A stretch of DNA of 51,865 nucleotides. It comes from a virus. The notes beneath the pieces are model-generated. The model was not told where the DNA came from and did no database searches. It worked only from the letters and a program-made list of their open reading frames with translations. The stretch's first letter is position 1. Each line of letters starts with the position of its first letter. The translations under genes were made by a program, and so were the position numbers. The DNA lies in the IMG/VR virus record IMGVR_UViG_3300044800_000305, positions 1-51,865 of that record, one strand, 5' to 3'. Positions 1 to 51,865 of the stretch are shown in pieces.

Positions 1-670
1 CGGCTAATTGTCCCGTATCAACCGCCTTCTTGCCTGCGGCACGACCTGCTGCTACTTGATGTTCATGCGTCCGCAGGTTGGCTAATTGTCCGCTCTCAAC
101 ATTTTTACGGCCTTGAACGCGTCCATTTTCAATATTCTTTGGGCCTTGAAGCCGTCCCAGCCGTTGTATATGACCGCTTTCTACTGCTTTACGGCCGCTT
201 AGGCGTCTACTTAATTTTTGATTTTGGGTTTCGGGAGTTCTTCGGGCTAGTTCTCTAATCCTAGCTAAGTGTCCGTTTTCAGCGTTTTTGCGACCAAACA
301 CCCGACTTATTTCGATTTGAGCTACCTGACCTCGCCTGTAAATTTCGGCATAGCGGGGCAACTCGTCTTCGCTGATTTGGGTTGCATGCTTCATTCCAAC
401 CATGAGGAAGAACGCTTGTTGAAACGGGATACAAGTTGGGGCGCATAACGCGAGCCAGTAATGGGCCTTAAGGTGATTTTCAGTGGTTAAGCGGATCAGA
501 TTACTGGGGGTTTTAGAGAACTCTGGAAACTCCTTTTTGGGGAGGATGTGGTGTTTATGGCCCCCATTTTGTAGTGGGGGTAGGGATTCAATGAAGGCGA
601 AGTAGGGGGTGAAATCCGTATTCGGACACCGAACGGATAACGTCTTACGCAAAGCAGCGTAGATGATCAT
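1..670 (-). CDS. Homing-endonuclease-like protein with GRKNxExG repeats (C-terminus beyond window)
   Basis: The frame is open from ATG 670 to base 1, about 223 residues, so the C-terminus lies outside. The N-terminal third has an HNH-type signature: HKHHILPKKEF, then NLIRLTTENHLKAHYWL. From about residue 125 a roughly 18-residue motif recurs (GRKNAENGHL, GRKAVESGHI, GPKNIENGR, GRKNVESGQL, GKKAVDTGQL), like the NUMOD-type DNA-binding repeats of homing endonucleases. GAGG stands 4 nt before the ATG. It faces away from the plus-strand genes, as selfish genes often do. A related motif ends the protein at 20653-21135. The family is inferred from motifs only. Confidence 0.7.
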   Translation of the reverse strand, partial: MIIYAALRKTLSVRCPNTDFTPYFAFIESLPPLQNGGHKHHILPKKEFPEFSKTPSNLIRLTTENHLKAHYWLALCAPTCIPFQQAFFLMVGMKHATQISEDELPRYAEIYRRGQVAQIEISRVFGRKNAENGHLARIRELARRTPETQNQKLSRRLSGRKAVESGHIQRLGRLQGPKNIENGRVQGRKNVESGQLANLRTHEHQVAAGRAAGKKAVDTGQLA

Positions 671-708
671 ATCGCCTCAATTAAGCTGGACACACGTCCA
701 AGCTGGGC

Positions 709-729
709 TTGACCTGTGATTGGGGTCAA
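709..729. repeat. Short inverted repeat TTGACC/GGTCAA
   Basis: A 6-bp perfect inverted repeat with a 9-nt loop lies between the divergent gene at 670 and promoter 764-793. It could be an operator or a weak hairpin. The rest of 671-763 shows nothing recognisable. Confidence 0.25.
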
Positions 730-763
730 CCCCTACCTAAAGGAGCAAAAGCGTAATTTCTTC

Positions 764-793
764 TAGCTGAATTCCCCGGCCCCGCTGTATACT
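764..793 (+). promoter_or_regulatory. Phage box promoter P1
   Basis: TAGCTG (764-769), 18-bp spacer with AATTCCCC, then TATACT (788-793). This is one member of the repeated promoter family of this window. It drives the small membrane-protein genes from 821. Confidence 0.75.
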
Positions 794-820
794 ATGGTCA
801 TGAAGGCACTAGGAACGTTC

Positions 821-964
821 ATGAAGCCCAGCTATTGGGATGTCCTCTGGGAAGGGCGCACGGTCCTGTACACGCTTCTGGTCATCCTCTGCTTTCAACC
901 GAGCGCGGTGGGATGCTTTTTCGCTTGGCTCATAATCGCCGCCGTCCGGCACGAGGCGAGATAG
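821..964 (+). CDS. Small membrane protein, 47 aa
   Basis: The start ATG 821 has AGGAACG 7-10 nt upstream and lies downstream of the expected transcription start of P1. In-frame ATGs at 794 and 800 would sit on or right after the -10. The protein has hydrophobic stretches at about residues 17-30 and 33-42 and a basic tail, so it is probably an inner-membrane protein. It opens a run of three small membrane proteins (821-1356). No family is recognised. Confidence 0.6.
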   Translation: MKPSYWDVLWEGRTVLYTLLVILCFQPSAVGCFFAWLIIAAVRHEAR

Positions 965-972
965 GGAGCGAC

Positions 973-1131
973 ATGACCAAGTTCCTCAATCGCTTCCTCG
1001 GGCGCTGTTTCACGCCGGAGGGCAGCCGTACCCTCAACCGTTGGGGCTGGCTGTTCCTTTGCGCCTGCCTCGTCCTCGACCTGTATGTGAACAATTGGGT
1101 CATCGGTTTGATCCTGCGGGCGAGCCGATGA
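973..1131 (+). CDS. Small membrane protein, 52 aa
   Basis: ATG 973 follows GGGAGCG with good spacing, 8 nt after the previous stop. A basic N-terminus is followed by one or two hydrophobic helices (WGWLFLCACLVLDLYV, then VIGLILRAS). An ORF in this frame reaches back to 835 but lacks a ribosome site there. Function is unknown. Confidence 0.6.
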   Translation: MTKFLNRFLGRCFTPEGSRTLNRWGWLFLCACLVLDLYVNNWVIGLILRASR

Positions 1132-1173
1132 GGAGTGAATAAAGCGCAAATAAACCGCTTTTTGGAGATCATA

Positions 1174-1356
1174 ATGCTCTTTTTTCTTCAACAACCGGAA
1201 ACCTTTTGGACGCTGCTCCACGACAAGGCCCATTGGGAATTCGAGATATTCCTGATGCTGCTCTTCGACGGCATCATCGGAGCCCTATTGTGGCCTTTCA
1301 TCAAGAGGCACTGGAACCACCACATCGACCGGGACAAGAAAGAAGGAAACGCGTAG
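1174..1356 (+). CDS. Small membrane protein, 60 aa
   Basis: ATG 1174 is preceded by GGAG at 6-7 nt. The in-frame GTG at 1135 overlaps its own would-be ribosome site and is less likely. The protein has a central hydrophobic segment (FLMLLFDGIIGALLWPFI) and a charged C-terminal tail rich in His, Arg and Lys. It is the third of the co-transcribed small membrane proteins after P1. Function is unknown. Confidence 0.6.
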   Translation: MLFFLQQPETFWTLLHDKAHWEFEIFLMLLFDGIIGALLWPFIKRHWNHHIDRDKKEGNA

Positions 1357-1400
1357 CGGTCATAAGCTTTGCGATTCGGCATCGAAAGAGAGGATTCAGA

Positions 1401-1649
1401 ATAAACTGCACCAGATGCGAGGGGACGGGATTCCTGAATGCGGAGCAAATCCCGCAGCAGATTCAGGAGGGCGGCGCGGAAGTGATGCGCCATTGGTGCG
1501 CGGTCAACAAGACAGACGCGCAAGTCTGCGACTGCTGCGGCGACGGCGACGGACGGTACGGCGAGCCGGGCCAGCACCATACCTCCATCGACCCCGTGGG
1601 CAAGGACGGCCCCTATGCCTACAACGGCGGCCTGTGCGAATGCCATTGA
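1401..1649 (+). CDS. Small cysteine-rich protein, possible ATA start
   Basis: The frame has CTRCEGTGF near its start and CDCCGDGDG later, both like DnaJ-type zinc knuckles (CxxCxGxG). It ends GGLCECH. No ATG, GTG or TTG lies between the previous stop and the first knuckle. An ATA at 1401 has GAGAGG at the right distance, so I place a non-standard start there, with low certainty. Similar knuckles occur in the proteins at 9981, 10235 and 19304. Confidence 0.45.
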   Translation: MNCTRCEGTGFLNAEQIPQQIQEGGAEVMRHWCAVNKTDAQVCDCCGDGDGRYGEPGQHHTSIDPVGKDGPYAYNGGLCECH

Positions 1650-1673
1650 AATTCGGGGCGTTTGGGGTATTAT
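1646..1673 (+). promoter_or_regulatory. Sigma70-like promoter TTGAAA-16-TATTAT
   Basis: TTGAAA (1646-1651), 16-bp spacer and TATTAT (1668-1673) overlap the end of the preceding gene and precede the zinc-finger gene at 1691. The same TATTAT core occurs at 25234 and 49590. Confidence 0.5.
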
Positions 1674-1690
1674 AGGGATGGAGGCTCCAC

Positions 1691-1894
1691 ATGGCACCCT
1701 TCAAGTTTTTCAAGGTAAAGAAGGAAAGGGGCGGCAAGACGTTCCACGTGTGCGTCGCCCGAGCCGGGGCGAACGGCACGGGGCGGACCCTGCCGTACCT
1801 CTGCGGCTTCTGCAAGGACAAGGACGGGAAGCCCACGATGGCGTTCCGCTCCAAGAAAGAGCGCCGCAGGCACGCCAACACGTGCCCGAGATGA
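1691..1894 (+). CDS. Zinc-finger protein, C2HC type, 67 aa
   Basis: ATG 1691 has GGAGG 7 nt upstream. The C-terminal half holds LCGFCKDKDG and then RRHANTC, a C-x2-C...H-x3-C pattern that would bind one zinc ion. The rest is basic (many Lys and Arg), which suggests nucleic-acid binding. It is followed closely by 1916. No named family is recognised. Confidence 0.6.
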   Translation: MAPFKFFKVKKERGGKTFHVCVARAGANGTGRTLPYLCGFCKDKDGKPTMAFRSKKERRRHANTCPR

Positions 1895-1915
1895 TGCAAC
1901 GGGAGATGAAAAGCC

Positions 1916-2296
1916 ATGGCAAGAGCCGAACAGCGGCAAGCTAAGGACGATTCGTTCCCGACGCCGGAAGCGAAGATCAAGGAGTTGCGGAAACAGCGGG
2001 ACCCGAAGCTGGGGCAGATCGCCGTGAATCGGTATGACTTCATCGACGCTTTAATCGAGGCATTCGATGAAAATCCGGCGGACCTGAAGAGAACAAAAGA
2101 TGAACTCCGGCGGGTCAGCGATGAACGCGCCCAGATGTATCTCAACAACCAAGAGCTTGAAGCCAGCATAAAGGCGGTTCATGATAGAAACGTCGAGTTG
2201 GCGGCAGAGAATGAGTCTCTTCGTGGACAAATAACCGTGGTGGTAAATCAAACATTGCCGCCAAAAGAGGAGACCGGAGGAGACCCTCCGTTTTAG
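1916..2296 (+). CDS. Coiled-coil protein, 126 aa
   Basis: ATG 1916 follows a GGGAG motif. The N-terminus is charged, and residues about 50-110 read as a long heptad-rich helix (LKRTKDELRRV, then NQELEASIK and VELAAENESLR), so a dimeric coiled coil is likely. The stop codon is embedded in a terminator-like hairpin (2275-2294). Function is unknown. Confidence 0.6.
   Translation: MARAEQRQAKDDSFPTPEAKIKELRKQRDPKLGQIAVNRYDFIDALIEAFDENPADLKRTKDELRRVSDERAQMYLNNQELEASIKAVHDRNVELAAENESLRGQITVVVNQTLPPKEETGGDPPF
2275..2294 (+). terminator. Intrinsic terminator overlapping the stop of 1916-2296
   Basis: CGGAGG, loop AGAC, CCTCCG, then TTTT: a 6-bp perfect stem and a short T-run. It is short but well placed and marks the 5' side of the structured-RNA candidate. 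Confidence 0.5.
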
Positions 2297-2304
2297 AGAT
2301 TCCT

Positions 2305-2436
2305 GACGCGGGCGCATGGGAAACTCGTGTCTCAGCTTACGCTGAGGGCGAACTGACGGCGGCTACGTGCTGCCGAACTGATACCGCAACCGCTAGGGAT
2401 AGGGGAGAGAACTCACGTGCCTCTCCCCGGCGCTTT
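2305..2436 (+). ncRNA. Candidate structured RNA with three hairpins and a terminator
   Basis: This gene-free stretch folds into consecutive hairpins: GCATGGG/CTCGTGT (2314-2330, with G-U pairs), CTCAGC/GCTGAG with loop TTAC (2331-2346) and CGGCGGC/GCTGCCG (2357-2375, one G-U). The perfect 8-bp terminator at 2402-2436 follows. The string CGAACTGA occurs on both sides of hairpin 3. No tRNA T-loop or known riboswitch core is recognisable. The 5' end and a dedicated promoter are not evident. Confidence 0.45.
2402..2436 (+). terminator. Strong intrinsic terminator
   Basis: GGGGAGAG (2402-2409) pairs perfectly with CTCTCCCC (2421-2428), followed within a few bases by CTTTT. It ends the structured-RNA candidate. 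Confidence 0.7.
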
Positions 2437-2437
2437 T

Positions 2438-2587
2438 ATGAACCTGGCGTTTTCTTCCGCCGCCCTCGACCCCATGATCGGCACGCCGCTCGGCCCGGAG
2501 GAAGCCCGCTCTGGCACTTGGACCACCTTGCGATACGCGAAGAAGAAAAAGAAGCCCTGTGATATAATCTATCCGAGGACGCCATGA
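2438..2587 (+). CDS. Short hypothetical protein, 49 aa
   Basis: ATG 2438 directly follows the terminator T-run. The ORF ends with a lysine run and overlaps the next start (ATGA at 2584). An extended -10 TATAAT lies inside its 3' end. Ribosome site support is weak, so it may not be translated. Confidence 0.35.
   Translation: MNLAFSSAALDPMIGTPLGPEEARSGTWTTLRYAKKKKKPCDIIYPRTP
2560..2568 (+). promoter_or_regulatory. Extended -10 (TGATATAAT)
   Basis: A perfect TATAAT preceded by TGn lies 15 nt before ATG 2584. No good -35 is visible, as is usual for extended -10 promoters. It would transcribe 2584-3083. Confidence 0.45.
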
Positions 2588-2739
2588 ACAGAGCCGGCAT
2601 GATCCGGATGATGATTTCCCTTCACAAAAAGGTTGATGCCGGAGCCTTATCTGACGCCGGATGGCGGGAATACCAAGAAGAGCGACGCGTTATGGAAGCC
2701 GAACTGAAGAAACAGGAAAAGCGGTGGTGGAGACGGTGA
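2584..2739 (+). CDS. Small basic helical protein, 51 aa
   Basis: ATG 2584 follows CCGAGGACGCC. The protein is short, Met-rich at the start, and mostly charged helix ending KRWWRR. Its stop overlaps the next start (TGATG). Function is unknown. The tight coupling to 2739 supports translation. Confidence 0.55.
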   Translation: MNRAGMIRMMISLHKKVDAGALSDAGWREYQEERRVMEAELKKQEKRWWRR

Positions 2740-3083
2740 TGAACAAATGGCTGAAGCGATTCACCGCCGCCATGCGGGATCACGCCGCGCTGAAGACGAT
2801 GACCAAGGACGCGCCCGCTGGCGCGTGGCCGCCGGAATACAGGGAACTGGCGGAAAAAATCCACGCCATGGGGCGGGACCACTTCAACATCGACATCATC
2901 GTGGAGATGAATGAAGAGGAAAAACGGGAAGAGACCCCGCTTGAGGAAGCCTACCGCGCCATGTGCAAGATGCAGGCGATGTTCCCCCATTGCCCGTTCT
3001 GCGGCCGGAAGTTCCCCGGCCATTGCCAAGACACATGCATCATAGTCCGGACCTATGCTGCGATCCGCAAAGAACAAGAGTAG
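2739..3083 (+). CDS. Zinc-knuckle protein, 114 aa
   Basis: It starts at ATG 2739 in a TGATG junction. The N-terminal 85 residues are helical and charged. The C-terminal part has CPFCGRKFPGHCQDTC, a CxxC...C...C cluster fit for one zinc. Its TAG stop is also the first three bases of the -35 box of promoter 3081-3110. No family is recognised. Confidence 0.6.
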   Translation: MNKWLKRFTAAMRDHAALKTMTKDAPAGAWPPEYRELAEKIHAMGRDHFNIDIIVEMNEEEKREETPLEEAYRAMCKMQAMFPHCPFCGRKFPGHCQDTCIIVRTYAAIRKEQE

Positions 3084-3110
3084 CTAAAACCCCCTGCTCC
3101 GCTGTATACT
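3081..3110 (+). promoter_or_regulatory. Phage box promoter P2
   Basis: TAGCTA (3081-3086), 18-bp spacer with AAACCCCC, TATACT (3105-3110). The box begins with the TAG stop of the upstream gene, as at 6499. Confidence 0.75.
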
Positions 3111-3137
3111 GGTATTGTGACTTCAGGAGGTCCGGGC

Positions 3138-3374
3138 ATGAAGCGTCCGAGGAAAGATGGACTTTGCACCATCTGTCATGAGCGCCCTGCTTTGTTCAAA
3201 CGCAGGGGCGTGGTCAAGCGGGACAGGGACCACAATGTCTGCTTGCAATGCTTCAGGTCGCTCGACAACCGGAATCGTGCGATGCTGATCGCCGGAGAGG
3301 AAAATGGAGAAGCTGAGCATACTGATCTGGGACGATCCGATGCTGTCCAAGGTCTGCGAGAAGCTGGACGATAA
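3138..3374 (+). CDS. Small zinc-finger protein, 78 aa
   Basis: ATG 3138 has AGGAGG 7 nt upstream, the best ribosome site here. CTIC and CLQC, 31 residues apart, form a four-cysteine zinc site within a basic protein. Its last 71 bases overlap the start of the deformylase gene in another frame, which is long even for a phage, so translation may couple the two. Confidence 0.55.
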   Translation: MKRPRKDGLCTICHERPALFKRRGVVKRDRDHNVCLQCFRSLDNRNRAMLIAGEENGEAEHTDLGRSDAVQGLREAGR

Positions 3375-3825
3375 CGAGTTCGGCCCCCAACTGGAGCTAT
3401 TCGGTCGGCAGCTTATCGCCACCATGAACGGCAAGACCGGCATCGGTCTCGCCGCCTGTCAAGTCGGTACGTTGAAACGCATGTTCGTGATGCGGTTTCC
3501 CGACCACGAGAAATTGCCTTCGATAGCGGTTTGCAACCCGACGCTGGTCCTTAGCGGGCCGACGCTTCAGGAACGTGAAGGATGTCTCTCGTTGCCGGGG
3601 ATATATATTCCGGTTGACCGTTCAGAAAACGCAACGATGCAGTATCGCGACCCCCTCGGGAAGATGGAGGAACTGATACTCGACAAGTGGGATGCTCGCG
3701 TAGCGCAGCATGAATTTGATCACATCAACGGGATATTTTTTCTGAGTCGAGTATCTCGTCAAGTACGCAGGGCGGCTTTGCGGGAATGGGCCGAAGTCAA
3801 AGACAAGTACGCGATAGGGGCATGA
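3304..3825 (+). CDS. def: Peptide deformylase
   Basis: This metalloenzyme removes the formyl group from the N-terminal methionine of new proteins. All three family motifs are present: GIGLAACQVG (motif 1), EGCLSLPG (motif 2, metal-binding Cys) and QHEFDHINGIFF (motif 3, HExxH-type metal ligands and catalytic Glu). At 173 aa it has the usual length for bacterial enzymes, whereas some phage versions are shorter. ATG 3304 follows GGAGAGGAAA. Phage deformylases are known, for example in cyanophages. Here it sits among unrelated small genes. Confidence 0.93.
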   Translation: MEKLSILIWDDPMLSKVCEKLDDNEFGPQLELFGRQLIATMNGKTGIGLAACQVGTLKRMFVMRFPDHEKLPSIAVCNPTLVLSGPTLQEREGCLSLPGIYIPVDRSENATMQYRDPLGKMEELILDKWDARVAQHEFDHINGIFFLSRVSRQVRRAALREWAEVKDKYAIGA

Positions 3826-4071
3826 GTGGCTGATTACACGGAGCAGCGGTTCGACTACTCGGGCGGCCGGGCAGATGCGCCGGAGTTGATATGCGGCGAT
3901 TGCGGCGAGACCGACCGGGGCAAGTTCTACGGCTGGGCCCTGAAAGAGGGCGATTTCCCGCGCCTGTGCAAAGCTTGCGGGATCAAGCGGGCGAAGACGA
4001 TGTACGTCCGCTACAGGGCGTGGGAAGACCGCTACAGGGAATGGGCGAAAACGCGAGAAGGAGACCTATGA
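3826..4071 (+). CDS. Four-cysteine zinc protein, 81 aa
   Basis: A GTG start directly abuts the deformylase stop. ICGDCGETDR and LCKACGIKR, about 24 residues apart, form a treble-clef-like zinc site. The C-terminus is helical and rich in Arg, Tyr and Trp. Function is unknown, possibly nucleic-acid binding. Confidence 0.6.
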   Translation: MADYTEQRFDYSGGRADAPELICGDCGETDRGKFYGWALKEGDFPRLCKACGIKRAKTMYVRYRAWEDRYREWAKTREGDL

Positions 4072-4310
4072 TGCAAAGCGTGGCGACGGGCGTTTACAAG
4101 GCCGAGGGGCAGCCGGACATCGTCGTGCTCTACGGCGGCGAAATCAAGGACGATCCCAAGCATACCGGACCTTGGATTCAATGGCGGTTCCCGTGGGAGA
4201 CCGATGTCGATTACACAACCACGCTGGTCTTCCAGTTCGAATCCATACTCGGTGCAGTCGGGTACGAACTGAAAGAGCCTCGGGAATCCATCGGGATGCA
4301 GTTCAAATGA
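4068..4310 (+). CDS. Hypothetical protein, 80 aa
   Basis: Two ATGs (4068 and 4071) follow AAGGAGACCT, and either could be used. The protein is beta-rich and acidic, with no motif I recognise. It overlaps its neighbours on both sides (ATGA junctions), which supports it being a real operon member. Confidence 0.55.
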   Translation: MMQSVATGVYKAEGQPDIVVLYGGEIKDDPKHTGPWIQWRFPWETDVDYTTTLVFQFESILGAVGYELKEPRESIGMQFK

Positions 4311-4408
4311 GCAGACGGGTCGGGCGATACTCTTGCCACGGATGGGTCGGTCCGAACCACTACTGGGTCGGCCATGCGTTTCCTAGCTGGCTGAAATACT
4401 GCCTATGA
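4307..4408 (+). CDS. Very short protein, 33 aa
   Basis: It starts in an ATGA junction at 4307 and ends in another at 4405. It is rich in Trp, Gly and aromatic residues. Its reality rests only on the perfect coupling at both ends. Confidence 0.4.
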   Translation: MSRRVGRYSCHGWVGPNHYWVGHAFPSWLKYCL

Positions 4409-4587
4409 AAGAATTTTTGCGTGGAATCCTGTTCGTCATTTGTGTATACTTCGGATGGGACGAGTTCAAGGCGGAAGAGGGCACGTTCTGGTTCCGTTTC
4501 CTGGACTGGGTGTACGGGGGCGAGGCGGAGCCGGAGTTCGATAGCTGGTTCCCGGAGGACGACGATGAGGGGAAAAATAACGGTTGA
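4405..4587 (+). CDS. Small acidic membrane-associated protein, 60 aa
   Basis: ATG 4405 lies in an ATGA overlap. The N-terminus is a hydrophobic helix (FLRGILFVICVYFGW), and the rest is strongly acidic with Phe and Trp. It may be a membrane-anchored peptide. Function is unknown. Confidence 0.55.
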   Translation: MKEFLRGILFVICVYFGWDEFKAEEGTFWFRFLDWVYGGEAEPEFDSWFPEDDDEGKNNG

Positions 4588-4795
4588 GATTTCCAACATC
4601 ACCGAGGCGCAGGCGCAGGAATTCGCCCGCCTGTTCGGCTGGATGAATGTCCTCGGCGAAAGCGGAAGTTCCCGTGGAGCCCGGATCAGCTACGATGGCG
4701 ATGGCGGGGCTCGGGCGGTCATCCGGGTGGACGGCGAGGAGCCGACGTTCGAAGGCAAACTCGATTGTTGGAATAATCAATTCCTTTTTGATTAG
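4565..4795 (+). CDS. Hypothetical protein, 76 aa
   Basis: ATG 4565 overlaps the previous gene by 23 bases, with GGAGGACGACG as ribosome site. The beta-alpha pattern (KITVEISNITEAQAQEF at the start, then RAVIRVDG) suggests a small ferredoxin-like fold. No family is recognised. Confidence 0.55.
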   Translation: MRGKITVEISNITEAQAQEFARLFGWMNVLGESGSSRGARISYDGDGGARAVIRVDGEEPTFEGKLDCWNNQFLFD

Positions 4796-4801
4796 AGGCC
4801 C

Positions 4802-5017
4802 ATGGATTACCTAGATACCAGATATCTCGACCTGAGGCCCCCCCCCTTCTGCCCGGCGTGCAGGAAAATCGTCGGGATACGGTGGGCGAGAAACGAAACG
4901 GCGAAATGCCAGAACCGCGGGCACAAAGACATGATGCATGTCTTTTACGCCCACCCCCGCACATACAGGAAATTGGGGTATAGCTGGATGGCCAAGATCG
5001 CGGGAGAAGAGGATTAG
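4802..5017 (+). CDS. Cysteine/histidine protein, 71 aa
   Basis: ATG 4802 follows AGAGGCCC. FCPACRK is followed by a later C and several H (CQNRGHKDMMH), a possible zinc site. It is basic with an acidic tail (GEED). Function is unknown. Confidence 0.55.
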   Translation: MDYLDTRYLDLRPPPFCPACRKIVGIRWARNETAKCQNRGHKDMMHVFYAHPRTYRKLGYSWMAKIAGEED

Positions 5018-5027
5018 GGAGACCAAG

Positions 5028-5372
5028 ATGACGACAAGCGACCAATCGATCCAGTTCTATTACATCCTGTCGCTGAAACACTCCAAGGGCAGCGACGCCC
5101 TGCTGTGGTGGGGACCGCGGGATTGTGGGTACACGATCGCGCTGGACAAGGCGGGGAAATACTCGCAAGAAACGATTGAAGCACATCCCAGCTACTACAA
5201 CGACCTGCGGAACACCATGGCGGTCAAGTGCGAGGACGCCGAGGCGCTGGCGCACAGGATTCTGGGCCGGGAAGCGTTCTTCCAGCTTGCCCGGCTGTAC
5301 CACGTCGAACACCCCGAGACGCTGCTGTATCAGGAAGAGACACAACATATAGCCACTTCAGATAGGGCCTAA
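5028..5372 (+). CDS. Hypothetical protein, 114 aa
   Basis: ATG 5028 follows GGGAGACCAAG. Short phage proteins of this kind (ending in an ILGREAF...LYHVEHPE segment) are familiar to me only as uncharacterised. The N-terminus reads YYILSLKHS, then WWGP, then GYTIALDKAG, a beta-rich small domain. A GC-rich hairpin follows the stop. Confidence 0.55.
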   Translation: MTTSDQSIQFYYILSLKHSKGSDALLWWGPRDCGYTIALDKAGKYSQETIEAHPSYYNDLRNTMAVKCEDAEALAHRILGREAFFQLARLYHVEHPETLLYQEETQHIATSDRA

Positions 5373-5387
5373 CCCGTTTCGGCATTA

Positions 5388-5407
5388 GGCCCCAAAGGGC
5401 CGGGGCC
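5388..5407 (+). promoter_or_regulatory. GC hairpin in the leader of the RNA ligase gene
   Basis: GGCCCC (5388-5393) pairs with GGGGCC (5402-5407), and the second arm holds the G-rich ribosome site of the gene at 5410. There is no T-run, so control of translation is more likely than termination. Confidence 0.35.
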
Positions 5408-5409
5408 GA

Positions 5410-6501
5410 ATGGTTCTCTTAAAAGATATTCTTTCGTTAGACGAACTGGAAAAAGACATCCAAGAAGGCTTGATCAACGTTCAAACGCATCCCAACCTGC
5501 CTCTTAGGATTTTCAACTACTCACACAGGGCGGCATCTGCGGATGTCTGGTCCCGCTCGATGTCGCTGTGCCGCGGGCTCATCGTTGATAACGACAATGT
5601 AGTCGTGGCCCGCCCGTTCCAGAAATTCTGGAATTATGCCGATCCGAGGCACCCGGAGACGATGCCCGACAACCCGCCTCCGTTCCTCCCAGAAATGACG
5701 GTCAAGCAGGACGGCAGCCTGCTGATCGGGTTCAAATACGGCGGACAAGTCGGCGTCGCCACCCGCGGAAGCTTCGCATCCGAGCAAGCCAAGTGGGCGA
5801 GCGATTGGATAAGAACCAATTCGCCCGGCCTGTCTTGGCCGGACGGATGCACGCCGCTCTGGGAAATGATCGCTGCATTCAACCAGATAGTGGTCAGTTA
5901 CGAAGGCTGGGAGGGAATAATCGCCCTAGCCTTGGTGAACAATGCCACAGGAGAAGAGACGGATCGTGCCACGCTTGAGGCGTGGGCAGCGTCACAGGGA
6001 ATCCCTGTGACTCCGTTGGTGAACAAGACACTGGAGACATGCAGCGCGGAGGATTTGCCGAATTTCGAGGGATATGTGGCGGCGTGGCGGACAGCGGGCA
6101 AGCCGCCGCTGCGGGCCAAGCTCAAGCAGGAAACCTATTTGATGCTCCATCGCATTTTGACCGGGCTCAATCCGAAGGCTGTCTGGGAGATGCTGTCGGC
6201 CGGGCAGCAGGACAAGATCGATGCGCTTTTCGCCGACGAGAAAATTCCAGAGAGCTTCAAGGCTTGGCTCTCGGGCTGGGCGACCCAGCTTCGGGACCGG
6301 TACGCCGGGATCGAGGCGGAAGCGAAAACGGTATTCGCGGGAAAGCCCGGCGGGACCCGGAAGGATGATGCGTTGTACTTCCAGAAGACCCCGCATCTGA
6401 AGGCTATTTTGTTCCTCATGTTCGACGGAAAGTCATACGACTCAACTGTTTGGGGCATGATCAAGCCGCGCGCCACGGACACGTTCAAGCAAGACGAGTA
6501 G
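5410..6501 (+). CDS. rnl1: RNA ligase, T4 Rnl1 type
   Basis: This ATP-dependent ligase joins 3'-OH and 5'-phosphate RNA ends. In T4 the family repairs tRNAs cut by host anticodon nucleases. The nucleotidyl-transferase motif I is KQDGSLLIGF at about residues 97-106, with the adenylated Lys first. An upstream LCRGLIVD and a later LWEMIAAFNQIVVSYE (motif IV-like) match Rnl1. At 363 aa it is close to T4 Rnl1 (374). ATG 5410 is chosen. No polynucleotide kinase partner lies nearby, but a CCA-adding enzyme follows 860 bp downstream. Confidence 0.88.
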   Translation: MVLLKDILSLDELEKDIQEGLINVQTHPNLPLRIFNYSHRAASADVWSRSMSLCRGLIVDNDNVVVARPFQKFWNYADPRHPETMPDNPPPFLPEMTVKQDGSLLIGFKYGGQVGVATRGSFASEQAKWASDWIRTNSPGLSWPDGCTPLWEMIAAFNQIVVSYEGWEGIIALALVNNATGEETDRATLEAWAASQGIPVTPLVNKTLETCSAEDLPNFEGYVAAWRTAGKPPLRAKLKQETYLMLHRILTGLNPKAVWEMLSAGQQDKIDALFADEKIPESFKAWLSGWATQLRDRYAGIEAEAKTVFAGKPGGTRKDDALYFQKTPHLKAILFLMFDGKSYDSTVWGMIKPRATDTFKQDE

Positions 6502-6528
6502 CTGAAATTCCCCCAACCGCTGTATACT
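6499..6528 (+). promoter_or_regulatory. Phage box promoter P3
   Basis: TAGCTG (6499-6504, starting with the ligase stop codon), 18-bp spacer AAATTCCCCCAACC..., TATACT (6523-6528). It precedes 6552 with a leader carrying GGAGGAG. Confidence 0.8.
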
Positions 6529-6551
6529 ATGGGTGGAGGAGAAAACACCAT

Positions 6552-7043
6552 ATGGAACTGTTGGTGATACTCGCTTTCTTGTTTTTACTTTGTTTTCTTT
6601 CACGAGGCAAATTGAAAGAGAAGGAAATAACTATGAACAACTCAAACTTACCGCCGCAAGGAGTGCTTCCCAATCCAAAAGGCCCCGGACCTACGGGTGT
6701 TGGGGGTTGGTTAGCTTTCAGAATTTTGATATATCTAGTTTATATGCCCCTCGCAGCTATTTATTACGCCTCTCAGAGTCCAATTCCGGTTGTCATTGGT
6801 CTTGAGGTTGTTTTTACTTGCTGGTTTGTTGTAGCTGGCGTTTTACTCTGGCGTCTTGACGCTCTTGGGGTAAAATTCGCAAAGATAGGAGAAGCCGCAA
6901 ACATCGTGATTGGACTTCTTTGTCTTTTTGCGGACCCAGCAGTGGGCCTTCAGTGCATCGTCGGGGGAAGCATTTGGCTCGCATATTTCTTTGTGTCAAA
7001 GCGGGTCAAGGATACCTATTTCCCCCAACGGGGGGCGTCCTGA
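6552..7043 (+). CDS. Polytopic membrane protein, DUF2569-like
   Basis: ATG 6552 follows GGAGGAGAAAACACCAT. The first 17 residues form one hydrophobic helix, followed by a soluble Pro/Gly stretch. GVGGWLAFRILIYLVYMPL then resembles the GIGGWL signature of DUF2569 membrane proteins, with three more hydrophobic segments. An alternative start at ATG 6633 would drop the first helix. Base composition is more A+T-rich than its neighbours, which suggests recent gain. Confidence 0.65.
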   Translation: MELLVILAFLFLLCFLSRGKLKEKEITMNNSNLPPQGVLPNPKGPGPTGVGGWLAFRILIYLVYMPLAAIYYASQSPIPVVIGLEVVFTCWFVVAGVLLWRLDALGVKFAKIGEAANIVIGLLCLFADPAVGLQCIVGGSIWLAYFFVSKRVKDTYFPQRGAS

Positions 7044-7156
7044 TGTTCCACCTAACATTCGCCATCTTCACCTTAGCTGGCATCTACCTCTGGACCAAGC
7101 AGCACAAGGGGTGGGCGGTCGTTTGCTTTGTGCTCGCCCTTTTGATTCTGCTATAG
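7043..7156 (+). CDS. Single-span membrane peptide, 37 aa
   Basis: It starts in a TGATG junction with GGGG upstream. Almost the whole chain is hydrophobic: LTFAIFTLAGIYLW, then AVVCFVLALLILL. Function is unknown. Confidence 0.5.
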   Translation: MFHLTFAIFTLAGIYLWTKQHKGWAVVCFVLALLILL

Positions 7157-7166
7157 GAGGAGAGCA

Positions 7167-7364
7167 ATGGGACGCCACAAGGGCATACGCAACCGCCGCA
7201 CGTTCCGCCAGAGCCAGCATGTGACGTACAAGGGGGAGCGGGCGATAGTGATCAACAGCACTTCCTTGTGGCTCCTGAGGAAAATCGTCATCAGCACCAG
7301 GGCAGGAACGAGGCTCGAAGTATTCGAAAACGATCCGGATTTGGTCAAAGGATGGAAACGATGA
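7167..7364 (+). CDS. Small basic protein, 65 aa
   Basis: ATG 7167 has GGAGGAG upstream. The N-terminus is very basic (GRHKGIRNRRTFRQS), followed by a beta-rich segment. It may bind RNA, which would fit its coupling (ATGA) to the CCA-adding enzyme gene, but no family is recognised. Confidence 0.55.
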   Translation: MGRHKGIRNRRTFRQSQHVTYKGERAIVINSTSLWLLRKIVISTRAGTRLEVFENDPDLVKGWKR

Positions 7365-8641
7365 CGGCATTGGACGCAGCCACCGAAGTAGTGAAGACGT
7401 TGCAAAAGTACGGCTATGAAGCCTATTTCGTTGGCGGTTGTGTCCGCGATCTGCTTCTCGGGCGACAAGTTCGAGACTACGATATTTGCACCAATGTCAC
7501 ACCGGATGAAATCGAGGGACTGTTTCCCCGGACGATCCCCCTCGGGAAATCATTCGGCGTCATGGTAGTGCTGGTTCCCAACGAAGACAACACCGCCGAC
7601 TATCAAATCGAGGTATCTACATTTCGTAGCGATGGGGTTTATAGCGACAATCGCCGTCCCGATAGCGTGAGCTACAGCACCAGTGTGCGGGAAGACGTGC
7701 AGCGGCGCGATTTCACGATCAACGGACTGCTGCTCCGCAATATTGGGCTGCCCCACACCCATGACGCTGTGGATGCAGATGTGGTGGATTATGTGGGCGG
7801 CTTAGCCGACCTGAACGCCAAAGTGATCCGCTGCATCGGTGCTCCACTGGACCGCTTCACCGAGGACGCGCTCCGCATGCTCCGTGCGGTGCGCTTCGCC
7901 GCTCAGTTAGATTTTGAAATCGATCCGGGAACCTTGAAGGCAATCGAAGACAAGGCTCCAACGATCAAGAAAATTAGCAAGGAACGCGTCGCTGTTGAAC
8001 TTTTGAAATTGGTGTCCGCACCTGTACCCGTAAGGGGACTGGTGCCGCTGGTGACGACCGGACTGATGAACCACCTCTTCCCCACGGTGCTTTACGGGGG
8101 GAATTTCGCTCGCACGCTCCAGCGGTTCGCCCGCTTTGCTCCTGTGGGCGATCCGTTGAGGGGCATGGCGATGCTGTTGACCGACTCCGGTGACGAGATA
8201 GCCTACGATGTATGCACCGAACTCAAGCTTTCCAATGACCAGAAGGACGTGATCGAAGGGGCCGTCCGGTGCCAGAACAACATCAATCTCATTGACCAAT
8301 ACACGCTGGCGGACATGAAGAAACTGGCGCGCAGGCCGGGCATCAATATTGCCCTCGATCTGTATGAGCAGGGGTACTTATTTGGCGGCGACGCCAGCGA
8401 GATGCCGGAGAATCTCCGGGTGTTTTTTGCCCGGATGCGCGGTTTCACGCCCGAAGATATCAATCCGAAGCCCTTGGTGACGGGCGACAACTTGATTGCC
8501 CTTGGCCTCAATCCCGGACCGATTTTCACCAAGCTTCTCGGCGCTCTCGAAACCGAGCAGCTTAACGGCACGATGACAACACCCGCTACGGCCCTGAGAT
8601 TCGTTCAGGAGCTTGTGGCACAGGAAAAAACCAATGCCTGA
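7361..8641 (+). CDS. cca: CCA tRNA nucleotidyltransferase (class II)
   Basis: The enzyme adds or repairs the 3' CCA of tRNAs with CTP and ATP and no template. The sequence shows YFVGGCVRDLLLG (nucleotide binding), DYDICT (catalytic Asp pair), RRDFTINGLLL and RFTEDALRMLRAVRFAA, all class II signatures. The 426-aa length fits bacterial enzymes without an HD domain. ATG 7361 overlaps the previous stop. Together with the RNA ligase it suggests a tRNA-repair function. No tRNA gene is seen in the window. Confidence 0.92.
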   Translation: MTALDAATEVVKTLQKYGYEAYFVGGCVRDLLLGRQVRDYDICTNVTPDEIEGLFPRTIPLGKSFGVMVVLVPNEDNTADYQIEVSTFRSDGVYSDNRRPDSVSYSTSVREDVQRRDFTINGLLLRNIGLPHTHDAVDADVVDYVGGLADLNAKVIRCIGAPLDRFTEDALRMLRAVRFAAQLDFEIDPGTLKAIEDKAPTIKKISKERVAVELLKLVSAPVPVRGLVPLVTTGLMNHLFPTVLYGGNFARTLQRFARFAPVGDPLRGMAMLLTDSGDEIAYDVCTELKLSNDQKDVIEGAVRCQNNINLIDQYTLADMKKLARRPGINIALDLYEQGYLFGGDASEMPENLRVFFARMRGFTPEDINPKPLVTGDNLIALGLNPGPIFTKLLGALETEQLNGTMTTPATALRFVQELVAQEKTNA

Positions 8642-9194
8642 ATCCCGCTTTCAAACCGTCGTGTTCCTGCATGACCGCGATGACCATCCCGATGGTCATG
8701 TGGGAGAACTTGCTCGTATCCTCGGCGAAAGCCATCCCAACGTCCGTTTCCTGCGGCCTCCGCTGCCTGTTTGCGACTTTCAACCAATGTCTACCGCGCT
8801 GATGCCGATGTTTGTCCCAAACTCCTTGCTGGTGGGGATCGGGACGGGCGGTCTCACCGCCATAGCGGTGCAGGAGCGGTTCCCGGCCCTCAACTTGTCG
8901 GCGTTCGCCATCAATCCGCCTCCGGCGCAAGGTGATTTGACATACCTATGGACCACGGCGGCGGCCTATTCCTTGGAGCGGGTTGTTCTGTATTCCAGCC
9001 AATACGAGCCCCTGAGGGGCAAGCAGCCGGAGCTATGGTCCAAGTACTGCGATCTTGTTTTCGACGTTCCCTGGCTCTCTGGAGGCGTCCAGGAGGCATT
9101 CTACTCAACGTCCTACCTGATCTCGGCGTTCATGCGGGGGCTAAGTATGCCGAAGGAAGTCGCAGCCATCAGCATGCCGTCCCCTCAGGATTAG
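8634..9194 (+). CDS. Alpha/beta-hydrolase-like protein, 186 aa
   Basis: ATG 8634 overlaps the CCA gene end. The start VVFLHDRDD and the central LLVGIGTGGLTAI resemble the nucleophile elbow of small esterases, but the usual Ser (GxSxG) is Thr here. It may be inactive or a different fold. The next gene encodes an acyl carrier protein, so an acyl-thioester role is conceivable. This is inference only. Confidence 0.4.
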   Translation: MPESRFQTVVFLHDRDDHPDGHVGELARILGESHPNVRFLRPPLPVCDFQPMSTALMPMFVPNSLLVGIGTGGLTAIAVQERFPALNLSAFAINPPPAQGDLTYLWTTAAAYSLERVVLYSSQYEPLRGKQPELWSKYCDLVFDVPWLSGGVQEAFYSTSYLISAFMRGLSMPKEVAAISMPSPQD

Positions 9195-9198
9195 GTGC

Positions 9199-9227
9199 TT
9201 GTGAACGGCTGTTGGGTCTGGTAGAAT
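9199..9227 (+). promoter_or_regulatory. Sigma70-like promoter TTGTGA-17-TAGAAT
   Basis: TTGTGA (9199-9204), 17-bp spacer, TAGAAT (9222-9227), placed 57 bp before the acyl carrier protein start. Confidence 0.45.
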
Positions 9228-9283
9228 ACTTGCAGAAAGCGGAGTACAACACGGCAATCCCGCTGGCGGAGGAATAGGACGCC

Positions 9284-9517
9284 ATGACGTTAGAGGAAAA
9301 AGTCGAACAGATTATCATCAGGAATATTGAGCTCGAAAAAGAAGAAGCGGTTTCCGCCGCCCGCATCGTGGATGATCTTGGGGCGGATTCCCTCGATATT
9401 ATGGGAATCGCTTGGGACCTTGAGGAGGAATTCCCGATCGGGGAAATATCCGACGAGGACATGGAAAGGCTGGACACCGTGCGGGACATTATCGATTATG
9501 TGAGGGAAAGACTTTGA
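9284..9517 (+). CDS. acpP: Acyl carrier protein
   Basis: This acidic 77-residue four-helix protein has the DSL phosphopantetheine site in LGADSLDIMG, where the Ser carries the prosthetic group. The length and helix III sequence EEFPIGEISDEDMERLDTV match bacterial AcpP. It would need a host holo-ACP synthase. No other fatty-acid gene is near. ATG 9284 follows GGAGGAATAGGACGCC. Phage-encoded acyl carrier proteins occur but are unusual. Confidence 0.9.
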   Translation: MTLEEKVEQIIIRNIELEKEEAVSAARIVDDLGADSLDIMGIAWDLEEEFPIGEISDEDMERLDTVRDIIDYVRERL

Positions 9518-9984
9518 CACTCCACGCCAAACTCAGCTACGCCAAGAGCGCCCTGCGCCTCGCGGGATACGCCACGCTCCTGTGGAGCCTGCTTGCCGGG
9601 GCGCTGGTCCTGATCTTCTCGGAACTCATCGGAATCGCCGAGGAAGCATGGCCCGGCGCGTACGAGGGCACGGAGACCGATGCAAAAACCGACGCGAGAA
9701 TGCGAGCACAGAACATATTAAAAGCGCTCCCCCTCTCCGACAAGCAAAGCGAACTCTATGGGCGTGGCATAACCGCAATGAATGAAGAGGCGCTGGAGCG
9801 TACCACCAGCAAATTCGAATCGACTCTTTTGTGCACATCGGGAACTCTCGCCGCCGCCCAAGAGTTGCTAGTCGAGTGCCCGTTCTGCGGCGAGGAGACG
9901 GTTCCGCTGCGAAACGACATGGGGCTGGAGTGCGGAAAATGCTACCGCCAACTGCCGCCCGACCAGGGAGACGATGGAAAATGA
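9514..9984 (+). CDS. Membrane-anchored zinc-ribbon protein, 156 aa
   Basis: The TTG start at 9514 overlaps the ACP stop. Residues about 15-42 are a hydrophobic helix (LAGYATLLWSLLAGALVLIF). The C-terminus carries CPFCGEE and later LECGKCYRQ, a zinc ribbon. The middle is helical and polar. Function is unknown. Confidence 0.5.
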   Translation: MTLHAKLSYAKSALRLAGYATLLWSLLAGALVLIFSELIGIAEEAWPGAYEGTETDAKTDARMRAQNILKALPLSDKQSELYGRGITAMNEEALERTTSKFESTLLCTSGTLAAAQELLVECPFCGEETVPLRNDMGLECGKCYRQLPPDQGDDGK

Positions 9985-10238
9985 AGACCCTGTCTGATCT
10001 TGTCACGCTCTGTTACCACCGGGAGGATGGCATTTTCTGCTGGGGCGGGTACCTGCATTATTCGGCCAAGCCCCACAATCCGGTCATAATCGACAACCAG
10101 AAGGTTCTCTGCCCCGTGTGCAAGGGAAGCGGGCAGATTGTCACGGAGGCGGGGGAGAACCTGCTGAGCTTCATCGAGATGTACGCCCGGCCCCTGGTGC
10201 GCAAGATTGTCGAAGAGGTTCTTCAGGGGCGCGGATGA
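9981..10238 (+). CDS. Small protein with CxxCxGxG knuckle, 85 aa
   Basis: It starts in an ATGA overlap. It holds LCPVCKGSGQIV, a DnaJ-like half zinc site, and a helical C-terminus. It is coupled to both neighbours. Function is unknown. Confidence 0.55.
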   Translation: MKTLSDLVTLCYHREDGIFCWGGYLHYSAKPHNPVIIDNQKVLCPVCKGSGQIVTEAGENLLSFIEMYARPLVRKIVEEVLQGRG

Positions 10239-10504
10239 CGGAGCAGAACCAGAAGCCGAAATGCCAAGAGATGTGCTACTGCGGAATCCTTTGTGGCCAG
10301 ACGGGCGAGCACGCGATGCATGAATGTCGAGAATGCAACCGTGAGAGACAAAGCCGGATTCCGAAATTGGAAAAACCAGTGTTCGATCCTAGTACGGACA
10401 TCGAAGAAGGATTCGCGGACGACAGGATTTGCGCATCCTGCGATGGCACGGGTGAAGTTGATGGAAGGCTATGCAGAGATTGTGGAGGCCGGGTTTATAA
10501 ATAA
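10235..10504 (+). CDS. Cysteine-rich zinc protein, 89 aa
   Basis: It starts in an ATGA overlap at 10235. An N-terminal cluster (CQEMCYCGILC) and a C-terminal CASCDGTGEVDGRLCRDCGG, a complete DnaJ-type double knuckle, should bind two zinc ions. Its last 10 bases overlap the convergent HNH gene. Confidence 0.6.
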   Translation: MTEQNQKPKCQEMCYCGILCGQTGEHAMHECRECNRERQSRIPKLEKPVFDPSTDIEEGFADDRICASCDGTGEVDGRLCRDCGGRVYK

Positions 10505-11079
10505 CTTCGTAAGTATACCGCCAACCCCTCCAACTTCACTGGATTATCATGGACATTGCCTAAAGTTGCATTGCACGGATTGCAAAGCAGTCCCCGTTGG
10601 CACTTTTTGCAGCTTTTTAATCCCAAACAGCATTCATGATTGTGATCAAAACACCATTCTTTTAATGTAGGAGAAGGTTTATCCGTACGAAAGTCACAAG
10701 CAGGGTTGGCACATTTGAATCCCTGCGCCACAAGCAAATTGTATTTTTCTTCCAAAGAATGTCCGTGATGGTACAAACAGGCCCGATTGGCAAGCTTAAC
10801 TTTTCCCCGCTTACGCTTCCATTTAGCATGAGATTTTCTGGCGCTTTCTTTTTGTTGGAGGGGCATCTTTGAGTATCGAGACCCACCTTCTGCTTGTGTG
10901 TTTTTGTACAATTCACGTGTCTTACATCCGCAGCTTTTGGTTTTTCCATGCCGAAGTTCACCGCTTCTGACCTCTCGAACTTTTCCACATTGACATTGAC
11001 AGAGCCATTTTTTGTCCCCTGTATACCTCATCACTGTCCAGTATCCAAATGTTTGTCCACCAAGCTCAATTCTCAACAT
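10495..11079 (-). CDS. Homing endonuclease, endonuclease VII-like HNH with N-terminal DNA-binding domain
   Basis: The start ATG 11079 has GGAGG 6 nt upstream on the minus strand. Longer upstream readings lack a ribosome site. Residues 1-55 form an AP2-like domain (LGGQTFGYWTV, KKWLCQCQCGK, HGKTKSCGC). The C-terminal half holds CANPACDF, WCFDHNHECC and RGLLCNPCNATLG, the zinc and HNH residues of the endonuclease VII family. It opposes the operon around it and has lower GC, as expected for a mobile gene. The same N-terminal domain is in the split gene at 33612/38005. Confidence 0.85.
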   Translation of the reverse strand: MLRIELGGQTFGYWTVMRYTGDKKWLCQCQCGKVREVRSGELRHGKTKSCGCKTRELYKNTQAEGGSRYSKMPLQQKESARKSHAKWKRKRGKVKLANRACLYHHGHSLEEKYNLLVAQGFKCANPACDFRTDKPSPTLKEWCFDHNHECCLGLKSCKKCQRGLLCNPCNATLGNVHDNPVKLEGLAVYLRSYL

Positions 11080-11135
11080 TTTGAACCTCCAATCAAAGGT
11101 GTTCATAGTCAAGTAAAGGTGGACATACAACGGCC

Positions 11136-11164
11136 TAGCCAAAATTCCCAAGCCACTGTATACT
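11136..11164 (+). promoter_or_regulatory. Phage box promoter P4
   Basis: TAGCCA (11136-11141), 17-bp spacer with AAATTCCC, TATACT (11159-11164). Only 6 nt separate the -10 from ATG 11171, so the mRNA should be leaderless. Confidence 0.75.
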
Positions 11165-11170
11165 AGGGGC

Positions 11171-11395
11171 ATGGAACGCTTCATCATCGTCGGCGAGAAA
11201 GCGCAATGCAAGACTTGCTTCGTTTTCTTCACGCCCGGCTCCGGCTACCACAAGCGCTGCGAGCAGCGCACCGATTTCCCCCCACAGTCCAAGCACGATC
11301 CGCATGCGTTCTGCTCCGAGGCTTGCGAGCAAAAAGCCATCGGCGAAGTCCGTCAAGGCCGAATCGAATTCCAGCGCATCATGGAGGCCGCGTGA
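11171..11395 (+). CDS. Zinc-finger protein, 74 aa
   Basis: ATG 11171 lies directly behind promoter P4 (leaderless). CKTCFVFF, a His/Cys pair (YHKRCEQR) and HAFCSEACEQKA give a MYM/TRASH-like set of cysteines. It heads an operon of coupled genes to 12285. Function is unknown. Confidence 0.6.
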   Translation: MERFIIVGEKAQCKTCFVFFTPGSGYHKRCEQRTDFPPQSKHDPHAFCSEACEQKAIGEVRQGRIEFQRIMEAA

Positions 11396-11571
11396 ACAAA
11401 ACCACGGAAATCACCAGAATGCATTTCAAAGGCAAGTTGCATTTCGTCATCCTGCCGACAAGCGTTCCGGACGCATTCAATCGCATCTACAAGGCGCTCG
11501 CGGAGCACGACTTCAAGGGTGCTATTCTTGTGCCTGACGATTTGGTCGTCCCCTCCACGGAGGCATCATGA
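11392..11571 (+). CDS. Hypothetical protein, 59 aa
   Basis: The GTG start lies in a GTGA overlap. The small alpha/beta pattern (LHFVILPTSVPDAFNRIYKAL, then AILVPDD) is not tied to a known family. Confidence 0.5.
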   Translation: MNKTTEITRMHFKGKLHFVILPTSVPDAFNRIYKALAEHDFKGAILVPDDLVVPSTEAS

Positions 11572-11804
11572 GCGTACTCAACGCCAAAAGAAAGCTGAAT
11601 GCCCGTTCTGCGCGGGACCAGCGGAGCCTGTACGAACAGTTTCTCTCCGTCTACCAGCTTGCCAACATCAACGGGCACTACGACGCCGCCGACCGGATTC
11701 TGAACGACGGCATCAAGCCGATTCAAGCCAAAGAGCAGCGGTCCAAGCGGATTGAAGCGCGCACCGCACGCCTCACCGAGGAGCCAAGGAAAGGAAATTC
11801 CTAA
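11568..11804 (+). CDS. Basic helical protein, 78 aa
   Basis: It starts in an ATGA overlap. It is almost entirely helical with many Arg and Lys (LNAKRKLNARSARDQRS at the start). Function is unknown. Confidence 0.5.
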   Translation: MSVLNAKRKLNARSARDQRSLYEQFLSVYQLANINGHYDAADRILNDGIKPIQAKEQRSKRIEARTARLTEEPRKGNS

Positions 11805-12082
11805 TGCAGACCGATTTTGCTTTCCGCCTGAACAGCACGTTCATCCCCGAGATTAATGTTCAGCGCAGCCCGGCTGGCGAGCTACAGATCGCCGTCCGCG
11901 ACCCCGAGGTCGGCTGGTTCGCCATCGAAGACAGCCCGGACTTCGTATTAGAATACCGTGACGAGACTTCGTGGCAACTGCTTCCTCTGGACCTTCGCCG
12001 GGCTTCGACCGACAAGGGCTGGAACCGGGCGACGCCACGGGAGCTAATCGGAGTTCTGTGGGCCGCAGGGATCGTCCAGTGA
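11804..12082 (+). CDS. Hypothetical protein, 92 aa
   Basis: ATG 11804 overlaps the previous stop by one base, with AAGGAAA upstream. Beta-rich first half, helical end. No family is recognised. Confidence 0.5.
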   Translation: MQTDFAFRLNSTFIPEINVQRSPAGELQIAVRDPEVGWFAIEDSPDFVLEYRDETSWQLLPLDLRRASTDKGWNRATPRELIGVLWAAGIVQ

Positions 12083-12123
12083 AAATCGAATTTCGGGACC
12101 ACTCTTAGGAGACTACCACAGCG

Positions 12124-12285
12124 ATGCCTGACTTTGACGACGAACCGCTTGAGGACGAAGAAGTCGAAATCCCCGAAGAAGAGGACGATCTTGAGGAGTT
12201 GGAAATAAAGGACGGACATATAGTAAGGGGCCGTCGCAGACGCCTTTATCCAGACAATGAGTCCGAATTCGACTCCGATTCTTAA
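12124..12285 (+). CDS. Very acidic small protein, 53 aa
   Basis: ATG 12124 has AGGAG about 13 nt upstream. Residues 4-27 are nearly all Asp and Glu, followed by GHIVRGRRRRLYPDNE and an acidic end. The tail resembles the orphan frame at 12946-13032. A minus-strand HNH gene abuts the stop, so the gene may have been altered when that gene arrived. Confidence 0.5.
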   Translation: MPDFDDEPLEDEEVEIPEEEDDLEELEIKDGHIVRGRRRRLYPDNESEFDSDS

Positions 12286-12908
12286 ATGTTGTATTTGTCT
12301 CCCTTGCTCCTGTTGTCGTATTTGGTTAGGGGCTGAAGGTTGCCAAGGTTCCACGCTTCCCCAAACGAGGCGCAACATGCCAGCGGCTTAACATGGTCTA
12401 CTTCCCAGTAGGAACCGTAGTTTTCCCAAGACATGCCATCAGCAAACCGCAACTCAAGGTGGCGTTTCAACTCCCCAAGCGTAAAACCCACCAAGAATTC
12501 CCAGTGGCGGCCTTCCTTGGATTTTTTGAGGCTCTCCCAAACAGATTTGCGAGTATTTTTGTTCAGACGAAAGAGCGGATTCGACTTGTTTTTGTGGTAG
12601 TATCTGCGTCCGATTTCTTTTCTTAGTTCTGGGTTGTCAAGGTTCCATTGCCTGCGCTGTTCTGTTTTGTTCTGCCATTTTCTGTTGCTTTCCTTTACTT
12701 TCTCTGGATTGCGTTCCCTGTAAGCTTTCTTTGCTTGGCTGACCCGCTCTTTGTTGTTGTTTTTCCATTCTTTGTCACACATACAGCAGTGTGCCGCTTC
12801 GGTGTATCTTTTACTTATGTGTCCGTTTCTGCACGCACGCCCTGTGTAGTAAAAAGACGAATCGGCTGCTTTTGCTTCTTTTCTCGTTTTTGGCAAATTT
12901 TCAAACAT
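12282..12908 (-). CDS. HNH homing endonuclease, 208 aa
   Basis: ATG 12908 follows AGAGGA. An N-terminal zinc region (CRNGHISKRYTEAAHCCMCDK) is followed by basic helices (KKAYRERNPEKVKESNRKW). The catalytic part has MSWENYG.SYWEVDHVKPL and NLGNLQPL, the HNH ββα signature with conserved His and Asn. It is AT-rich compared with its neighbours and convergent with the operon. It is flanked by related gene tails on both sides. Confidence 0.85.
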   Translation of the reverse strand: MFENLPKTRKEAKAADSSFYYTGRACRNGHISKRYTEAAHCCMCDKEWKNNNKERVSQAKKAYRERNPEKVKESNRKWQNKTEQRRQWNLDNPELRKEIGRRYYHKNKSNPLFRLNKNTRKSVWESLKKSKEGRHWEFLVGFTLGELKRHLELRFADGMSWENYGSYWEVDHVKPLACCASFGEAWNLGNLQPLTKYDNRSKGDKYNI

Positions 12909-12945
12909 CGTAATCCTCTAATTGAAGTTACGATAGTTGTTAAAC

Positions 12946-13032
12946 GTGGACGAGCGCGGACATGTCCGCCTACGCTCCTCAAAACGTCGGCGACACGAGG
13001 ATGAAGACGAGTTCGGATACAACGACGAATAA
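12946..13032 (+). pseudogene. Orphan tail resembling the end of 12124-12285
   Basis: From GTG 12946 the frame reads VDERGHVRL, then SSKRRRHEDEDEFGYNDE and a stop. The order GH, basic run, then acidic end copies the tail of the acidic gene on the other side of the HNH gene (GHIV, RRRR, then NESEFDSDS). It could be a remnant of a paralogue or of the original 3' end displaced by HNH gene entry. No ribosome site is visible. Confidence 0.35.
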
Positions 13033-13045
13033 CGCGACCTATATT

Positions 13046-13074
13046 TAGCCAAAACCCTCAAGGCGCTGTATAAT
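13046..13074 (+). promoter_or_regulatory. Phage box promoter P5
   Basis: TAGCCA (13046-13051), 17-bp spacer with AAACCC, TATAAT (13069-13074). It is followed by a leader with two AGGAG motifs. Confidence 0.75.
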
Positions 13075-13091
13075 AGGAGTAGGAGAACACC

Positions 13092-13256
13092 ATGTGCAAC
13101 ATCGGAGACCCCGTCCGTATGGTAGTGGTCGAGCCGCTGGCGATACCCGCCCCCGTGCCCGGAACGCAGCCCGAACTTGAGCCCGAGCCAGCGCTGGTGC
13201 CAGTGGAAGCTCAGGAGCCAATCCTTGAGGAAGTCCCGCCCAAAACAACCCGCTAG
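13092..13256 (+). CDS. Pro/Glu-rich small protein, 54 aa
   Basis: ATG 13092 has AGGAGAACACC upstream. After MCNIGDPVRMVVVEPL the chain is a low-complexity run of Pro, Glu and Val. Such short sequences of conserved N-terminus plus Pro/Glu tail recur in phages without known function. Confidence 0.55.
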   Translation: MCNIGDPVRMVVVEPLAIPAPVPGTQPELEPEPALVPVEAQEPILEEVPPKTTR

Positions 13257-13269
13257 TTTCAGCCACACT

Positions 13270-14085
13270 ATGCTGGGGCGTTGGGATGACAAAAGCATGC
13301 CCGAGCCATTAGGCGGCGCTCCGGATTTCATGGAGCCCCTGTGTGCCTACCGGGCTTGGAAGTTCGAAGGCGACAAGCTGCTGTCGCTTAACGGCGTCGA
13401 GTGGACGCCTGGCGAAGCCCATGTCGCCACCTGCAACAGAGGCCTTGTCACGTCAAGTGGGATGTGCGGACCCAGATTCGGTCACACGGCTCCCGACCCC
13501 ACTTGCACCTGCGGCATCTACGCCGGAAAAAATCTTGAGCATCTTGTCGAGATCAATTATGCCCAGATGGGCATCCACGGCGAAGTCGATCTGTGGGGCA
13601 ATGTGCTGGAATGCGAGCTCGGCTACCGTGCGCAGTACGCCTACCCCCGGTATTTCGTCGTTCCGCCTTGGCTGCTTTTCGATCTCCATGAAGCGGAATT
13701 CAAGCTCGCCATCCTCAGCCAGTTCAACGTCGATATTTATGTCGCCGGGGAGCAGCGTGTCAGCCGGGACATGAAAAAAATCATGCTCAAGCCCAAGGGC
13801 GAGTCTATATTCGATCCTGAAGGTGTAAACCAGCTTACAGCCAACGTGCAGCAGGTCTATGAAGCGATGAAGCGCCGGGCAAGCCGGGAGCCTGAGGTCG
13901 GCGAGCGTTTGCACATCAGGGGCAAAGGCATCAGCGTCATCACCGCCGTCAATGCCGACACCGCGGTCGCCATGCTGTTCAACACCACGGTCTGCACGGT
14001 GCCCCGCTCGGACGTGCGCTGGAACATCGACAACTTCCGCTTCGAATGCGATCCTTCTTCTTTTTGCATAAGGTCCGCCCGCTGA
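13270..14085 (+). CDS. Hypothetical protein with CTCGIYA motif, 271 aa
   Basis: ATG 13270, after a 13-bp gap. An N-terminal Cys/Trp-rich domain (GVEWTPGEAHVATC, then PTCTCGIYAGK) is followed by VDLWGNVLE and LGYRAQYAYPRYFVVPP, an arrangement I know from widespread uncharacterised bacterial and phage proteins. The C-terminal part is helical, then beta-rich. Function is unknown. Confidence 0.6.
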   Translation: MLGRWDDKSMPEPLGGAPDFMEPLCAYRAWKFEGDKLLSLNGVEWTPGEAHVATCNRGLVTSSGMCGPRFGHTAPDPTCTCGIYAGKNLEHLVEINYAQMGIHGEVDLWGNVLECELGYRAQYAYPRYFVVPPWLLFDLHEAEFKLAILSQFNVDIYVAGEQRVSRDMKKIMLKPKGESIFDPEGVNQLTANVQQVYEAMKRRASREPEVGERLHIRGKGISVITAVNADTAVAMLFNTTVCTVPRSDVRWNIDNFRFECDPSSFCIRSAR

Positions 14086-14114
14086 GTATTACTTAGCGGG
14101 GGCGATGGTGCTTG

Positions 14115-14339
14115 ATGGGCGTTGACGAAACCATCGAACGGCTGGGGCTGGAAGTCGGGGAAAGCCAGAAAGCCGCGTGCCGGGCCTTGGAGGCGCAGGG
14201 ATTGCGGTTCTGCATCGACTTCGGGTACGAGAACGCGGAGCGTATCTGGAACGGCCTCAATGCCTTCTATTTGACCCCCGAGGACATCGAATTCCTGTCT
14301 GCCTGCGGCATCGGGGGCAGAGGCAAGGGAGAAACCTAA
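14115..14339 (+). CDS. Hypothetical protein, 74 aa
   Basis: ATG 14115 is chosen over TTG 14112. Helical and acidic, ending FLSACGIGGRGKGET. It overlaps the next start by one base. No family is recognised. Confidence 0.5.
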   Translation: MGVDETIERLGLEVGESQKAACRALEAQGLRFCIDFGYENAERIWNGLNAFYLTPEDIEFLSACGIGGRGKGET

Positions 14340-14566
14340 TGCCATCCATACGTGCAACCGTTCTTCTTGAAGCGGCGACGCGAATCCACGCCTTGCGGGA
14401 GAAAGAAGCCGACCGCGGCAGGGACGAGGGCCTCATGCTGGCCGTGAAAGAGCTTAAGCGCATGGCGTCGGAGGCCCACGACGACTACAAGAAAAAGAAG
14501 GCGGAGCAGCGCCGTGCCGCTCGTGCCAGCGATGCCAAATGGGGGGCTTTCGGTCCGGGCTTATGA
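14339..14566 (+). CDS. Basic helical protein, 75 aa
   Basis: It starts at ATG 14339 on the previous stop. Long helix with the lysine run DDYKKKKAEQRRAARA. Function is unknown. Confidence 0.5.
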   Translation: MPSIRATVLLEAATRIHALREKEADRGRDEGLMLAVKELKRMASEAHDDYKKKKAEQRRAARASDAKWGAFGPGL

Positions 14567-14628
14567 GTGATCAGAAAAAGCCGCCGTCCCTCCACGGCGG
14601 AATGGGACGAAAACCCGACGACGAATAG
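14563..14628 (+). CDS. Possible 21-residue peptide
   Basis: An ATGA-coupled ORF (KKPPSLHGGMGRKPDDE). The DNA also forms a hairpin CCGCCGT/ACGGCGG within it, so it may be a regulatory structure instead. Bases 14629-14707 after it show no gene. Confidence 0.25.
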   Translation: MSDQKKPPSLHGGMGRKPDDE

Positions 14629-14707
14629 AAGTTTCCCCAATATCAACCCCATCCTTGTAGGGTGATTTGCCCTTAGTGATTAATTCAGTCAAGTAAAGTG
14701 AGGTTGC

Positions 14708-15589
14708 ATGGCAACTCTTTCTGCAAGTCCCAGTCGTACCCATCGCACAGAAACCAACCAAGAAGTCAAAGCATCCACCGGAATCACCTATGACAATTTC
14801 TCGCAATTATTGGAAAAACTGATACGTCCGGGAGACGGCGACAGGCCGAGAACTGCCGAGCGGTATCGCTACATAATGGATACGCTGTATAGCTCCGTCC
14901 GCCTGCGCGAGTGGCAACCCAGCGCAAGCCTGCAAGAACCCTCCTTCGAGATTTGGAACAAGAAAGGATCGATCCGGGTCTCGGTGACACAAAAGGCCAT
15001 CGAGATCGCCACGGGGATGTCCATGCAAGAAAAAGACGGGATACGCAAGCATCGGGTTGCCGATGGCCTGGACGCCACGGCCTTGTTCAATAGTATCGTC
15101 CACGCACAAGAGCTTATCCGCACCGCCACGGGTAGCTCGGATGCCGATCAGCCCGACGACGAGTTCTTCAAGCCGCTTTCCGAGAAGGAGCGGGCCGCGC
15201 AACTCGACGCGGTGTTGGCGGAGGACGGCGGAGACCCGACGTTGCCGGAGGACGGCGGATTCATTGCCAAGCTTGAGAAGATTGACGCTGACGCCAAAGC
15301 TCAGGAAGCCCAATACACGATCGCCGTCGATGCTGAAGGCCATGTTAAGCCAGCGCCGGAAAAGGCCGGCATCAAGCGATACGCCCCATCGATGAATGAG
15401 AACGCGGTCCAGAGGCACCTCAAGTCCCTCCAGGGGAGGGTTCTCACCATCGTGGACGCCACCCTAGCCGACAAGCAGCAGCGGGAGGCCGTCAAGACCT
15501 TGGTGAACAAGGAATTCCGCCGCGAACTGGACAAGGTTGCGGCTTTCTTCGACAGCCCCGACGATTGCGGCAACGAAGGCGAGGAGTAA
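14708..15589 (+). CDS. Hypothetical protein, 293 aa
   Basis: ATG 14708 follows GTGAGGTTGC. The chain is mainly helical and charged, with an acidic middle (EDGGDPTLPEDGG) and a C-terminal coiled segment. It heads the transcription unit ending in the helicase. No domain is recognised. A structural or replication-accessory role is only a guess. Confidence 0.55.
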   Translation: MATLSASPSRTHRTETNQEVKASTGITYDNFSQLLEKLIRPGDGDRPRTAERYRYIMDTLYSSVRLREWQPSASLQEPSFEIWNKKGSIRVSVTQKAIEIATGMSMQEKDGIRKHRVADGLDATALFNSIVHAQELIRTATGSSDADQPDDEFFKPLSEKERAAQLDAVLAEDGGDPTLPEDGGFIAKLEKIDADAKAQEAQYTIAVDAEGHVKPAPEKAGIKRYAPSMNENAVQRHLKSLQGRVLTIVDATLADKQQREAVKTLVNKEFRRELDKVAAFFDSPDDCGNEGEE

Positions 15590-15592
15590 CCC

Positions 15593-15787
15593 ATGAGGCC
15601 GAGAGAACAGGAAATCGCCAAGTTCGTGCGCAACATAGACGGCAGCATGGAAATCCTATTCGACGAGGATACCAGCGCCCGCTATGCTGTATTCACCATG
15701 GACGACGGGGCGAAGCTGAAGATCAAGCGGCCCCGCGGCGTCTACAGGGCCAGCCGACGCATTGTCGAGCTTTCAATCCGGGGATAG
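15593..15787 (+). CDS. Hypothetical protein, 64 aa
   Basis: ATG 15593, 3 bp after the previous stop. Beta-rich, basic end (KIKRPRGVYRASRRIVEL). It lies between 14708 and the helicase on the same strand. Confidence 0.5.
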   Translation: MRPREQEIAKFVRNIDGSMEILFDEDTSARYAVFTMDDGAKLKIKRPRGVYRASRRIVELSIRG

Positions 15788-15798
15788 TATTAGGTTCT

Positions 15799-18700
15799 AT
15801 GAGTGAAGAGCAGCTACAACCCTGCCCGCTGGCGACTTCGTACACCCGTCAACTGGGAATTTCGGACCAACTCTTGGAGAAGCTGTATCTCATACGAAAA
15901 TGGGATGTGGCGGATGCAGAGCACCCAATTCCGTTCAATTGGCCAAAGCTGTTAAGAAAAACAATCTGGGATACGGAAAATGATTGTGATACTAAAGAGC
16001 CTTTAGTCCTGCGCCAATACCAGCTTCAAGCATTGATCCACCTCGCTCGGATGAGTCGATTCTTTTTCGGTGAGGCAATCGGGCTCGGAAAAACTTGCTC
16101 ATGCATAGCGGCGTTTTGCTGGCTTAAAGAGCGCAATCCGCAAGCTAAAATGGTAGTAATAACAACTAAAAGCACGGCACAACCGCTTACCGCTAAGATT
16201 CTCACCCCAACGGGATGGACCACCATGGGGGAGATTAAAATTGGTGATCCCGTCGTCGATCCTGACGGCGGGGTTGGCTATGTGGAAGGCGTGTATCCAC
16301 AAGGTGAGAAGGATATATACCGAGTAACAACTGTAGATGGGGGAGTTACTACTTGTTCTGAAGATCATTTATGGCTTGTTAAAACTCCCCACACAAAACG
16401 AACCAACCGATTCAAAGTCCTTGACACTAAAGAAATGTTGAAACGCGGCGTTCGTGAACTATACCGAGGGGGGGACGGTAAAACTTGGTGGGGTAACAAA
16501 TTTATCCTTCCGTTTACTAAGCCTGTGGAATTTTCATCCTCTGTGTTGCCTTTATCGGCATACGTCATGGGGGTGCTGCTCGGAGATGGAAGCACCCGTT
16601 GGGATCAAGCAATTATATACGCTCAAGAAACCCATGTTCCCCGGCGTATCTCTTTAGAGCTTCCTTCCGAGTATAAAATTTCCAAACAAGCGAAGGGGCA
16701 GTATTCCTTAATCCTTAAAGACCCTATCAGAAACGCGGGAAACCACGCCCGCTGGCACGTCCGTAGAAGCAAGCTAAATCCGGCGTGTAAGATTTGTCAA
16801 AAACAGGGCATTGTAGATGATTCTACTAACATTGTCCTGAGAGAGTTTGTGCGTCTCGGTCTTTGGGGCAAATTTTCCTTTGAAAAATTCATCCCAGAGA
16901 TGTATCTTCAGGCCTCTGTAAAGGACAGAATCGCTTTGTTGCAAGGCCTTATGGATACGGACGGAAATTGTAAAAAAGACGGTCAAGCAAATTTTACAAC
17001 TACTTCTTCCCTTTTACGTGATGGGGTTGTACATTTAGCTCGCTCACTGGGCGGCGTGGCTTTTATATCAGCCCCAATATTCCCCAAAGAAAACAGCTTG
17101 GGTTTGAGAGTCCGCTGGAACGTCACTGTCAACGTCCCCTTTAATCCGTTTTCAATGTCTCGCAAGGCCAACCGCTGGCGTCAACAACGATTAGTCAGAA
17201 GTATTCAAGACATATCGCTCGTGGGTTTTGGCCCCGTACAATGCATCAAAGTAAGTACAAAGCGTCATCTCTATGTTACCGACGACTACATTGTCACTCA
17301 CAACACGTGGCAGTGGAAAGATGAAATCCTTAGGTTCAGTACGCTTCATCCACGTATCATGGAGGATGCATTCAAGGGATTGAAATCTTCCGCTGCCCGC
17401 TACGCACAGATGACGGAGTTCCTTGAGGGAAACGGCTACGATGTGCTGATTTGCAAGTACGACTCGTTGAGGGGTACACGAAAAAAGATCGAAGGCAAAT
17501 TTGATGCGGATGGAAATCCAATAAACGGACGAGAGCGGATATCGGAAGAAATCCTCACCTTTTCCCGAATATTCAAGCGATACGGGTCAACTATTGTCTT
17601 GGCGCTGGATGAGGGGCATAAATTCTCCTCACAATTTTCGCAAGTGTACAGCCTGGTCTCGCATATCGCCAAATACCCAGAGCGGGTTTGGGTGATCACC
17701 GCCACCGCAATCAAAAACAATCTTCTGGAGTTCTACACCATCGCTCATGCCATAGGCGTCCGACCCCTAGGGAGCGTGTGGGATTTTCGCAACGATTACT
17801 GCCGCTGGCGGGATCAATACGTGGGGCGGGGTGTTACCAAAAAGCTCCTCGTGGGTTATAACAATGTAGCGGAATTCAAAAAGCAGATACGTCCGTTCTT
17901 TCTCGGTCGCTCGCAAGCACAGGTCAAAGAACCCCTTCCGCGTTTGACAACGGTATACCATCCTGTGGATTTGGACAAAAGACAAACTAAGATTCTCACG
18001 GATGAATTGCCTAACGGCACGCTTCAGTTGCCCCCGGCGGTATTTAAGGCAGCGGGGGAATGGCGTGAAAGAGAGCGTGATCCAGAGAATCTGTTTACCC
18101 AACTTAGCGTCCAGCAATTGGTGGCCAACCATTGGTGTTTGCTCGATCCCGACAACGAAACGGATTTCAACACCAAAGTACTTTCTCCGAAAGAAGAGTG
18201 TTTGCTTGATCTTTTGGACGGTGATTTGCGGGGGGAAAAGGTCGTTGTCTTCACGAAATATTTGCGCTGGATCAATCGGCTGGATAAACTAACAAGTGGC
18301 GGGCATTTTACGGGCCGTAAATTCCTGCGGATCACCGGAGAGGAAAATGAAAAACAGCGCGATGCGGCCAAGAAAAAATTCCAAGACCCAAATTCGGGCT
18401 ATGACCTGATATTTATCAATACCGCCGGGCTGGAGGGAATAAACCTTCAGCAAGCGGGCCATATGGTTGTTTTGGATGTCCCGTGGGGTTGGGGCTCGCT
18501 ACTGCAATTGATTGGGCGGATGGTGAGGATGTCCTCTCCGCACTCGGCCTGCACCCTTCACATTACAGTTGCAAAGGGCACGGTTGACGAGTATGCTGTT
18601 GATACGCTTCGAGGGAAGAAGGGCATTTTCGAGATTGTCTTGGGCCAGAGCCACTCGTCCGGTATCTTGGATGATCAAGGCCTGCTTGATTTAGATTCTG

Positions 18701-18903
18701 GCATGGAGGCCGGAGGGTCGGAAGCGGAATTCCGCCAATTGCTTTACGCTCATGTCAAAAAAACGTGCTTGGGAAAGTATCTTTCAGGAGACCGAATCAG
18801 CCGAGCCATGGGTGGGGATGATTATCAAATGGTCTTTGAACGAAAAGCCAAGAAAAAGGCGAAAGCTGAAAAGCCTACTTGGGGTGAAATCCACTATGAG
18901 TAG
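15799..18903 (+). CDS. SNF2/superfamily 2 helicase interrupted by an intein
   Basis: ATP-dependent DNA translocase or helicase, probably in replication or recombination. ATG 15799 is only 5 nt behind a TATTAG -10-like motif. Motif I is GEAIGLGKTCSC, motif II LALDEGHKF, motif III ITATAIKNN, and motifs V/VI NTAGLEGINLQQAG and LLQLIGRMVRM. The precursor is 1034 aa. Residues 128-502 are an intein lying right after motif Ia (VVITTKSTA), and removal gives a 659-aa enzyme. The extein junction rejoins STA to TWQWKDEI, as in uninterrupted relatives. Confidence 0.88.
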   Translation: MSEEQLQPCPLATSYTRQLGISDQLLEKLYLIRKWDVADAEHPIPFNWPKLLRKTIWDTENDCDTKEPLVLRQYQLQALIHLARMSRFFFGEAIGLGKTCSCIAAFCWLKERNPQAKMVVITTKSTAQPLTAKILTPTGWTTMGEIKIGDPVVDPDGGVGYVEGVYPQGEKDIYRVTTVDGGVTTCSEDHLWLVKTPHTKRTNRFKVLDTKEMLKRGVRELYRGGDGKTWWGNKFILPFTKPVEFSSSVLPLSAYVMGVLLGDGSTRWDQAIIYAQETHVPRRISLELPSEYKISKQAKGQYSLILKDPIRNAGNHARWHVRRSKLNPACKICQKQGIVDDSTNIVLREFVRLGLWGKFSFEKFIPEMYLQASVKDRIALLQGLMDTDGNCKKDGQANFTTTSSLLRDGVVHLARSLGGVAFISAPIFPKENSLGLRVRWNVTVNVPFNPFSMSRKANRWRQQRLVRSIQDISLVGFGPVQCIKVSTKRHLYVTDDYIVTHNTWQWKDEILRFSTLHPRIMEDAFKGLKSSAARYAQMTEFLEGNGYDVLICKYDSLRGTRKKIEGKFDADGNPINGRERISEEILTFSRIFKRYGSTIVLALDEGHKFSSQFSQVYSLVSHIAKYPERVWVITATAIKNNLLEFYTIAHAIGVRPLGSVWDFRNDYCRWRDQYVGRGVTKKLLVGYNNVAEFKKQIRPFFLGRSQAQVKEPLPRLTTVYHPVDLDKRQTKILTDELPNGTLQLPPAVFKAAGEWRERERDPENLFTQLSVQQLVANHWCLLDPDNETDFNTKVLSPKEECLLDLLDGDLRGEKVVVFTKYLRWINRLDKLTSGGHFTGRKFLRITGEENEKQRDAAKKKFQDPNSGYDLIFINTAGLEGINLQQAGHMVVLDVPWGWGSLLQLIGRMVRMSSPHSACTLHITVAKGTVDEYAVDTLRGKKGIFEIVLGQSHSSGILDDQGLLDLDSGMEAGGSEAEFRQLLYAHVKKTCLGKYLSGDRISRAMGGDDYQMVFERKAKKKAKAEKPTWGEIHYE
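16180..17304 (+). other. Intein with LAGLIDADG endonuclease in the helicase gene
   Basis: Codons 128-502 of the helicase (375 aa). The N-terminal splicing block is QPLTAKILTPTGWTTMGEI, so the first residue seems to be Gln (or Pro) instead of Cys or Ser. The C-terminal block is YVTDDYIVTHN followed by Thr as +1 residue. The two LAGLIDADG helices are AYVMGVLLGDG and LLQGLMDTDG. Composition is more A+T-rich than the exteins. The exact first residue is inferred from extein continuity. Confidence 0.85.
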
Positions 18904-18915
18904 GGGGTTGATTCG

Positions 18916-19323
18916 ATGGTTTCAGGACTGATCCACAGCCTGGCTGACGGGGTGATCATCGTTGCGGGCTCGGTCATCGTGGTTACGCTGATTCACTTCC
19001 TTTGCGTGTACAACTATTTCAGGGGACGCGCCGAGGGCATGCGGGACGAGGCTTTCGCTTGGTGCGCCGCGTTCGATGAAATCCGCCCGCCCAACTGGCA
19101 GAATTTCCCGTTGGGGCGTACGGATACGAAGGATGAGGATGCCAAGCTCGCCGAGGAAGAAGCCAACAAGCTCTATGCGCATGTGTTTCATTTGGCCAAG
19201 GAAGCCATCGGGCAGGAATTGGCAAACAACCGCCTTGAAGCCCTGAAAAAAGAGTTCATAAAGATGGGGATGGTTATTCCCCCGCTGCCGGAGAACTTCG
19301 GGGATGGCATTCAAGGATCATAA
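18916..19323 (+). CDS. Membrane-anchored helical protein, 135 aa
   Basis: ATG 18916, 12 bp after the helicase. Residues 10-33 are hydrophobic (DGVIIVAGSVIVVTLIHFLCV), and the remainder is a charged helical domain with a Pro-rich end. Function is unknown. Confidence 0.5.
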   Translation: MVSGLIHSLADGVIIVAGSVIVVTLIHFLCVYNYFRGRAEGMRDEAFAWCAAFDEIRPPNWQNFPLGRTDTKDEDAKLAEEEANKLYAHVFHLAKEAIGQELANNRLEALKKEFIKMGMVIPPLPENFGDGIQGS

Positions 19324-19525
19324 CTGCACCTGCGACCGCTATTGCCGCTGCGGGGTCAACAAGCCCTGCGGCTGCGAGAACATGCTGAAAGACCCGCACT
19401 GCGAGAATTGCCTCCAGCATCTCTCGCCGGGAGCGGAGCGGGCTTGGCGCGAGGATTTTCTGGCGCACGGAATTGATTTGGACAAGGAGCCGTGGGATGA
19501 TGGCACAACTACCGATTTGGCTTAG
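19304..19525 (+). CDS. Cysteine-rich small protein, 73 aa
   Basis: It overlaps the previous gene by 20 bases. Nine Cys lie in the first 40 residues (CTCDRYCRCG, CGCENM, CENCL), likely two zinc sites. The acidic C-terminus overlaps the next gene. Confidence 0.5.
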   Translation: MAFKDHNCTCDRYCRCGVNKPCGCENMLKDPHCENCLQHLSPGAERAWREDFLAHGIDLDKEPWDDGTTTDLA

Positions 19526-20153
19526 CAACTTTCTTATGGGCATACGCATCCGTTTCACGAAAGAGCCCTACCTGAGCAACAACGACGGCAGGCTGGTTCC
19601 GCTGGACGACTGGGAAGGCTACGAAATCTGCTTGCGGCCGGGTTGTGGCCACTATCGCTGCGAGCACAGCTTCAGCGACGAATGGACCGCCGTCTACATA
19701 GCGCCAGGCGCAAAGAGGCACCGCTGGGAAGAGAGCGAGTGCGTTTTTTGCGGCGTTGAGCGGATCGAACTGAACAAGGACGAGGAGTGTCCCAATGTTG
19801 CCAAGGAGGGGGACAAAACCTCTTGGCCCGTGGGCTGCATGAACGCCGGATGCAAGTGCCAAGGATTCTGGACGGCCTCGGACCTGATCGGTTATATTCA
19901 GCGGATAACCCACGCGCGGCTCAGCGCCGCATACAAGCTGGGCGAAGTGCCGGGCGTAGCCCATGTGGAGAGCGGGGTCTCTGTCACGGTCTGGGTGGAC
20001 ACTTACACGGAAAGCAGGGACGAATCGGCGTGGGACGCGATCTATGAAACCGAGCGATCCCTGTACGACGAGTATGCCCCGAAGACACCGGAGAATTGCC
20101 AAGGTGTGCTGTTCGACTTCAATACCCGTTGGAGCAAACCTCCAGAAGATTGA
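19497..20153 (+). CDS. Cys/His-rich protein, 218 aa
   Basis: ATG 19497 has AAGGAG at 7-8 nt. ATG 19536 is an alternative without a ribosome site. Metal-binding groups include CLRPGCGHYRCEH, CVFCG and CMNAGCKCQGF. The C-terminal part is an alpha/beta domain. No family is recognised. Confidence 0.55.
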   Translation: MMAQLPIWLSNFLMGIRIRFTKEPYLSNNDGRLVPLDDWEGYEICLRPGCGHYRCEHSFSDEWTAVYIAPGAKRHRWEESECVFCGVERIELNKDEECPNVAKEGDKTSWPVGCMNAGCKCQGFWTASDLIGYIQRITHARLSAAYKLGEVPGVAHVESGVSVTVWVDTYTESRDESAWDAIYETERSLYDEYAPKTPENCQGVLFDFNTRWSKPPED

Positions 20154-20166
20154 GTATTAGACTGGT

Positions 20167-20322
20167 ATGAGTGGGTCTAATCAAAAGCGGAAAATCCCAT
20201 GTCCGCACTGCGGCATAAAGATGCGGCGAGACCGAATGACCAAGCACAAACGCGTTCATCGCCCCATCTACGGTCGTCGCATAGTTCAAGGCGGACTGCC
20301 ATCACTGGGAAAGAATGTATGA
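20167..20322 (+). CDS. C2H2 zinc-finger protein, 51 aa
   Basis: ATG 20167 is 6 nt behind TATTAG, perhaps leaderless. CPHCGIKM...HKRVH fits C-x2-C-x12-H-x3-H, a classic DNA-binding finger, within a very basic chain. A 13-codon ORF overlaps its stop and leads to 20357. Confidence 0.5.
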   Translation: MSGSNQKRKIPCPHCGIKMRRDRMTKHKRVHRPIYGRRIVQGGLPSLGKNV

Positions 20323-20356
20323 CCAAAAAACAGCGGCGAGAAGACCAAGGACTGGT

Positions 20357-20647
20357 ATGAGCAAGCCGGAAATTACTGGCCTGACGGTTAGCGTCGAATT
20401 TGGATTTGAAGGCGCTTACGGCAAAGGCACGAAATCCTTTGCCAGCATCCAAGGACGATATCCCGATCCCGCTACGCTGAAAGAAGCCCTAACCGACAGC
20501 CTCGATGTCTATTTCTGTGCTTGGGAAAGTCTGCTCGCATCACGGTATGCTACAGGCATCTTGGCCGGTCAGGATTTCAAACAAGCGGTAGAGGATGCAA
20601 AAATTCGTCTGGATAAAGTCCGTACTTTCTTACTAAAGGAACCTTAA
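20357..20647 (+). CDS. Hypothetical protein, 96 aa
   Basis: ATG 20357. A beta-rich start (ITGLTVSVEFGF) is followed by two amphipathic helices. No family is recognised. The ribosome site is weak (AAGGACTGGT). Confidence 0.5.
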   Translation: MSKPEITGLTVSVEFGFEGAYGKGTKSFASIQGRYPDPATLKEALTDSLDVYFCAWESLLASRYATGILAGQDFKQAVEDAKIRLDKVRTFLLKEP

Positions 20648-20652
20648 ATAAG

Positions 20653-21135
20653 TTGAGATCAGGGCGCACATACGAGGTTTTCGTTGACGGCAAGCCCATA
20701 AGACCGGTGGGGAGCACTACCCGCACGCTCGCTAGACGAAGAATTAGCGGCTATATAAAGCGATTCGGTCAAAGTGTGGAACTGCGTCTTATTCGCGAAG
20801 TTCCTCGTCCTGAAGATTACTCCGATGTTGACTATAACTTCTATCTCAAGGCCTGCGAGGCGATGGGCATCGCCCGCAAGAAGACTTACACGGAACACGG
20901 CGGGTTGAACAAGATTTCGCCGCTGATCCAAGCATTGGGGCATCCGATGCTGGAACGTGAGATGGGACGTATTGGCGCTCGCAACCAGCCCAGAGAAGCT
21001 AAAGTTCAGGGCGGTCGTATTGCTGGGCGGAAAAATGCTGAGAGAGGGCACATACAGGCCTTAACTAACCGGGGCAATTGTAAGCGTTGGAACATCAATC
21101 GTGGAAAACCATGTATGCGCGGGAAACATCTATGA
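20653..21135 (+). CDS. GIY-YIG-like homing endonuclease with NUMOD-type tail
   Basis: TTG start 20653, 160 aa. The N-terminus YEVFVDGKPIRPVGSTTRTL followed by ARRR resembles the GIY-YIG fold (YEV for GIY, PVG for YIG, then a catalytic Arg). The C-terminus GARNQ, then GGRIAGRKNAERGHIQAL, repeats the motif seen in the gene at 1-670. It sits on the same strand as its operon, unlike the other endonucleases, and its end overlaps the next gene. Catalytic residues are not fully verified. Confidence 0.5.
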   Translation: MRSGRTYEVFVDGKPIRPVGSTTRTLARRRISGYIKRFGQSVELRLIREVPRPEDYSDVDYNFYLKACEAMGIARKKTYTEHGGLNKISPLIQALGHPMLEREMGRIGARNQPREAKVQGGRIAGRKNAERGHIQALTNRGNCKRWNINRGKPCMRGKHL

Positions 21136-22043
21136 GCAACAACGGCATTCTCCAAGCCTTCAAGGCCGAGGCCCTCTTGGCCGAGGCGGACATCCTGACA
21201 CGCATCGAGAAACTGCGCAAAAGCCTCCGATACTCCACCGCGGGGGAGGAAGTCTCGTTCAACGACTACCTACAGACCCTCCGGGAGGCCGTGGACGCCA
21301 TACCGAAGCTGGAGCTTGAGCCGGATGTCGCCCCGCACACGGAGACGATGTACTCGATCCAGCTTGTCACGTCCATGGAAAAGATCGTGGACAGTTGCGA
21401 CCTGGTCCTCCGCAGGCTGGCGCACTTTCAAGGGCGGCTCCGGGACGCCGAACGCCAGATCAACAATCTCAAGGCCGAGTTCATAGCGTGGTACCTGCTC
21501 GCCGCGGCGGCCCTCATCGCCGGGCTGGAGGAGACCATGCCCGTCAAGCTTCCGGCCAAGGAAGTCCGCATGCTCGCCGAGGCGGAGTTCTCCCGCCTCA
21601 TGGCCAACTTCGACCTGAAGGTCATGTCGGTCCTCGAAGACCTGAAGCTCGAATACGAGCGCGTCTCGCAGCACAAGGCCACGCAGAAAGAAAAGCACAA
21701 CCTCGGCAAGGACCAGGCGAACGCAAGCTGGACGAGCAGCCTGCCGTCCTTCGGCAACGCCCTCCCCGAGAACGAGCGTGTAGGCAAGCTGGCCCAAGAG
21801 CAGGACTTGGATTTGGATGAAGGGGGAAACATTCCGGAGTTCGTCAGCCGCGAGCCGCAAATCTCCGACGTGCCGGGAGAAGGATTGCAACCGAAGATTT
21901 CCGATCCCCCGAGGATCGTTGGCACCTTCAAGAAGGAAATCAAGTCTTTGACTCCGCTCGCTCCGGTGCAGTTCGAGGATGACGAGCCGAAGTCCCCGAG
22001 AAGGCGTCTGATCCTGGACGATGATGCTGGTGAGGCTCTTTGA
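21132..22043 (+). CDS. Hypothetical coiled-coil protein, 303 aa
   Basis: ATG 21132 in an ATGA overlap. Residues 1-200 are long helices with heptads (RRLAHFQGRLRDAERQINN) and one hydrophobic stretch (AWYLLAAAALIAGL). The last 100 residues are disordered and acidic with Pro. It may be a structural or scaffold-like protein, but there is no direct support. Confidence 0.55.
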   Translation: MSNNGILQAFKAEALLAEADILTRIEKLRKSLRYSTAGEEVSFNDYLQTLREAVDAIPKLELEPDVAPHTETMYSIQLVTSMEKIVDSCDLVLRRLAHFQGRLRDAERQINNLKAEFIAWYLLAAAALIAGLEETMPVKLPAKEVRMLAEAEFSRLMANFDLKVMSVLEDLKLEYERVSQHKATQKEKHNLGKDQANASWTSSLPSFGNALPENERVGKLAQEQDLDLDEGGNIPEFVSREPQISDVPGEGLQPKISDPPRIVGTFKKEIKSLTPLAPVQFEDDEPKSPRRRLILDDDAGEAL

Positions 22044-22246
22044 TGGACAAGAAACGATTCGAGTACGCAGCGAAACAGGGCAGCAGGATGAAGCTGTTCA
22101 AGACCGAGGACGAGGCCGTGAAATTCGCCGACAACGACAGCACCATCGCCCTGTATTCGACGATGAACGGCGAAGACTACGGTTTCGAGAAAGTCGTCGG
22201 CATCAAGACCAGCGCCAATACAATCGAGGCTATCCTCACACGATGA
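22043..22246 (+). CDS. Hypothetical protein, 67 aa
   Basis: ATG 22043 on the previous stop. Small alpha/beta chain (MKLFKTEDEAVKFADND). No family is recognised. Confidence 0.5.
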   Translation: MDKKRFEYAAKQGSRMKLFKTEDEAVKFADNDSTIALYSTMNGEDYGFEKVVGIKTSANTIEAILTR

Positions 22247-22716
22247 GCATCGAGATCACCATCGACGAGAAATACGCCGGACCCGGCATCCTCGAACTGA
22301 TCTCGGTGATCCCGGACATCGCCGACAAGACCGTCAAGCTGCGCTGGACCAACTCCAAGGACGAAGTTCACGCCCTCAAGCAATTCGACCGGAATTTTGC
22401 CTTGGTCGTGCCGGACGCCTACACGTTCGACCGAACCGTCACCACTTTCGGCAAGCGCCTGAAAATTTCAGCCGGGATCGTCGAGCGCGCCAAGTTCGTA
22501 TTGACGGACAAGAAGGGGTACGACTGGCGTCACTTTGTCGAGGAACTCCACGACGTATCCCCCCGGTATCTCCTGCTCAAGCTGGCGGCCGACGCGATAC
22601 GCAAGGGCATCCAGCCTTCTTTGGCCGAAATTGCCGGAAAAGTCTTTATTGAGGGTATTAGCCCAGCAGACGTAGACGTGCTTGTCAGGCTGAGAGCGCC
22701 CCGCATGCGAGGATGA
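22243..22716 (+). CDS. Hypothetical protein, 157 aa
   Basis: ATG 22243 in an ATGA overlap. Beta-rich N-terminal half (MSIEITIDEKYAGPGI), helical C-terminal half. It is coupled to both neighbours. Function is unknown. Confidence 0.5.
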   Translation: MSIEITIDEKYAGPGILELISVIPDIADKTVKLRWTNSKDEVHALKQFDRNFALVVPDAYTFDRTVTTFGKRLKISAGIVERAKFVLTDKKGYDWRHFVEELHDVSPRYLLLKLAADAIRKGIQPSLAEIAGKVFIEGISPADVDVLVRLRAPRMRG

Positions 22717-22997
22717 CATGCGGAAGTTCCAAAGGGGCCGCGGTGATAGATGAGTTCCCACCAATAAAATGGCTAGACAAGAAGCAGTACGTGCGGGTCG
22801 ATCCCAAGACCGGGCTGCCGCAACTGATACGGGTCGAGCCCGTGGCCACGTCCGACGGGCAGTTTGTCCTGGACAAGGTGGCGGTTTTCGTGGACAGCGA
22901 GATGACCATCGTGAATCGGGAAGCTGCCGAGGAGTTTATCCGCAACTTGGATTGCACGCCGCTGGAGGACGTAGAAAGGAGACAGGGAATCCATTGA
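22713..22997 (+). CDS. Hypothetical protein, 94 aa
   Basis: ATG 22713 in an ATGA overlap. Contains IKWLDKKQYVRVDPKTGLP and a beta-hairpin region. Function is unknown. Confidence 0.5.
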   Translation: MTCGSSKGAAVIDEFPPIKWLDKKQYVRVDPKTGLPQLIRVEPVATSDGQFVLDKVAVFVDSEMTIVNREAAEEFIRNLDCTPLEDVERRQGIH

Positions 22998-23185
22998 TGG
23001 GGGCAGTCGTGAGTCACAAATGCGAGTTCCATCCCGATGCGAGCTTTGAAGCGTGCGGGAACGAGGCCTCCCATCTGGTGTGGCTGGGCGGCGGTGTGCG
23101 ACGCTACTTTTGGGTGTGCGATGGCTGCTGGGACAAGGCCCAAGCCCTGTGGAAGAGACTTGAAACTGAGGTGGAGTACCGATGA
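22997..23185 (+). CDS. Zinc protein, 62 aa
   Basis: It starts in a TGATG junction. The pattern CEFHPDASFEACGNEASHL, then FWVCDGCWDKA, is a C-H-C-C-C arrangement fit for a zinc-binding treble clef. Function is unknown. Confidence 0.55.
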   Translation: MGAVVSHKCEFHPDASFEACGNEASHLVWLGGGVRRYFWVCDGCWDKAQALWKRLETEVEYR

Positions 23186-23526
23186 CGAAGAAGCACATCC
23201 ACGGACCAAACATCTTTGATCCGAACTGCAAATTATGCCGTGAGTTCGGCATGCCCGTTTCCAAGAAAGCGAATCGGCATCTTTTGGACGAGAGCAATCC
23301 GGCATTCGAGCCAGAATGCCAGAAGGGCACACGAGGAGAAATCGGCAGAATCCAAAGGGCGCTTGACAAGCTAAGAGGTGCCGAACAACAGGGCGTGAGA
23401 GTCAAAACGATACGCGAACTGGCTGACTTGTACAACACAGTTCGCGTATACGCCTTGAAATACGGATTGAAGATGTGCGACCTGCATCGCTTGGCGAAGG
23501 CGGTCCGCAAGAGGGGGCTGAAATAA
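23182..23526 (+). CDS. Basic protein with N-terminal CxxC, 114 aa
   Basis: ATG 23182 in an ATGA overlap. FDPNCKLCREFGM at the start, then a helical region ending AKAVRKRGLK. It may bind nucleic acid. No family is recognised. Confidence 0.5.
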   Translation: MTKKHIHGPNIFDPNCKLCREFGMPVSKKANRHLLDESNPAFEPECQKGTRGEIGRIQRALDKLRGAEQQGVRVKTIRELADLYNTVRVYALKYGLKMCDLHRLAKAVRKRGLK

Positions 23527-23569
23527 CTGCCGCCCTACGAAAATTTAGAGGACTACTGGTTTCTTAGAT

Positions 23570-24223
23570 ATGCTGAGTTGGTACGATATTCTGCCTATGT
23601 CCCAAATAAGTCATCGCCTCTACGTGGGCGGTGCGCTGGCCGCTGCGGACCTCGCCAAAGACAACCCCCATAAGATCACCGCGGTTCTAAACGTGGACCA
23701 ACACCCGGACGAGCACCAGAGCCCGGATATCGTCTATATGCACGTCCCGTTCGACGACGGCTCCCCCATCCCGCAGCGTCAGTTTGTAAAGGCCCTCGGT
23801 TGGCTCAAACATATGTACGAGCAGGGGCATACTCTATACCTGCATTGCGCGGCGGGAATTTCCCGATCCGTAATCATCACGGCGAGCTTCATGCATTTCA
23901 TGGGCATCGCGGACTTCGACGATGCGCTCCACCAGATCAAGATGGCCCGCCCCGTGGCGAACCCCGCCCCCTCGACGCTGATCAGCGCCAAGAAGATGCT
24001 GGGGGTGTTTCCTTATGACGGCAGCTACGAGGCGCAAGCGCCGGAGCACGAGAAGACCATCGAGGAGGTTTTCGTTTGGATGGACGGTGCCCGATTGGCA
24101 CAGATTCACCCGAATGACAACTGCCCGATGAAGATTTTCCTGCTCGCCGGAGACCCTGCCGATGACCGTCCGCGGCACGAGATTCCCTGCACTTGCGAGA
24201 CTTTGAATCCGCAGGCTTTGTAG
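23570..24223 (+). CDS. Dual-specificity protein phosphatase-like, 217 aa
   Basis: The phosphatase signature HCAAGISRS (HCx5R) follows a general-acid Asp region (VPFDDGSP). The N-terminal SHRLYVGGALAA resembles the DUSP start. It would remove phosphate from Tyr, Ser or Thr, or from RNA 5' ends as PIR1-type relatives do. ATG 23570 or 23597 are both possible. The C-terminal 60 residues are extra. It is the last gene before the transposon. Confidence 0.78.
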   Translation: MLSWYDILPMSQISHRLYVGGALAAADLAKDNPHKITAVLNVDQHPDEHQSPDIVYMHVPFDDGSPIPQRQFVKALGWLKHMYEQGHTLYLHCAAGISRSVIITASFMHFMGIADFDDALHQIKMARPVANPAPSTLISAKKMLGVFPYDGSYEAQAPEHEKTIEEVFVWMDGARLAQIHPNDNCPMKIFLLAGDPADDRPRHEIPCTCETLNPQAL

Positions 24224-24252
24224 AAAAGGCTTGATTGGCGTTTTGTCAACGG

Positions 24253-24260
24253 CTATTTAG
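24253..24260. repeat. Target-site duplication, left (CTATTTAG)
   Basis: The 8 bases CTATTTAG before the left terminal repeat recur exactly at 26026-26033 after the right terminal repeat. Eight bases is the duplication size of the IS1595 family. Confidence 0.85.
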
Positions 24261-24273
24261 GGGAATTATCCAC

Positions 24274-24302
24274 TTGACTCCCTGACCGGATTGTGGGATA
24301 AT
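24274..24302 (+). promoter_or_regulatory. Transposase promoter inside the left end
   Basis: TTGACT (24274-24279, within the inverted repeat), 17-bp spacer, GATAAT (24297-24302). ATG 24309 is 6 nt further, so the transcript should be leaderless. Confidence 0.7.
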
Positions 24303-24308
24303 CTTCCC

Positions 24309-25223
24309 ATGAGCCGATCCACCATAAGCACCTTCCAGCTATTCGACAGGTTTCCAGATGAGCCTAGCGCCGTCGCCCACCTTGAGAAGCGCCTCTGGCC
24401 CAATGGTCCCGTATGCCCCCGCTGCAAGGGCACGGAGCGCATTACAGCACGCAAAGGCGGCTTCTACCGCTGCAATCCCTGCCAGTGGGATTTCACCGTC
24501 AGGACGGGCACCGTGTTCGGACGCAGCCATGTGCCCCTCAACAAGTGGCTTTATGCCGTGTATTTGCTCGTGACTTCCCGCAAGGGCATTTCGTCGCTGC
24601 AACTGAGCAAGGAGATCGGAGTCAAGCAGCACACGGCATGGTTCATGCTACAGAGGCTTAGGGAAGCCTGTGGCAGCAAGGTTGAGATGCTGCATGGCAC
24701 CGTCGAGGCGGATGAGACCGTGGTCGGCGGCCTTGAGGACAACAAGCACATGAGCGTCAGGCTCCGCAAGGGCGTTCCGCCCAAGACGGTCGTCATCGGG
24801 ATGCGGGAGCGCGGGGGCCGGACGGTCGCCCAAGTTTTGCAGAGTCACGGCGGGACCGCTATCAGGAATGCAGTCACAGCCAATGTGGAGCCGGGAACCC
24901 GGCTCATGGCGGACGAAAATCCCAGCTACACGAAACTGGGCAAGCAAGGCTACGAAGTCCAAACGGTCAAACACGTCAAGGACGAGTATGTGCGGGGGGA
25001 TGTCCATACGAACGGAATCGAATCGGTTTGGGCGGTCTTGAAGCGCGACATTCACGGAACTTTTCATCACATCAGTCCGAAGCACACGGACCGTTATGTG
25101 GACGAGTTCACATTCCGTCTGAACGAGGGGAATGTCGGCAGGCACACATGGGAGAGGCTTGATAGCCTTGTGGATGCAGTCACGGGTTGTAGGATCACTT
25201 ACGAAGAGCTAACAAAGAACTAA
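24309..25223 (+). CDS. tnp: IS1595-family transposase, 304 aa
   Basis: Moves the element by cutting and joining at its ends. An N-terminal zinc ribbon (CPRCKG...CNPCQW) and a helix-turn-helix (SSLQLSKEIGVKQHTAWFML) are followed by the catalytic core: Asp in VEADETVVGG, Asp in LMADENPSY, then the family signature HTNGIESVWAVLKRDIHGTF and HTDRYVDEFTFRLN. Full length for the family, no frameshift. ATG 24309 is chosen because it follows the -10 at 6 nt. Confidence 0.95.
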   Translation: MSRSTISTFQLFDRFPDEPSAVAHLEKRLWPNGPVCPRCKGTERITARKGGFYRCNPCQWDFTVRTGTVFGRSHVPLNKWLYAVYLLVTSRKGISSLQLSKEIGVKQHTAWFMLQRLREACGSKVEMLHGTVEADETVVGGLEDNKHMSVRLRKGVPPKTVVIGMRERGGRTVAQVLQSHGGTAIRNAVTANVEPGTRLMADENPSYTKLGKQGYEVQTVKHVKDEYVRGDVHTNGIESVWAVLKRDIHGTFHHISPKHTDRYVDEFTFRLNEGNVGRHTWERLDSLVDAVTGCRITYEELTKN

Positions 25224-25233
25224 CGAAGAGTGG

Positions 25234-25239
25234 TATTAT
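25234..25239 (+). promoter_or_regulatory. -10 element of the passenger gene
   Basis: TATTAT sits 6 nt before ATG 25246, with no clear -35. A leaderless transcript is predicted. Confidence 0.4.
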
Positions 25240-25245
25240 CTCCGT

Positions 25246-25917
25246 ATGAAAACAAAAAGCCCCAGCACCTATAAACCACTCAGTAGCATTTGGGAGGCGA
25301 ATGATGCCACCCTGCTTGAAGAGATGTTTAGGTTCTATGCTGTAATCCCCCCTGAACCCGTCTTGGATTCAACACACAATGCGGGGCGATTTTGGAAGGG
25401 ATCGTCGAGAAACGTCGTTTCGATGGACATTGACCCGCAGCACAAGCCGATGCTTTTGATGGACAACCGCGAAATGCCGGGCGTGCCCGACGCCAGTTAT
25501 GGAGCCGTGGTTTTCGACCCGCCGCATGTGGGGCCGCAGGGACGGGACAAAAGCAAGAAGCGTTTTGACATCGATTTCGGGGCCACAATGTTCAAGCTCG
25601 ATGCCGAGCACGACTACAAACTGAGTTATTTGTACTCCCCGTTCCTCGTCCAAGCCAAGCGGGTCTTGAAGCCCGATGGCCTCCTGCTCGCCAAAATCAC
25701 GGACATCGTAAGTGCCCATCGAAACAAGTGGGCGCATTGCGACTTCATGCGAATGGCCGAAGAGGCCGGATTCACGGTATGCGACCTCATCATCAAAGTC
25801 AGAAAGGGACCGATGCAATCTTCCACTTGGAAAACGGCCCACCATGCGCGAAAGCGGCATTGCTTCTGGATTGTATGCCGAAACGGGAATACCTGCGACC
25901 GAAAACCGTCATCTTGA
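25246..25917 (+). CDS. SAM-dependent (DNA) methyltransferase-like passenger protein, 223 aa
   Basis: Carries AVVFDPPHVGPQG, a DPPY-like catalytic motif of amino-methyltransferases (His in place of the aromatic residue), then YLYSPFLVQAKRVLKPDGLLLAK (motif V region). PVLDSTHNAGRFW could form part of the SAM pocket. Target base unknown, perhaps N6-adenine or N4-cytosine. It lies 22 bp after the transposase inside the same transposon. A role as a self-protection methylase is inference. Confidence 0.7.
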   Translation: MKTKSPSTYKPLSSIWEANDATLLEEMFRFYAVIPPEPVLDSTHNAGRFWKGSSRNVVSMDIDPQHKPMLLMDNREMPGVPDASYGAVVFDPPHVGPQGRDKSKKRFDIDFGATMFKLDAEHDYKLSYLYSPFLVQAKRVLKPDGLLLAKITDIVSAHRNKWAHCDFMRMAEEAGFTVCDLIIKVRKGPMQSSTWKTAHHARKRHCFWIVCRNGNTCDRKPSS

Positions 25918-26025
25918 AGAGGGAGAAACGGTGCAAAGCGCGGACCCCACTACGGCAACAGCCGAAACTGAGCAACTTTGCGGGACGAATGAGTGGTTTC
26001 CCCGGAAGTTAAAGGGATAATTCCC

Positions 26026-26033
26026 CTATTTAG
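26026..26033. repeat. Target-site duplication, right (CTATTTAG)
   Basis: Exact copy of 24253-24260. Together with the next bases it forms a perfect 12-bp palindrome arm pair around 26018-26042. Confidence 0.85.
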
Positions 26034-26057
26034 GGGAATTATACGCTCGGTTCCACA
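26034..26057 (+). repeat. Diverged terminal repeat of the same element family
   Basis: Begins GGGAATTATACGCTCGG and ends TTCCACA. 17 of 24 bases agree with the left end of the element at 37149. It directly abuts the cargo-like gene 26059-26298. A matching right end was not found. Confidence 0.5.
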
Positions 26058-26058
26058 A

Positions 26059-26298
26059 CTACTTCAGATTTCTACAAGCCATAAAATCGGTTAACGGACT
26101 TGGATTCCCGGCAACTTCAACAGAACAGATTTGACCTGTGCGTTTATCAAACGCTCGTGTATACATACCGGGACTACTGCCGGGTTCTTTGTCAATAAGC
26201 TCGAATCTATTTGACCCACCTCCCACGACACGACCGGTTAGCCACACGGCTAAAAGTAAACCACCAAGGAAAAGAAGAAATTTGAATGTTTCTTTCAC
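26059..26298 (-). CDS. Small signal-peptide or membrane-anchored protein, 79 aa
   Basis: Minus-strand gene with its own phage box promoter (26318-26346). N-terminal KETFKFLLFLGGLLLAVWLTG is a signal peptide or anchor. The mature part contains YTRAFDKRTGQICSVE, as in small secreted bacterial proteins, with two Cys. Its stop is 1 bp from the terminal-repeat copy at 26034, the layout of a cargo cassette. Function is unknown. Confidence 0.6.
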   Translation of the reverse strand: MKETFKFLLFLGGLLLAVWLTGRVVGGGSNRFELIDKEPGSSPGMYTRAFDKRTGQICSVEVAGNPSPLTDFMACRNLK

Positions 26299-26317
26299 GT
26301 TAAAATCCTCTACCCCC

Positions 26318-26346
26318 GGTATGCCGCCCTTTGGGGATTTTAGCTA
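26318..26346 (-). promoter_or_regulatory. Phage box promoter P11 (minus strand)
   Basis: On the minus strand: TAGCTA (26341-26346), 17-bp spacer AAATCCCC..., CATACC (26318-26323). It drives 26059-26298. Confidence 0.65.
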
Positions 26347-26432
26347 GTTTTAACCTGTGAAAAATCAACGGCTTGCATCGCCAATCACCCCAAAAACCCG
26401 CTTTTGCGGTATTTAGTAGGGGGCATCTTCCC

Positions 26433-26822
26433 GTGATTTACGTCCTGACAACCAAAGAAGGCAAAGAAATTCGTCCGGTCGCCGTGGTGGACGAAAGCAA
26501 CAAAGGCGTCGCCGACCAGTGGGCGGATGCAAGTCGCCATAACGATTGGATTCCGTTGGAAATGAACGATCTTTCGCTGGTGTCCGCCGCGAGCGAGATG
26601 CCTCTGGAGTTCACGCCCGTGCCACCCGCGCCAGTAAACGAACAGGTGCAGACCATGGTGGCCGACCTCAAGGAAACGAATGAAAGATTGATCAGTATTA
26701 TTGAGAAGCTTGCCGAGAGGTACAAGGACAAGGACATCCTGAAGGCGGTCCAGAAGTTCAAGAAAGGCTCGGAAGACACAGCACAGAAAGACCTATTCGA
26801 GAGCGAACTACTGAGAAAATGA
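26433..26822 (+). CDS. Hypothetical coiled-coil protein, 129 aa
   Basis: The GTG start at 26433 has TAGGGGG upstream. An earlier TTG in frame has no ribosome site. Beta-rich start (VIYVLTTKEGKEIRPVAVVDE), Pro-rich linker, then a coiled coil (LKETNERLISIIEKLAERY). It overlaps the IscA-like gene by ATGA, so it belongs to the Fe-S operon. Function is unknown. Confidence 0.55.
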   Translation: MIYVLTTKEGKEIRPVAVVDESNKGVADQWADASRHNDWIPLEMNDLSLVSAASEMPLEFTPVPPAPVNEQVQTMVADLKETNERLISIIEKLAERYKDKDILKAVQKFKKGSEDTAQKDLFESELLRK

Positions 26823-27142
26823 TAACGATCACCCCAGCCGCAATCGCCAAGGTTCGGGAGATTATGGCGCAACAGAGCCCGGCCCCCGCGGCCCTGAGGG
26901 TGGGCGTCAGGGGCGGCGGCTGCTCGGGTTTTCAGTACGCATTGGAATTCGAAAGCACGATTCGGGACACCGACGAAGTACTGGAGTTTGACGGGCTCAA
27001 AGTCGCTGTGGATCAAATGAGCGCGATGTATTTAGAGGGCGTTACGATAGACTACGTGGAGACGCTGGAGGCCAGCGGTTTCAAGTTCGAGAACCCCGGC
27101 GTAAAGTCTACATGCGGCTGCGGATCGTCTTTTTCTGTCTAA
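26819..27142 (+). CDS. iscA: A-type Fe-S cluster carrier (IscA/ErpA-like)
   Basis: Carries and delivers Fe-S clusters to apo-proteins. 107 aa, the usual length. The three conserved cysteines are present: GGGCSGFQY and the C-terminal STCGCGSSFSV. MITITPAAIAKVREIM is the typical start. ATG 26819 overlaps the previous gene. It is followed 45 bp later by an IscU scaffold gene, so the phage carries two steps of cluster assembly. A cysteine desulfurase is not in the window. Confidence 0.92.
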   Translation: MITITPAAIAKVREIMAQQSPAPAALRVGVRGGGCSGFQYALEFESTIRDTDEVLEFDGLKVAVDQMSAMYLEGVTIDYVETLEASGFKFENPGVKSTCGCGSSFSV

Positions 27143-27162
27143 CCACGGATGTCAAAAGTATA

Positions 27163-27187
27163 AACATAGACTACCAAAGGCTATGTT
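27163..27187 (+). promoter_or_regulatory. Hairpin over the iscU ribosome site
   Basis: AACATAG (27163-27169) and CTATGTT (27181-27187) are a perfect 7-bp inverted repeat. Its loop holds the AAAGG ribosome site and its right arm abuts ATG 27188. A TATAAA lies just upstream. It could regulate translation of iscU. Confidence 0.35.
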
Positions 27188-28702
27188 ATGGCATACAGCG
27201 TTAAGGTTCTCGATCACTTTCAGTACCCCAGAAACGTAGGAAGTCTCGACAAGACTTCAGTAGATGTTGGCACTGGCTTGGTGGGAGCCCCCGAGTGTTT
27301 TTCCGGTTCCACCCTCATCGCCACGGCGGACGGGTCCAATCAAAGGGCTTTGGCGGAATTATACGCTGAGGGCCAGGACATTCCCGTTTGGTCCTTTAAC
27401 ATAGCCAAAAAACAGTTCGAAATCAATATGGGGAGAGCGGTGTGCACGGGTGAGAAGCCTGTGGATTCGGTTACATTAGACGACGGCTCAACCCTAGAAG
27501 TTACGGCAGACCACGAATTTCTAACTCGTCCGGACTACAAATATATTGCCAACGGCGAAATCAAAGACGAGTCCATACGACCTTTCAAGCGTTATGTATC
27601 GAAGCGGGGGTATTGGCGCATACGAGACTCCAAAGAAAACGATCAATATCGCTCCATATTCAAGTTTTTTACGGGGGCCACTTCTATGCGGGGGTTCAAC
27701 ATCCACCACAAGAATCTAGACAAGCGTAACGACTCCCCCAATAATCTGAAGTTGTTAACCATCGGGGAACGCATAAAAGAACATCGTCCTTCGCCGAAGA
27801 AGTCCACCGGCCGTCAGATTTTTGACAGGCTTAATTTGGGTGACAACGACATTGTCCGCATTTCCAAGCTGCTCAAGGATAAAACACGACAAGAAGTGGC
27901 TGATGAACTCGGAGTTTTTGTTGACGAGTTTTATGTTGTCTTGCGTGTACTGGGGCTGGGAAGAGTCAGGAGAATTAACACCCCAGTGGAGTGCTGCGAA
28001 TTAAGCAGCATTAGAATGAAGAAAGACAATCCGTATCACAAGTTCACCTCAGAGCAAAAACAGATATTCGCCACCCACGAAGGAAGCTCCAACGGGCGTT
28101 GGAAAAACTCCGGCAATGAGGCGCTATTACAAGCGGCAAAGAAAATTTTAGACGAAAACGGCAAATTCACCGCAGCCCTTTGGCGAGAAAAGGCCCACAG
28201 TTTGGGACTTCCTCAAGACATCAAATCTCGTTTCAAATCGTTAAACGAGTTTCACAGGCAGGCTGTAGAATTCAACCACAAAATTAAAAATCGTGAAGTT
28301 TTGGGAGTCGTTCCAACCTTTACCCTACAGGTGGAAGGCAACAACAACTATGTTGTGATTACGAAGATGACTAAAAACTCCCAATGTGGTATTGTTGTGA
28401 GGAACTGCGGCGACGTGATGAAGCTCCAGATCAAAGTCAACAAGGAAACGGGTGTCATCGAAGAGGCCAAGTTCAAATGCTTTGGGTGTGGATCGGCCAT
28501 CGCCAGCTCTTCCCTCGCCACCGAATGGGTCAAAGGCCGCACTGTGGATGAGGCCCTCACGATCAAGAACACCGATATCGTGCGCGAGCTAAACTTGCCT
28601 CCGGTGAAAATCCATTGTTCTGTCCTTGCACAGGATGCGATTGCCGCCGCCGTCACCGACTGGAAGCGGAAACAAGAAAGTTTCCTGAAAGACGGTATTT
28701 GA
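27188..28702 (+). CDS. iscU: IscU Fe-S scaffold protein interrupted by an intein
   Basis: Scaffold on which [2Fe-2S] clusters form. Exteins: MAYSVKVLDHFQYPRNVGSL up to VGAPE (residues 1-36), then CGDVMKLQIKV, FGCGSAIASSSLATEWVKG and PPVKIHCSVLAQDAI (residues 407-504). The three cluster-ligand Cys are there, as is the chaperone site LPPVK. The 370-residue intein sits exactly before the first active-site Cys, so no working IscU exists until splicing. The spliced protein is 134 aa, close to bacterial IscU. Confidence 0.93.
   Translation: MAYSVKVLDHFQYPRNVGSLDKTSVDVGTGLVGAPECFSGSTLIATADGSNQRALAELYAEGQDIPVWSFNIAKKQFEINMGRAVCTGEKPVDSVTLDDGSTLEVTADHEFLTRPDYKYIANGEIKDESIRPFKRYVSKRGYWRIRDSKENDQYRSIFKFFTGATSMRGFNIHHKNLDKRNDSPNNLKLLTIGERIKEHRPSPKKSTGRQIFDRLNLGDNDIVRISKLLKDKTRQEVADELGVFVDEFYVVLRVLGLGRVRRINTPVECCELSSIRMKKDNPYHKFTSEQKQIFATHEGSSNGRWKNSGNEALLQAAKKILDENGKFTAALWREKAHSLGLPQDIKSRFKSLNEFHRQAVEFNHKIKNREVLGVVPTFTLQVEGNNNYVVITKMTKNSQCGIVVRNCGDVMKLQIKVNKETGVIEEAKFKCFGCGSAIASSSLATEWVKGRTVDEALTIKNTDIVRELNLPPVKIHCSVLAQDAIAAAVTDWKRKQESFLKDGI
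27296..28405 (+). other. Intein with HNH endonuclease in iscU
   Basis: Residues 37-406. The N-terminal block is CFSGSTLIATADGS (Cys1), block B contains LEVTADHEFLT, and the C-terminal block NNYVVITKMTKNSQCGIVVRN ends in Asn after Arg (usual His replaced). The +1 residue is the IscU active-site Cys. The inserted nuclease is HNH type: GFNIHHKNLDKRNDSPNNL. The intein is A+T-richer than the exteins, a sign of separate origin. Confidence 0.9.
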
Positions 28703-28734
28703 CCGGGGGATAACCAAGGCCACGGAAATCCTCG

Positions 28735-28757
28735 AACCCCCATAAAGCTGGGTTTTT
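28735..28757 (+). terminator. Weak intrinsic terminator after iscU
   Basis: AACCC (28735-28739) pairs with GGGTT (28750-28754) and ends in a T-run. It separates the Fe-S genes from thyX. The rest of 28703-28800 shows no gene. Confidence 0.4.
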
Positions 28758-28800
28758 CAGTATCTATCTATGGGGCTCAGGCCCGAATAGGGCTAGAAAA

Positions 28801-29580
28801 ATGTCTGTTACAAAGCGTTCAATAAATCGCGGGGCGGAAGAGCTTCTTTACGTTGAAATTCCTGTTTTGGATAAGGGGCACATTAAGCTCGTGGATTACA
28901 TGGGCAATGACGACTCTATCGTGGGGGCGGCGCGGGTCAGCTATGCGAAGGCTGTAAATACCGAAGAGGCGGAGCAGAACGCCAAACTCATCAACTATCT
29001 GATGAAGCACAAACACACATCGCCATTCGAGCAGTGCATCCTGACTTTCGAGTGCAAAATGCCCATCTTTGTAGCCCGCGAATGGGTCAGGCACCGCACG
29101 GCGAGGCTGAATGAGATGTCCGGGCGTTACACGCAGCTTCCCGATGAGGTTTATACGCCGGATTACGGGCGCATAAAAGGACAAGACAAGGCAAACAAGC
29201 AAGGAAGCGCAGGCGATCTTCCCGAAGGCATAAAAGCCAGCTTTTTGGCGACGCACGATGAAGCCACTCAAAGCGCTTTTCAGCGCTACCAAACTTATCT
29301 CGATGGCGGCATAGCCAGAGAGATCGCCCGAATCGACCTTCCGTTAAGCACCTATACAAGGTGGGTCTGGCAGATGGACTTGCATAACCTGTTCCATTTC
29401 CTTCAACTTCGGATGGCCGAGAACGCGCAGTGGGAAATCAGGCAATATGCGAATGCGATCTCAAAGGTCGTGGAGAATAGTTTTCCCATCGCATGGAAGG
29501 CTTTTCAGGACCACATTTTGAACACCGTAACCATACCGATTGGCGAATACGAACGGTTAAAACAATGGGGAGATCGATGA
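28801..29580 (+). CDS. thyX: Flavin-dependent thymidylate synthase ThyX
   Basis: Makes dTMP from dUMP with methylene-tetrahydrofolate, FAD and NADPH. The ThyX motif is RHRTARLNEMSGRYT (RHRx7SxRY). KHTSPFEQCILTFECKMPIFV and the C-terminal LHNLFHFLQLRM also match. 259 aa, full length. Its stop overlaps the start of dCMP deaminase, which feeds dUMP to it. Confidence 0.95.
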   Translation: MSVTKRSINRGAEELLYVEIPVLDKGHIKLVDYMGNDDSIVGAARVSYAKAVNTEEAEQNAKLINYLMKHKHTSPFEQCILTFECKMPIFVAREWVRHRTARLNEMSGRYTQLPDEVYTPDYGRIKGQDKANKQGSAGDLPEGIKASFLATHDEATQSAFQRYQTYLDGGIAREIARIDLPLSTYTRWVWQMDLHNLFHFLQLRMAENAQWEIRQYANAISKVVENSFPIAWKAFQDHILNTVTIPIGEYERLKQWGDR

Positions 29581-30056
29581 GCGCATTGGGCATTTTGAGC
29601 GATGAATGGGGCAACATGAGGCAATACAAGTGGGACACCCGGTATCTTGAATTGGCGAAGTTCGCTGCCCAATGGAGCAAGGACCCGAGCACGAAAACCG
29701 GAGCCGTGATTGTGTCTTCCAAGGGCAGCGTGGTAAGTTTGGGTTACAACGGGTTTGCCAAGGGTGTGGCGGATACCAACGAGCGGCTGAACGACCGCGA
29801 AACCAAGTACAAAATGGTCGTGCATTGCGAGCGCAACGCCATCATCTTCGCCGAGCGTGACTTGGCGGGCTGCACCCTCTACACATGGCCCTTCATGTCC
29901 TGCGGGCCGTGCGCCGGAATGGTCATTCAAGCGGGGATCATGCGCTGCGTGGCACCGATGAACAACAACCCCCGCTGGCAGGCGGATTTCGCCCTCGCCA
30001 CCCAGATGTTCAACGAAGCCAAAGTAAAAATGGATTTTGTTGGTGAGACAGAGTAA
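29577..30056 (+). CDS. dcd: dCMP deaminase
   Basis: Zinc enzyme turning dCMP into dUMP, the substrate of ThyX. Zinc and catalytic residues: VHCERNAI (HxE) and SCGPCAGMVI (PCxxC-like). Upstream KDPSTKTGAVIV is typical. ATG 29577 overlaps the ThyX stop by ATGA; ATG 29616 is a possible shorter start. ThyX and this gene form a dTTP-supply pair. Confidence 0.9.
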   Translation: MSALGILSDEWGNMRQYKWDTRYLELAKFAAQWSKDPSTKTGAVIVSSKGSVVSLGYNGFAKGVADTNERLNDRETKYKMVVHCERNAIIFAERDLAGCTLYTWPFMSCGPCAGMVIQAGIMRCVAPMNNNPRWQADFALATQMFNEAKVKMDFVGETE

Positions 30057-30081
30057 TCTACAACAGATGGAGAGAAACAAA

Positions 30082-30816
30082 ATGACGACAAGTAAATCCA
30101 CGGGCAAACTCCGCCCCTACCGGGTGGACTATTTCGATGCGCGGGACATGCAGGGCGACAAGGCGCTGGTGCGCTTTGCCCTCGTGCACGCCGTAACGGC
30201 GGAGGAGGCGAGGCAGCGGGTCTTGAATCCGCATTGCATTGCCATACGGGCGTACCGCTTCTACAAGAAGCTGCCCAAGGAGCCGGGACTGGTCTCCATC
30301 AAGAGGCTGTTTTTCGGCGCTAAACTGGACAAAGCCATGGAGCGGATCAAAATGCGCCTTCCCGTCTCGGGACCGGGTAGCCCGGCGACCAAGGCGGTCA
30401 TGAAGGATTTTGCCGGCATGATGTCCCACGACAAGCACGAGCGGATGATGGACACGTTCGTGCCCGACGAGGCCATGACGCCGGGGGTAGCCCTTATCAT
30501 CCAAGCTGAGACCCCGGCTGCTCCGCCGGACCGCACCCTCAGCATGATGGAATATGCTGAGAATCCGCCCAGCAACAAGTTCGCCCCATGGCCAACCACG
30601 GCAACCCCTCCGCCAGCCCCGGTTGTCTGCCCGACCTGCGGGATCGGCACGGACACAGATGGGGACGGCAACCGCCCCGTGTGCGCCGCTCCGGCATACA
30701 AGCAACCGTTGACCCGCAATTCCTATGTCCCCCTGTACTGGGCGCTTGGGATCGTGGTGGTCCTCATAGGCGCTTCACTTGCATATTTATATTTCATAAA
30801 GTACATTGGCAACTAA
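30082..30816 (+). CDS. C-terminally anchored membrane protein with zinc knuckle, 244 aa
   Basis: ATG 30082 follows GGAGAGAAACAAA. A soluble N-terminal part of about 170 residues, a Pro/Ala linker and CPTCGIGTDTDGDGNRPVC are followed by one C-terminal membrane helix (YWALGIVVVLIGASLAYLYF). The N-terminus would face the cytoplasm. Function is unknown. Confidence 0.6.
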   Translation: MTTSKSTGKLRPYRVDYFDARDMQGDKALVRFALVHAVTAEEARQRVLNPHCIAIRAYRFYKKLPKEPGLVSIKRLFFGAKLDKAMERIKMRLPVSGPGSPATKAVMKDFAGMMSHDKHERMMDTFVPDEAMTPGVALIIQAETPAAPPDRTLSMMEYAENPPSNKFAPWPTTATPPPAPVVCPTCGIGTDTDGDGNRPVCAAPAYKQPLTRNSYVPLYWALGIVVVLIGASLAYLYFIKYIGN

Positions 30817-30820
30817 CGGC

Positions 30821-30955
30821 ATGGGACTGATGGCCCACTCATGCCCCAGTCTCGGGATTGCGCTCCTTTTGGCGCTTGTTTCGGCGATCCTGCTGGTCGG
30901 CCTCGCCGCCTTGGCCGCCTATTACGGGCTGAAGAAAGGCTGGTGGAAGGAATGA
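30821..30955 (+). CDS. Single-span membrane peptide, 44 aa
   Basis: ATG 30821, 4 bp after the previous stop. One long hydrophobic helix (LGIALLLALVSAILLVGLAAL) and a basic end KKGWWKE. The stop overlaps the next start (ATGA). Confidence 0.5.
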   Translation: MGLMAHSCPSLGIALLLALVSAILLVGLAALAAYYGLKKGWWKE

Positions 30956-31140
30956 GCGAAGACAAGGACGAAGGTTTCGGCACTTTGAATGGGGGTGTCG
31001 ATTTCCCCTCCGCTGAGCAGCAGGAAGAGATTTGCCGGAAGATTCGCCAAAGGAACCGCGAGGACCGCATCAAGATGTTCGGCTCCTGCACCGTCCTCTT
31101 TGTCGAGTACCCGGACGGCACCAGGGAGGCGCTCGAATGA
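30952..31140 (+). CDS. Small charged protein, 62 aa
   Basis: ATGA-coupled at both ends. It contains CRKIRQRNREDRIKMFG and a short beta end. Function is unknown. Confidence 0.5.
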   Translation: MSEDKDEGFGTLNGGVDFPSAEQQEEICRKIRQRNREDRIKMFGSCTVLFVEYPDGTREALE

Positions 31141-31337
31141 AAGCCCGAGTCAGCCTGACTCCCCAGATGATGGAAAAGCTCGTCAAGCGCGAGTCCATCC
31201 TCTTCCGGATCAAGCCCGGCGTCACCGTGCTGGAGGTCCGCCTGCTGGAAAATGAGGGCGCATTTTCCCAGTTCTACGGGGTTTTTGCGAAGGCTTGGAA
31301 GACCCTCTTGAGCAAGATGGAGTTCTTCCTCAAGTAA
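31137..31337 (+). CDS. Hypothetical protein, 66 aa
   Basis: ATG 31137 in an ATGA overlap. Begins KARVSLTPQMMEKLVKRE, a beta-helix pattern like small DNA-binding proteins, and ends in a hydrophobic helix. No family is recognised. Confidence 0.5.
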   Translation: MKARVSLTPQMMEKLVKRESILFRIKPGVTVLEVRLLENEGAFSQFYGVFAKAWKTLLSKMEFFLK

Positions 31338-31370
31338 TCCCGCTTTGGGTGTCTTTAGGTAGAGGATGCT

Positions 31371-32003
31371 ATGTCCGACCGCTACCTAGATATTGACGAA
31401 GACGGCTTGAGTAAGCTCTACGATGGGTTGTCCATCCTTGAACCTCTTGATCATGATAAAGTCCAAGAATTTGACCTCTACCTCTACGGCTTGACCCAAA
31501 GCGAAACTATCGTGGACGCTGCCCGAGAAGCCATCGCGGACGACGCCGAGATTGACGAATCGGACGTGCAGCTTGCCGAAGTGGCCGTCGCTATCCGCAT
31601 CGGATCGGACGCCATCCGCGCCTTATTGGGATCGGGCTTTCGCGCCAAGCGGGACGAATTCGCCTACATGGGGCCGGAGGGCGAGGGCATCCGCACAAAG
31701 AGTTTCATATCCTCGCATTTCAAGCCGACGCTGGCCGTGAGCGAGTTCTCGCAGATGTCCATCGCCTCCTCCGATTCGTGGCTTCCCGATTTCCTGAAGC
31801 AATACGGCAACAAAACGCCCGCCCAGATCAAGCAGAACGTCCGCCGCACGGAGGAAGCCACGCAGCCGGGCATCCCCGCCGTGTCGACGACTCCTGCCGC
31901 TCCCGCCGCTCCCGTGCCCGCCGTCACGCCGGAAATCCCCGCACAAGCCTCCCTCACGGGCGGGCTCAAGCTGGCGGAAGCCATCGAAGAATTCCTCGGC
32001 TAA
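31371..32003 (+). CDS. Hypothetical acidic protein, 210 aa
   Basis: ATG 31371 follows GTAGAGGATGCT. Acidic helical N-terminal domain, then GSGFRAKRDEFAYMGPEGEG, an Ala/Pro-rich linker (about residues 165-190) and a short conserved-looking helix at the end. A two-domain protein without recognised family. A bidirectional terminator follows. Confidence 0.55.
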   Translation: MSDRYLDIDEDGLSKLYDGLSILEPLDHDKVQEFDLYLYGLTQSETIVDAAREAIADDAEIDESDVQLAEVAVAIRIGSDAIRALLGSGFRAKRDEFAYMGPEGEGIRTKSFISSHFKPTLAVSEFSQMSIASSDSWLPDFLKQYGNKTPAQIKQNVRRTEEATQPGIPAVSTTPAAPAAPVPAVTPEIPAQASLTGGLKLAEAIEEFLG

Positions 32004-32010
32004 AAAGAAA

Positions 32011-32037
32011 GCGGGAAAAGCTATACGCTTCCCCCGC
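32011..32037. terminator. Bidirectional terminator between convergent genes
   Basis: GCGGG...AAGC pairs with GCTT...CCCGC around loop TATAC, with A-run before and T-rich bases after. It lies between the plus gene ending at 32003 and the minus gene ending at 32063. Confidence 0.55.
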
Positions 32038-32062
32038 TTACCCTTAGTTTGAATTTGTCGTC

Positions 32063-32533
32063 TTAATTCTTGACTGTCGTAGTTTCGGAGTTGACGGCTT
32101 TCTTTCCAGTGACGCCCTCTAGCGCAGCCAGCAGACCGCGGTAGTCGTTCTTGTCGCACTGAATTGCGATGCCGCCCCTCACGTCCGCGGTCGCCCATGT
32201 CAATCCAACATAGTGCTTCTTGGACTTGGCAAGCACCATGAGCGCCCCGAGGCCGAAGGACACTATTGCCAAGCCGACAGCCGCCCCGACGCGGCGGTGG
32301 ACATCTTGGCCGTAGCTGATTTCCGTTATGGAAGCCGGTGCAATCGTTTGCACCAAGGTCTTCCCAGCAAAAATTTTGATCGAGTCTTGGTCAACTTGAA
32401 GCCTCAGTCCGGTGCCGACCTTCAGGTTTGGGAGAGTTCCGCCGTCATATTTCACGGCAAATCCGGGTTCGCTGCCGAACGCGAGCATTGAAGATAAAGC
32501 CGCGCACAGCATCATTGCCAAAAAACGTTTCAT
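32063..32533 (-). CDS. Secreted or lipid-free exported protein, 156 aa
   Basis: ATG 32533 has GGAGG 8 nt upstream, better than the longer reading to 32548. Signal peptide KRFLAMMLCAALSSMLAFGS, then a beta domain (VKYDGGTLPNLKVGTGLRL), ITEISYGQDVHRRVGAAVGLAI with a hydrophobic stretch, KSKKHYVGLTW and YRGLLAALEGVTGKKAV. It looks like a bacterial exported protein and so like a cargo gene from a host. The likely promoter -35 TTGACT lies inside a terminal-repeat copy (32573-32594). Confidence 0.6.
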   Translation of the reverse strand: MKRFLAMMLCAALSSMLAFGSEPGFAVKYDGGTLPNLKVGTGLRLQVDQDSIKIFAGKTLVQTIAPASITEISYGQDVHRRVGAAVGLAIVSFGLGALMVLAKSKKHYVGLTWATADVRGGIAIQCDKNDYRGLLAALEGVTGKKAVNSETTTVKN

Positions 32534-32572
32534 ATTTATTGCCTCCAACTACAGCGTACCACCGTCACTCCA

Positions 32573-32594
32573 GAAGTCAAGCGTGTAATTTCCC
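32573..32594 (-). repeat. Diverged terminal repeat next to gene 32063-32533
   Basis: The minus strand reads GGGAAATTACACGCTTGACT, close to the left end of the transposon at 24261 (about 17 of 21 positions with one gap). It is preceded by CTATTT as there. It is oriented so that the minus gene would be its cargo. No convincing second end was found, so this is tentative. Confidence 0.35.
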
Positions 32595-32603
32595 AAATAG
32601 CGG

Positions 32604-32632
32604 TAGCTAAAATCCCCCAACCGCTGTATACT
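32604..32632 (+). promoter_or_regulatory. Phage box promoter P6
   Basis: TAGCTA (32604-32609), 17-bp spacer AAATCCCCCAACCGCTG, TATACT (32627-32632). This is the closest copy to the family consensus. The leader to ATG 32789 is about 150 nt. Confidence 0.8.
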
Positions 32633-32788
32633 ATGAGAGTAAGCGGTAAGTTCCGCTGCACAGAAAAGAGGAAATGCACGAAAAGGCCCGCATTCGTTTT
32701 CGTTGACTCCTGCGGCGAGCAGGCGTACAATGATTGTAGCAGTCAGGATTCCCGACTGATATTTACCGTGGGACAGAAAGGGAGAAAC

Positions 32789-33457
32789 ATGAAACCGAAG
32801 ACGGAACCTCAAGTAGCTTGGGTCACCATAATAGGGCAGACAGCCACGCAGCGAGCGGAGGAGAAGGCGGCGGCGGACGAACGAGTGAGAGAGCTTGAAA
32901 AAGCCGGGACGGGCTTAAAATGGTTACGCTGCTACAAAAAGCAGGTAGCCAAGCAGAGAGTAGCACGCCGCAAGAAGGCCGCCGACCCCGAGTGGCAGCA
33001 GGCGAACGCGGAAGCGATGCGCAAGATGCACGCCAGCCCCGAGTGGCAGCAGGCGAACGCGGAAGCGATGCGCAAGATGCACGCCAGCCCCGAGTACCAG
33101 AAGGCGAGGGCGGAAATGTACGCCAGCCCCGAGTACCAGAAGAACGTCTCGGAAGCGAACCGCAAGAAGGCCGCCAGCCCCGAGTACCAGCAAAAAATGG
33201 CGGAAATGTTCGCCAGCGACGAGTGGCGGAAGAACGTCTCGGAAGCGAACCGCAAGAAGGCCGCCAGCCCCGAGTACCAGCAAAAAATGGCGGAAATGTT
33301 CGCCAGCGACGAGTGGCGGAAGGCGAACGCGGAAGCGCACCGCAAGCTGGCCGCCAGCCCCGAGTGGCAGGAAGCCATGAAGAAGGTGGCCGCCGACCCC
33401 GAGTGGCGGAAGGCGCACGCGGAAGCGAACCGCAAGATGCACGCCGACCCCGAGTAG
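32789..33457 (+). CDS. W/Y-P-E repeat protein ended by an amber codon
   Basis: ATG 32789 follows AAGGGAGAAAC. An in-frame ATG at 32633 touches the -10 and is unlikely. After a helical N-terminus come about ten units of 13-17 residues, such as ASPEWQQANAEAMRKMH and ASPEYQKNVSEANRKKA. Similar repeats occur in phage and bacterial proteins of unknown role, some linked to homing endonucleases. The frame stops at TAG 33455 exactly where the repeat calls for TGG (Trp). It continues without the stop to 33580 with RKANAEATAK and CPLCSEQGF. Confidence 0.6.
   Translation: MKPKTEPQVAWVTIIGQTATQRAEEKAAADERVRELEKAGTGLKWLRCYKKQVAKQRVARRKKAADPEWQQANAEAMRKMHASPEWQQANAEAMRKMHASPEYQKARAEMYASPEYQKNVSEANRKKAASPEYQQKMAEMFASDEWRKNVSEANRKKAASPEYQQKMAEMFASDEWRKANAEAHRKLAASPEWQEAMKKVAADPEWRKAHAEANRKMHADPE
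32986..33322 (+). repeat. Tandem DNA repeats coding for the PE repeats
   Basis: A 51-bp unit is repeated from 32986 (copies start at 32986, 33037 and, in part, 33088). A 90-bp unit starting at 33143 is repeated from 33233. Copies are almost identical at DNA level, which points to recent expansion. Confidence 0.85.
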
Positions 33458-33580
33458 CGGAAGGCGAACGCGGAAGCAACAGCAAAGAACAACCACAACC
33501 GCTGGCATGCAAAACGGAATTTGACGAGCGTGCGCTGCCCCCTGTGCTCCGAGCAGGGCTTCGTGGTCGCTTGGGGCTAG
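33455..33580 (+). pseudogene. Frame continuing the repeat protein after the amber codon
   Basis: From TAG 33455 the same frame runs 41 codons to TAG 33578. It keeps the repeat register (RKANAEA) and adds a C-terminal CPLC knuckle. Either the gene was shortened by a TGG to TAG change, or the codon is read through. The stop lies 7 bp before the terminal-repeat copy at 33588. Confidence 0.55.
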
Positions 33581-33587
33581 CCCGGCT

Positions 33588-33611
33588 TGTGGAGTCAAAT
33601 GGATAGTTCCC
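33588..33611 (-). repeat. Terminal inverted repeat copy at the inversion junction
   Basis: 21 of 24 bases match the ends of the element at 37149-38004. It directly abuts the broken HNH half-gene: TTATTTAT (minus strand, 33619-33612) is the last piece of that gene before the repeat. It would be the far end of a cassette carrying the repeat protein, and the left boundary of the inverted segment. Confidence 0.75.
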
Positions 33612-33885
33612 ATAAATAAAGCGGCAACCGATGTTTAGTTCCTGTCCGCCTCAATACTGTGAGATTTCCAAACAGTTTTCCAGTTATGTCTACAAAGTTT
33701 GCACTTTTCCTCGGATGACATTTGCGGTTCCCGCAATGTCCAATTTGTAGAGCATCTTCACGAATTTTCTTTTCTGTGCCACACGCGCAAACAGCTTTCC
33801 AAAACCGATGATAGTTGCAGGATTCCGCTTGCTCAGTTACAGTAAGCTGCTCGAATTTTTGTCCGGTTAAGTCCTTAAACACCAT
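33612..33885 (-). pseudogene. N-terminal half of a split HNH homing endonuclease
   Basis: From ATG 33885 the frame encodes two AP2-like units: KDLTGQKFEQLTV... with VCACGTEKKI, then VDITGKLFGNLTVLRRTGTK. It runs 6 codons into the terminal repeat and stops at 33595. The second unit is cut after RLPLYL, where relatives continue with CxCxCG (compare WLCQCQCGK in the gene at 10495). The missing rest is at 38005-38494 on the other strand. Function is presumably lost. Confidence 0.85.
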
Positions 33886-33890
33886 ATACT

Positions 33891-34862
33891 TTAATACTGT
33901 GAAAACAGGGGGTTTTTCAGCAGCTTGGTAACCTTGATGCCCTTGCCTTTGTACGGCAATTCCTTTTGCTTCTTGAGGTGCTGCCTCGCCCACTCGATCT
34001 CGCGGCGGTACAGCGGGCGGGCCTTTGGCTCCAAGGCCTCTACCGCCTTGAACATCTCACTAGAGTCGGCGGCGAGGACGGCCTTGGCCCATACCCCGAA
34101 GTCCGGGCCGCCAAGCTGGCGGACGACCTCGCTGGCGGTCAGGCGGTGGAACGTTGCGGCTTTCGTCCGGTCGGCGGTGAATGCGAACTTTTCGACTCGC
34201 GTGGCGTTTTCGGGATCGAATTCGACCGAGCTTATGTACATTTCGACGCCCGAGACGACTTTGGGCGTTTCGACGGCGACGTGGTATCCCGCCATGATTC
34301 CCTTGGATTCTTCTTCCTCCAAGCCTGTCACCCATGAGGGCGCGGACTTCACGGGAGTTTCGTCCCAAATGTCCTGCGGTTTGAGGGGTGCGGTTTGGGT
34401 GACTTGCGATCTGGGCGCGGTCTTTTGAGCGGGCTGATGCGGGTCTTCGGCAATGGGCCTTGTAAGCAAGCTCAGGGGCTCTTGGCTATAGGCTCCAGAC
34501 TGCGGTGTGGTCTGCTCCGGCATGATCGTGCGCTCGGCGGTCTTGCTGTTCACCTCGTTCGTTTCACTGGTATAGGAATCCGACTCGCCATAGTCCGGCC
34601 GCCCGCGAAGCCCGGTCACGGCACCCGAATCGTCCGTGGAGGAGCGGTGCGGAGCTTTCAGCAAATCATTGAGAAATGGATCGTCGCCGACCAACTCGCC
34701 GTGGCCGCTCCCGGCGTTGTTTACCGCGATCGCTGCGGGAGAAGCGGCCTTACTGTCAAAAAGACTGTTTTTCTGGAGTAAATCGCTCTTGGGAATCCCA
34801 CTCCATGAGCCTTTGCTGCTGCGGTGGCTAGGACAATAAGAGACGCAGGCTCGTTTTGTCAT
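33891..34862 (-). CDS. Hypothetical protein, 323 aa
   Basis: ATG 34862 overlaps the upstream HNH gene (ATGA). The first 190 residues are disordered, rich in Ser, Pro and Gln. The C-terminal 130 residues fold as VSGVEMYISSVEFDPENATRV, then a helical part ending in a basic tail. Five bases separate its stop from the split HNH gene. Function is unknown, perhaps a structural or decoration protein. Confidence 0.55.
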   Translation of the reverse strand: MTKRACVSYCPSHRSSKGSWSGIPKSDLLQKNSLFDSKAASPAAIAVNNAGSGHGELVGDDPFLNDLLKAPHRSSTDDSGAVTGLRGRPDYGESDSYTSETNEVNSKTAERTIMPEQTTPQSGAYSQEPLSLLTRPIAEDPHQPAQKTAPRSQVTQTAPLKPQDIWDETPVKSAPSWVTGLEEEESKGIMAGYHVAVETPKVVSGVEMYISSVEFDPENATRVEKFAFTADRTKAATFHRLTASEVVRQLGGPDFGVWAKAVLAADSSEMFKAVEALEPKARPLYRREIEWARQHLKKQKELPYKGKGIKVTKLLKNPLFSQY

Positions 34863-35170
34863 GCCCCGACCCCCTTGACCCAGTGCAAATGACGATAAAC
34901 CGCCTCAACCCAAGCCGTAAACTCCTCAAGACTGTAGTTTTTCTTGGCCCAATTGCATTTTTGGCAGCATGAGACACAGTTGCTAAATGTATAGCCCTCA
35001 TCGTTGTTGCGGCGGTCTATGCCGTTGTAGATGTAGTCGCCATAATACCGACGCTTACCGCCACCGCATGGGGAGTTCCTACTCATAGACGGCGGAGCAT
35101 TGCAATAAAAACATTTCCCCTTGGCGAGAATGTCAAACTGTTCGTCTGTCAATTCGATCTTAACACTCAT
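34859..35170 (-). CDS. HNH endonuclease-like protein, 103 aa
   Basis: ATG 35170 has GAGGG at 5 nt. FYCNAPPSM, then YNGIDRRNNDEGYTFSNCVSCCQKCNWAKKNY is the HNH pattern of small phage endonucleases: IDRxNN..GYT..NCV.CC..CN.AK. It is shorter than most homing endonucleases and lies within the minus operon. Probably mobile. Confidence 0.8.
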   Translation of the reverse strand: MSVKIELTDEQFDILAKGKCFYCNAPPSMSRNSPCGGGKRRYYGDYIYNGIDRRNNDEGYTFSNCVSCCQKCNWAKKNYSLEEFTAWVEAVYRHLHWVKGVGA

Positions 35171-35203
35171 TTTTGCCCTCAAATAGGGGGCAAAAAGTCT
35201 AAT

Positions 35204-35689
35204 TTATTGCGGTTTCTTTTCTATGCCTCGAACCTTGAGCCATTCAATTTCCTGCGGACTCAGGGGGCATGGAGGTGGGTCGCCGGGCTTCCACATGTGG
35301 ATGTGGTCCGGCAGGTTGTTGAAGCTGGCGTCACGGAATCCAAGCCAGACCCATACACTAACCATCAAGGCGTTCAAGAGATTCCATATGGCTTGCGGAA
35401 GGTGGGGCTCGCTGCGGTCGCCCTCAAGATATCGTTCGGCGTGCCGGATACCGCTACCAACCAAGTCGGCAATTTTCATGCCGTTTTCCCAGTTGCGGTC
35501 GTCCCCGTTGCCCGTTTTACTGCGCCCCAGATTACCTATCTCATAGATGCGAGAGACAAGAAAAACAGCCACGGTTGGCATCCACTGAGGAGCCCCCTTG
35601 CCTGTGGCCGCATCCCTCTGGGCTCCCCCAGCGTACTTGCGTTCTTCTGTGGATGTTTTCTTGAATCCTACGTCTTTGGGTTCATCCAT
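35204..35689 (-). CDS. dATP/dGTP diphosphohydrolase-like, 161 aa
   Basis: Contains GGAQRDAATGKGAPQWMP, then DDRNWENGMKIADLV and HAERYLEGDRSEPHLPQAIWNLLNAL. These match the phage family annotated as dATP/dGTP diphosphohydrolase N-terminal domain (MazG-like all-alpha). It would hydrolyse dNTPs and shape the nucleotide pool. The metal-binding acids (D/E in helix pairs) are visible. A TATTAA motif lies just before ATG 35689. Confidence 0.72.
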   Translation of the reverse strand: MDEPKDVGFKKTSTEERKYAGGAQRDAATGKGAPQWMPTVAVFLVSRIYEIGNLGRSKTGNGDDRNWENGMKIADLVGSGIRHAERYLEGDRSEPHLPQAIWNLLNALMVSVWVWLGFRDASFNNLPDHIHMWKPGDPPPCPLSPQEIEWLKVRGIEKKPQ

Positions 35690-35701
35690 GCTTACTTAAT
35701 A

Positions 35702-35965
35702 CTAGGTTTCAGGCCCGCCGGGAGGATATTTGGGATGCCGAGCGTATGGACCGCCTTCGGTTCCCGATCTGTGGTCATCATCGGGCTCTTTTTTCCAGCA
35801 CAGCCGCGCGGCGACGCCGCAAAAAACGACCATGAAAATGAGAACCGCGTCGGCAAGCATCGCCACCCAATGCTGGGTGCGCGGGTTCGCCGGGATGAGA
35901 AGGCATCCCAAGCTGTAAAGCCCCACCATGGCGTACAGTATTGCGGCTGCTTTCGATTGTGTCAT
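35702..35965 (-). CDS. Membrane protein with two helices, 87 aa
   Basis: ATG 35965 overlaps the upstream stop (ATGA). Two hydrophobic helices: AAAILYAMVGLYSLGCLLI and WVAMLADAVLIFMVVFCGVAA. The C-terminal tail is Pro-rich and polar. Possibly holin-like in layout, but nothing specific supports that. Confidence 0.55.
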   Translation of the reverse strand: MTQSKAAAILYAMVGLYSLGCLLIPANPRTQHWVAMLADAVLIFMVVFCGVAARLCWKKEPDDDHRSGTEGGPYARHPKYPPGGPET

Positions 35966-36174
35966 GGATGTTCTCGCAAGAATTCGTCCGTAGAACCTTC
36001 CAAGGCTCGGACATCCATCACATCCGGCCCGAATAGGGGTTCGTAGTCCATCGGCACGGTCCAAGTGCGGGTCTCATCCCCGCGAGTCGCCGTTAAGGTC
36101 CACTCGAATGGAGCCTTGTCGGGCAGATCAGCAACGACATGCCAGCCGTTCTCCGTGAATTCCGCGTATTTCAT
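35962..36174 (-). CDS. Hypothetical protein, 70 aa
   Basis: ATG 36174 has GGAGGACAA upstream. Small beta-rich chain (YAEFTENGWHVVADLPDKAPFEW). It overlaps both neighbours. Function is unknown. Confidence 0.55.
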   Translation of the reverse strand: MKYAEFTENGWHVVADLPDKAPFEWTLTATRGDETRTWTVPMDYEPLFGPDVMDVRALEGSTDEFLREHP

Positions 36175-36392
36175 TTGTCCTCCAACTTGTCCCGTTGTCT
36201 TATGTGCCGGTATCCCGTTATCCAGAAAAATACTAGGCCGAACTCCATGGCGAGCTTCTGGTCCCACGAGGGAGAAATGCCCCGGCGAGAGAGCAGCAAG
36301 AGAAGCAACAGCATGATCCCGGCGAAACAGAGCCACACAAACCGATTGGCGCTTCTCGCCATCTCTTCCGGCGTGTATCTATTCGCCCCCAT
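36171..36392 (-). CDS. Membrane protein, 73 aa
   Basis: ATG 36392 follows GGTGACG. One strong helix (FVWLCFAGIMLLLLLLL) and a second weaker one (MEFGLVFFWITGY), basic tail. A much longer reading of this frame (to 37073) is an antisense-like shadow of the next gene. Confidence 0.5.
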   Translation of the reverse strand: MGANRYTPEEMARSANRFVWLCFAGIMLLLLLLLSRRGISPSWDQKLAMEFGLVFFWITGYRHIRQRDKLEDK

Positions 36393-36403
36393 CGTCACCA
36401 GCG

Positions 36404-37051
36404 TCAAGCGCTGGCAGCCGCCCTCTTCACGCGGTAGGGCAGCTTCGCCTTTTTCCCGCTCGCGTCCGGGTATCCGGCGTGCATCTTCGTGAGGAAGGTG
36501 CGGAGGGTGTGCGTGCAGTCCTTGCCTTCGTCCAGATAGCCGATGGCCTTGGCGATCTCCCTGGTGGTCATGGTGCCCTCGTTCCACAGCCGGGCGACCT
36601 CCAGGTAGGGGAACTTCCGCATGGGAGCCCTTGTCGGCTTGGATTCGGGCGCGGGAGCCGGGATTTCGGCCGCCTGCCGGACTTCCGGTGCCGCGGGGGC
36701 GTTGTTGTCCGCCCGCTCGAACTTCATGTCGAAGAGGGACTCGTACCGCGGCTGCTGCGCCAGTTCGCCGACGAAGCGGATCACGTCGCACGGCCTCACG
36801 CCGTGCTCGATAAGCTCGATCTTCGAGCGGGTGCTGGCTCCCTCCTCGACGGAGTGCTGCTGCATGACCTCTTCCTTGAAATAGGACTCGCGCAGGTTCC
36901 GCACGTCCCAGTTCTTGAACGTGCGCTTGTCTCCCTTCGGAAACGTGATCTCCGTCTCCTGCTCGAAGACGCGGTACTTCACGCTGGCGGTCTGCTCCGG
37001 GTAGTCGTCGATCCGGAACTTGACGGTGATGGAACGCAAGGTCGGTGTCAT
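36404..37051 (-). CDS. Hypothetical protein with C-terminal helix-turn-helix-like domain, 215 aa
   Basis: ATG 37051 has GGAGAA upstream. N-terminal beta domain (LRSITVKFRIDDYPEQ), helical middle, Pro/Ala linker at about 120-140, then VARLWNEGTMTTREIAKAIGY and LRTFLTKMHAGY, which read as a winged-helix or helix-turn-helix. It is the first gene of the inverted operon, behind a sigma70 promoter. A regulator or DNA-binding role is possible. Confidence 0.55.
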   Translation of the reverse strand: MTPTLRSITVKFRIDDYPEQTASVKYRVFEQETEITFPKGDKRTFKNWDVRNLRESYFKEEVMQQHSVEEGASTRSKIELIEHGVRPCDVIRFVGELAQQPRYESLFDMKFERADNNAPAAPEVRQAAEIPAPAPESKPTRAPMRKFPYLEVARLWNEGTMTTREIAKAIGYLDEGKDCTHTLRTFLTKMHAGYPDASGKKAKLPYRVKRAAASA

Positions 37052-37109
37052 TTCTCCGCTGCCTTTCTGACAATCAAGTCGTTTTCCCTCCGAGTGGATT
37101 ACCTGTCCC

Positions 37110-37137
37110 AGTATACTGCGTTTTCCAAATTCGTCAA
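37110..37137 (-). promoter_or_regulatory. Sigma70 promoter of the inverted operon
   Basis: Minus strand TTGACG (37137-37132), 16-bp spacer, TATACT (37115-37110). It drives the genes from 37051 down to 33891. Confidence 0.65.
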
Positions 37138-37148
37138 GCCCTATTTTG

Positions 37149-37172
37149 GGGAATTATCCCTTTGAGTCCACA
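37149..37172 (+). repeat. Left terminal inverted repeat, 24 bp
   Basis: Exact inverse of 37981-38004. Preceded by CTATTTTG at present, which becomes TTATTTAT when 33612-37148 is reversed. Confidence 0.9.
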
Positions 37173-37188
37173 CCCAGCAGGATTAGGA

Positions 37189-37899
37189 CTAGGACGAAAG
37201 CAAATGCTTAAGCTGCACCATCACCGTCGGAATATCCTCCATGCCACAAAGCGCAAGGCAGAAAATGCCAGTATCGTCCATGTAAACCCGCATCTGCTCC
37301 GCCAACCCGGCGGCATCGCCGTCATCCGCCTTGACCTCAATGGCGACTAGGGCCTTCCCTTTTCCGACAACAACATCCATAAACTTGCCGCTCGGTGTCT
37401 TGACATTGTGGCGGATTTTCGCTTCAGGAATCTCCGTCCGAATATGGTGGTGGAATTCCGCCTCCACATCCCGCTCAGTGATATGAGCAAAGTCAATAGC
37501 GTACTCCAATTCCCGCTCAACCTCACCCTCCTCAGAATCCTTTTCTGCCGGGTTATGGGACTGTTTAGCCGTCTCTCTCCCCTCCTCCTCGGACAAAGTG
37601 CAACCCATGTCCAGAGATTTCTGGGTCAGCCCCCACTGCCCATACTCCAGTGCAGGTCTTGTCGAACGATTATCAACATAGCCGGACTTCTTTAGCCGTG
37701 TGAGTGCCCAAGCTAGGTCATAATCCAACCCAAACTTGTGACTTTTGTTTGGGGAGGGCTTAGACAGTTCTTCCGTTGAAAATTTTTTGTGCGTTTGAAA
37801 GTAGTCAAAAATAGCGAAGCGAGTAGCGGTGCCTCCGAGTTCTCGAAGGGCACTAAGTGTTGGATTAAGCAACCGCGTCTCTATCGTATCAGTCATCAT
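37189..37899 (-). CDS. Mrr-like restriction nuclease, 236 aa
   Basis: The N-terminal winged helix (LNPTLSALRELGGTATRFAIFDYF, then YDLAWALTRLKKSGYVDN) matches the Mrr N-terminal domain. After an acidic linker comes a PD-(D/E)xK core: KFMDVVVGKGKALVAIEVKADDG, with Asp and ExK. Mrr-type enzymes cut modified DNA. ATG 37899 follows GAGG. It is the sole cargo of the element. Composition is more A+T-rich than the phage core. Confidence 0.8.
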   Translation of the reverse strand: MMTDTIETRLLNPTLSALRELGGTATRFAIFDYFQTHKKFSTEELSKPSPNKSHKFGLDYDLAWALTRLKKSGYVDNRSTRPALEYGQWGLTQKSLDMGCTLSEEEGRETAKQSHNPAEKDSEEGEVERELEYAIDFAHITERDVEAEFHHHIRTEIPEAKIRHNVKTPSGKFMDVVVGKGKALVAIEVKADDGDAAGLAEQMRVYMDDTGIFCLALCGMEDIPTVMVQLKHLLSS

Positions 37900-37913
37900 T
37901 TTCCTCTATCCGT

Positions 37914-37942
37914 AGTATACAGCCGAGGAGGGATTTTAGCTA
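37914..37942 (-). promoter_or_regulatory. Phage box promoter P10 inside the element
   Basis: Minus strand TAGCTA (37942-37937), 17-bp spacer AAATCCC..., TATACT (37919-37914). The cargo gene thus uses the promoter type of this phage. Confidence 0.75.
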
Positions 37943-37980
37943 GCTGTATTGTGTTGAAAACAAGCTAGTTATGAGATATT

Positions 37981-38004
37981 TGTGGACTCAAAGGGATAAT
38001 TCCC
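37981..38004 (-). repeat. Right terminal inverted repeat, 24 bp
   Basis: Followed directly by TTATTTAT (38005-38012), the duplicated target inside the HNH gene. Confidence 0.9.
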
Positions 38005-38494
38005 TTATTTATGCCTATGCTCCTGCAACAATCAAACGGAGGTTACTAGTGGCAGTTTGCTAAATGGGAGAACGAAAAGTTGCGGATGCATTCAGCGTCA
38101 AAGCGCCTCAGAAACAGCGATAAAATCGCGTAAAAGACCGTATGAAGCGTTTTACAACCAACTGATGCGCAACGCAAAGAAGAGAAATCTGGTAGTTGAC
38201 ATTTTATATGAAGCCTTTCTTGAGTACACAAAACAGCCTAACTGCCATTATTGTACCGACCCAGTAATGTGGGTTGAATACAGGGAACAAAACACGAGAG
38301 GCTCCAAAGTGGGGCGCTGTGGTTATCATTTAGACCGTAAAGATAGTAGCCTTGGTTATTTGAAAGCGAATGTTGTTGTGGCATGTGCTCGCTGCAATTG
38401 GAGTAAATCAGATCGGTTTTCATACGAAGAGTGGTTTGTTATGACCGCTCCGTTAAGGTTCAAGGGGAATCCCACCCCATCGAACCAGCGCTGA
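38005..38494 (+). pseudogene. C-terminal half of the split HNH homing endonuclease
   Basis: Reading on from the duplicated target: YLCLCSCNNQTEVTSGSLL, NGRTKSCGC (end of the AP2-like unit), then the nuclease NCHYCTDPVMW, YHLDRKDSSLGYLKANVVVACARCNW. All HNH residues are present. It lacks the N-terminal start. A TTG near 38057 could give a short product. Joined to 33612-33885 it makes 251 residues in one frame. Confidence 0.88.
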
Positions 38495-38545
38495 GGATTT
38501 CTTGGCGGTGGATCGTTACAGAAATCAGCAATTTGTTGCTGCGGC

Positions 38546-38574
38546 TAGCTAAAATTCCCTGGCTCGTGTATACT
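38546..38574 (+). promoter_or_regulatory. Phage box promoter P7
   Basis: TAGCTA (38546-38551), 17-bp spacer AAATTCCCT..., TATACT (38569-38574). ATG 38581 is 6 nt behind, so a leaderless mRNA is expected. Confidence 0.78.
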
Positions 38575-38580
38575 AGGAAT

Positions 38581-39189
38581 ATGGAGCCTCTCGAATTAGC
38601 GATCATTAAGGCCGTCCAAGCCCATGCCGGACAGCGTGACGCTGACGGCTCCCTCCACATCGCCCACTGTATCTCAGTCATGGTGCTCAGCCAAAAGGAG
38701 GCCTACGAGAAGTGTCCTAGCGGTGTATCAGTTGAAGACCTCCAGTGTGCCGCCATACTGCATGATACCATCGAAGATAGCGGCACAACCTTGGAAGAAA
38801 TTTGCGCCGAGTTCGGCGATATAGTAGCGAACACGGTGGATGCTTTGTCCCACCGCAAGGGAGAATCCTACCGGGACTACATCTACCGCTGCAAATCCGA
38901 TCCCGCCGCCCGGCTCATCAAGATTTGCGACCTGCTGCACAACATGAGCCGCACGCACAAAGTCAGCGCCAAGAAAGCAAGCTGGCGGGAAAAGCTGGAA
39001 TATAAATACCGCATTGCCTCGCTGGTGCTCAACGGCAAGTGGGAGCCCACGTGGGAGGGAGCGTCCTATGAGGTCCGCTACGAGGATGCCACCGCACGGT
39101 TCTACATCGCCGACCCCGACGGCAAAGAAATCGAGATCACCGAGAAGGAAGCGAAAAATGTCAAGGCCAGCTTTAAGATCAGCAATTGA
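38581..39189 (+). CDS. SpoT/MESH1-like HD hydrolase, 202 aa
   Basis: HD-domain metal enzyme like those that hydrolyse (p)ppGpp. Visible: AQRDADGSLHIAHCISV, AAILHDTIEDSGTTLEEI (HD pair), and AARLIKICDLLHNM (the KxxDxxHN-type motif). No synthetase domain, so it would be a small alarmone hydrolase. The C-terminal 60 residues are a beta extension. A phage could use it to blunt the stringent response. Substrate is inferred. Confidence 0.75.
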   Translation: MEPLELAIIKAVQAHAGQRDADGSLHIAHCISVMVLSQKEAYEKCPSGVSVEDLQCAAILHDTIEDSGTTLEEICAEFGDIVANTVDALSHRKGESYRDYIYRCKSDPAARLIKICDLLHNMSRTHKVSAKKASWREKLEYKYRIASLVLNGKWEPTWEGASYEVRYEDATARFYIADPDGKEIEITEKEAKNVKASFKISN

Positions 39190-39424
39190 CTGGTGCTACA
39201 GGAAGAGGATTATCACCATCCTTGTGCTGCTCCTCACTCTGCTGTTCGCGCTTTTCGCCACGGCTTCGGGGCTGGTTATCTGCCCGGAGCACGGCGTCAA
39301 GTCGGCCTTCACGGGCAACAGGCAGGTGGTCTTCAACGGCTCCAAGCGTCACGATTATTGCGAGTACAGTCACGTTCTTCGTGATTTATCTGGCACTCAC
39401 AAGTTTTGGTCCGACTGCGAATAA
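39158..39424 (+). CDS. Membrane or exported protein, 88 aa
   Basis: ATG 39158 has AAGGAA upstream and overlaps the HD gene by 32 bases. Residues 16-38 are a membrane helix (RIITILVLLLTLLFALFATA). The rest has Cys and basic residues (GNRQVVFNGSKRHDYCEY). Function is unknown. Confidence 0.5.
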   Translation: MSRPALRSAIDWCYRKRIITILVLLLTLLFALFATASGLVICPEHGVKSAFTGNRQVVFNGSKRHDYCEYSHVLRDLSGTHKFWSDCE

Positions 39425-39430
39425 ATTCGT

Positions 39431-39459
39431 TTGACTCTCCGCCCCTCGTCCCTTAAACT
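39431..39459 (+). promoter_or_regulatory. Sigma70 promoter TTGACT-17-TAAACT
   Basis: TTGACT (39431-39436), 17-bp spacer, TAAACT (39454-39459), 19 bp before ATG 39478. It probably drives the ligase operon. Confidence 0.6.
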
Positions 39460-39477
39460 TGTAGGGGATGGGAACAA

Positions 39478-39807
39478 ATGATCGCCGAGTTCCTCAAGCT
39501 CGTGTTCCTGAGCATCGCCTGCGGGGCGATCAGCATGACGATCTCGAAGTCCGTGGCGTTCGCGCCCCTGCGCAGGCGGGTCAAGGCCCGGAGCGCCTTC
39601 CTCGGCGGGGGGCTGGCATGCCCCTACTGCACGAGCCATTGGGTGGCGCTCGCCTTGATGCTTATTTACTTTCCACGACCGCTGCATTGTGGTATTACTG
39701 TCATTGACTTCCTTGTCGGGACCATGATGGTCGTCGCTCTGGCGTCGGCGACAGCATGGATGATCTATTCCGCCTACGCGGCTATGGCAGCCCCGGAGGA
39801 GCAATGA
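39478..39807 (+). CDS. Membrane protein, DUF1360-like, 109 aa
   Basis: ATG 39478. N-terminal helix, then AFLGGGLACPYCTSHWVALALML, which resembles the CPYCxxHW signature of DUF1360-type membrane proteins, and two more helices. Known for phages and Bacilli without defined function. Confidence 0.6.
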   Translation: MIAEFLKLVFLSIACGAISMTISKSVAFAPLRRRVKARSAFLGGGLACPYCTSHWVALALMLIYFPRPLHCGITVIDFLVGTMMVVALASATAWMIYSAYAAMAAPEEQ

Positions 39808-39977
39808 CCGCCAAAGACAAGAAACTGCTCGCCGTATTCCTGTTTACCCTCGTTGCAGGCGCAACTGCCGCTGTGCAGATCGCCCACCATAACTGGGGCG
39901 GGCTGTTCATGACGGCGGCCGCCGCCGTATGGTGCATTCTGTATGCGCAGCATGTGGACGACTGGGAGGTCAAATGA
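39804..39977 (+). CDS. Two-helix membrane protein, 57 aa
   Basis: ATGA-coupled to both neighbours. Helices LLAVFLFTLVAGATAAVQIA and GLFMTAAAAVWCILYA. Function is unknown. Confidence 0.5.
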   Translation: MTAKDKKLLAVFLFTLVAGATAAVQIAHHNWGGLFMTAAAAVWCILYAQHVDDWEVK

Positions 39978-41158
39978 ACGTTCAGCAGCAGATAGTCGAT
40001 CTCAACGCCCGGCTCAGGGAAGCGAGCGAGGCGTACTACAAGAAGAACCAGCCCATCACGCCGGATGCGGACTTCGACGCGCTGGAGCGCCAGCTAAGGG
40101 ATTTGGTCGAGCGGCACCCGGAATTCGCCGAGTACGCGCCCATGCTTTCCTCGGTCGGCAGCGATCTCAGTGGTGGCCGTATTCCACATGCCCGACCGAT
40201 GTTGTCCATCGAAAACAAATACGACAAGAATGAGATCGTTGAATTCTTTCGGTCTTTGCCGAGCCCCAGAGCGATTTTAGAAGAGCCAAAACGCGACGGC
40301 ATCAGTGCTTGCCTCAGTTTCAAAAACGGCAAATTGGCAAGGGCTCTTTCCCGCGGGGACGGACAGGCCGGGGAAGACATGACGGCACAGTTTAACGCGC
40401 TGAAGAACGTTCCCAAGGAACTATTCGGCTACGGTGTCTCCTTTGTTCCCCCCAAGCCGCCCATCAATCTTTGTGTATGCGGCGAGCTTGTCATGCGGAA
40501 AACGGAACTGGATCGCATCAACGGGGCTGCCCGTGCCGGGAGCGGGAAAGAATACACCAGTACGAGGAATCTGGTGGCGGGGACAATGAAACAGAAAAAC
40601 TTACCCGTGGTCGCTTCCCGCGACATTCGGTTCATTCCGTGGGACGTATATTCGCCCGACCAAGATGACAAGCTTCCAGACAGCGCCTACGACCGCATGA
40701 AGCTGCTTGAAAAAATGGGACTCCCAGGCTTTGACGGCACGCTAGTTACGAAAGAGGATCGAATCATTGAAGTGCTGAATGAAATCCTCCTGTTTAATGA
40801 AAAATCGGACATTGCGGCGGATGGCGTAGTTGCCAAAGTGGACAGTCACGAACTTCGCCGAGAATTGGGGATCGGCAGCAAATTTACAAACTGGATGTGC
40901 TGTTTCAAGCCTCAGAATTTGGCGGCAATTACCCGTCTTCGGAACGTTATTTGGCAAACTGGAAGGGGCGGAAAAGTCACACCGGTGGGGATTGTCGATC
41001 CAGTGACGCTCGGCGGGGCCGTGGTGACGAGAGTTACTTTGAACAACCTTAGCTGGATTCGCAGCATGAATTTGAAGATCAACAGCCGCATAAAACTTGT
41101 AAGAAGCGGGGATGTAATTCCCATGGTTGCGGAGAACTTGGACGGCAAAGAGATTTGA
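39974..41158 (+). CDS. ligA: NAD-dependent DNA ligase, N-terminal subunit (Ia, nucleotidyltransferase, OB)
   Basis: Seals nicks in DNA using NAD+. Domain Ia: EAYYKKNQPITPDADFDALE. Adenylation: EEPKRDGISA with the reactive Lys, then GELVMRK and ADGVVAKVD. OB fold: GRGGKVTPVGIVDPVTLGG, VTLNN and SGDVIPMVAENLDG. The 394-aa chain ends precisely where the zinc finger begins in one-piece ligases. The rest is in 41932-42822. ATG 39974 overlaps the previous gene. Confidence 0.92.
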   Translation: MNVQQQIVDLNARLREASEAYYKKNQPITPDADFDALERQLRDLVERHPEFAEYAPMLSSVGSDLSGGRIPHARPMLSIENKYDKNEIVEFFRSLPSPRAILEEPKRDGISACLSFKNGKLARALSRGDGQAGEDMTAQFNALKNVPKELFGYGVSFVPPKPPINLCVCGELVMRKTELDRINGAARAGSGKEYTSTRNLVAGTMKQKNLPVVASRDIRFIPWDVYSPDQDDKLPDSAYDRMKLLEKMGLPGFDGTLVTKEDRIIEVLNEILLFNEKSDIAADGVVAKVDSHELRRELGIGSKFTNWMCCFKPQNLAAITRLRNVIWQTGRGGKVTPVGIVDPVTLGGAVVTRVTLNNLSWIRSMNLKINSRIKLVRSGDVIPMVAENLDGKEI

Positions 41159-41183
41159 TGTACAATAGACGAATGTGGTGGGA

Positions 41184-41260
41184 TTTGGTAAGGTCAGGTA
41201 CGGCTGGGTTAGGTTTGGTAAGGTATGGGGCGCATGTGCGGAGCATTCCGTACATGCGCC
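41184..41260 (+). repeat. Iteron-like repeats and a 14-bp hairpin
   Basis: TTTGGTAAGGT occurs at 41184-41194 and 41214-41224 (30 bp apart) with GGTTAGGT between. Then GGCGCATGTGCGGA (41229-41242) and TCCGTACATGCGCC (41247-41260) form a 14-bp hairpin with loop GCAT and a single G-U pair. No T-run follows. It fills the gap between the two ligase genes' intervening region (41159-41279) and could be an origin, operator or RNA control element. Confidence 0.5.
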
Positions 41261-41279
41261 AGTATAAAGAGAGGAGTAC

Positions 41280-41939
41280 ATGGGAGTATCAGCTAAAGCG
41301 GCTAAAGAACGGCCTTTGACAGATGTAACGACGCCTACGAACGGAGCGGAAGGCACTATTGGCATTGAGGAACCGTATACCGCAGAGACGACCATCCAAG
41401 GAACAGCCGATCTGCTTTTCCACGGTTGGAATGTGGAAGCGATTGAAGAAAAATCTAAGGCTTCTAAGGGTTCGGAAGCGAAGAAGACCGACAACATTGA
41501 AACTTATGTTCTTCGTGACAATGACGGATTCATTTGTCTTCCTTCGGAATATCTTCGGATGTCCATTGTCAACGCTGCCCGGCGCAAGCAGGACCCGAGT
41601 TCCCCCCGCAAATCAGCATATGATCCGTTCAAGGCAAGCGTCATAGCCTTGGAACCACTAGTTCCCACTATAAACGCCAAGGGCGAAAAAACGAAAGAGT
41701 GGGATTTTGCCCACAAATGCCGGGTTCAAGTGCAACGCAGCGGGATTGCTCGTTGCCGCCCAGCGTTTCACAAAGGATGGAGGGCGACAGTTCAATTAAT
41801 GGTCATGACGCCCGAATACATCTCGCAGGATTTGCTTCACGATGTTGCCGAAAAGGCGGGACGGTTAAACGGTGTGGGCGACTACCGTCCCACACATGGA
41901 CGATTCCGCATCGTCCGTTGGGAGATCGCTAATGCCTGA
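41280..41939 (+). CDS. Conserved phage-type hypothetical protein, 219 aa
   Basis: ATG 41280 follows GAGAGGAGTAC. The pattern IRCxLPxxx...SIVNAARR, CRVQVQRSGIARCRPAFHKGWRATVQLMV and GRLNGVGDYRPTHGRFRIVRWE is one I recall from many phages without assigned function. It looks like a RAMP-like alpha/beta protein, but this is a weak impression. It lies between the two ligase genes and may act with DNA. Confidence 0.6.
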   Translation: MGVSAKAAKERPLTDVTTPTNGAEGTIGIEEPYTAETTIQGTADLLFHGWNVEAIEEKSKASKGSEAKKTDNIETYVLRDNDGFICLPSEYLRMSIVNAARRKQDPSSPRKSAYDPFKASVIALEPLVPTINAKGEKTKEWDFAHKCRVQVQRSGIARCRPAFHKGWRATVQLMVMTPEYISQDLLHDVAEKAGRLNGVGDYRPTHGRFRIVRWEIANA

Positions 41940-42822
41940 TTTGGTGGAAATCGTTCCCCCATTCGATTGTCCGGAATGCCGCACCCCTCTCGAAGAGTCG
42001 GACGAAGGGGGTGCTGGCATTCTTATTCACTGTTGTCCCAACGCGAGGTGTCCTGGCCGGATTCGGGGCACCTTGACTTTCATCGGCAGCCGTGAAATTT
42101 TGGAAATTGATAACCTGGGACCGGAATCCGCAACCTCACTGATCAAGTTTGGTGTTCACGATCTCGGAGAACTGTATACTTTCCAGTCAGAGGCCCTAAC
42201 CAGCGCTGCGGTTTCCGGTGAAGAGGCCTTCGTCGAACACATGCGGAAGGCTGGGTTCGACATTACGATCCTCAAGCTGGTCAAGTCCTTGGAGCGGGCT
42301 AAAACCGCTTCTTGGGGGCGCTGGATCGCAGCAATGGGCATTCCCATGATCGGTCGCACCCTCGGTAAGCCGATTGCCACCGCGCTTGACCTCGGACCCG
42401 AAGATATGGCAAACTTGCCGGGCAAGCTGCTCCTTTTGCCGAAGCTGGGCGTTGAAGGACTGGGAGAAGCGAAGCTCGGTTCCATTTGCGAATGGGCCAA
42501 CGATCCCAGCAACCAAAAAATGTGCTATACTCTATACGAAAGGGGAATCAGACCTATGTCAGTGGAAAAACCGAAAGCCTCCGCCCCATTGAGCGGAGTT
42601 ATATTTTGTATTACGGGAGCCTTCGTGGAAGGTCGTGATTCGATAACGAAAAAGCTGGAGAGCCTTGGTGCTGTAGCGAAATCCAGCGTTAGCAAGAAAA
42701 TCAACCTTCTAATCGTGGGGGACGACGCGGGCAGCAAGCTCGACAAAGCCAAATCCCTCGGCATTCGAACCGTAGGCGGAGACTGGCTGGCCAAGACGCT
42801 AGCGGAGAACGGACTCGCGTGA
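41932..42822 (+). CDS. ligB: NAD-dependent DNA ligase, C-terminal subunit (zinc finger, HhH, BRCT)
   Basis: Zinc finger FDCPECRTPLEE and HCCPNARCPGR, then helix-hairpin-helix units (IDNLGPESATSLI, IPMIGRTLGKPIA, GVEGLGEAKLGSI), then a BRCT domain from about residue 220: SGVIFCITGAFVEGRD, SSVSKKINLLIVGDDAGSK. 296 aa. Complements 39974-41158. It must bind the other subunit or act as DNA clamp. Confidence 0.92.
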   Translation: MPDLVEIVPPFDCPECRTPLEESDEGGAGILIHCCPNARCPGRIRGTLTFIGSREILEIDNLGPESATSLIKFGVHDLGELYTFQSEALTSAAVSGEEAFVEHMRKAGFDITILKLVKSLERAKTASWGRWIAAMGIPMIGRTLGKPIATALDLGPEDMANLPGKLLLLPKLGVEGLGEAKLGSICEWANDPSNQKMCYTLYERGIRPMSVEKPKASAPLSGVIFCITGAFVEGRDSITKKLESLGAVAKSSVSKKINLLIVGDDAGSKLDKAKSLGIRTVGGDWLAKTLAENGLA

Positions 42823-43022
42823 CAATCGAAACCAAACCCGTGATGCGCGCTCTTGTGTGGAACGAAGGCGAGGAGCCGGAGAAGCTCCTTTACTCGTGCG
42901 GAGAGTGCGCCTTTGCTACGTCCGATCCGCGGCGGGCATCGGATCACGAGTCATGCCATGGCAAGTTTTACTTCGGGCAACGCTCCCACCACCGCGAATG
43001 CCCTTGGAGGAAATTACGATGA
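42819..43022 (+). CDS. C2H2-like zinc-finger protein, 67 aa
   Basis: GTG start in a GTGA overlap. YSCGECAFATSDPRRASDHESCH gives C-x2-C and H-x3-H. A short basic tail with HHRECPWRK. Possible DNA-binding finger. Confidence 0.5.
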   Translation: MTIETKPVMRALVWNEGEEPEKLLYSCGECAFATSDPRRASDHESCHGKFYFGQRSHHRECPWRKLR

Positions 43023-43348
43023 CACAGCACGGACAGAGCTTGCTTGACCGCGTCATGAAATGGGCGCAATTTCTCAGCGTCATGGGCGCGCTTATCGCCG
43101 GATCGACGCACTACCTTTCGACATTCGCGAAGTACCGCGACATGGCGAATGCTAACGCGTACAAGATCGAGCGTATGGAGCGATACCTCGCATTCAAAAA
43201 CCCCGAGTACTGGCAGGTGGTTGGAGGCCTCATCCAGCCGGGCGAACCCGACGTTTATCAGGTGAAGTCCCGCAAGGCGCTGTCGCAGCAGGAGCTTGAA
43301 AAGCTCAAGCAGGACGTAGCGCCCAGCGCGCCGCAAACCAAGAAGTGA
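43019..43348 (+). CDS. Membrane-associated helical protein, 109 aa
   Basis: ATG 43019 has GGAGGAAATTACG upstream. Helix WAQFLSVMGALIAGSTHYL near the N-terminus, then a coiled helix. It may be a spanin- or lysis-type protein, but no motif proves that. Confidence 0.5.
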   Translation: MTQHGQSLLDRVMKWAQFLSVMGALIAGSTHYLSTFAKYRDMANANAYKIERMERYLAFKNPEYWQVVGGLIQPGEPDVYQVKSRKALSQQELEKLKQDVAPSAPQTKK

Positions 43349-43355
43349 GGTGCCC

Positions 43356-43445
43356 ATGATTCCCTTTATCGCCGCCGCAGTCGGGCTTTCGGTCATCGCA
43401 TGGTTTTGCTGGATCGCGACAAAACCGAGGAAGCAACGGTTCTAG
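43356..43445 (+). CDS. Single-span membrane peptide, 29 aa
   Basis: ATG 43356 follows GTGAGGTGCCC. IPFIAAAVGLSVIAWFCWIA then a basic end (KPRKQRF). The size and layout are those of a tiny membrane peptide. Function is unknown. Confidence 0.45.
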   Translation: MIPFIAAAVGLSVIAWFCWIATKPRKQRF

Positions 43446-43456
43446 GGGGCGATTCC

Positions 43457-43485
43457 TAGCCAAAATCCCCCCGGCGCTGTATACC
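43457..43485 (+). promoter_or_regulatory. Phage box promoter P8
   Basis: TAGCCA (43457-43462), 17-bp spacer AAATCCCC..., TATACC (43480-43485). Confidence 0.7.
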
Positions 43486-43605
43486 ATGCGTGTGCCTGAT
43501 CGGCGAAATCGCTGGCAGGACAAGCTTTGCCGGTGCCGTACGCTGCATCGGGAACTTCGACCCGAGCCCGCTGAGATGCGGGCGAGGAGATTGAGATGGC
43601 GATGA
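43486..43605 (+). CDS. Possible Arg-rich leader ORF, 39 aa
   Basis: An ORF from ATG 43486, directly at the -10, fills the 110-nt leader and overlaps ATG 43596. It is very Arg-rich. A hairpin GCCCGC/GCGGGC lies just before the ribosome site of 43596. It may be untranslated leader only. Confidence 0.2.
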   Translation: MRVPDRRNRWQDKLCRCRTLHRELRPEPAEMRARRLRWR

Positions 43606-44147
43606 AACCCAACCCGCATCCCGAGTGGCTCAAGGAAATGATCCACGGCTACTCTGACTACCAGACGTGGCGTCTGCTGATCGAGGGCGCGAACTTCGCC
43701 GTCGTGCAAACGCCCGGCGGAAGGTGGGGCGACAACAGCGGGACGCACTACGGGAAGATGAGCTACTACCTCGTGGACAAGCGCAGCGATCCCCGCCACG
43801 GGCACGGCATGGAGTACTGGAAGGAACTGAAGCACGGCGGACGCATCGGGGCAAAGACCAAGCGGGAGTGGAAGGCCCTCGTGGACAAGTCCGACAAGCT
43901 GGACACATTCGTCACAGGCAAGGAAGACGAGGAACTGGTGCTTGAGACCGTCGTGGACCGGATTGCGGTCTACTTGGAGACGCAGCGGAATGAAAGCGAG
44001 AAGATGCGGACAGGGAAGCGGGACCCCCACGGTTACAGCACCGACTATTGGGCGGGGCACGTCAACGCCTTCAATTGCACATTGAAAAAGCTGAAAGAGC
44101 TTGTGCCGAATCCACTCAAGGAGGAGACCGAGGAGGAAAAGCAATGA
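43596..44147 (+). CDS. Hypothetical protein, 183 aa
   Basis: ATG 43596 has CGAGGAGATTGAG upstream. A mixed alpha/beta chain with YSDYQTWRLLIEGANFAVVQT and a charged helical C-terminus. No family is recognised. Its stop overlaps the protease start. Confidence 0.5.
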   Translation: MAMKPNPHPEWLKEMIHGYSDYQTWRLLIEGANFAVVQTPGGRWGDNSGTHYGKMSYYLVDKRSDPRHGHGMEYWKELKHGGRIGAKTKREWKALVDKSDKLDTFVTGKEDEELVLETVVDRIAVYLETQRNESEKMRTGKRDPHGYSTDYWAGHVNAFNCTLKKLKELVPNPLKEETEEEKQ

Positions 44148-44863
44148 AGAGTTTTGCTCAAGTGCTGGTTACCGCGTTTGTGCTGGTGTTTGCGGCTTCA
44201 GGTCTGAACGCAACCATTAAACCGCCCAAGGGCCACTATAAGAAAGCCTATGATGCCTCGATGGTGCTTTACGGAAGCAGCGTTAGCGACAAAAGAGAAA
44301 ACCACCCGATGTGTTCCGCCACCGTATTTCGGAAAGTCCAAGGCGGCTATCTCTTGCTTTCCGCCGGGCACTGCGCCATCACCGGGGGACTCAATGAGTT
44401 TCCCGCTGATTTAACCTACAGCGCCTCAAGCGACATCGGAACACCGATTTATCCCATCAAGCTCCTCAAGGCGGTCTGTAATGAAGAGACCAACGTAGAC
44501 TTTTCCGTCTTCTTCTTTCCGACGACCCTCAAGTTCCCCGTCATCGAATTGGGAGACGAAGGCTCGGAACAAATCGGAAACAAGACCTACAACTTCAACT
44601 TCAGCAAGGAAATAACGAAACTGCTCTCCAGAGGAGTTATCGTTTCCCTTCCGGTCACTACAGGCCCGACCAAGAACTTGGTTTTCGTGGACCAGTTTGC
44701 GGCGCTCGGTTCCAGTGGTTCGTCGGTCATCAGTGAGAAGACGAACAGAATCATTGGCATCGTAACCTATGGCTGGCAGATATTGGAGAAAATGCCCGAG
44801 GGGTTTATTCCGATCTCAGCCGTAAAGCTGGAACTCTCGAAGACCAATGATCTTCCTAAGTAG
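44144..44863 (+). CDS. Exported trypsin-like serine protease, 239 aa
   Basis: Signal peptide KSFAQVLVTAFVLVFAASGLNA (cleavage near residue 22). Catalytic triad: His in LLLSAGHCAIT, Asp in VDFSVFFF and Ser in LGSSGSSVIS (GxSGS). Two or more Cys could form disulfides. It would act in the periplasm or outside the cell. The gene is ATGA-coupled to 43596. Secreted S1-type proteases are rare in phages. Confidence 0.82.
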   Translation: MKSFAQVLVTAFVLVFAASGLNATIKPPKGHYKKAYDASMVLYGSSVSDKRENHPMCSATVFRKVQGGYLLLSAGHCAITGGLNEFPADLTYSASSDIGTPIYPIKLLKAVCNEETNVDFSVFFFPTTLKFPVIELGDEGSEQIGNKTYNFNFSKEITKLLSRGVIVSLPVTTGPTKNLVFVDQFAALGSSGSSVISEKTNRIIGIVTYGWQILEKMPEGFIPISAVKLELSKTNDLPK

Positions 44864-44868
44864 GCCTG

Positions 44869-44897
44869 TTGACGAACCGCTGTATTGGTGCCATACT
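44869..44897 (+). promoter_or_regulatory. Sigma70 promoter TTGACG-17-CATACT
   Basis: TTGACG (44869-44874), 17-bp spacer, CATACT (44892-44897), before the gene at 44918. Confidence 0.6.
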
Positions 44898-44917
44898 TGA
44901 GTGGTGCGGAGGAAACA

Positions 44918-45142
44918 ATGGTGGACTTCCTAGACCAGGATCGCCTGGAAAGGCTCATCCGGCAAGAGGCCCGTGCAGTCGTTGAAGAAAGCTTCGTGAT
45001 TGAGAACAAGTTTGAGGCGAAGATTGAGGCGAGGGTCCCCGTGTCCTCCACCGCTGGTCCCGATGTCCACGCAGATGTGGGACGTTTTGTAGAGGATGAA
45101 ATTTCACCGAGTGCAACAGGGGCAACCACCAGCGGCGACTAA
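44918..45142 (+). CDS. Hypothetical protein, 74 aa
   Basis: ATG 44918 has GGAGGAAACA upstream. Amphipathic helix (DRLERLIRQEARAVVEESF) and an acidic, flexible end. Begins the terminase-side transcription unit. Function is unknown. Confidence 0.5.
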   Translation: MVDFLDQDRLERLIRQEARAVVEESFVIENKFEAKIEARVPVSSTAGPDVHADVGRFVEDEISPSATGATTSGD

Positions 45143-45150
45143 GAGGACCA

Positions 45151-45435
45151 ATGACGAACGATGAGAAGATCATCTACGTGGTGGTTGCAGAGACCGTCCA
45201 GCACCCGCTGACGACTACGATCATCGGCAACCATCTCGTCCGTCTCGATACGACCCGCACCATCGTGCAAATTCCGGGCCGCCTCGCGGCTCAGGCGCAT
45301 ACTGTTCGTATTTATGTTTGGTCAAAAAAGCTGTTACGGCTTAGGAAGGTGAAAGATGGGACGAAATCGAACGCCACAAGCGATACTCGATGCACGCGGA
45401 AGTTTCATCGCAAACCCGCGCTTGAAAAGAGATGA
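45151..45435 (+). CDS. Hypothetical protein, 94 aa
   Basis: ATG 45151 has AGAGGACCA upstream. Beta-rich N-terminal part, and a basic C-terminus that overlaps the terminase-like gene by 80 bases in another frame. The true end may be earlier if a frameshift occurs. No family is recognised. Confidence 0.45.
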   Translation: MTNDEKIIYVVVAETVQHPLTTTIIGNHLVRLDTTRTIVQIPGRLAAQAHTVRIYVWSKKLLRLRKVKDGTKSNATSDTRCTRKFHRKPALEKR

Positions 45436-45817
45436 CGGAACGGAGCACTCAAAGCCGCTCGGTTCTGCGCCAAAACACATGACGGAAACAGACGCCGCAA
45501 TGTGGCGCGAACTGAAGAAGGATTTGCTACCCGGCGTTGCGAAGAAAAGTGACCGACACGCTTTTGAAACACTGGTGCTCCTGAAGGTGCGCGAAAGGTC
45601 AGGAATATTTCTGGCCGCCGACCGTGGGCAGATGATAACCCTGCTTTCTCATTTCGGAATGACACCAGCATCGCGCACAAAAGTTGCGATGCCTGCCGCA
45701 CCGAAGTCTTCGTTGTCTGACTTCCTTAAGAAGAGCAGACCCGCGCCCGCACCTGCACCTTCGCCAGAGCCGGACGAAGTTGACCTGATGCCTGCTGACC
45801 CGACGCGCCTGAATTAA
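45356..45817 (+). CDS. terS: P27-like small terminase subunit candidate, 153 aa
   Basis: Start GRNRTPQAILDARGSF and then NPxxK...KPLGSAPKHMTETDAAMWREL match the N-terminal pattern of P27-family small terminases (RTPxxLLxARGxxxxNP, PLGxPPxHL, WxE). The C-terminal tail is Pro/Ala-rich. A large terminase does not follow directly, so the call rests on motifs only. Confidence 0.6.
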   Translation: MGRNRTPQAILDARGSFIANPRLKRDDGTEHSKPLGSAPKHMTETDAAMWRELKKDLLPGVAKKSDRHAFETLVLLKVRERSGIFLAADRGQMITLLSHFGMTPASRTKVAMPAAPKSSLSDFLKKSRPAPAPAPSPEPDEVDLMPADPTRLN

Positions 45818-45821
45818 GGTG

Positions 45822-45850
45822 TTGCCAACATACACCACATGGCATATAAT
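45822..45850 (+). promoter_or_regulatory. Sigma70 promoter TTGCCA-17-TATAAT
   Basis: TTGCCA (45822-45827), 17-bp spacer, perfect TATAAT (45845-45850). ATG 45857 follows at 6 nt: leaderless. Confidence 0.72.
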
Positions 45851-45856
45851 AGAGCC

Positions 45857-46321
45857 ATGCCAAAGAAACGCACCAACATCTACCTTGACCCAGCGCAGGC
45901 GAAGGCTCTCGAAGCGCTCAGTGCGGGGAGCAGCCATTACCGTTATGATGAAAGATCACAAAGGGCGCACGAACGGGGACCTGAGCCGTTGGAGAAATTG
46001 ATGCACAGCCTGTACGGTCATGACATCTGGCGGGACACCGAATACTGTAACTGGTTGCACCGCGTGGACGCCGGGAAAAATGAGAAGGTTGATGCTGTCC
46101 TTGTAGGTCCCGAGGACTGGTACTGGCTGGAAGACCCGCTTTACGGCGACGACCTGCTTCGCCTGCGGGAAGCGGGCTTGGAGAGCCGCTATATCCAAGT
46201 CCACCCCCGCGAGACGTGGGCTTTTGCCGATGCCTGCAAGAAGCTGTTCGCCCTGACTGGCGTTGATGCTGAAAGACTTAGCGCCATTGGTGCCAAGATG
46301 GAGTGGTTCGAGCACTCGTAG
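45857..46321 (+). CDS. Hypothetical protein, 154 aa
   Basis: Starts MPKKRTNIYLDPAQAKALEALS, like a ribbon-helix-helix DNA-binding unit (KRTNIYLD), then a longer domain with DIWRDTEYCNWLHRV and WYWLEDPLYGDDLLRL. The first part could be a repressor-type domain. Function is unknown. Confidence 0.5.
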   Translation: MPKKRTNIYLDPAQAKALEALSAGSSHYRYDERSQRAHERGPEPLEKLMHSLYGHDIWRDTEYCNWLHRVDAGKNEKVDAVLVGPEDWYWLEDPLYGDDLLRLREAGLESRYIQVHPRETWAFADACKKLFALTGVDAERLSAIGAKMEWFEHS

Positions 46322-46338
46322 ACCATTAGTCAGCTTTC

Positions 46339-46357
46339 GCCCTCTTTAAGTGAGGGC
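46339..46357 (+). promoter_or_regulatory. Hairpin covering the tail-fibre ribosome site
   Basis: GCCCTC (46339-46344) pairs with GAGGGC (46352-46357), which is also the ribosome site of ATG 46360. It may tune translation. Confidence 0.4.
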
Positions 46358-46359
46358 AA

Positions 46360-47919
46360 ATGGCTAACACCCCTAACGATCCCAATTTCATCCCCAACCT
46401 CACCCCTCAAGCGGGTGGGCCGTTCAAACAGGTGCTTGTCGAGGCGATCTTCGAGACGACTGGACTTGTTGGCTCGCCACCAACTGCCCCGCAGGATGCG
46501 TACAAGATCGTTCGTCTCAATCAGTATGGTCAACTCGATCCATCCCTCGGCGCTGGTGGGGGCGGGGGAGGTGGAAGCGTCTTTAGCGTCAACGGTCAGA
46601 TTGGGATAGTAGTGCTGACGGCTACGGATGTCGGTGCTGATCCAGTCGGCTCCGCTGCTTCGGCTCAGACTAACGCCGAAGCTTATGCTTCTAATGCCTC
46701 AAATCTCTCTTCCGGCACAATCGCTTCAGCACGTCTTTCGGGCACCTACGGCATCAACGTTAGCGGCAATGCTGCGACTGTAACCAACGGTGTTTACACC
46801 TCGGGATCGTATGCTGATCCGTCGTGGATCACCTCGTTGGCTGGCTCTAAGATCAGCGGCAACATCAGTGGCGATGCGACATCGATCACAGGTAACATAA
46901 CTTATTCGCAAGTGACGGGAGTTCCCGCTTTCCCACAGAACACTTCCGTTGTGCCGCATGAGTTCTTTACAGCCTACAACTCAACGACTGGTGCGTTTAC
47001 CCAAGCTCAGCCATCATTCAGCGATCTCTCAGGCTCAATTGCAACTGGGCAAATTCCCGCCAGCACGGTCACGGTTTCTCAAATTAACGCCGCAGGAACC
47101 CCTTCCTCAACCACATATCTGCGGGGTGATGGTTCATGGGTAACGATTGCTGGTGGAAGTTCGGCCTTCAGTGCAATCACATCAGGTACAAACACCACGG
47201 CTGCTATGGTGGTTGGATCGGGTGCATCCATCATGGTCAGTGGTACGGGTGCGGTCGAAGCAACGCAGCTTAACGCGGTGGTGGTTAGCGGCACCGCACC
47301 GACGACGGGGCAGGCGCTCATAGCAACCAGCCCGACCACGGCAAATTGGCAGACCATCAGCAGTGGGTTCACTGACCCCATGACAAACACTGGGGACTTG
47401 ATTTACGGAGTGGTAAGCGGCTCCCCCGCGACCCTCGTCCCAACTCGATTGGGGATCGGAACGAATGGATACGTGCTTACGGTCGTAGGTGGGCTCCCAG
47501 CATGGGCACCTGCATCGGGGGGAGGTAGTAGTAGCCGCACAACCGTAACGATCACGACCCTCAGCTTGGCTGCGGGAGAGATGCAGACGGGGTTGGTGAC
47601 TGTGGCTAAAACGTTCGCCTTGCAGGTCTTGACAGTGGACGTTCCCGCTAGACTTCGACTGTACAGCAGCACGGCTTTCAGGGACGCGGACCTCACACGC
47701 CCTCCGTCTCAGTTCCTCCACTACTGGACAAACCACGGATGCATCTGTGATATCCTCCTCAATGCCGCGACGGGGTTGACGTGGACGCTGAATCCGACAG
47801 CCCTCGGCACGGACAATGACACGTCCGTGACCAGCAGCATCCCCTACACTGTGACCAACGCTGGGACGCAGGCTGCAACTATAACTCTGACTTTAACTTA
47901 CCTTACTATGGAGACCTAA
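46360..47919 (+). CDS. Tail-fibre-like protein, 519 aa
   Basis: Low-complexity Ser/Thr/Gly/Ala protein with tail-fibre repeats: NLSSGTIASARLSGTYGINVSG, then ATVTNGVYTSGSY, STVTVSQINAAGTPSSTTYLRGDGSW. The glycine run after LDPSLGAG is a hinge. Such chains build trimeric fibres that bind the host. The last 130 residues form a distinct beta domain. Composition is AT- and T-richer than the metabolic genes. Confidence 0.78.
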   Translation: MANTPNDPNFIPNLTPQAGGPFKQVLVEAIFETTGLVGSPPTAPQDAYKIVRLNQYGQLDPSLGAGGGGGGGSVFSVNGQIGIVVLTATDVGADPVGSAASAQTNAEAYASNASNLSSGTIASARLSGTYGINVSGNAATVTNGVYTSGSYADPSWITSLAGSKISGNISGDATSITGNITYSQVTGVPAFPQNTSVVPHEFFTAYNSTTGAFTQAQPSFSDLSGSIATGQIPASTVTVSQINAAGTPSSTTYLRGDGSWVTIAGGSSAFSAITSGTNTTAAMVVGSGASIMVSGTGAVEATQLNAVVVSGTAPTTGQALIATSPTTANWQTISSGFTDPMTNTGDLIYGVVSGSPATLVPTRLGIGTNGYVLTVVGGLPAWAPASGGGSSSRTTVTITTLSLAAGEMQTGLVTVAKTFALQVLTVDVPARLRLYSSTAFRDADLTRPPSQFLHYWTNHGCICDILLNAATGLTWTLNPTALGTDNDTSVTSSIPYTVTNAGTQAATITLTLTYLTMET

Positions 47920-47920
47920 A

Positions 47921-48841
47921 ATGGCAACATCAACCACAAACGCCTACTGCGACGGCTCGAACCTCACGAACTTCAATGCGTGGGCAAACTGGATGTACTT
48001 GAACTTCATTGCCTTCGGCTGGGTGCAGACCGCCGACACGGGGCAGGGCACGTTCCCAGCGAGCGGCTCCGTGCCGACAACGGCGGGGACGTACTATGCG
48101 ATCTTTAAGTCCAACGACGCCACGACGGGTGCGTGTCCAATTTACGTGAAGATTGAATTTTGGGCGCAATCCAATGTTCCCTATTTCGGGATCACGGTCG
48201 GGACGGGCGGCACCGATGGTGCGGGCAACCTGTTCCAGCCAGCCTCACAGCACATCTACGGCGGCGGCACCTACTCATTAAAGGCTAGTGCGGCTTCCAC
48301 CACCAACTTGCTGCCTTGCTACGCCTCCGGTGATGCTGGGAGTATTCGATTTGCGATGTGGTGCTCAACAATCAGTCAAAGCCCGGACTATAGCAATGCT
48401 GTCGGATTTGTTGTTGCCCGCTCAAGGGATAGCAATGGGCTTGTCACTGGTAGCTATGTCCAATTGTGGACATGGTGCAGCAACAGCTACAACTTTCAGA
48501 CTATCTTCGCCTCATCTTTGGGAACAACGAACAGCATCGACGCTTCTGGCTGTTTCATCGCTCCGTACCCGTTTGGCATGACGAATTCGTGGTTGAATAA
48601 CGGCGCAATCATGGTATCCCCCGTGATGCAAAATATCGGCGGGCTGAGCAACCCAACCCCAGACCTGCTGATTTCTGGAGCTTTGGACTTTCTTCCGGGT
48701 ACAACCGCAACCGTAACGGTCTACGGCGTTACCCATACTTACTTGTCGGGGACATCGTGGTATGGCACTGGCAGTCCCTCTCAAGGAGTCGTCGCCTTTC
48801 TGTCGAGCACATACTCTACGCCGTTAATTAGGTACGAATAA
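47921..48841 (+). CDS. Putative virion protein, 306 aa
   Basis: ATG 47921 directly follows the fibre stop (1 bp). Gly/Ser/Thr-rich beta protein: CDGSNLTNFNAWANWMY, then FFGITVGTGGTDGAGNLF and SYVQLWTWCSNSYNF. The layout behind the fibre gene suggests a tail or receptor-binding component. No family is recognised. Confidence 0.6.
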   Translation: MATSTTNAYCDGSNLTNFNAWANWMYLNFIAFGWVQTADTGQGTFPASGSVPTTAGTYYAIFKSNDATTGACPIYVKIEFWAQSNVPYFGITVGTGGTDGAGNLFQPASQHIYGGGTYSLKASAASTTNLLPCYASGDAGSIRFAMWCSTISQSPDYSNAVGFVVARSRDSNGLVTGSYVQLWTWCSNSYNFQTIFASSLGTTNSIDASGCFIAPYPFGMTNSWLNNGAIMVSPVMQNIGGLSNPTPDLLISGALDFLPGTTATVTVYGVTHTYLSGTSWYGTGSPSQGVVAFLSSTYSTPLIRYE

Positions 48842-48842
48842 A

Positions 48843-49574
48843 ATGGCAACCCCTGTAGGCGGTACAACATTTGCGCTCGCCGCTCCGAACACGTTTAACG
48901 TCTATTCACCAACGGCGGGAAACACCCTTATATTTTTTCTGTTGTTTGATGCTCCTGTTTCAGGGGTCACGGTGACCAACTATGCTGGAACCGCCTACTC
49001 AGACCCAGTAGCAGGACCCGTGATCGGCAACCTTTATAGCTTCATCGCACCAGTGAAGCAAGCATATCCGTATTGGCCTATAAACTGGACTGGAAGCGCC
49101 AACTGCGGCGTGGCGGTCGAAGAATACAGCGGCATCACTGGAGTCAGCCTCACAAACCACACCACAGCATCGGGCAATAGCGGCACTGCTACGGCTTCAC
49201 TGATTACCGATGACGCGAGTGGGGATACCATTGTAGCGGGTATGGGCAACGTCTCAAACAACCCCCTCACCGCTACTGTGGGGACTCAACGCCAACAGAA
49301 TTCTGGTAACGTCTGTCGCCTTGCTCTTATCGACAACACCAATGGGTCCGCATCCAGCCTTGCTTGTACTGCGACGATGACTTCTTCTCCTTGGGACGTT
49401 ATTCTGCTTGAACTTCGCTTCGCTATCGGGGCCGTTCCCTTCATCGCCGTCGTTCAGTCAGATCGACCGAACGCAGGTGGAATTGCGGTGGGAGGAGAGG
49501 CAACCGATCAAGCTCTAGGAAATTACTCCCATACCGTTTGCTTCCCATACGGACAAACTTTTCCGAGAGGTTAA
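48843..49574 (+). CDS. Putative virion protein, 243 aa
   Basis: ATG 48843, 1 bp after the previous stop. A beta-sandwich-like Thr/Gly-rich chain (TFALAAPNTFNVYSPTAG, VAVEEYSGITGVSLTNHT, GDTIVAGMGNVS). EEYSG resembles motifs in secreted bacterial beta domains. Likely part of the tail or adhesion module. Confidence 0.6.
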   Translation: MATPVGGTTFALAAPNTFNVYSPTAGNTLIFFLLFDAPVSGVTVTNYAGTAYSDPVAGPVIGNLYSFIAPVKQAYPYWPINWTGSANCGVAVEEYSGITGVSLTNHTTASGNSGTATASLITDDASGDTIVAGMGNVSNNPLTATVGTQRQQNSGNVCRLALIDNTNGSASSLACTATMTSSPWDVILLELRFAIGAVPFIAVVQSDRPNAGGIAVGGEATDQALGNYSHTVCFPYGQTFPRG

Positions 49575-49589
49575 ACACGGCGGGCGTGG

Positions 49590-49595
49590 TATTAT
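49590..49595 (+). promoter_or_regulatory. -10 element TATTAT before the HD gene
   Basis: TATTAT stands 5 nt before ATG 49601, so a leaderless transcript is predicted. The surroundings GTATTATAGGG match those at 1667. Confidence 0.5.
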
Positions 49596-49600
49596 AGGGT

Positions 49601-50269
49601 ATGGTGTTTGATCCTATCGCGACGGCTAAAGAGGCGGCAGCGTATCGCCCATCCCCCATCCTGAAGTTCAATGACTTCGTTCGGATGGCCCCCCGTGCGG
49701 GGAAATGCTGCCCCACCGATCTCAAAATCGGGCATCTCTCGAAGGGGTTGATGCACCGCTACCTTGAACCCCATCGCCACTACCACACACTGGGGCACAT
49801 CCAATTTGGCTTCGGCGAATATTTCAAGTTTTTTGACAAAATGGACCCCATTACCTTCTTTGCGTGGGCCTACCATGATGCGGTTTATGACCCCACTCGC
49901 GACGACAACGAGGCCCGCAGTGCGATGGTGTTCGAGAAAGACAATCCTGTACTCGGGTTCGGCGTAGAGGATACCGACAAAATCGTCAGCCTCATCCTCA
50001 GCACCGACCATACCGAACACACCAACATCGTGACCGACATCGACCTCGCGGGACTGGGGCTGCCCGCCGAGCAGTACGACGAAAATACCCGCCTCATCCG
50101 TATCGAGTACAATTTCGCCTCCGATGAGATGTGGAAGGCGGGGCGCACGGCATTCCTGAAGAGATTCCTCGCTCGACCCCAGCTTTACTTCAGTCCTCAG
50201 TTCGCGGGAGCCTACACCCTTTTGGCTCGTGAGAACATGCAGCGGGAACTCTCCCGACTAAGCTATTGA
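49601..50269 (+). CDS. HD-superfamily metal-dependent phosphohydrolase, 222 aa
   Basis: HRYLEPHRHYHTLGHIQFGF and FFAWAYHDAVYDPTRDDNEARSAMVF match the predicted HD phosphohydrolases of the COG4339 type (YHNxxHI, then HDxxYD...NE.SA). A late STDHTEH is typical too. Substrate unknown, probably a nucleotide. It has its own promoter. Confidence 0.82.
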   Translation: MVFDPIATAKEAAAYRPSPILKFNDFVRMAPRAGKCCPTDLKIGHLSKGLMHRYLEPHRHYHTLGHIQFGFGEYFKFFDKMDPITFFAWAYHDAVYDPTRDDNEARSAMVFEKDNPVLGFGVEDTDKIVSLILSTDHTEHTNIVTDIDLAGLGLPAEQYDENTRLIRIEYNFASDEMWKAGRTAFLKRFLARPQLYFSPQFAGAYTLLARENMQRELSRLSY

Positions 50270-50287
50270 TTATAAAGGCGTAATTCC

Positions 50288-50317
50288 TAACCAAAACCCA
50301 GCCTTTCTTGGTAGAAT
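50288..50317 (+). promoter_or_regulatory. Diverged phage box promoter P9
   Basis: TAACCA (50288-50293), 18-bp spacer AAACCC..., TAGAAT (50312-50317). Weaker match to the family. Confidence 0.5.
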
Positions 50318-50336
50318 GGAGGTGTAAGAGGTGAAT

Positions 50337-50864
50337 ATGGATGCCTACGTACTAGCCATTAGTGTCAAGGACTCGAAGAACCTACCAACACGGGCGAAAA
50401 ACGTCCTGAAGCGACTGGGTTGCGAAACCCTCGAAGATGTGACCAAGCTGACGCCCGAACAAATCCTGCGCTCAAAGTGGGCGGGCAAGAAGGTTCTGGC
50501 TTACATCAAACTTTGGCTTGACAGTTTCGGCCTCACTCTGTCAGACTCAAATCTCACCATGCCGACATCCGCTGGATTTCCGCTTCTCAACGGCTACAAC
50601 CTACTTCGGAAGCGAATCTACGAATACTTCGGCTACGATCCTGAATTCGCCAAGGTCCTCGAAAACGTGGGGGACGATCTTCCGATACAGGACTGCACGG
50701 ATCGAGCGTGGAGCGAGTTCTCGTCTGTGGGTATTCAATTTGCATCTACCTATCGCGGCAAGGACTTCACGATGATTGTCAGCGGGGCTCCTCAGAAAAA
50801 AGTCCTCTGCATCTACGACAACGCCAAAGAATTCAAAACCGACGCGGCGAAGGGCGGCATCTAA
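50337..50864 (+). CDS. RNA polymerase alpha-CTD-like protein, 175 aa
   Basis: ATG 50337 has AGAGG at 6 nt. Residues about 15-65 align with the C-terminal domain of RNA polymerase alpha: LPTRAKNVLKRLGCETLEDV, LTPEQILRSKWAGKKVL, then IKLWLDSFGLTL. That domain binds UP-element DNA and activators. The rest is a new alpha/beta domain. It might help steer transcription, but no other polymerase part is present. Confidence 0.65.
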   Translation: MDAYVLAISVKDSKNLPTRAKNVLKRLGCETLEDVTKLTPEQILRSKWAGKKVLAYIKLWLDSFGLTLSDSNLTMPTSAGFPLLNGYNLLRKRIYEYFGYDPEFAKVLENVGDDLPIQDCTDRAWSEFSSVGIQFASTYRGKDFTMIVSGAPQKKVLCIYDNAKEFKTDAAKGGI

Positions 50865-51235
50865 TGAGTGGAACGACTTGGCCCCTAACGAAGCCTCTCC
50901 TCAGCGATGAAGAGTTCGCCAAAGTTCTCGAAGAGGACAATGACGCGAGCATCTGGCTGGCACTGGTGGACGCCGCTCAGAACGATCAAATTCTCAACCG
51001 CGTCTTTAATCTTTCCCGTGCAAAAGGCTGGTCTCGCTTTCGCACCGTGATGGTCTGTTCGTATGTCATGGCTCAGCGACACGAACGATTCATCCAGCAA
51101 GAATTGGATCGACTGAACAGTACCGCCGTACCTGCACCGATGCGATTCTGTGCGAAATGCTCGGAGGACCTTTTCACGACCGACGATGGCGGTGTGACGC
51201 TGCGGTTCAAAACGCCCGAGGAACGGAAGGCGTAA
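50864..51235 (+). CDS. Hypothetical protein with zinc knuckle, 123 aa
   Basis: ATG 50864 overlaps the previous stop by one base. Helical first 85 residues, then FCAKCSEDLFTTD. No family is recognised. Confidence 0.5.
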   Translation: MSGTTWPLTKPLLSDEEFAKVLEEDNDASIWLALVDAAQNDQILNRVFNLSRAKGWSRFRTVMVCSYVMAQRHERFIQQELDRLNSTAVPAPMRFCAKCSEDLFTTDDGGVTLRFKTPEERKA

Positions 51236-51319
51236 TTTGCAGTGTTAGTGGGAATTTGAAGAAGTCGGCACCTGTTTGAGCAGAAAGTCACTTCTTGTTT
51301 CTTAGAAAGGTGGTACTCA

Positions 51320-51865
51320 GTGAGCTTCGGATTCGGAACAGGAGTAGGCATGAAAGGTACTGGCGTTGGACTTAAGTTGGACCCTAGCAAACGCTCGAAC
51401 GATGCGCGTGATTTTGAGAAAGCTATGCGGAAGCGTATCGTCGGACAAGATGCCGCCGTCGAGAAAGTCACCGAGATTTACCAGATGTTCTTGGCGGGCC
51501 TGAATGCTCCGGGTCGTCCAGTCGGTAACCTTCTCTTCCTCGGTCCCACGGGCAGCGGCAAGACCCGCGTGGTCGAAGCCATGGCCGAATCCCTCTTTGG
51601 CAGTGATCGTGCGTGCATCAAGATCGATTGCGCTGAATTCCAGCACTCCCATGAAATAGCCAAATTGATCGGTTCGCCTCCGGGCTACCTCGGTCACCGC
51701 GAGACCCACCCTCTACTCACGCAGGAAGCATTGAACCAGTGGTTCAGTGAGAAGTTGAAACTATCGATCCTTCTGTTCGATGACCGGGTCCGTCAACGAT
51801 CCAGAATCACAATACCTACACTCCCCCAGCGTCGCGAGCAGCGCCGCAAACTCGTAGCTCCTACC
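51320..51865 (+). CDS. Clp/Hsp100-like AAA+ ATPase, partial
   Basis: GTG 51320 (or ATG 51350) starts a frame open to the window end, 182 codons. It has RIVGQDAAVEKV, then GNLLFLGPTGSGKTRVVEAM (Walker A) and IDCAEFQHSHEIAKLIGSPPGYLG, as in the second AAA+ module of ClpA/B. At LLFDD the Walker B should continue as DEIEKA, but from about 51784 the sequence reads unlike any AAA+, so the last 80 bases may not belong. Confidence 0.78.
   Translation, partial: MSFGFGTGVGMKGTGVGLKLDPSKRSNDARDFEKAMRKRIVGQDAAVEKVTEIYQMFLAGLNAPGRPVGNLLFLGPTGSGKTRVVEAMAESLFGSDRACIKIDCAEFQHSHEIAKLIGSPPGYLGHRETHPLLTQEALNQWFSEKLKLSILLFDDRVRQRSRITIPTLPQRREQRRKLVAPT

Follow-up and report, generated by a model that had tools for sequence, protein, structure and literature searches.

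How did an HNH-type gene of an uncultured phage come to lie in two halves on opposite strands, with an inverted operon and a mobile element between them? This is the question raised by the locus at 33588–38494 of the window, that is, the whole stretch of DNA analysed here (51,865 nucleotides). The two halves and the octamers at their broken edges are the following:

33612–33885, minus strand: N-terminal half of the HNH-type gene, with 91 aa before the junction
38005–38494, plus strand: C-terminal half of the HNH-type gene
33612–33619, minus strand: 8-bp target duplication, one copy, reading TTATTTAT on this strand
38005–38012, plus strand: other copy of the duplication, TTATTTAT

Each half is bordered by TTATTTAT followed by a transposon end, and the plus-strand letters at 33612–33619, ATAAATAA, are the reverse complement of those at 38005–38012, so that the duplication is as perfect as an earlier note on this DNA had claimed. 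When the halves are fused over one copy of the octamer, a single open frame of 251 aa results, whose product aligns across the join to uninterrupted homologues in the phage contig G001 over 228 and 243 residues (E 2e-16 and 2e-14). These are the intact relatives that the same note had proposed to seek, and they bear out its view of a gene interrupted by a transposable cassette. The kinship it proposed with the gene at 10495 also holds, with a 69-residue alignment across the join, whereas the HNH designation is weaker, since the C-terminal half matches PF01844 only at E 0.098, below the cutoff; the label is thus a weak one, drawn from this match together with the similarity to other HNH-type genes such as those of G001. 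Sequence comparison with a related phage, G007, reveals an empty site where the flanking genes are joined without this putative homing gene.

The element adjoining the C-terminal half comprises the following features:

37149–38004, no strand: mobile insertion cassette of 856 bp with perfect 24-bp inverted ends and no transposase gene
37149–37172, no strand: left end L, GGGAATTATCCCTTTGAGTCCACA
37981–38004, no strand: right end R
37189–37899, minus strand: cassette cargo gene, 236 aa, with an Mrr_N-like N-terminus (E 4.6e-6, slightly below the cutoff)
37910–38004, minus strand: promoter and R-end module, shared at about 90% identity with two cassettes of G001 that have different cargo

L and R form an exact inverted repeat (24 of 24 positions; none expected in shuffled sequence) of IS1595 type, and match both ends of the insertion sequence at 24261–26025 at 18 of 24 positions. 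The cargo, the sole gene of note within the cassette, contains by inspection a PD-(D/E)XK-like motif, GKFMD...AIEVK; its AlphaFold2 model reached a pLDDT of 37, and a search of solved structures returned nothing useful. No relatives of the cargo were found in IMG/VR, deposited phages or related records, and the cassette DNA has no match in deposited phages. By its sequence, the transposable element of the earlier note belongs with the mobile insertion cassettes and has ends of IS1595 type: it combines IS-type inverted ends, a passenger gene, the lack of a transposase gene, a target duplication (its TTATTTAT copies displaced by the inversion) and a related complete IS in the same genome. Known mobile insertion cassettes, MIC231 of IS231 and mic-qnrD (PMC3913671, PMC3129680), likewise have IS inverted ends, a target duplication and no transposase gene, as well as a passenger gene under a promoter of its own and a complete related IS available in trans. 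Unlike these, the present cassette is phage-borne, has IS1595-type ends, belongs to a set that forms arrays with 8-bp joints, and possesses a promoter of a type that recurs across the phage genome.

The complete element in the same contig is organised as follows:

24261–26025, plus strand: complete IS1595-family element, with ends similar to those of the cassette and an 8-bp duplication, CTATTTAG, at 24253–24260 and 26026–26033
24291–25223, plus strand: IS1595-family transposase (NF033547, 180.7 bits, cutoff 75; PF12762, 1.7e-40, 139 bits, cutoff 27)
25246–25917, plus strand: passenger gene, N6/N4 DNA methylase-like by weak matches
26034–26057, no strand: transposon end facing the right end of the IS across exactly 8 bp

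Siguier et al. in 2009 reportedly described the IS1595 family with passenger genes. The element agrees with this family in its transposase, which exceeds the cutoff of the NCBIfam IS1595 model, in its inverted ends (GGGAATTATCC) with CTATTTAG on each side, and in the passenger gene beside the transposase. It differs in that its lineage is phage-borne, frequently has its ends 11 bp from TTGAC, and includes numerous non-autonomous derivatives. Its transposase is a candidate source of transposase in trans for the cassettes.

The segment separating the two gene halves, and its surroundings, include:

33612–37148, no strand: inverted operon segment S, with its main genes on the minus strand
33891–34862, minus strand: final S operon gene, encoding 323 aa
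37110–37137, minus strand: S operon promoter, TTGACG-16-TATACT, 3 bp beyond the octamer target
37141–37148, minus strand: octamer target CAAAATAG, abutting the left end of the cassette and followed after 3 bp by the -35 box
38581–39189, plus strand: HD/RelA-SpoT-like gene downstream of the HNH-type gene, syntenic in G007

Genes around S lie mostly on the plus strand, and the strand skews of S are opposite in sign to those of both flanks. In G007, whose contig stops about 100 bp into the 323-aa gene, the promoter of the HD gene and then its start come directly after the 3' end of this gene (GKGIKVTKLLKNPLF, 86% nucleotide identity over 74 bp), all on the same strand, and the joint holds neither an HNH gene nor a cassette. 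This record emerged from a scan with TAATTCCCCAAAATAG that gave chance matches for the most part, but yielded G007. The 3.5-kb inversion proposed earlier is, on this comparison, real and derived in the window, because the related phage keeps the unflipped order. The first S gene has no relatives in IMG/VR, deposited phages or related records, and the S-operon genes tested, apart from the 323-aa gene, have no relatives bearing the operon. G006 is identical to G001 and thus offers no polymorphism.

At the other breakpoint of the inversion lies a third transposon end, together with the cassette to which it belongs:

33588–33611, plus strand: R', end of the neighbouring (SPEW-repeat) cassette, reverse complement GGGAACTATCCATTTGACTCCACA, with the breakpoint just to its right
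32633–33457, plus strand: SPEW-type repeat gene carried by the neighbouring cassette as cargo; a phage-type promoter of its own lies at 32604–32636

R' shows 3 mismatches to the 24-bp cassette end, and no such end is expected in shuffles. Moreover, the stretch 33527–33612 is 92% identical to G001:154702–154618, where it adjoins the same gene, and in view of this shared context R' belongs natively to another cassette and not to that at 37149–38004. Each inversion breakpoint matches a transposon end with a precision of 5 bp. The SPEW-type cargo gene carries TAG where G001 has TGG. The IS1595 element at 24261–26025, the promoter-adjacent target CAAAATAG and the identity of R' as the end of another cassette had all been absent from the earlier note.

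The split, the duplication and the inversion could all stem from one Tn10-like deletion-inversion that used the facing ends of two neighbouring cassettes, a reading to which we give slightly better than an even chance. In the ancestor, two adjacent cassettes would have stood upstream of the S operon promoter: first the SPEW cassette, with R' as its end, and next the Mrr-like one, whose left end would have been followed by CAAAATAG-NNN-TTGAC. Once the transposase had paired the facing ends R' and R, the short spacer presumed to separate them would have been cut out, and TTATTTAT in the HNH gene, some 3.5 kb downstream, would have received both ends. Joining to opposite strands would then invert the operon, split the HNH gene and place one 8-bp copy beside each of R' and R, while the left end of the cassette would stay throughout at its promoter-adjacent octamer. 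Such an event presupposes cut-and-paste transposition by IS1595 elements.

Tn10 inside ends yield deletion-inversions (PMC2723962), and the locus resembles their products in that the segment between element and target is inverted, inverted copies of the target duplication lie at the two new end joints, and the breakpoints fall exactly at transposon ends. Unlike Tn10, the ends here would come from two different neighbouring cassettes, and the loss of the spacer is presumed. Facing ends 8 bp apart occur elsewhere, in the window (26025/26034) and in G001 (111232/111241, and at about 8 bp at 72953/72961), and support a single event, since this is the tandem parental arrangement that it needs. The left-end junction, CAAAATAG-GGC-TTGACG, also speaks for it, having the promoter-adjacent form seen at other insertions. 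Against it, the target site in the HNH gene lacks TTGAC at +11, and the predicted tandem pair of cassettes upstream of the S operon was found in no phage.

The earlier note had instead ordered the events as insertion, then inversion between terminal repeats. In this two-step history, the cassette would have entered the HNH gene first, duplicating 8 bp. The stretch from R' to the left end would have flipped later, through recombination of the ends (homologous or of annealing type) or through transposase cuts that were resealed in the opposite sense. Its final sequence is the same as that of the single event and fully compatible with the locus, so the proposed order does not follow from it. Terminal inverted repeats of an IS do recombine in Wolbachia, inverting the IS itself (PMC3004938). 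However, R' and L match at 21 of 24 positions with a longest in-register exact run of 6 bp, and positions 6, 12 and 18 are unexchanged, which would confine any crossover to the outer 5 bp, with neither end chimeric beyond them. Homologous recombination between the terminal repeats is therefore unlikely and was rejected as a route. Two independent events are also required, and we consider this history possible, though clearly less probable than one deletion-inversion.

A replicative intramolecular transposition (IS6/Tn3/Mu-like) from the promoter-side site into the HNH gene would likewise invert the operon, giving inverted 8-bp copies and preserving the promoter-side junction, and replicative inversions are well known (PMC2723962). 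Two cassette copies would arise, the left one being later lost by deletion between R' and that copy's left end. Nevertheless, a single cassette copy is present, the gene left of R' is a different one whose end matches its own G001 relative, and the extra deletion would have to occur between short, diverged ends, all of which makes this course improbable. An assembly artefact, in which reads joined at repeated ends created the flip, is very improbable: the locus belongs to a metagenomic contig judged without reads, and the exact L/R repeat could let the inner 808 bp take either orientation in a short-k assembly, but R' and L, differing at 3 of 24 positions, share matches far too short to mislead an assembler, and both breakpoints lie precisely at transposon ends.

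If one transposase pairs cassettes with common ends, as the preferred deletion-inversion supposes, the locus would illustrate one concrete route by which phage gene order is rebuilt, with a neighbouring operon flipped and a resident selfish gene destroyed. Across the wider set, phage IS1595 ends precede a TTGAC -35 box at a distance of exactly 11 bp in far more cases than chance predicts, and they occur in tandem arrays with 8-bp joints; several cassettes with such ends hold DNA-modification or nuclease genes. The chances seem evenly balanced that this transposase lineage serves a phage-wide, promoter-targeted gene-cassette system, in which single-gene cassettes enter 8+3 bp ahead of sigma-70 -35 boxes and restore the octamer, build up arrays with 8-bp joints, and now and then rearrange operons via facing ends. 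The fixed spacing suggests a target rule that permits insertion without promoter breakage and allows stacking. TnGBS, ISLre2 and ISKra4 also keep a constant distance from the sigma-A promoters upstream of which they insert, but with a Mutator-like transposase and a spacing of 15–17 bp versus 11 bp here, and the part of that account drawn on does not describe phage gene-cassette arrays (PMC3942029). Phage integrons likewise form exchangeable gene-cassette arrays (PMC9892861), although with attC sites and an integron integrase in place of transposon ends and 8-bp duplications. If confirmed, the present system would be a transposase-driven analogue of integron arrays, one that moves DNA-modification and restriction genes among phages.

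Ongoing activity of the rearrangement, which had been suggested earlier, is possible because an intact transposase is present in the contig. Its best match in deposited phages has only 35% identity; the closest genomic (host) transposases reach 36–39%, and an Acidobacteriales bin contains a short piece at 77%, so that the host is not fixed. One G007 cassette retains the last ~22 aa of the transposase.

In G007, a related phage contig (IMGVR_UViG_3300010339_000002) syntenic with the window across 38431–42822, an HD-domain gene with its promoter begins immediately after the final codons of a 323-aa gene ('...GKGIKVTKLLKNPLF'); both share one strand, and neither the HNH gene nor the cassette stands between them. 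In the window, 3.7 kb separate these two genes, and they have opposite orientations. This difference in gene order indicates that the inversion of 33612–37148 is real and that the window holds the derived state. Moreover, the sign of the strand skews in the flipped segment is opposite to that in its flanks, which further bears out the operon flip read by the earlier note. The main features are as follows.

24261–26025, complete IS1595-family element, on the same contig as the cassette
24291–25223, IS1595 transposase (PF12762, 1.7e-40; NF033547, 180.7 bits, cutoff 75)
33588–33611, third end, with 3 mismatches
33891–34862, minus strand, 323-aa gene
37149–37172 and 37981–38004, perfect 24-bp inverted ends of the 856-bp cassette

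The 8 bp TTATTTAT borders both HNH halves (33612–33619, minus; 38005–38012, plus), which, joined over one copy, form a single open frame of 251 aa. The joined protein aligns with intact natural homologues in the related contig G001 in single alignments of 228 and 243 residues spanning the join, confirming the proposal of one gene in two halves with an 8-bp duplication. Relative to G007, the HNH gene itself is an insertion. Confidence in the structure as a whole, a split gene with a derived inversion, is high.

The stretch 37149–38004 has ends of IS1595-element type and lacks a transposase; neither its two ends nor the third end would be expected by chance. Its 236-aa gene matches Mrr_N weakly and, on inspection, shows a PD-(D/E)XK-like motif. 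This combination makes the stretch a mobile insertion cassette. Its promoter and right-end module (37910–38004) is ~90% identical to two G001 sites, where it precedes different genes; cargo genes are therefore exchanged behind a common end. The third end and the adjoining SPEW-repeat gene (32633–33457, plus) recur together in G001 with 92% nucleotide identity, and this end is native to a separate cassette rather than copied from the 856-bp one. In the SPEW-repeat gene, TAG at 33455–33457 (TGG in G001) removes a C-terminal zinc-ribbon-like tail. Just upstream of this gene's promoter, a degenerate transposon end followed by CAAATAGC (32569–32600) is perhaps an old array joint.

The complete IS1595-family element carries a methylase-like passenger gene and ends similar to those of the cassette, with a perfect CTATTTAG duplication. 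A G007 cassette (21588–22113, L049), with a perfect CTATTTTG duplication, has a gene to which the final ~22 codons of the IS1595 transposase are fused, which is consistent with an origin of the cassettes from the IS. MITE-like 212-bp derivatives with the same end type and perfect 8-bp duplications occur in other phage contigs (L014, L015, L028).

The insertion-inversion is real and was brought about by a transposase; the phage that holds it has IS1595 cassettes. Since the predicted parent arrangement was not found, we infer rather than observe its mechanism, and lean slightly towards a single event. The ancestor would have held two neighbouring cassettes upstream of the operon; the transposase would have paired the facing ends at 33611 and 38004, the spacer between them would have been lost, and both ends would have been inserted at TTATTTAT within the HNH gene with opposite-strand joining. 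All predictions of such an event are seen, namely inverted duplications at both ends and an unchanged left-end junction with CAAAATAG-GGC-TTGACG. Facing ends 8 bp apart in the window (26025/26034) and in G001 (111232/111241), and ~8 bp apart at a second G001 site (72953/72961), form tandem cassette arrays in phages. The same product is published for Tn10, as deletion-inversion at inside ends (PMC2723962). The history given in the earlier note, insertion and a later flip between terminal repeats, leads to the same final sequence. The third end and the cassette's left end show no exchange at positions 6, 12 and 18, which speaks against recombination between them. Misassembly is an unlikely source of the flip because, aligned in register, the two ends at the breakpoints have no exact match longer than 6 bp in common; a short-k assembly could leave doubt solely about which way round the inside of the 856-bp cassette lies.

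IS1595-type ends lie 11 bp from TTGAC far more commonly than at any other offset. Among 42 ends, taken from the window, from G001 and G007, and from nine loci whose choice did not rest on a TTGAC motif, TTGAC stands at offset exactly 11, the 8-bp duplication plus 3, in 8, and at any of 43 other offsets in 2. Cases of this spacing are found in the window (37110–37148, 24243–24260), G001, G007, L020, L122, L123, L087 and L115. All six occurrences of [ACG][AT]AAATAG-NNN-TTGAC in the window, G001 and G007 adjoin a transposon end; four have a recognisable -10 hexamer, and the site at 24260 has no clear promoter by look. TnGBS, ISLre2 and ISKra4 elements are known to insert at a fixed distance upstream of promoters (PMC3942029); for IS1595, the open-licence PMC papers searched yielded no report of this.

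A motif-only scan with TTCCC-NAAAATAG-NNN-TTGAC returned 46 stretches, the majority without a transposon end. In five further phage contigs from it, the locus includes an IS1595 transposase, mostly with perfect 8-bp duplications; L105 and L115 are apparently the same insertion, leaving four independent cases. Identified passengers or cargo are listed below, the remainder having no known identity or being regulatory.

L122:11554–12096, Mom family protein (DNA modification; PF25680, 5.4e-11), IS1595 passenger in a 102-kb phage contig
L022, C5 methylase
L039, PD-(D/E)XK nuclease
L115, ATPase with weak GNAT similarity

The two IMG/VR records G001 and G006 bear different sample numbers and match each other at 100% identity across 100 kb. 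Finally, a promoter-like motif lacking a TTGACA box, TAGCYAAAAT-N-TGTATACTA, recurs before many phage genes, cassettes included, and is found in the window at 751, 3068, 6486, 11135, 13045, 26346, 32604, 37944, 38546 and 43456.
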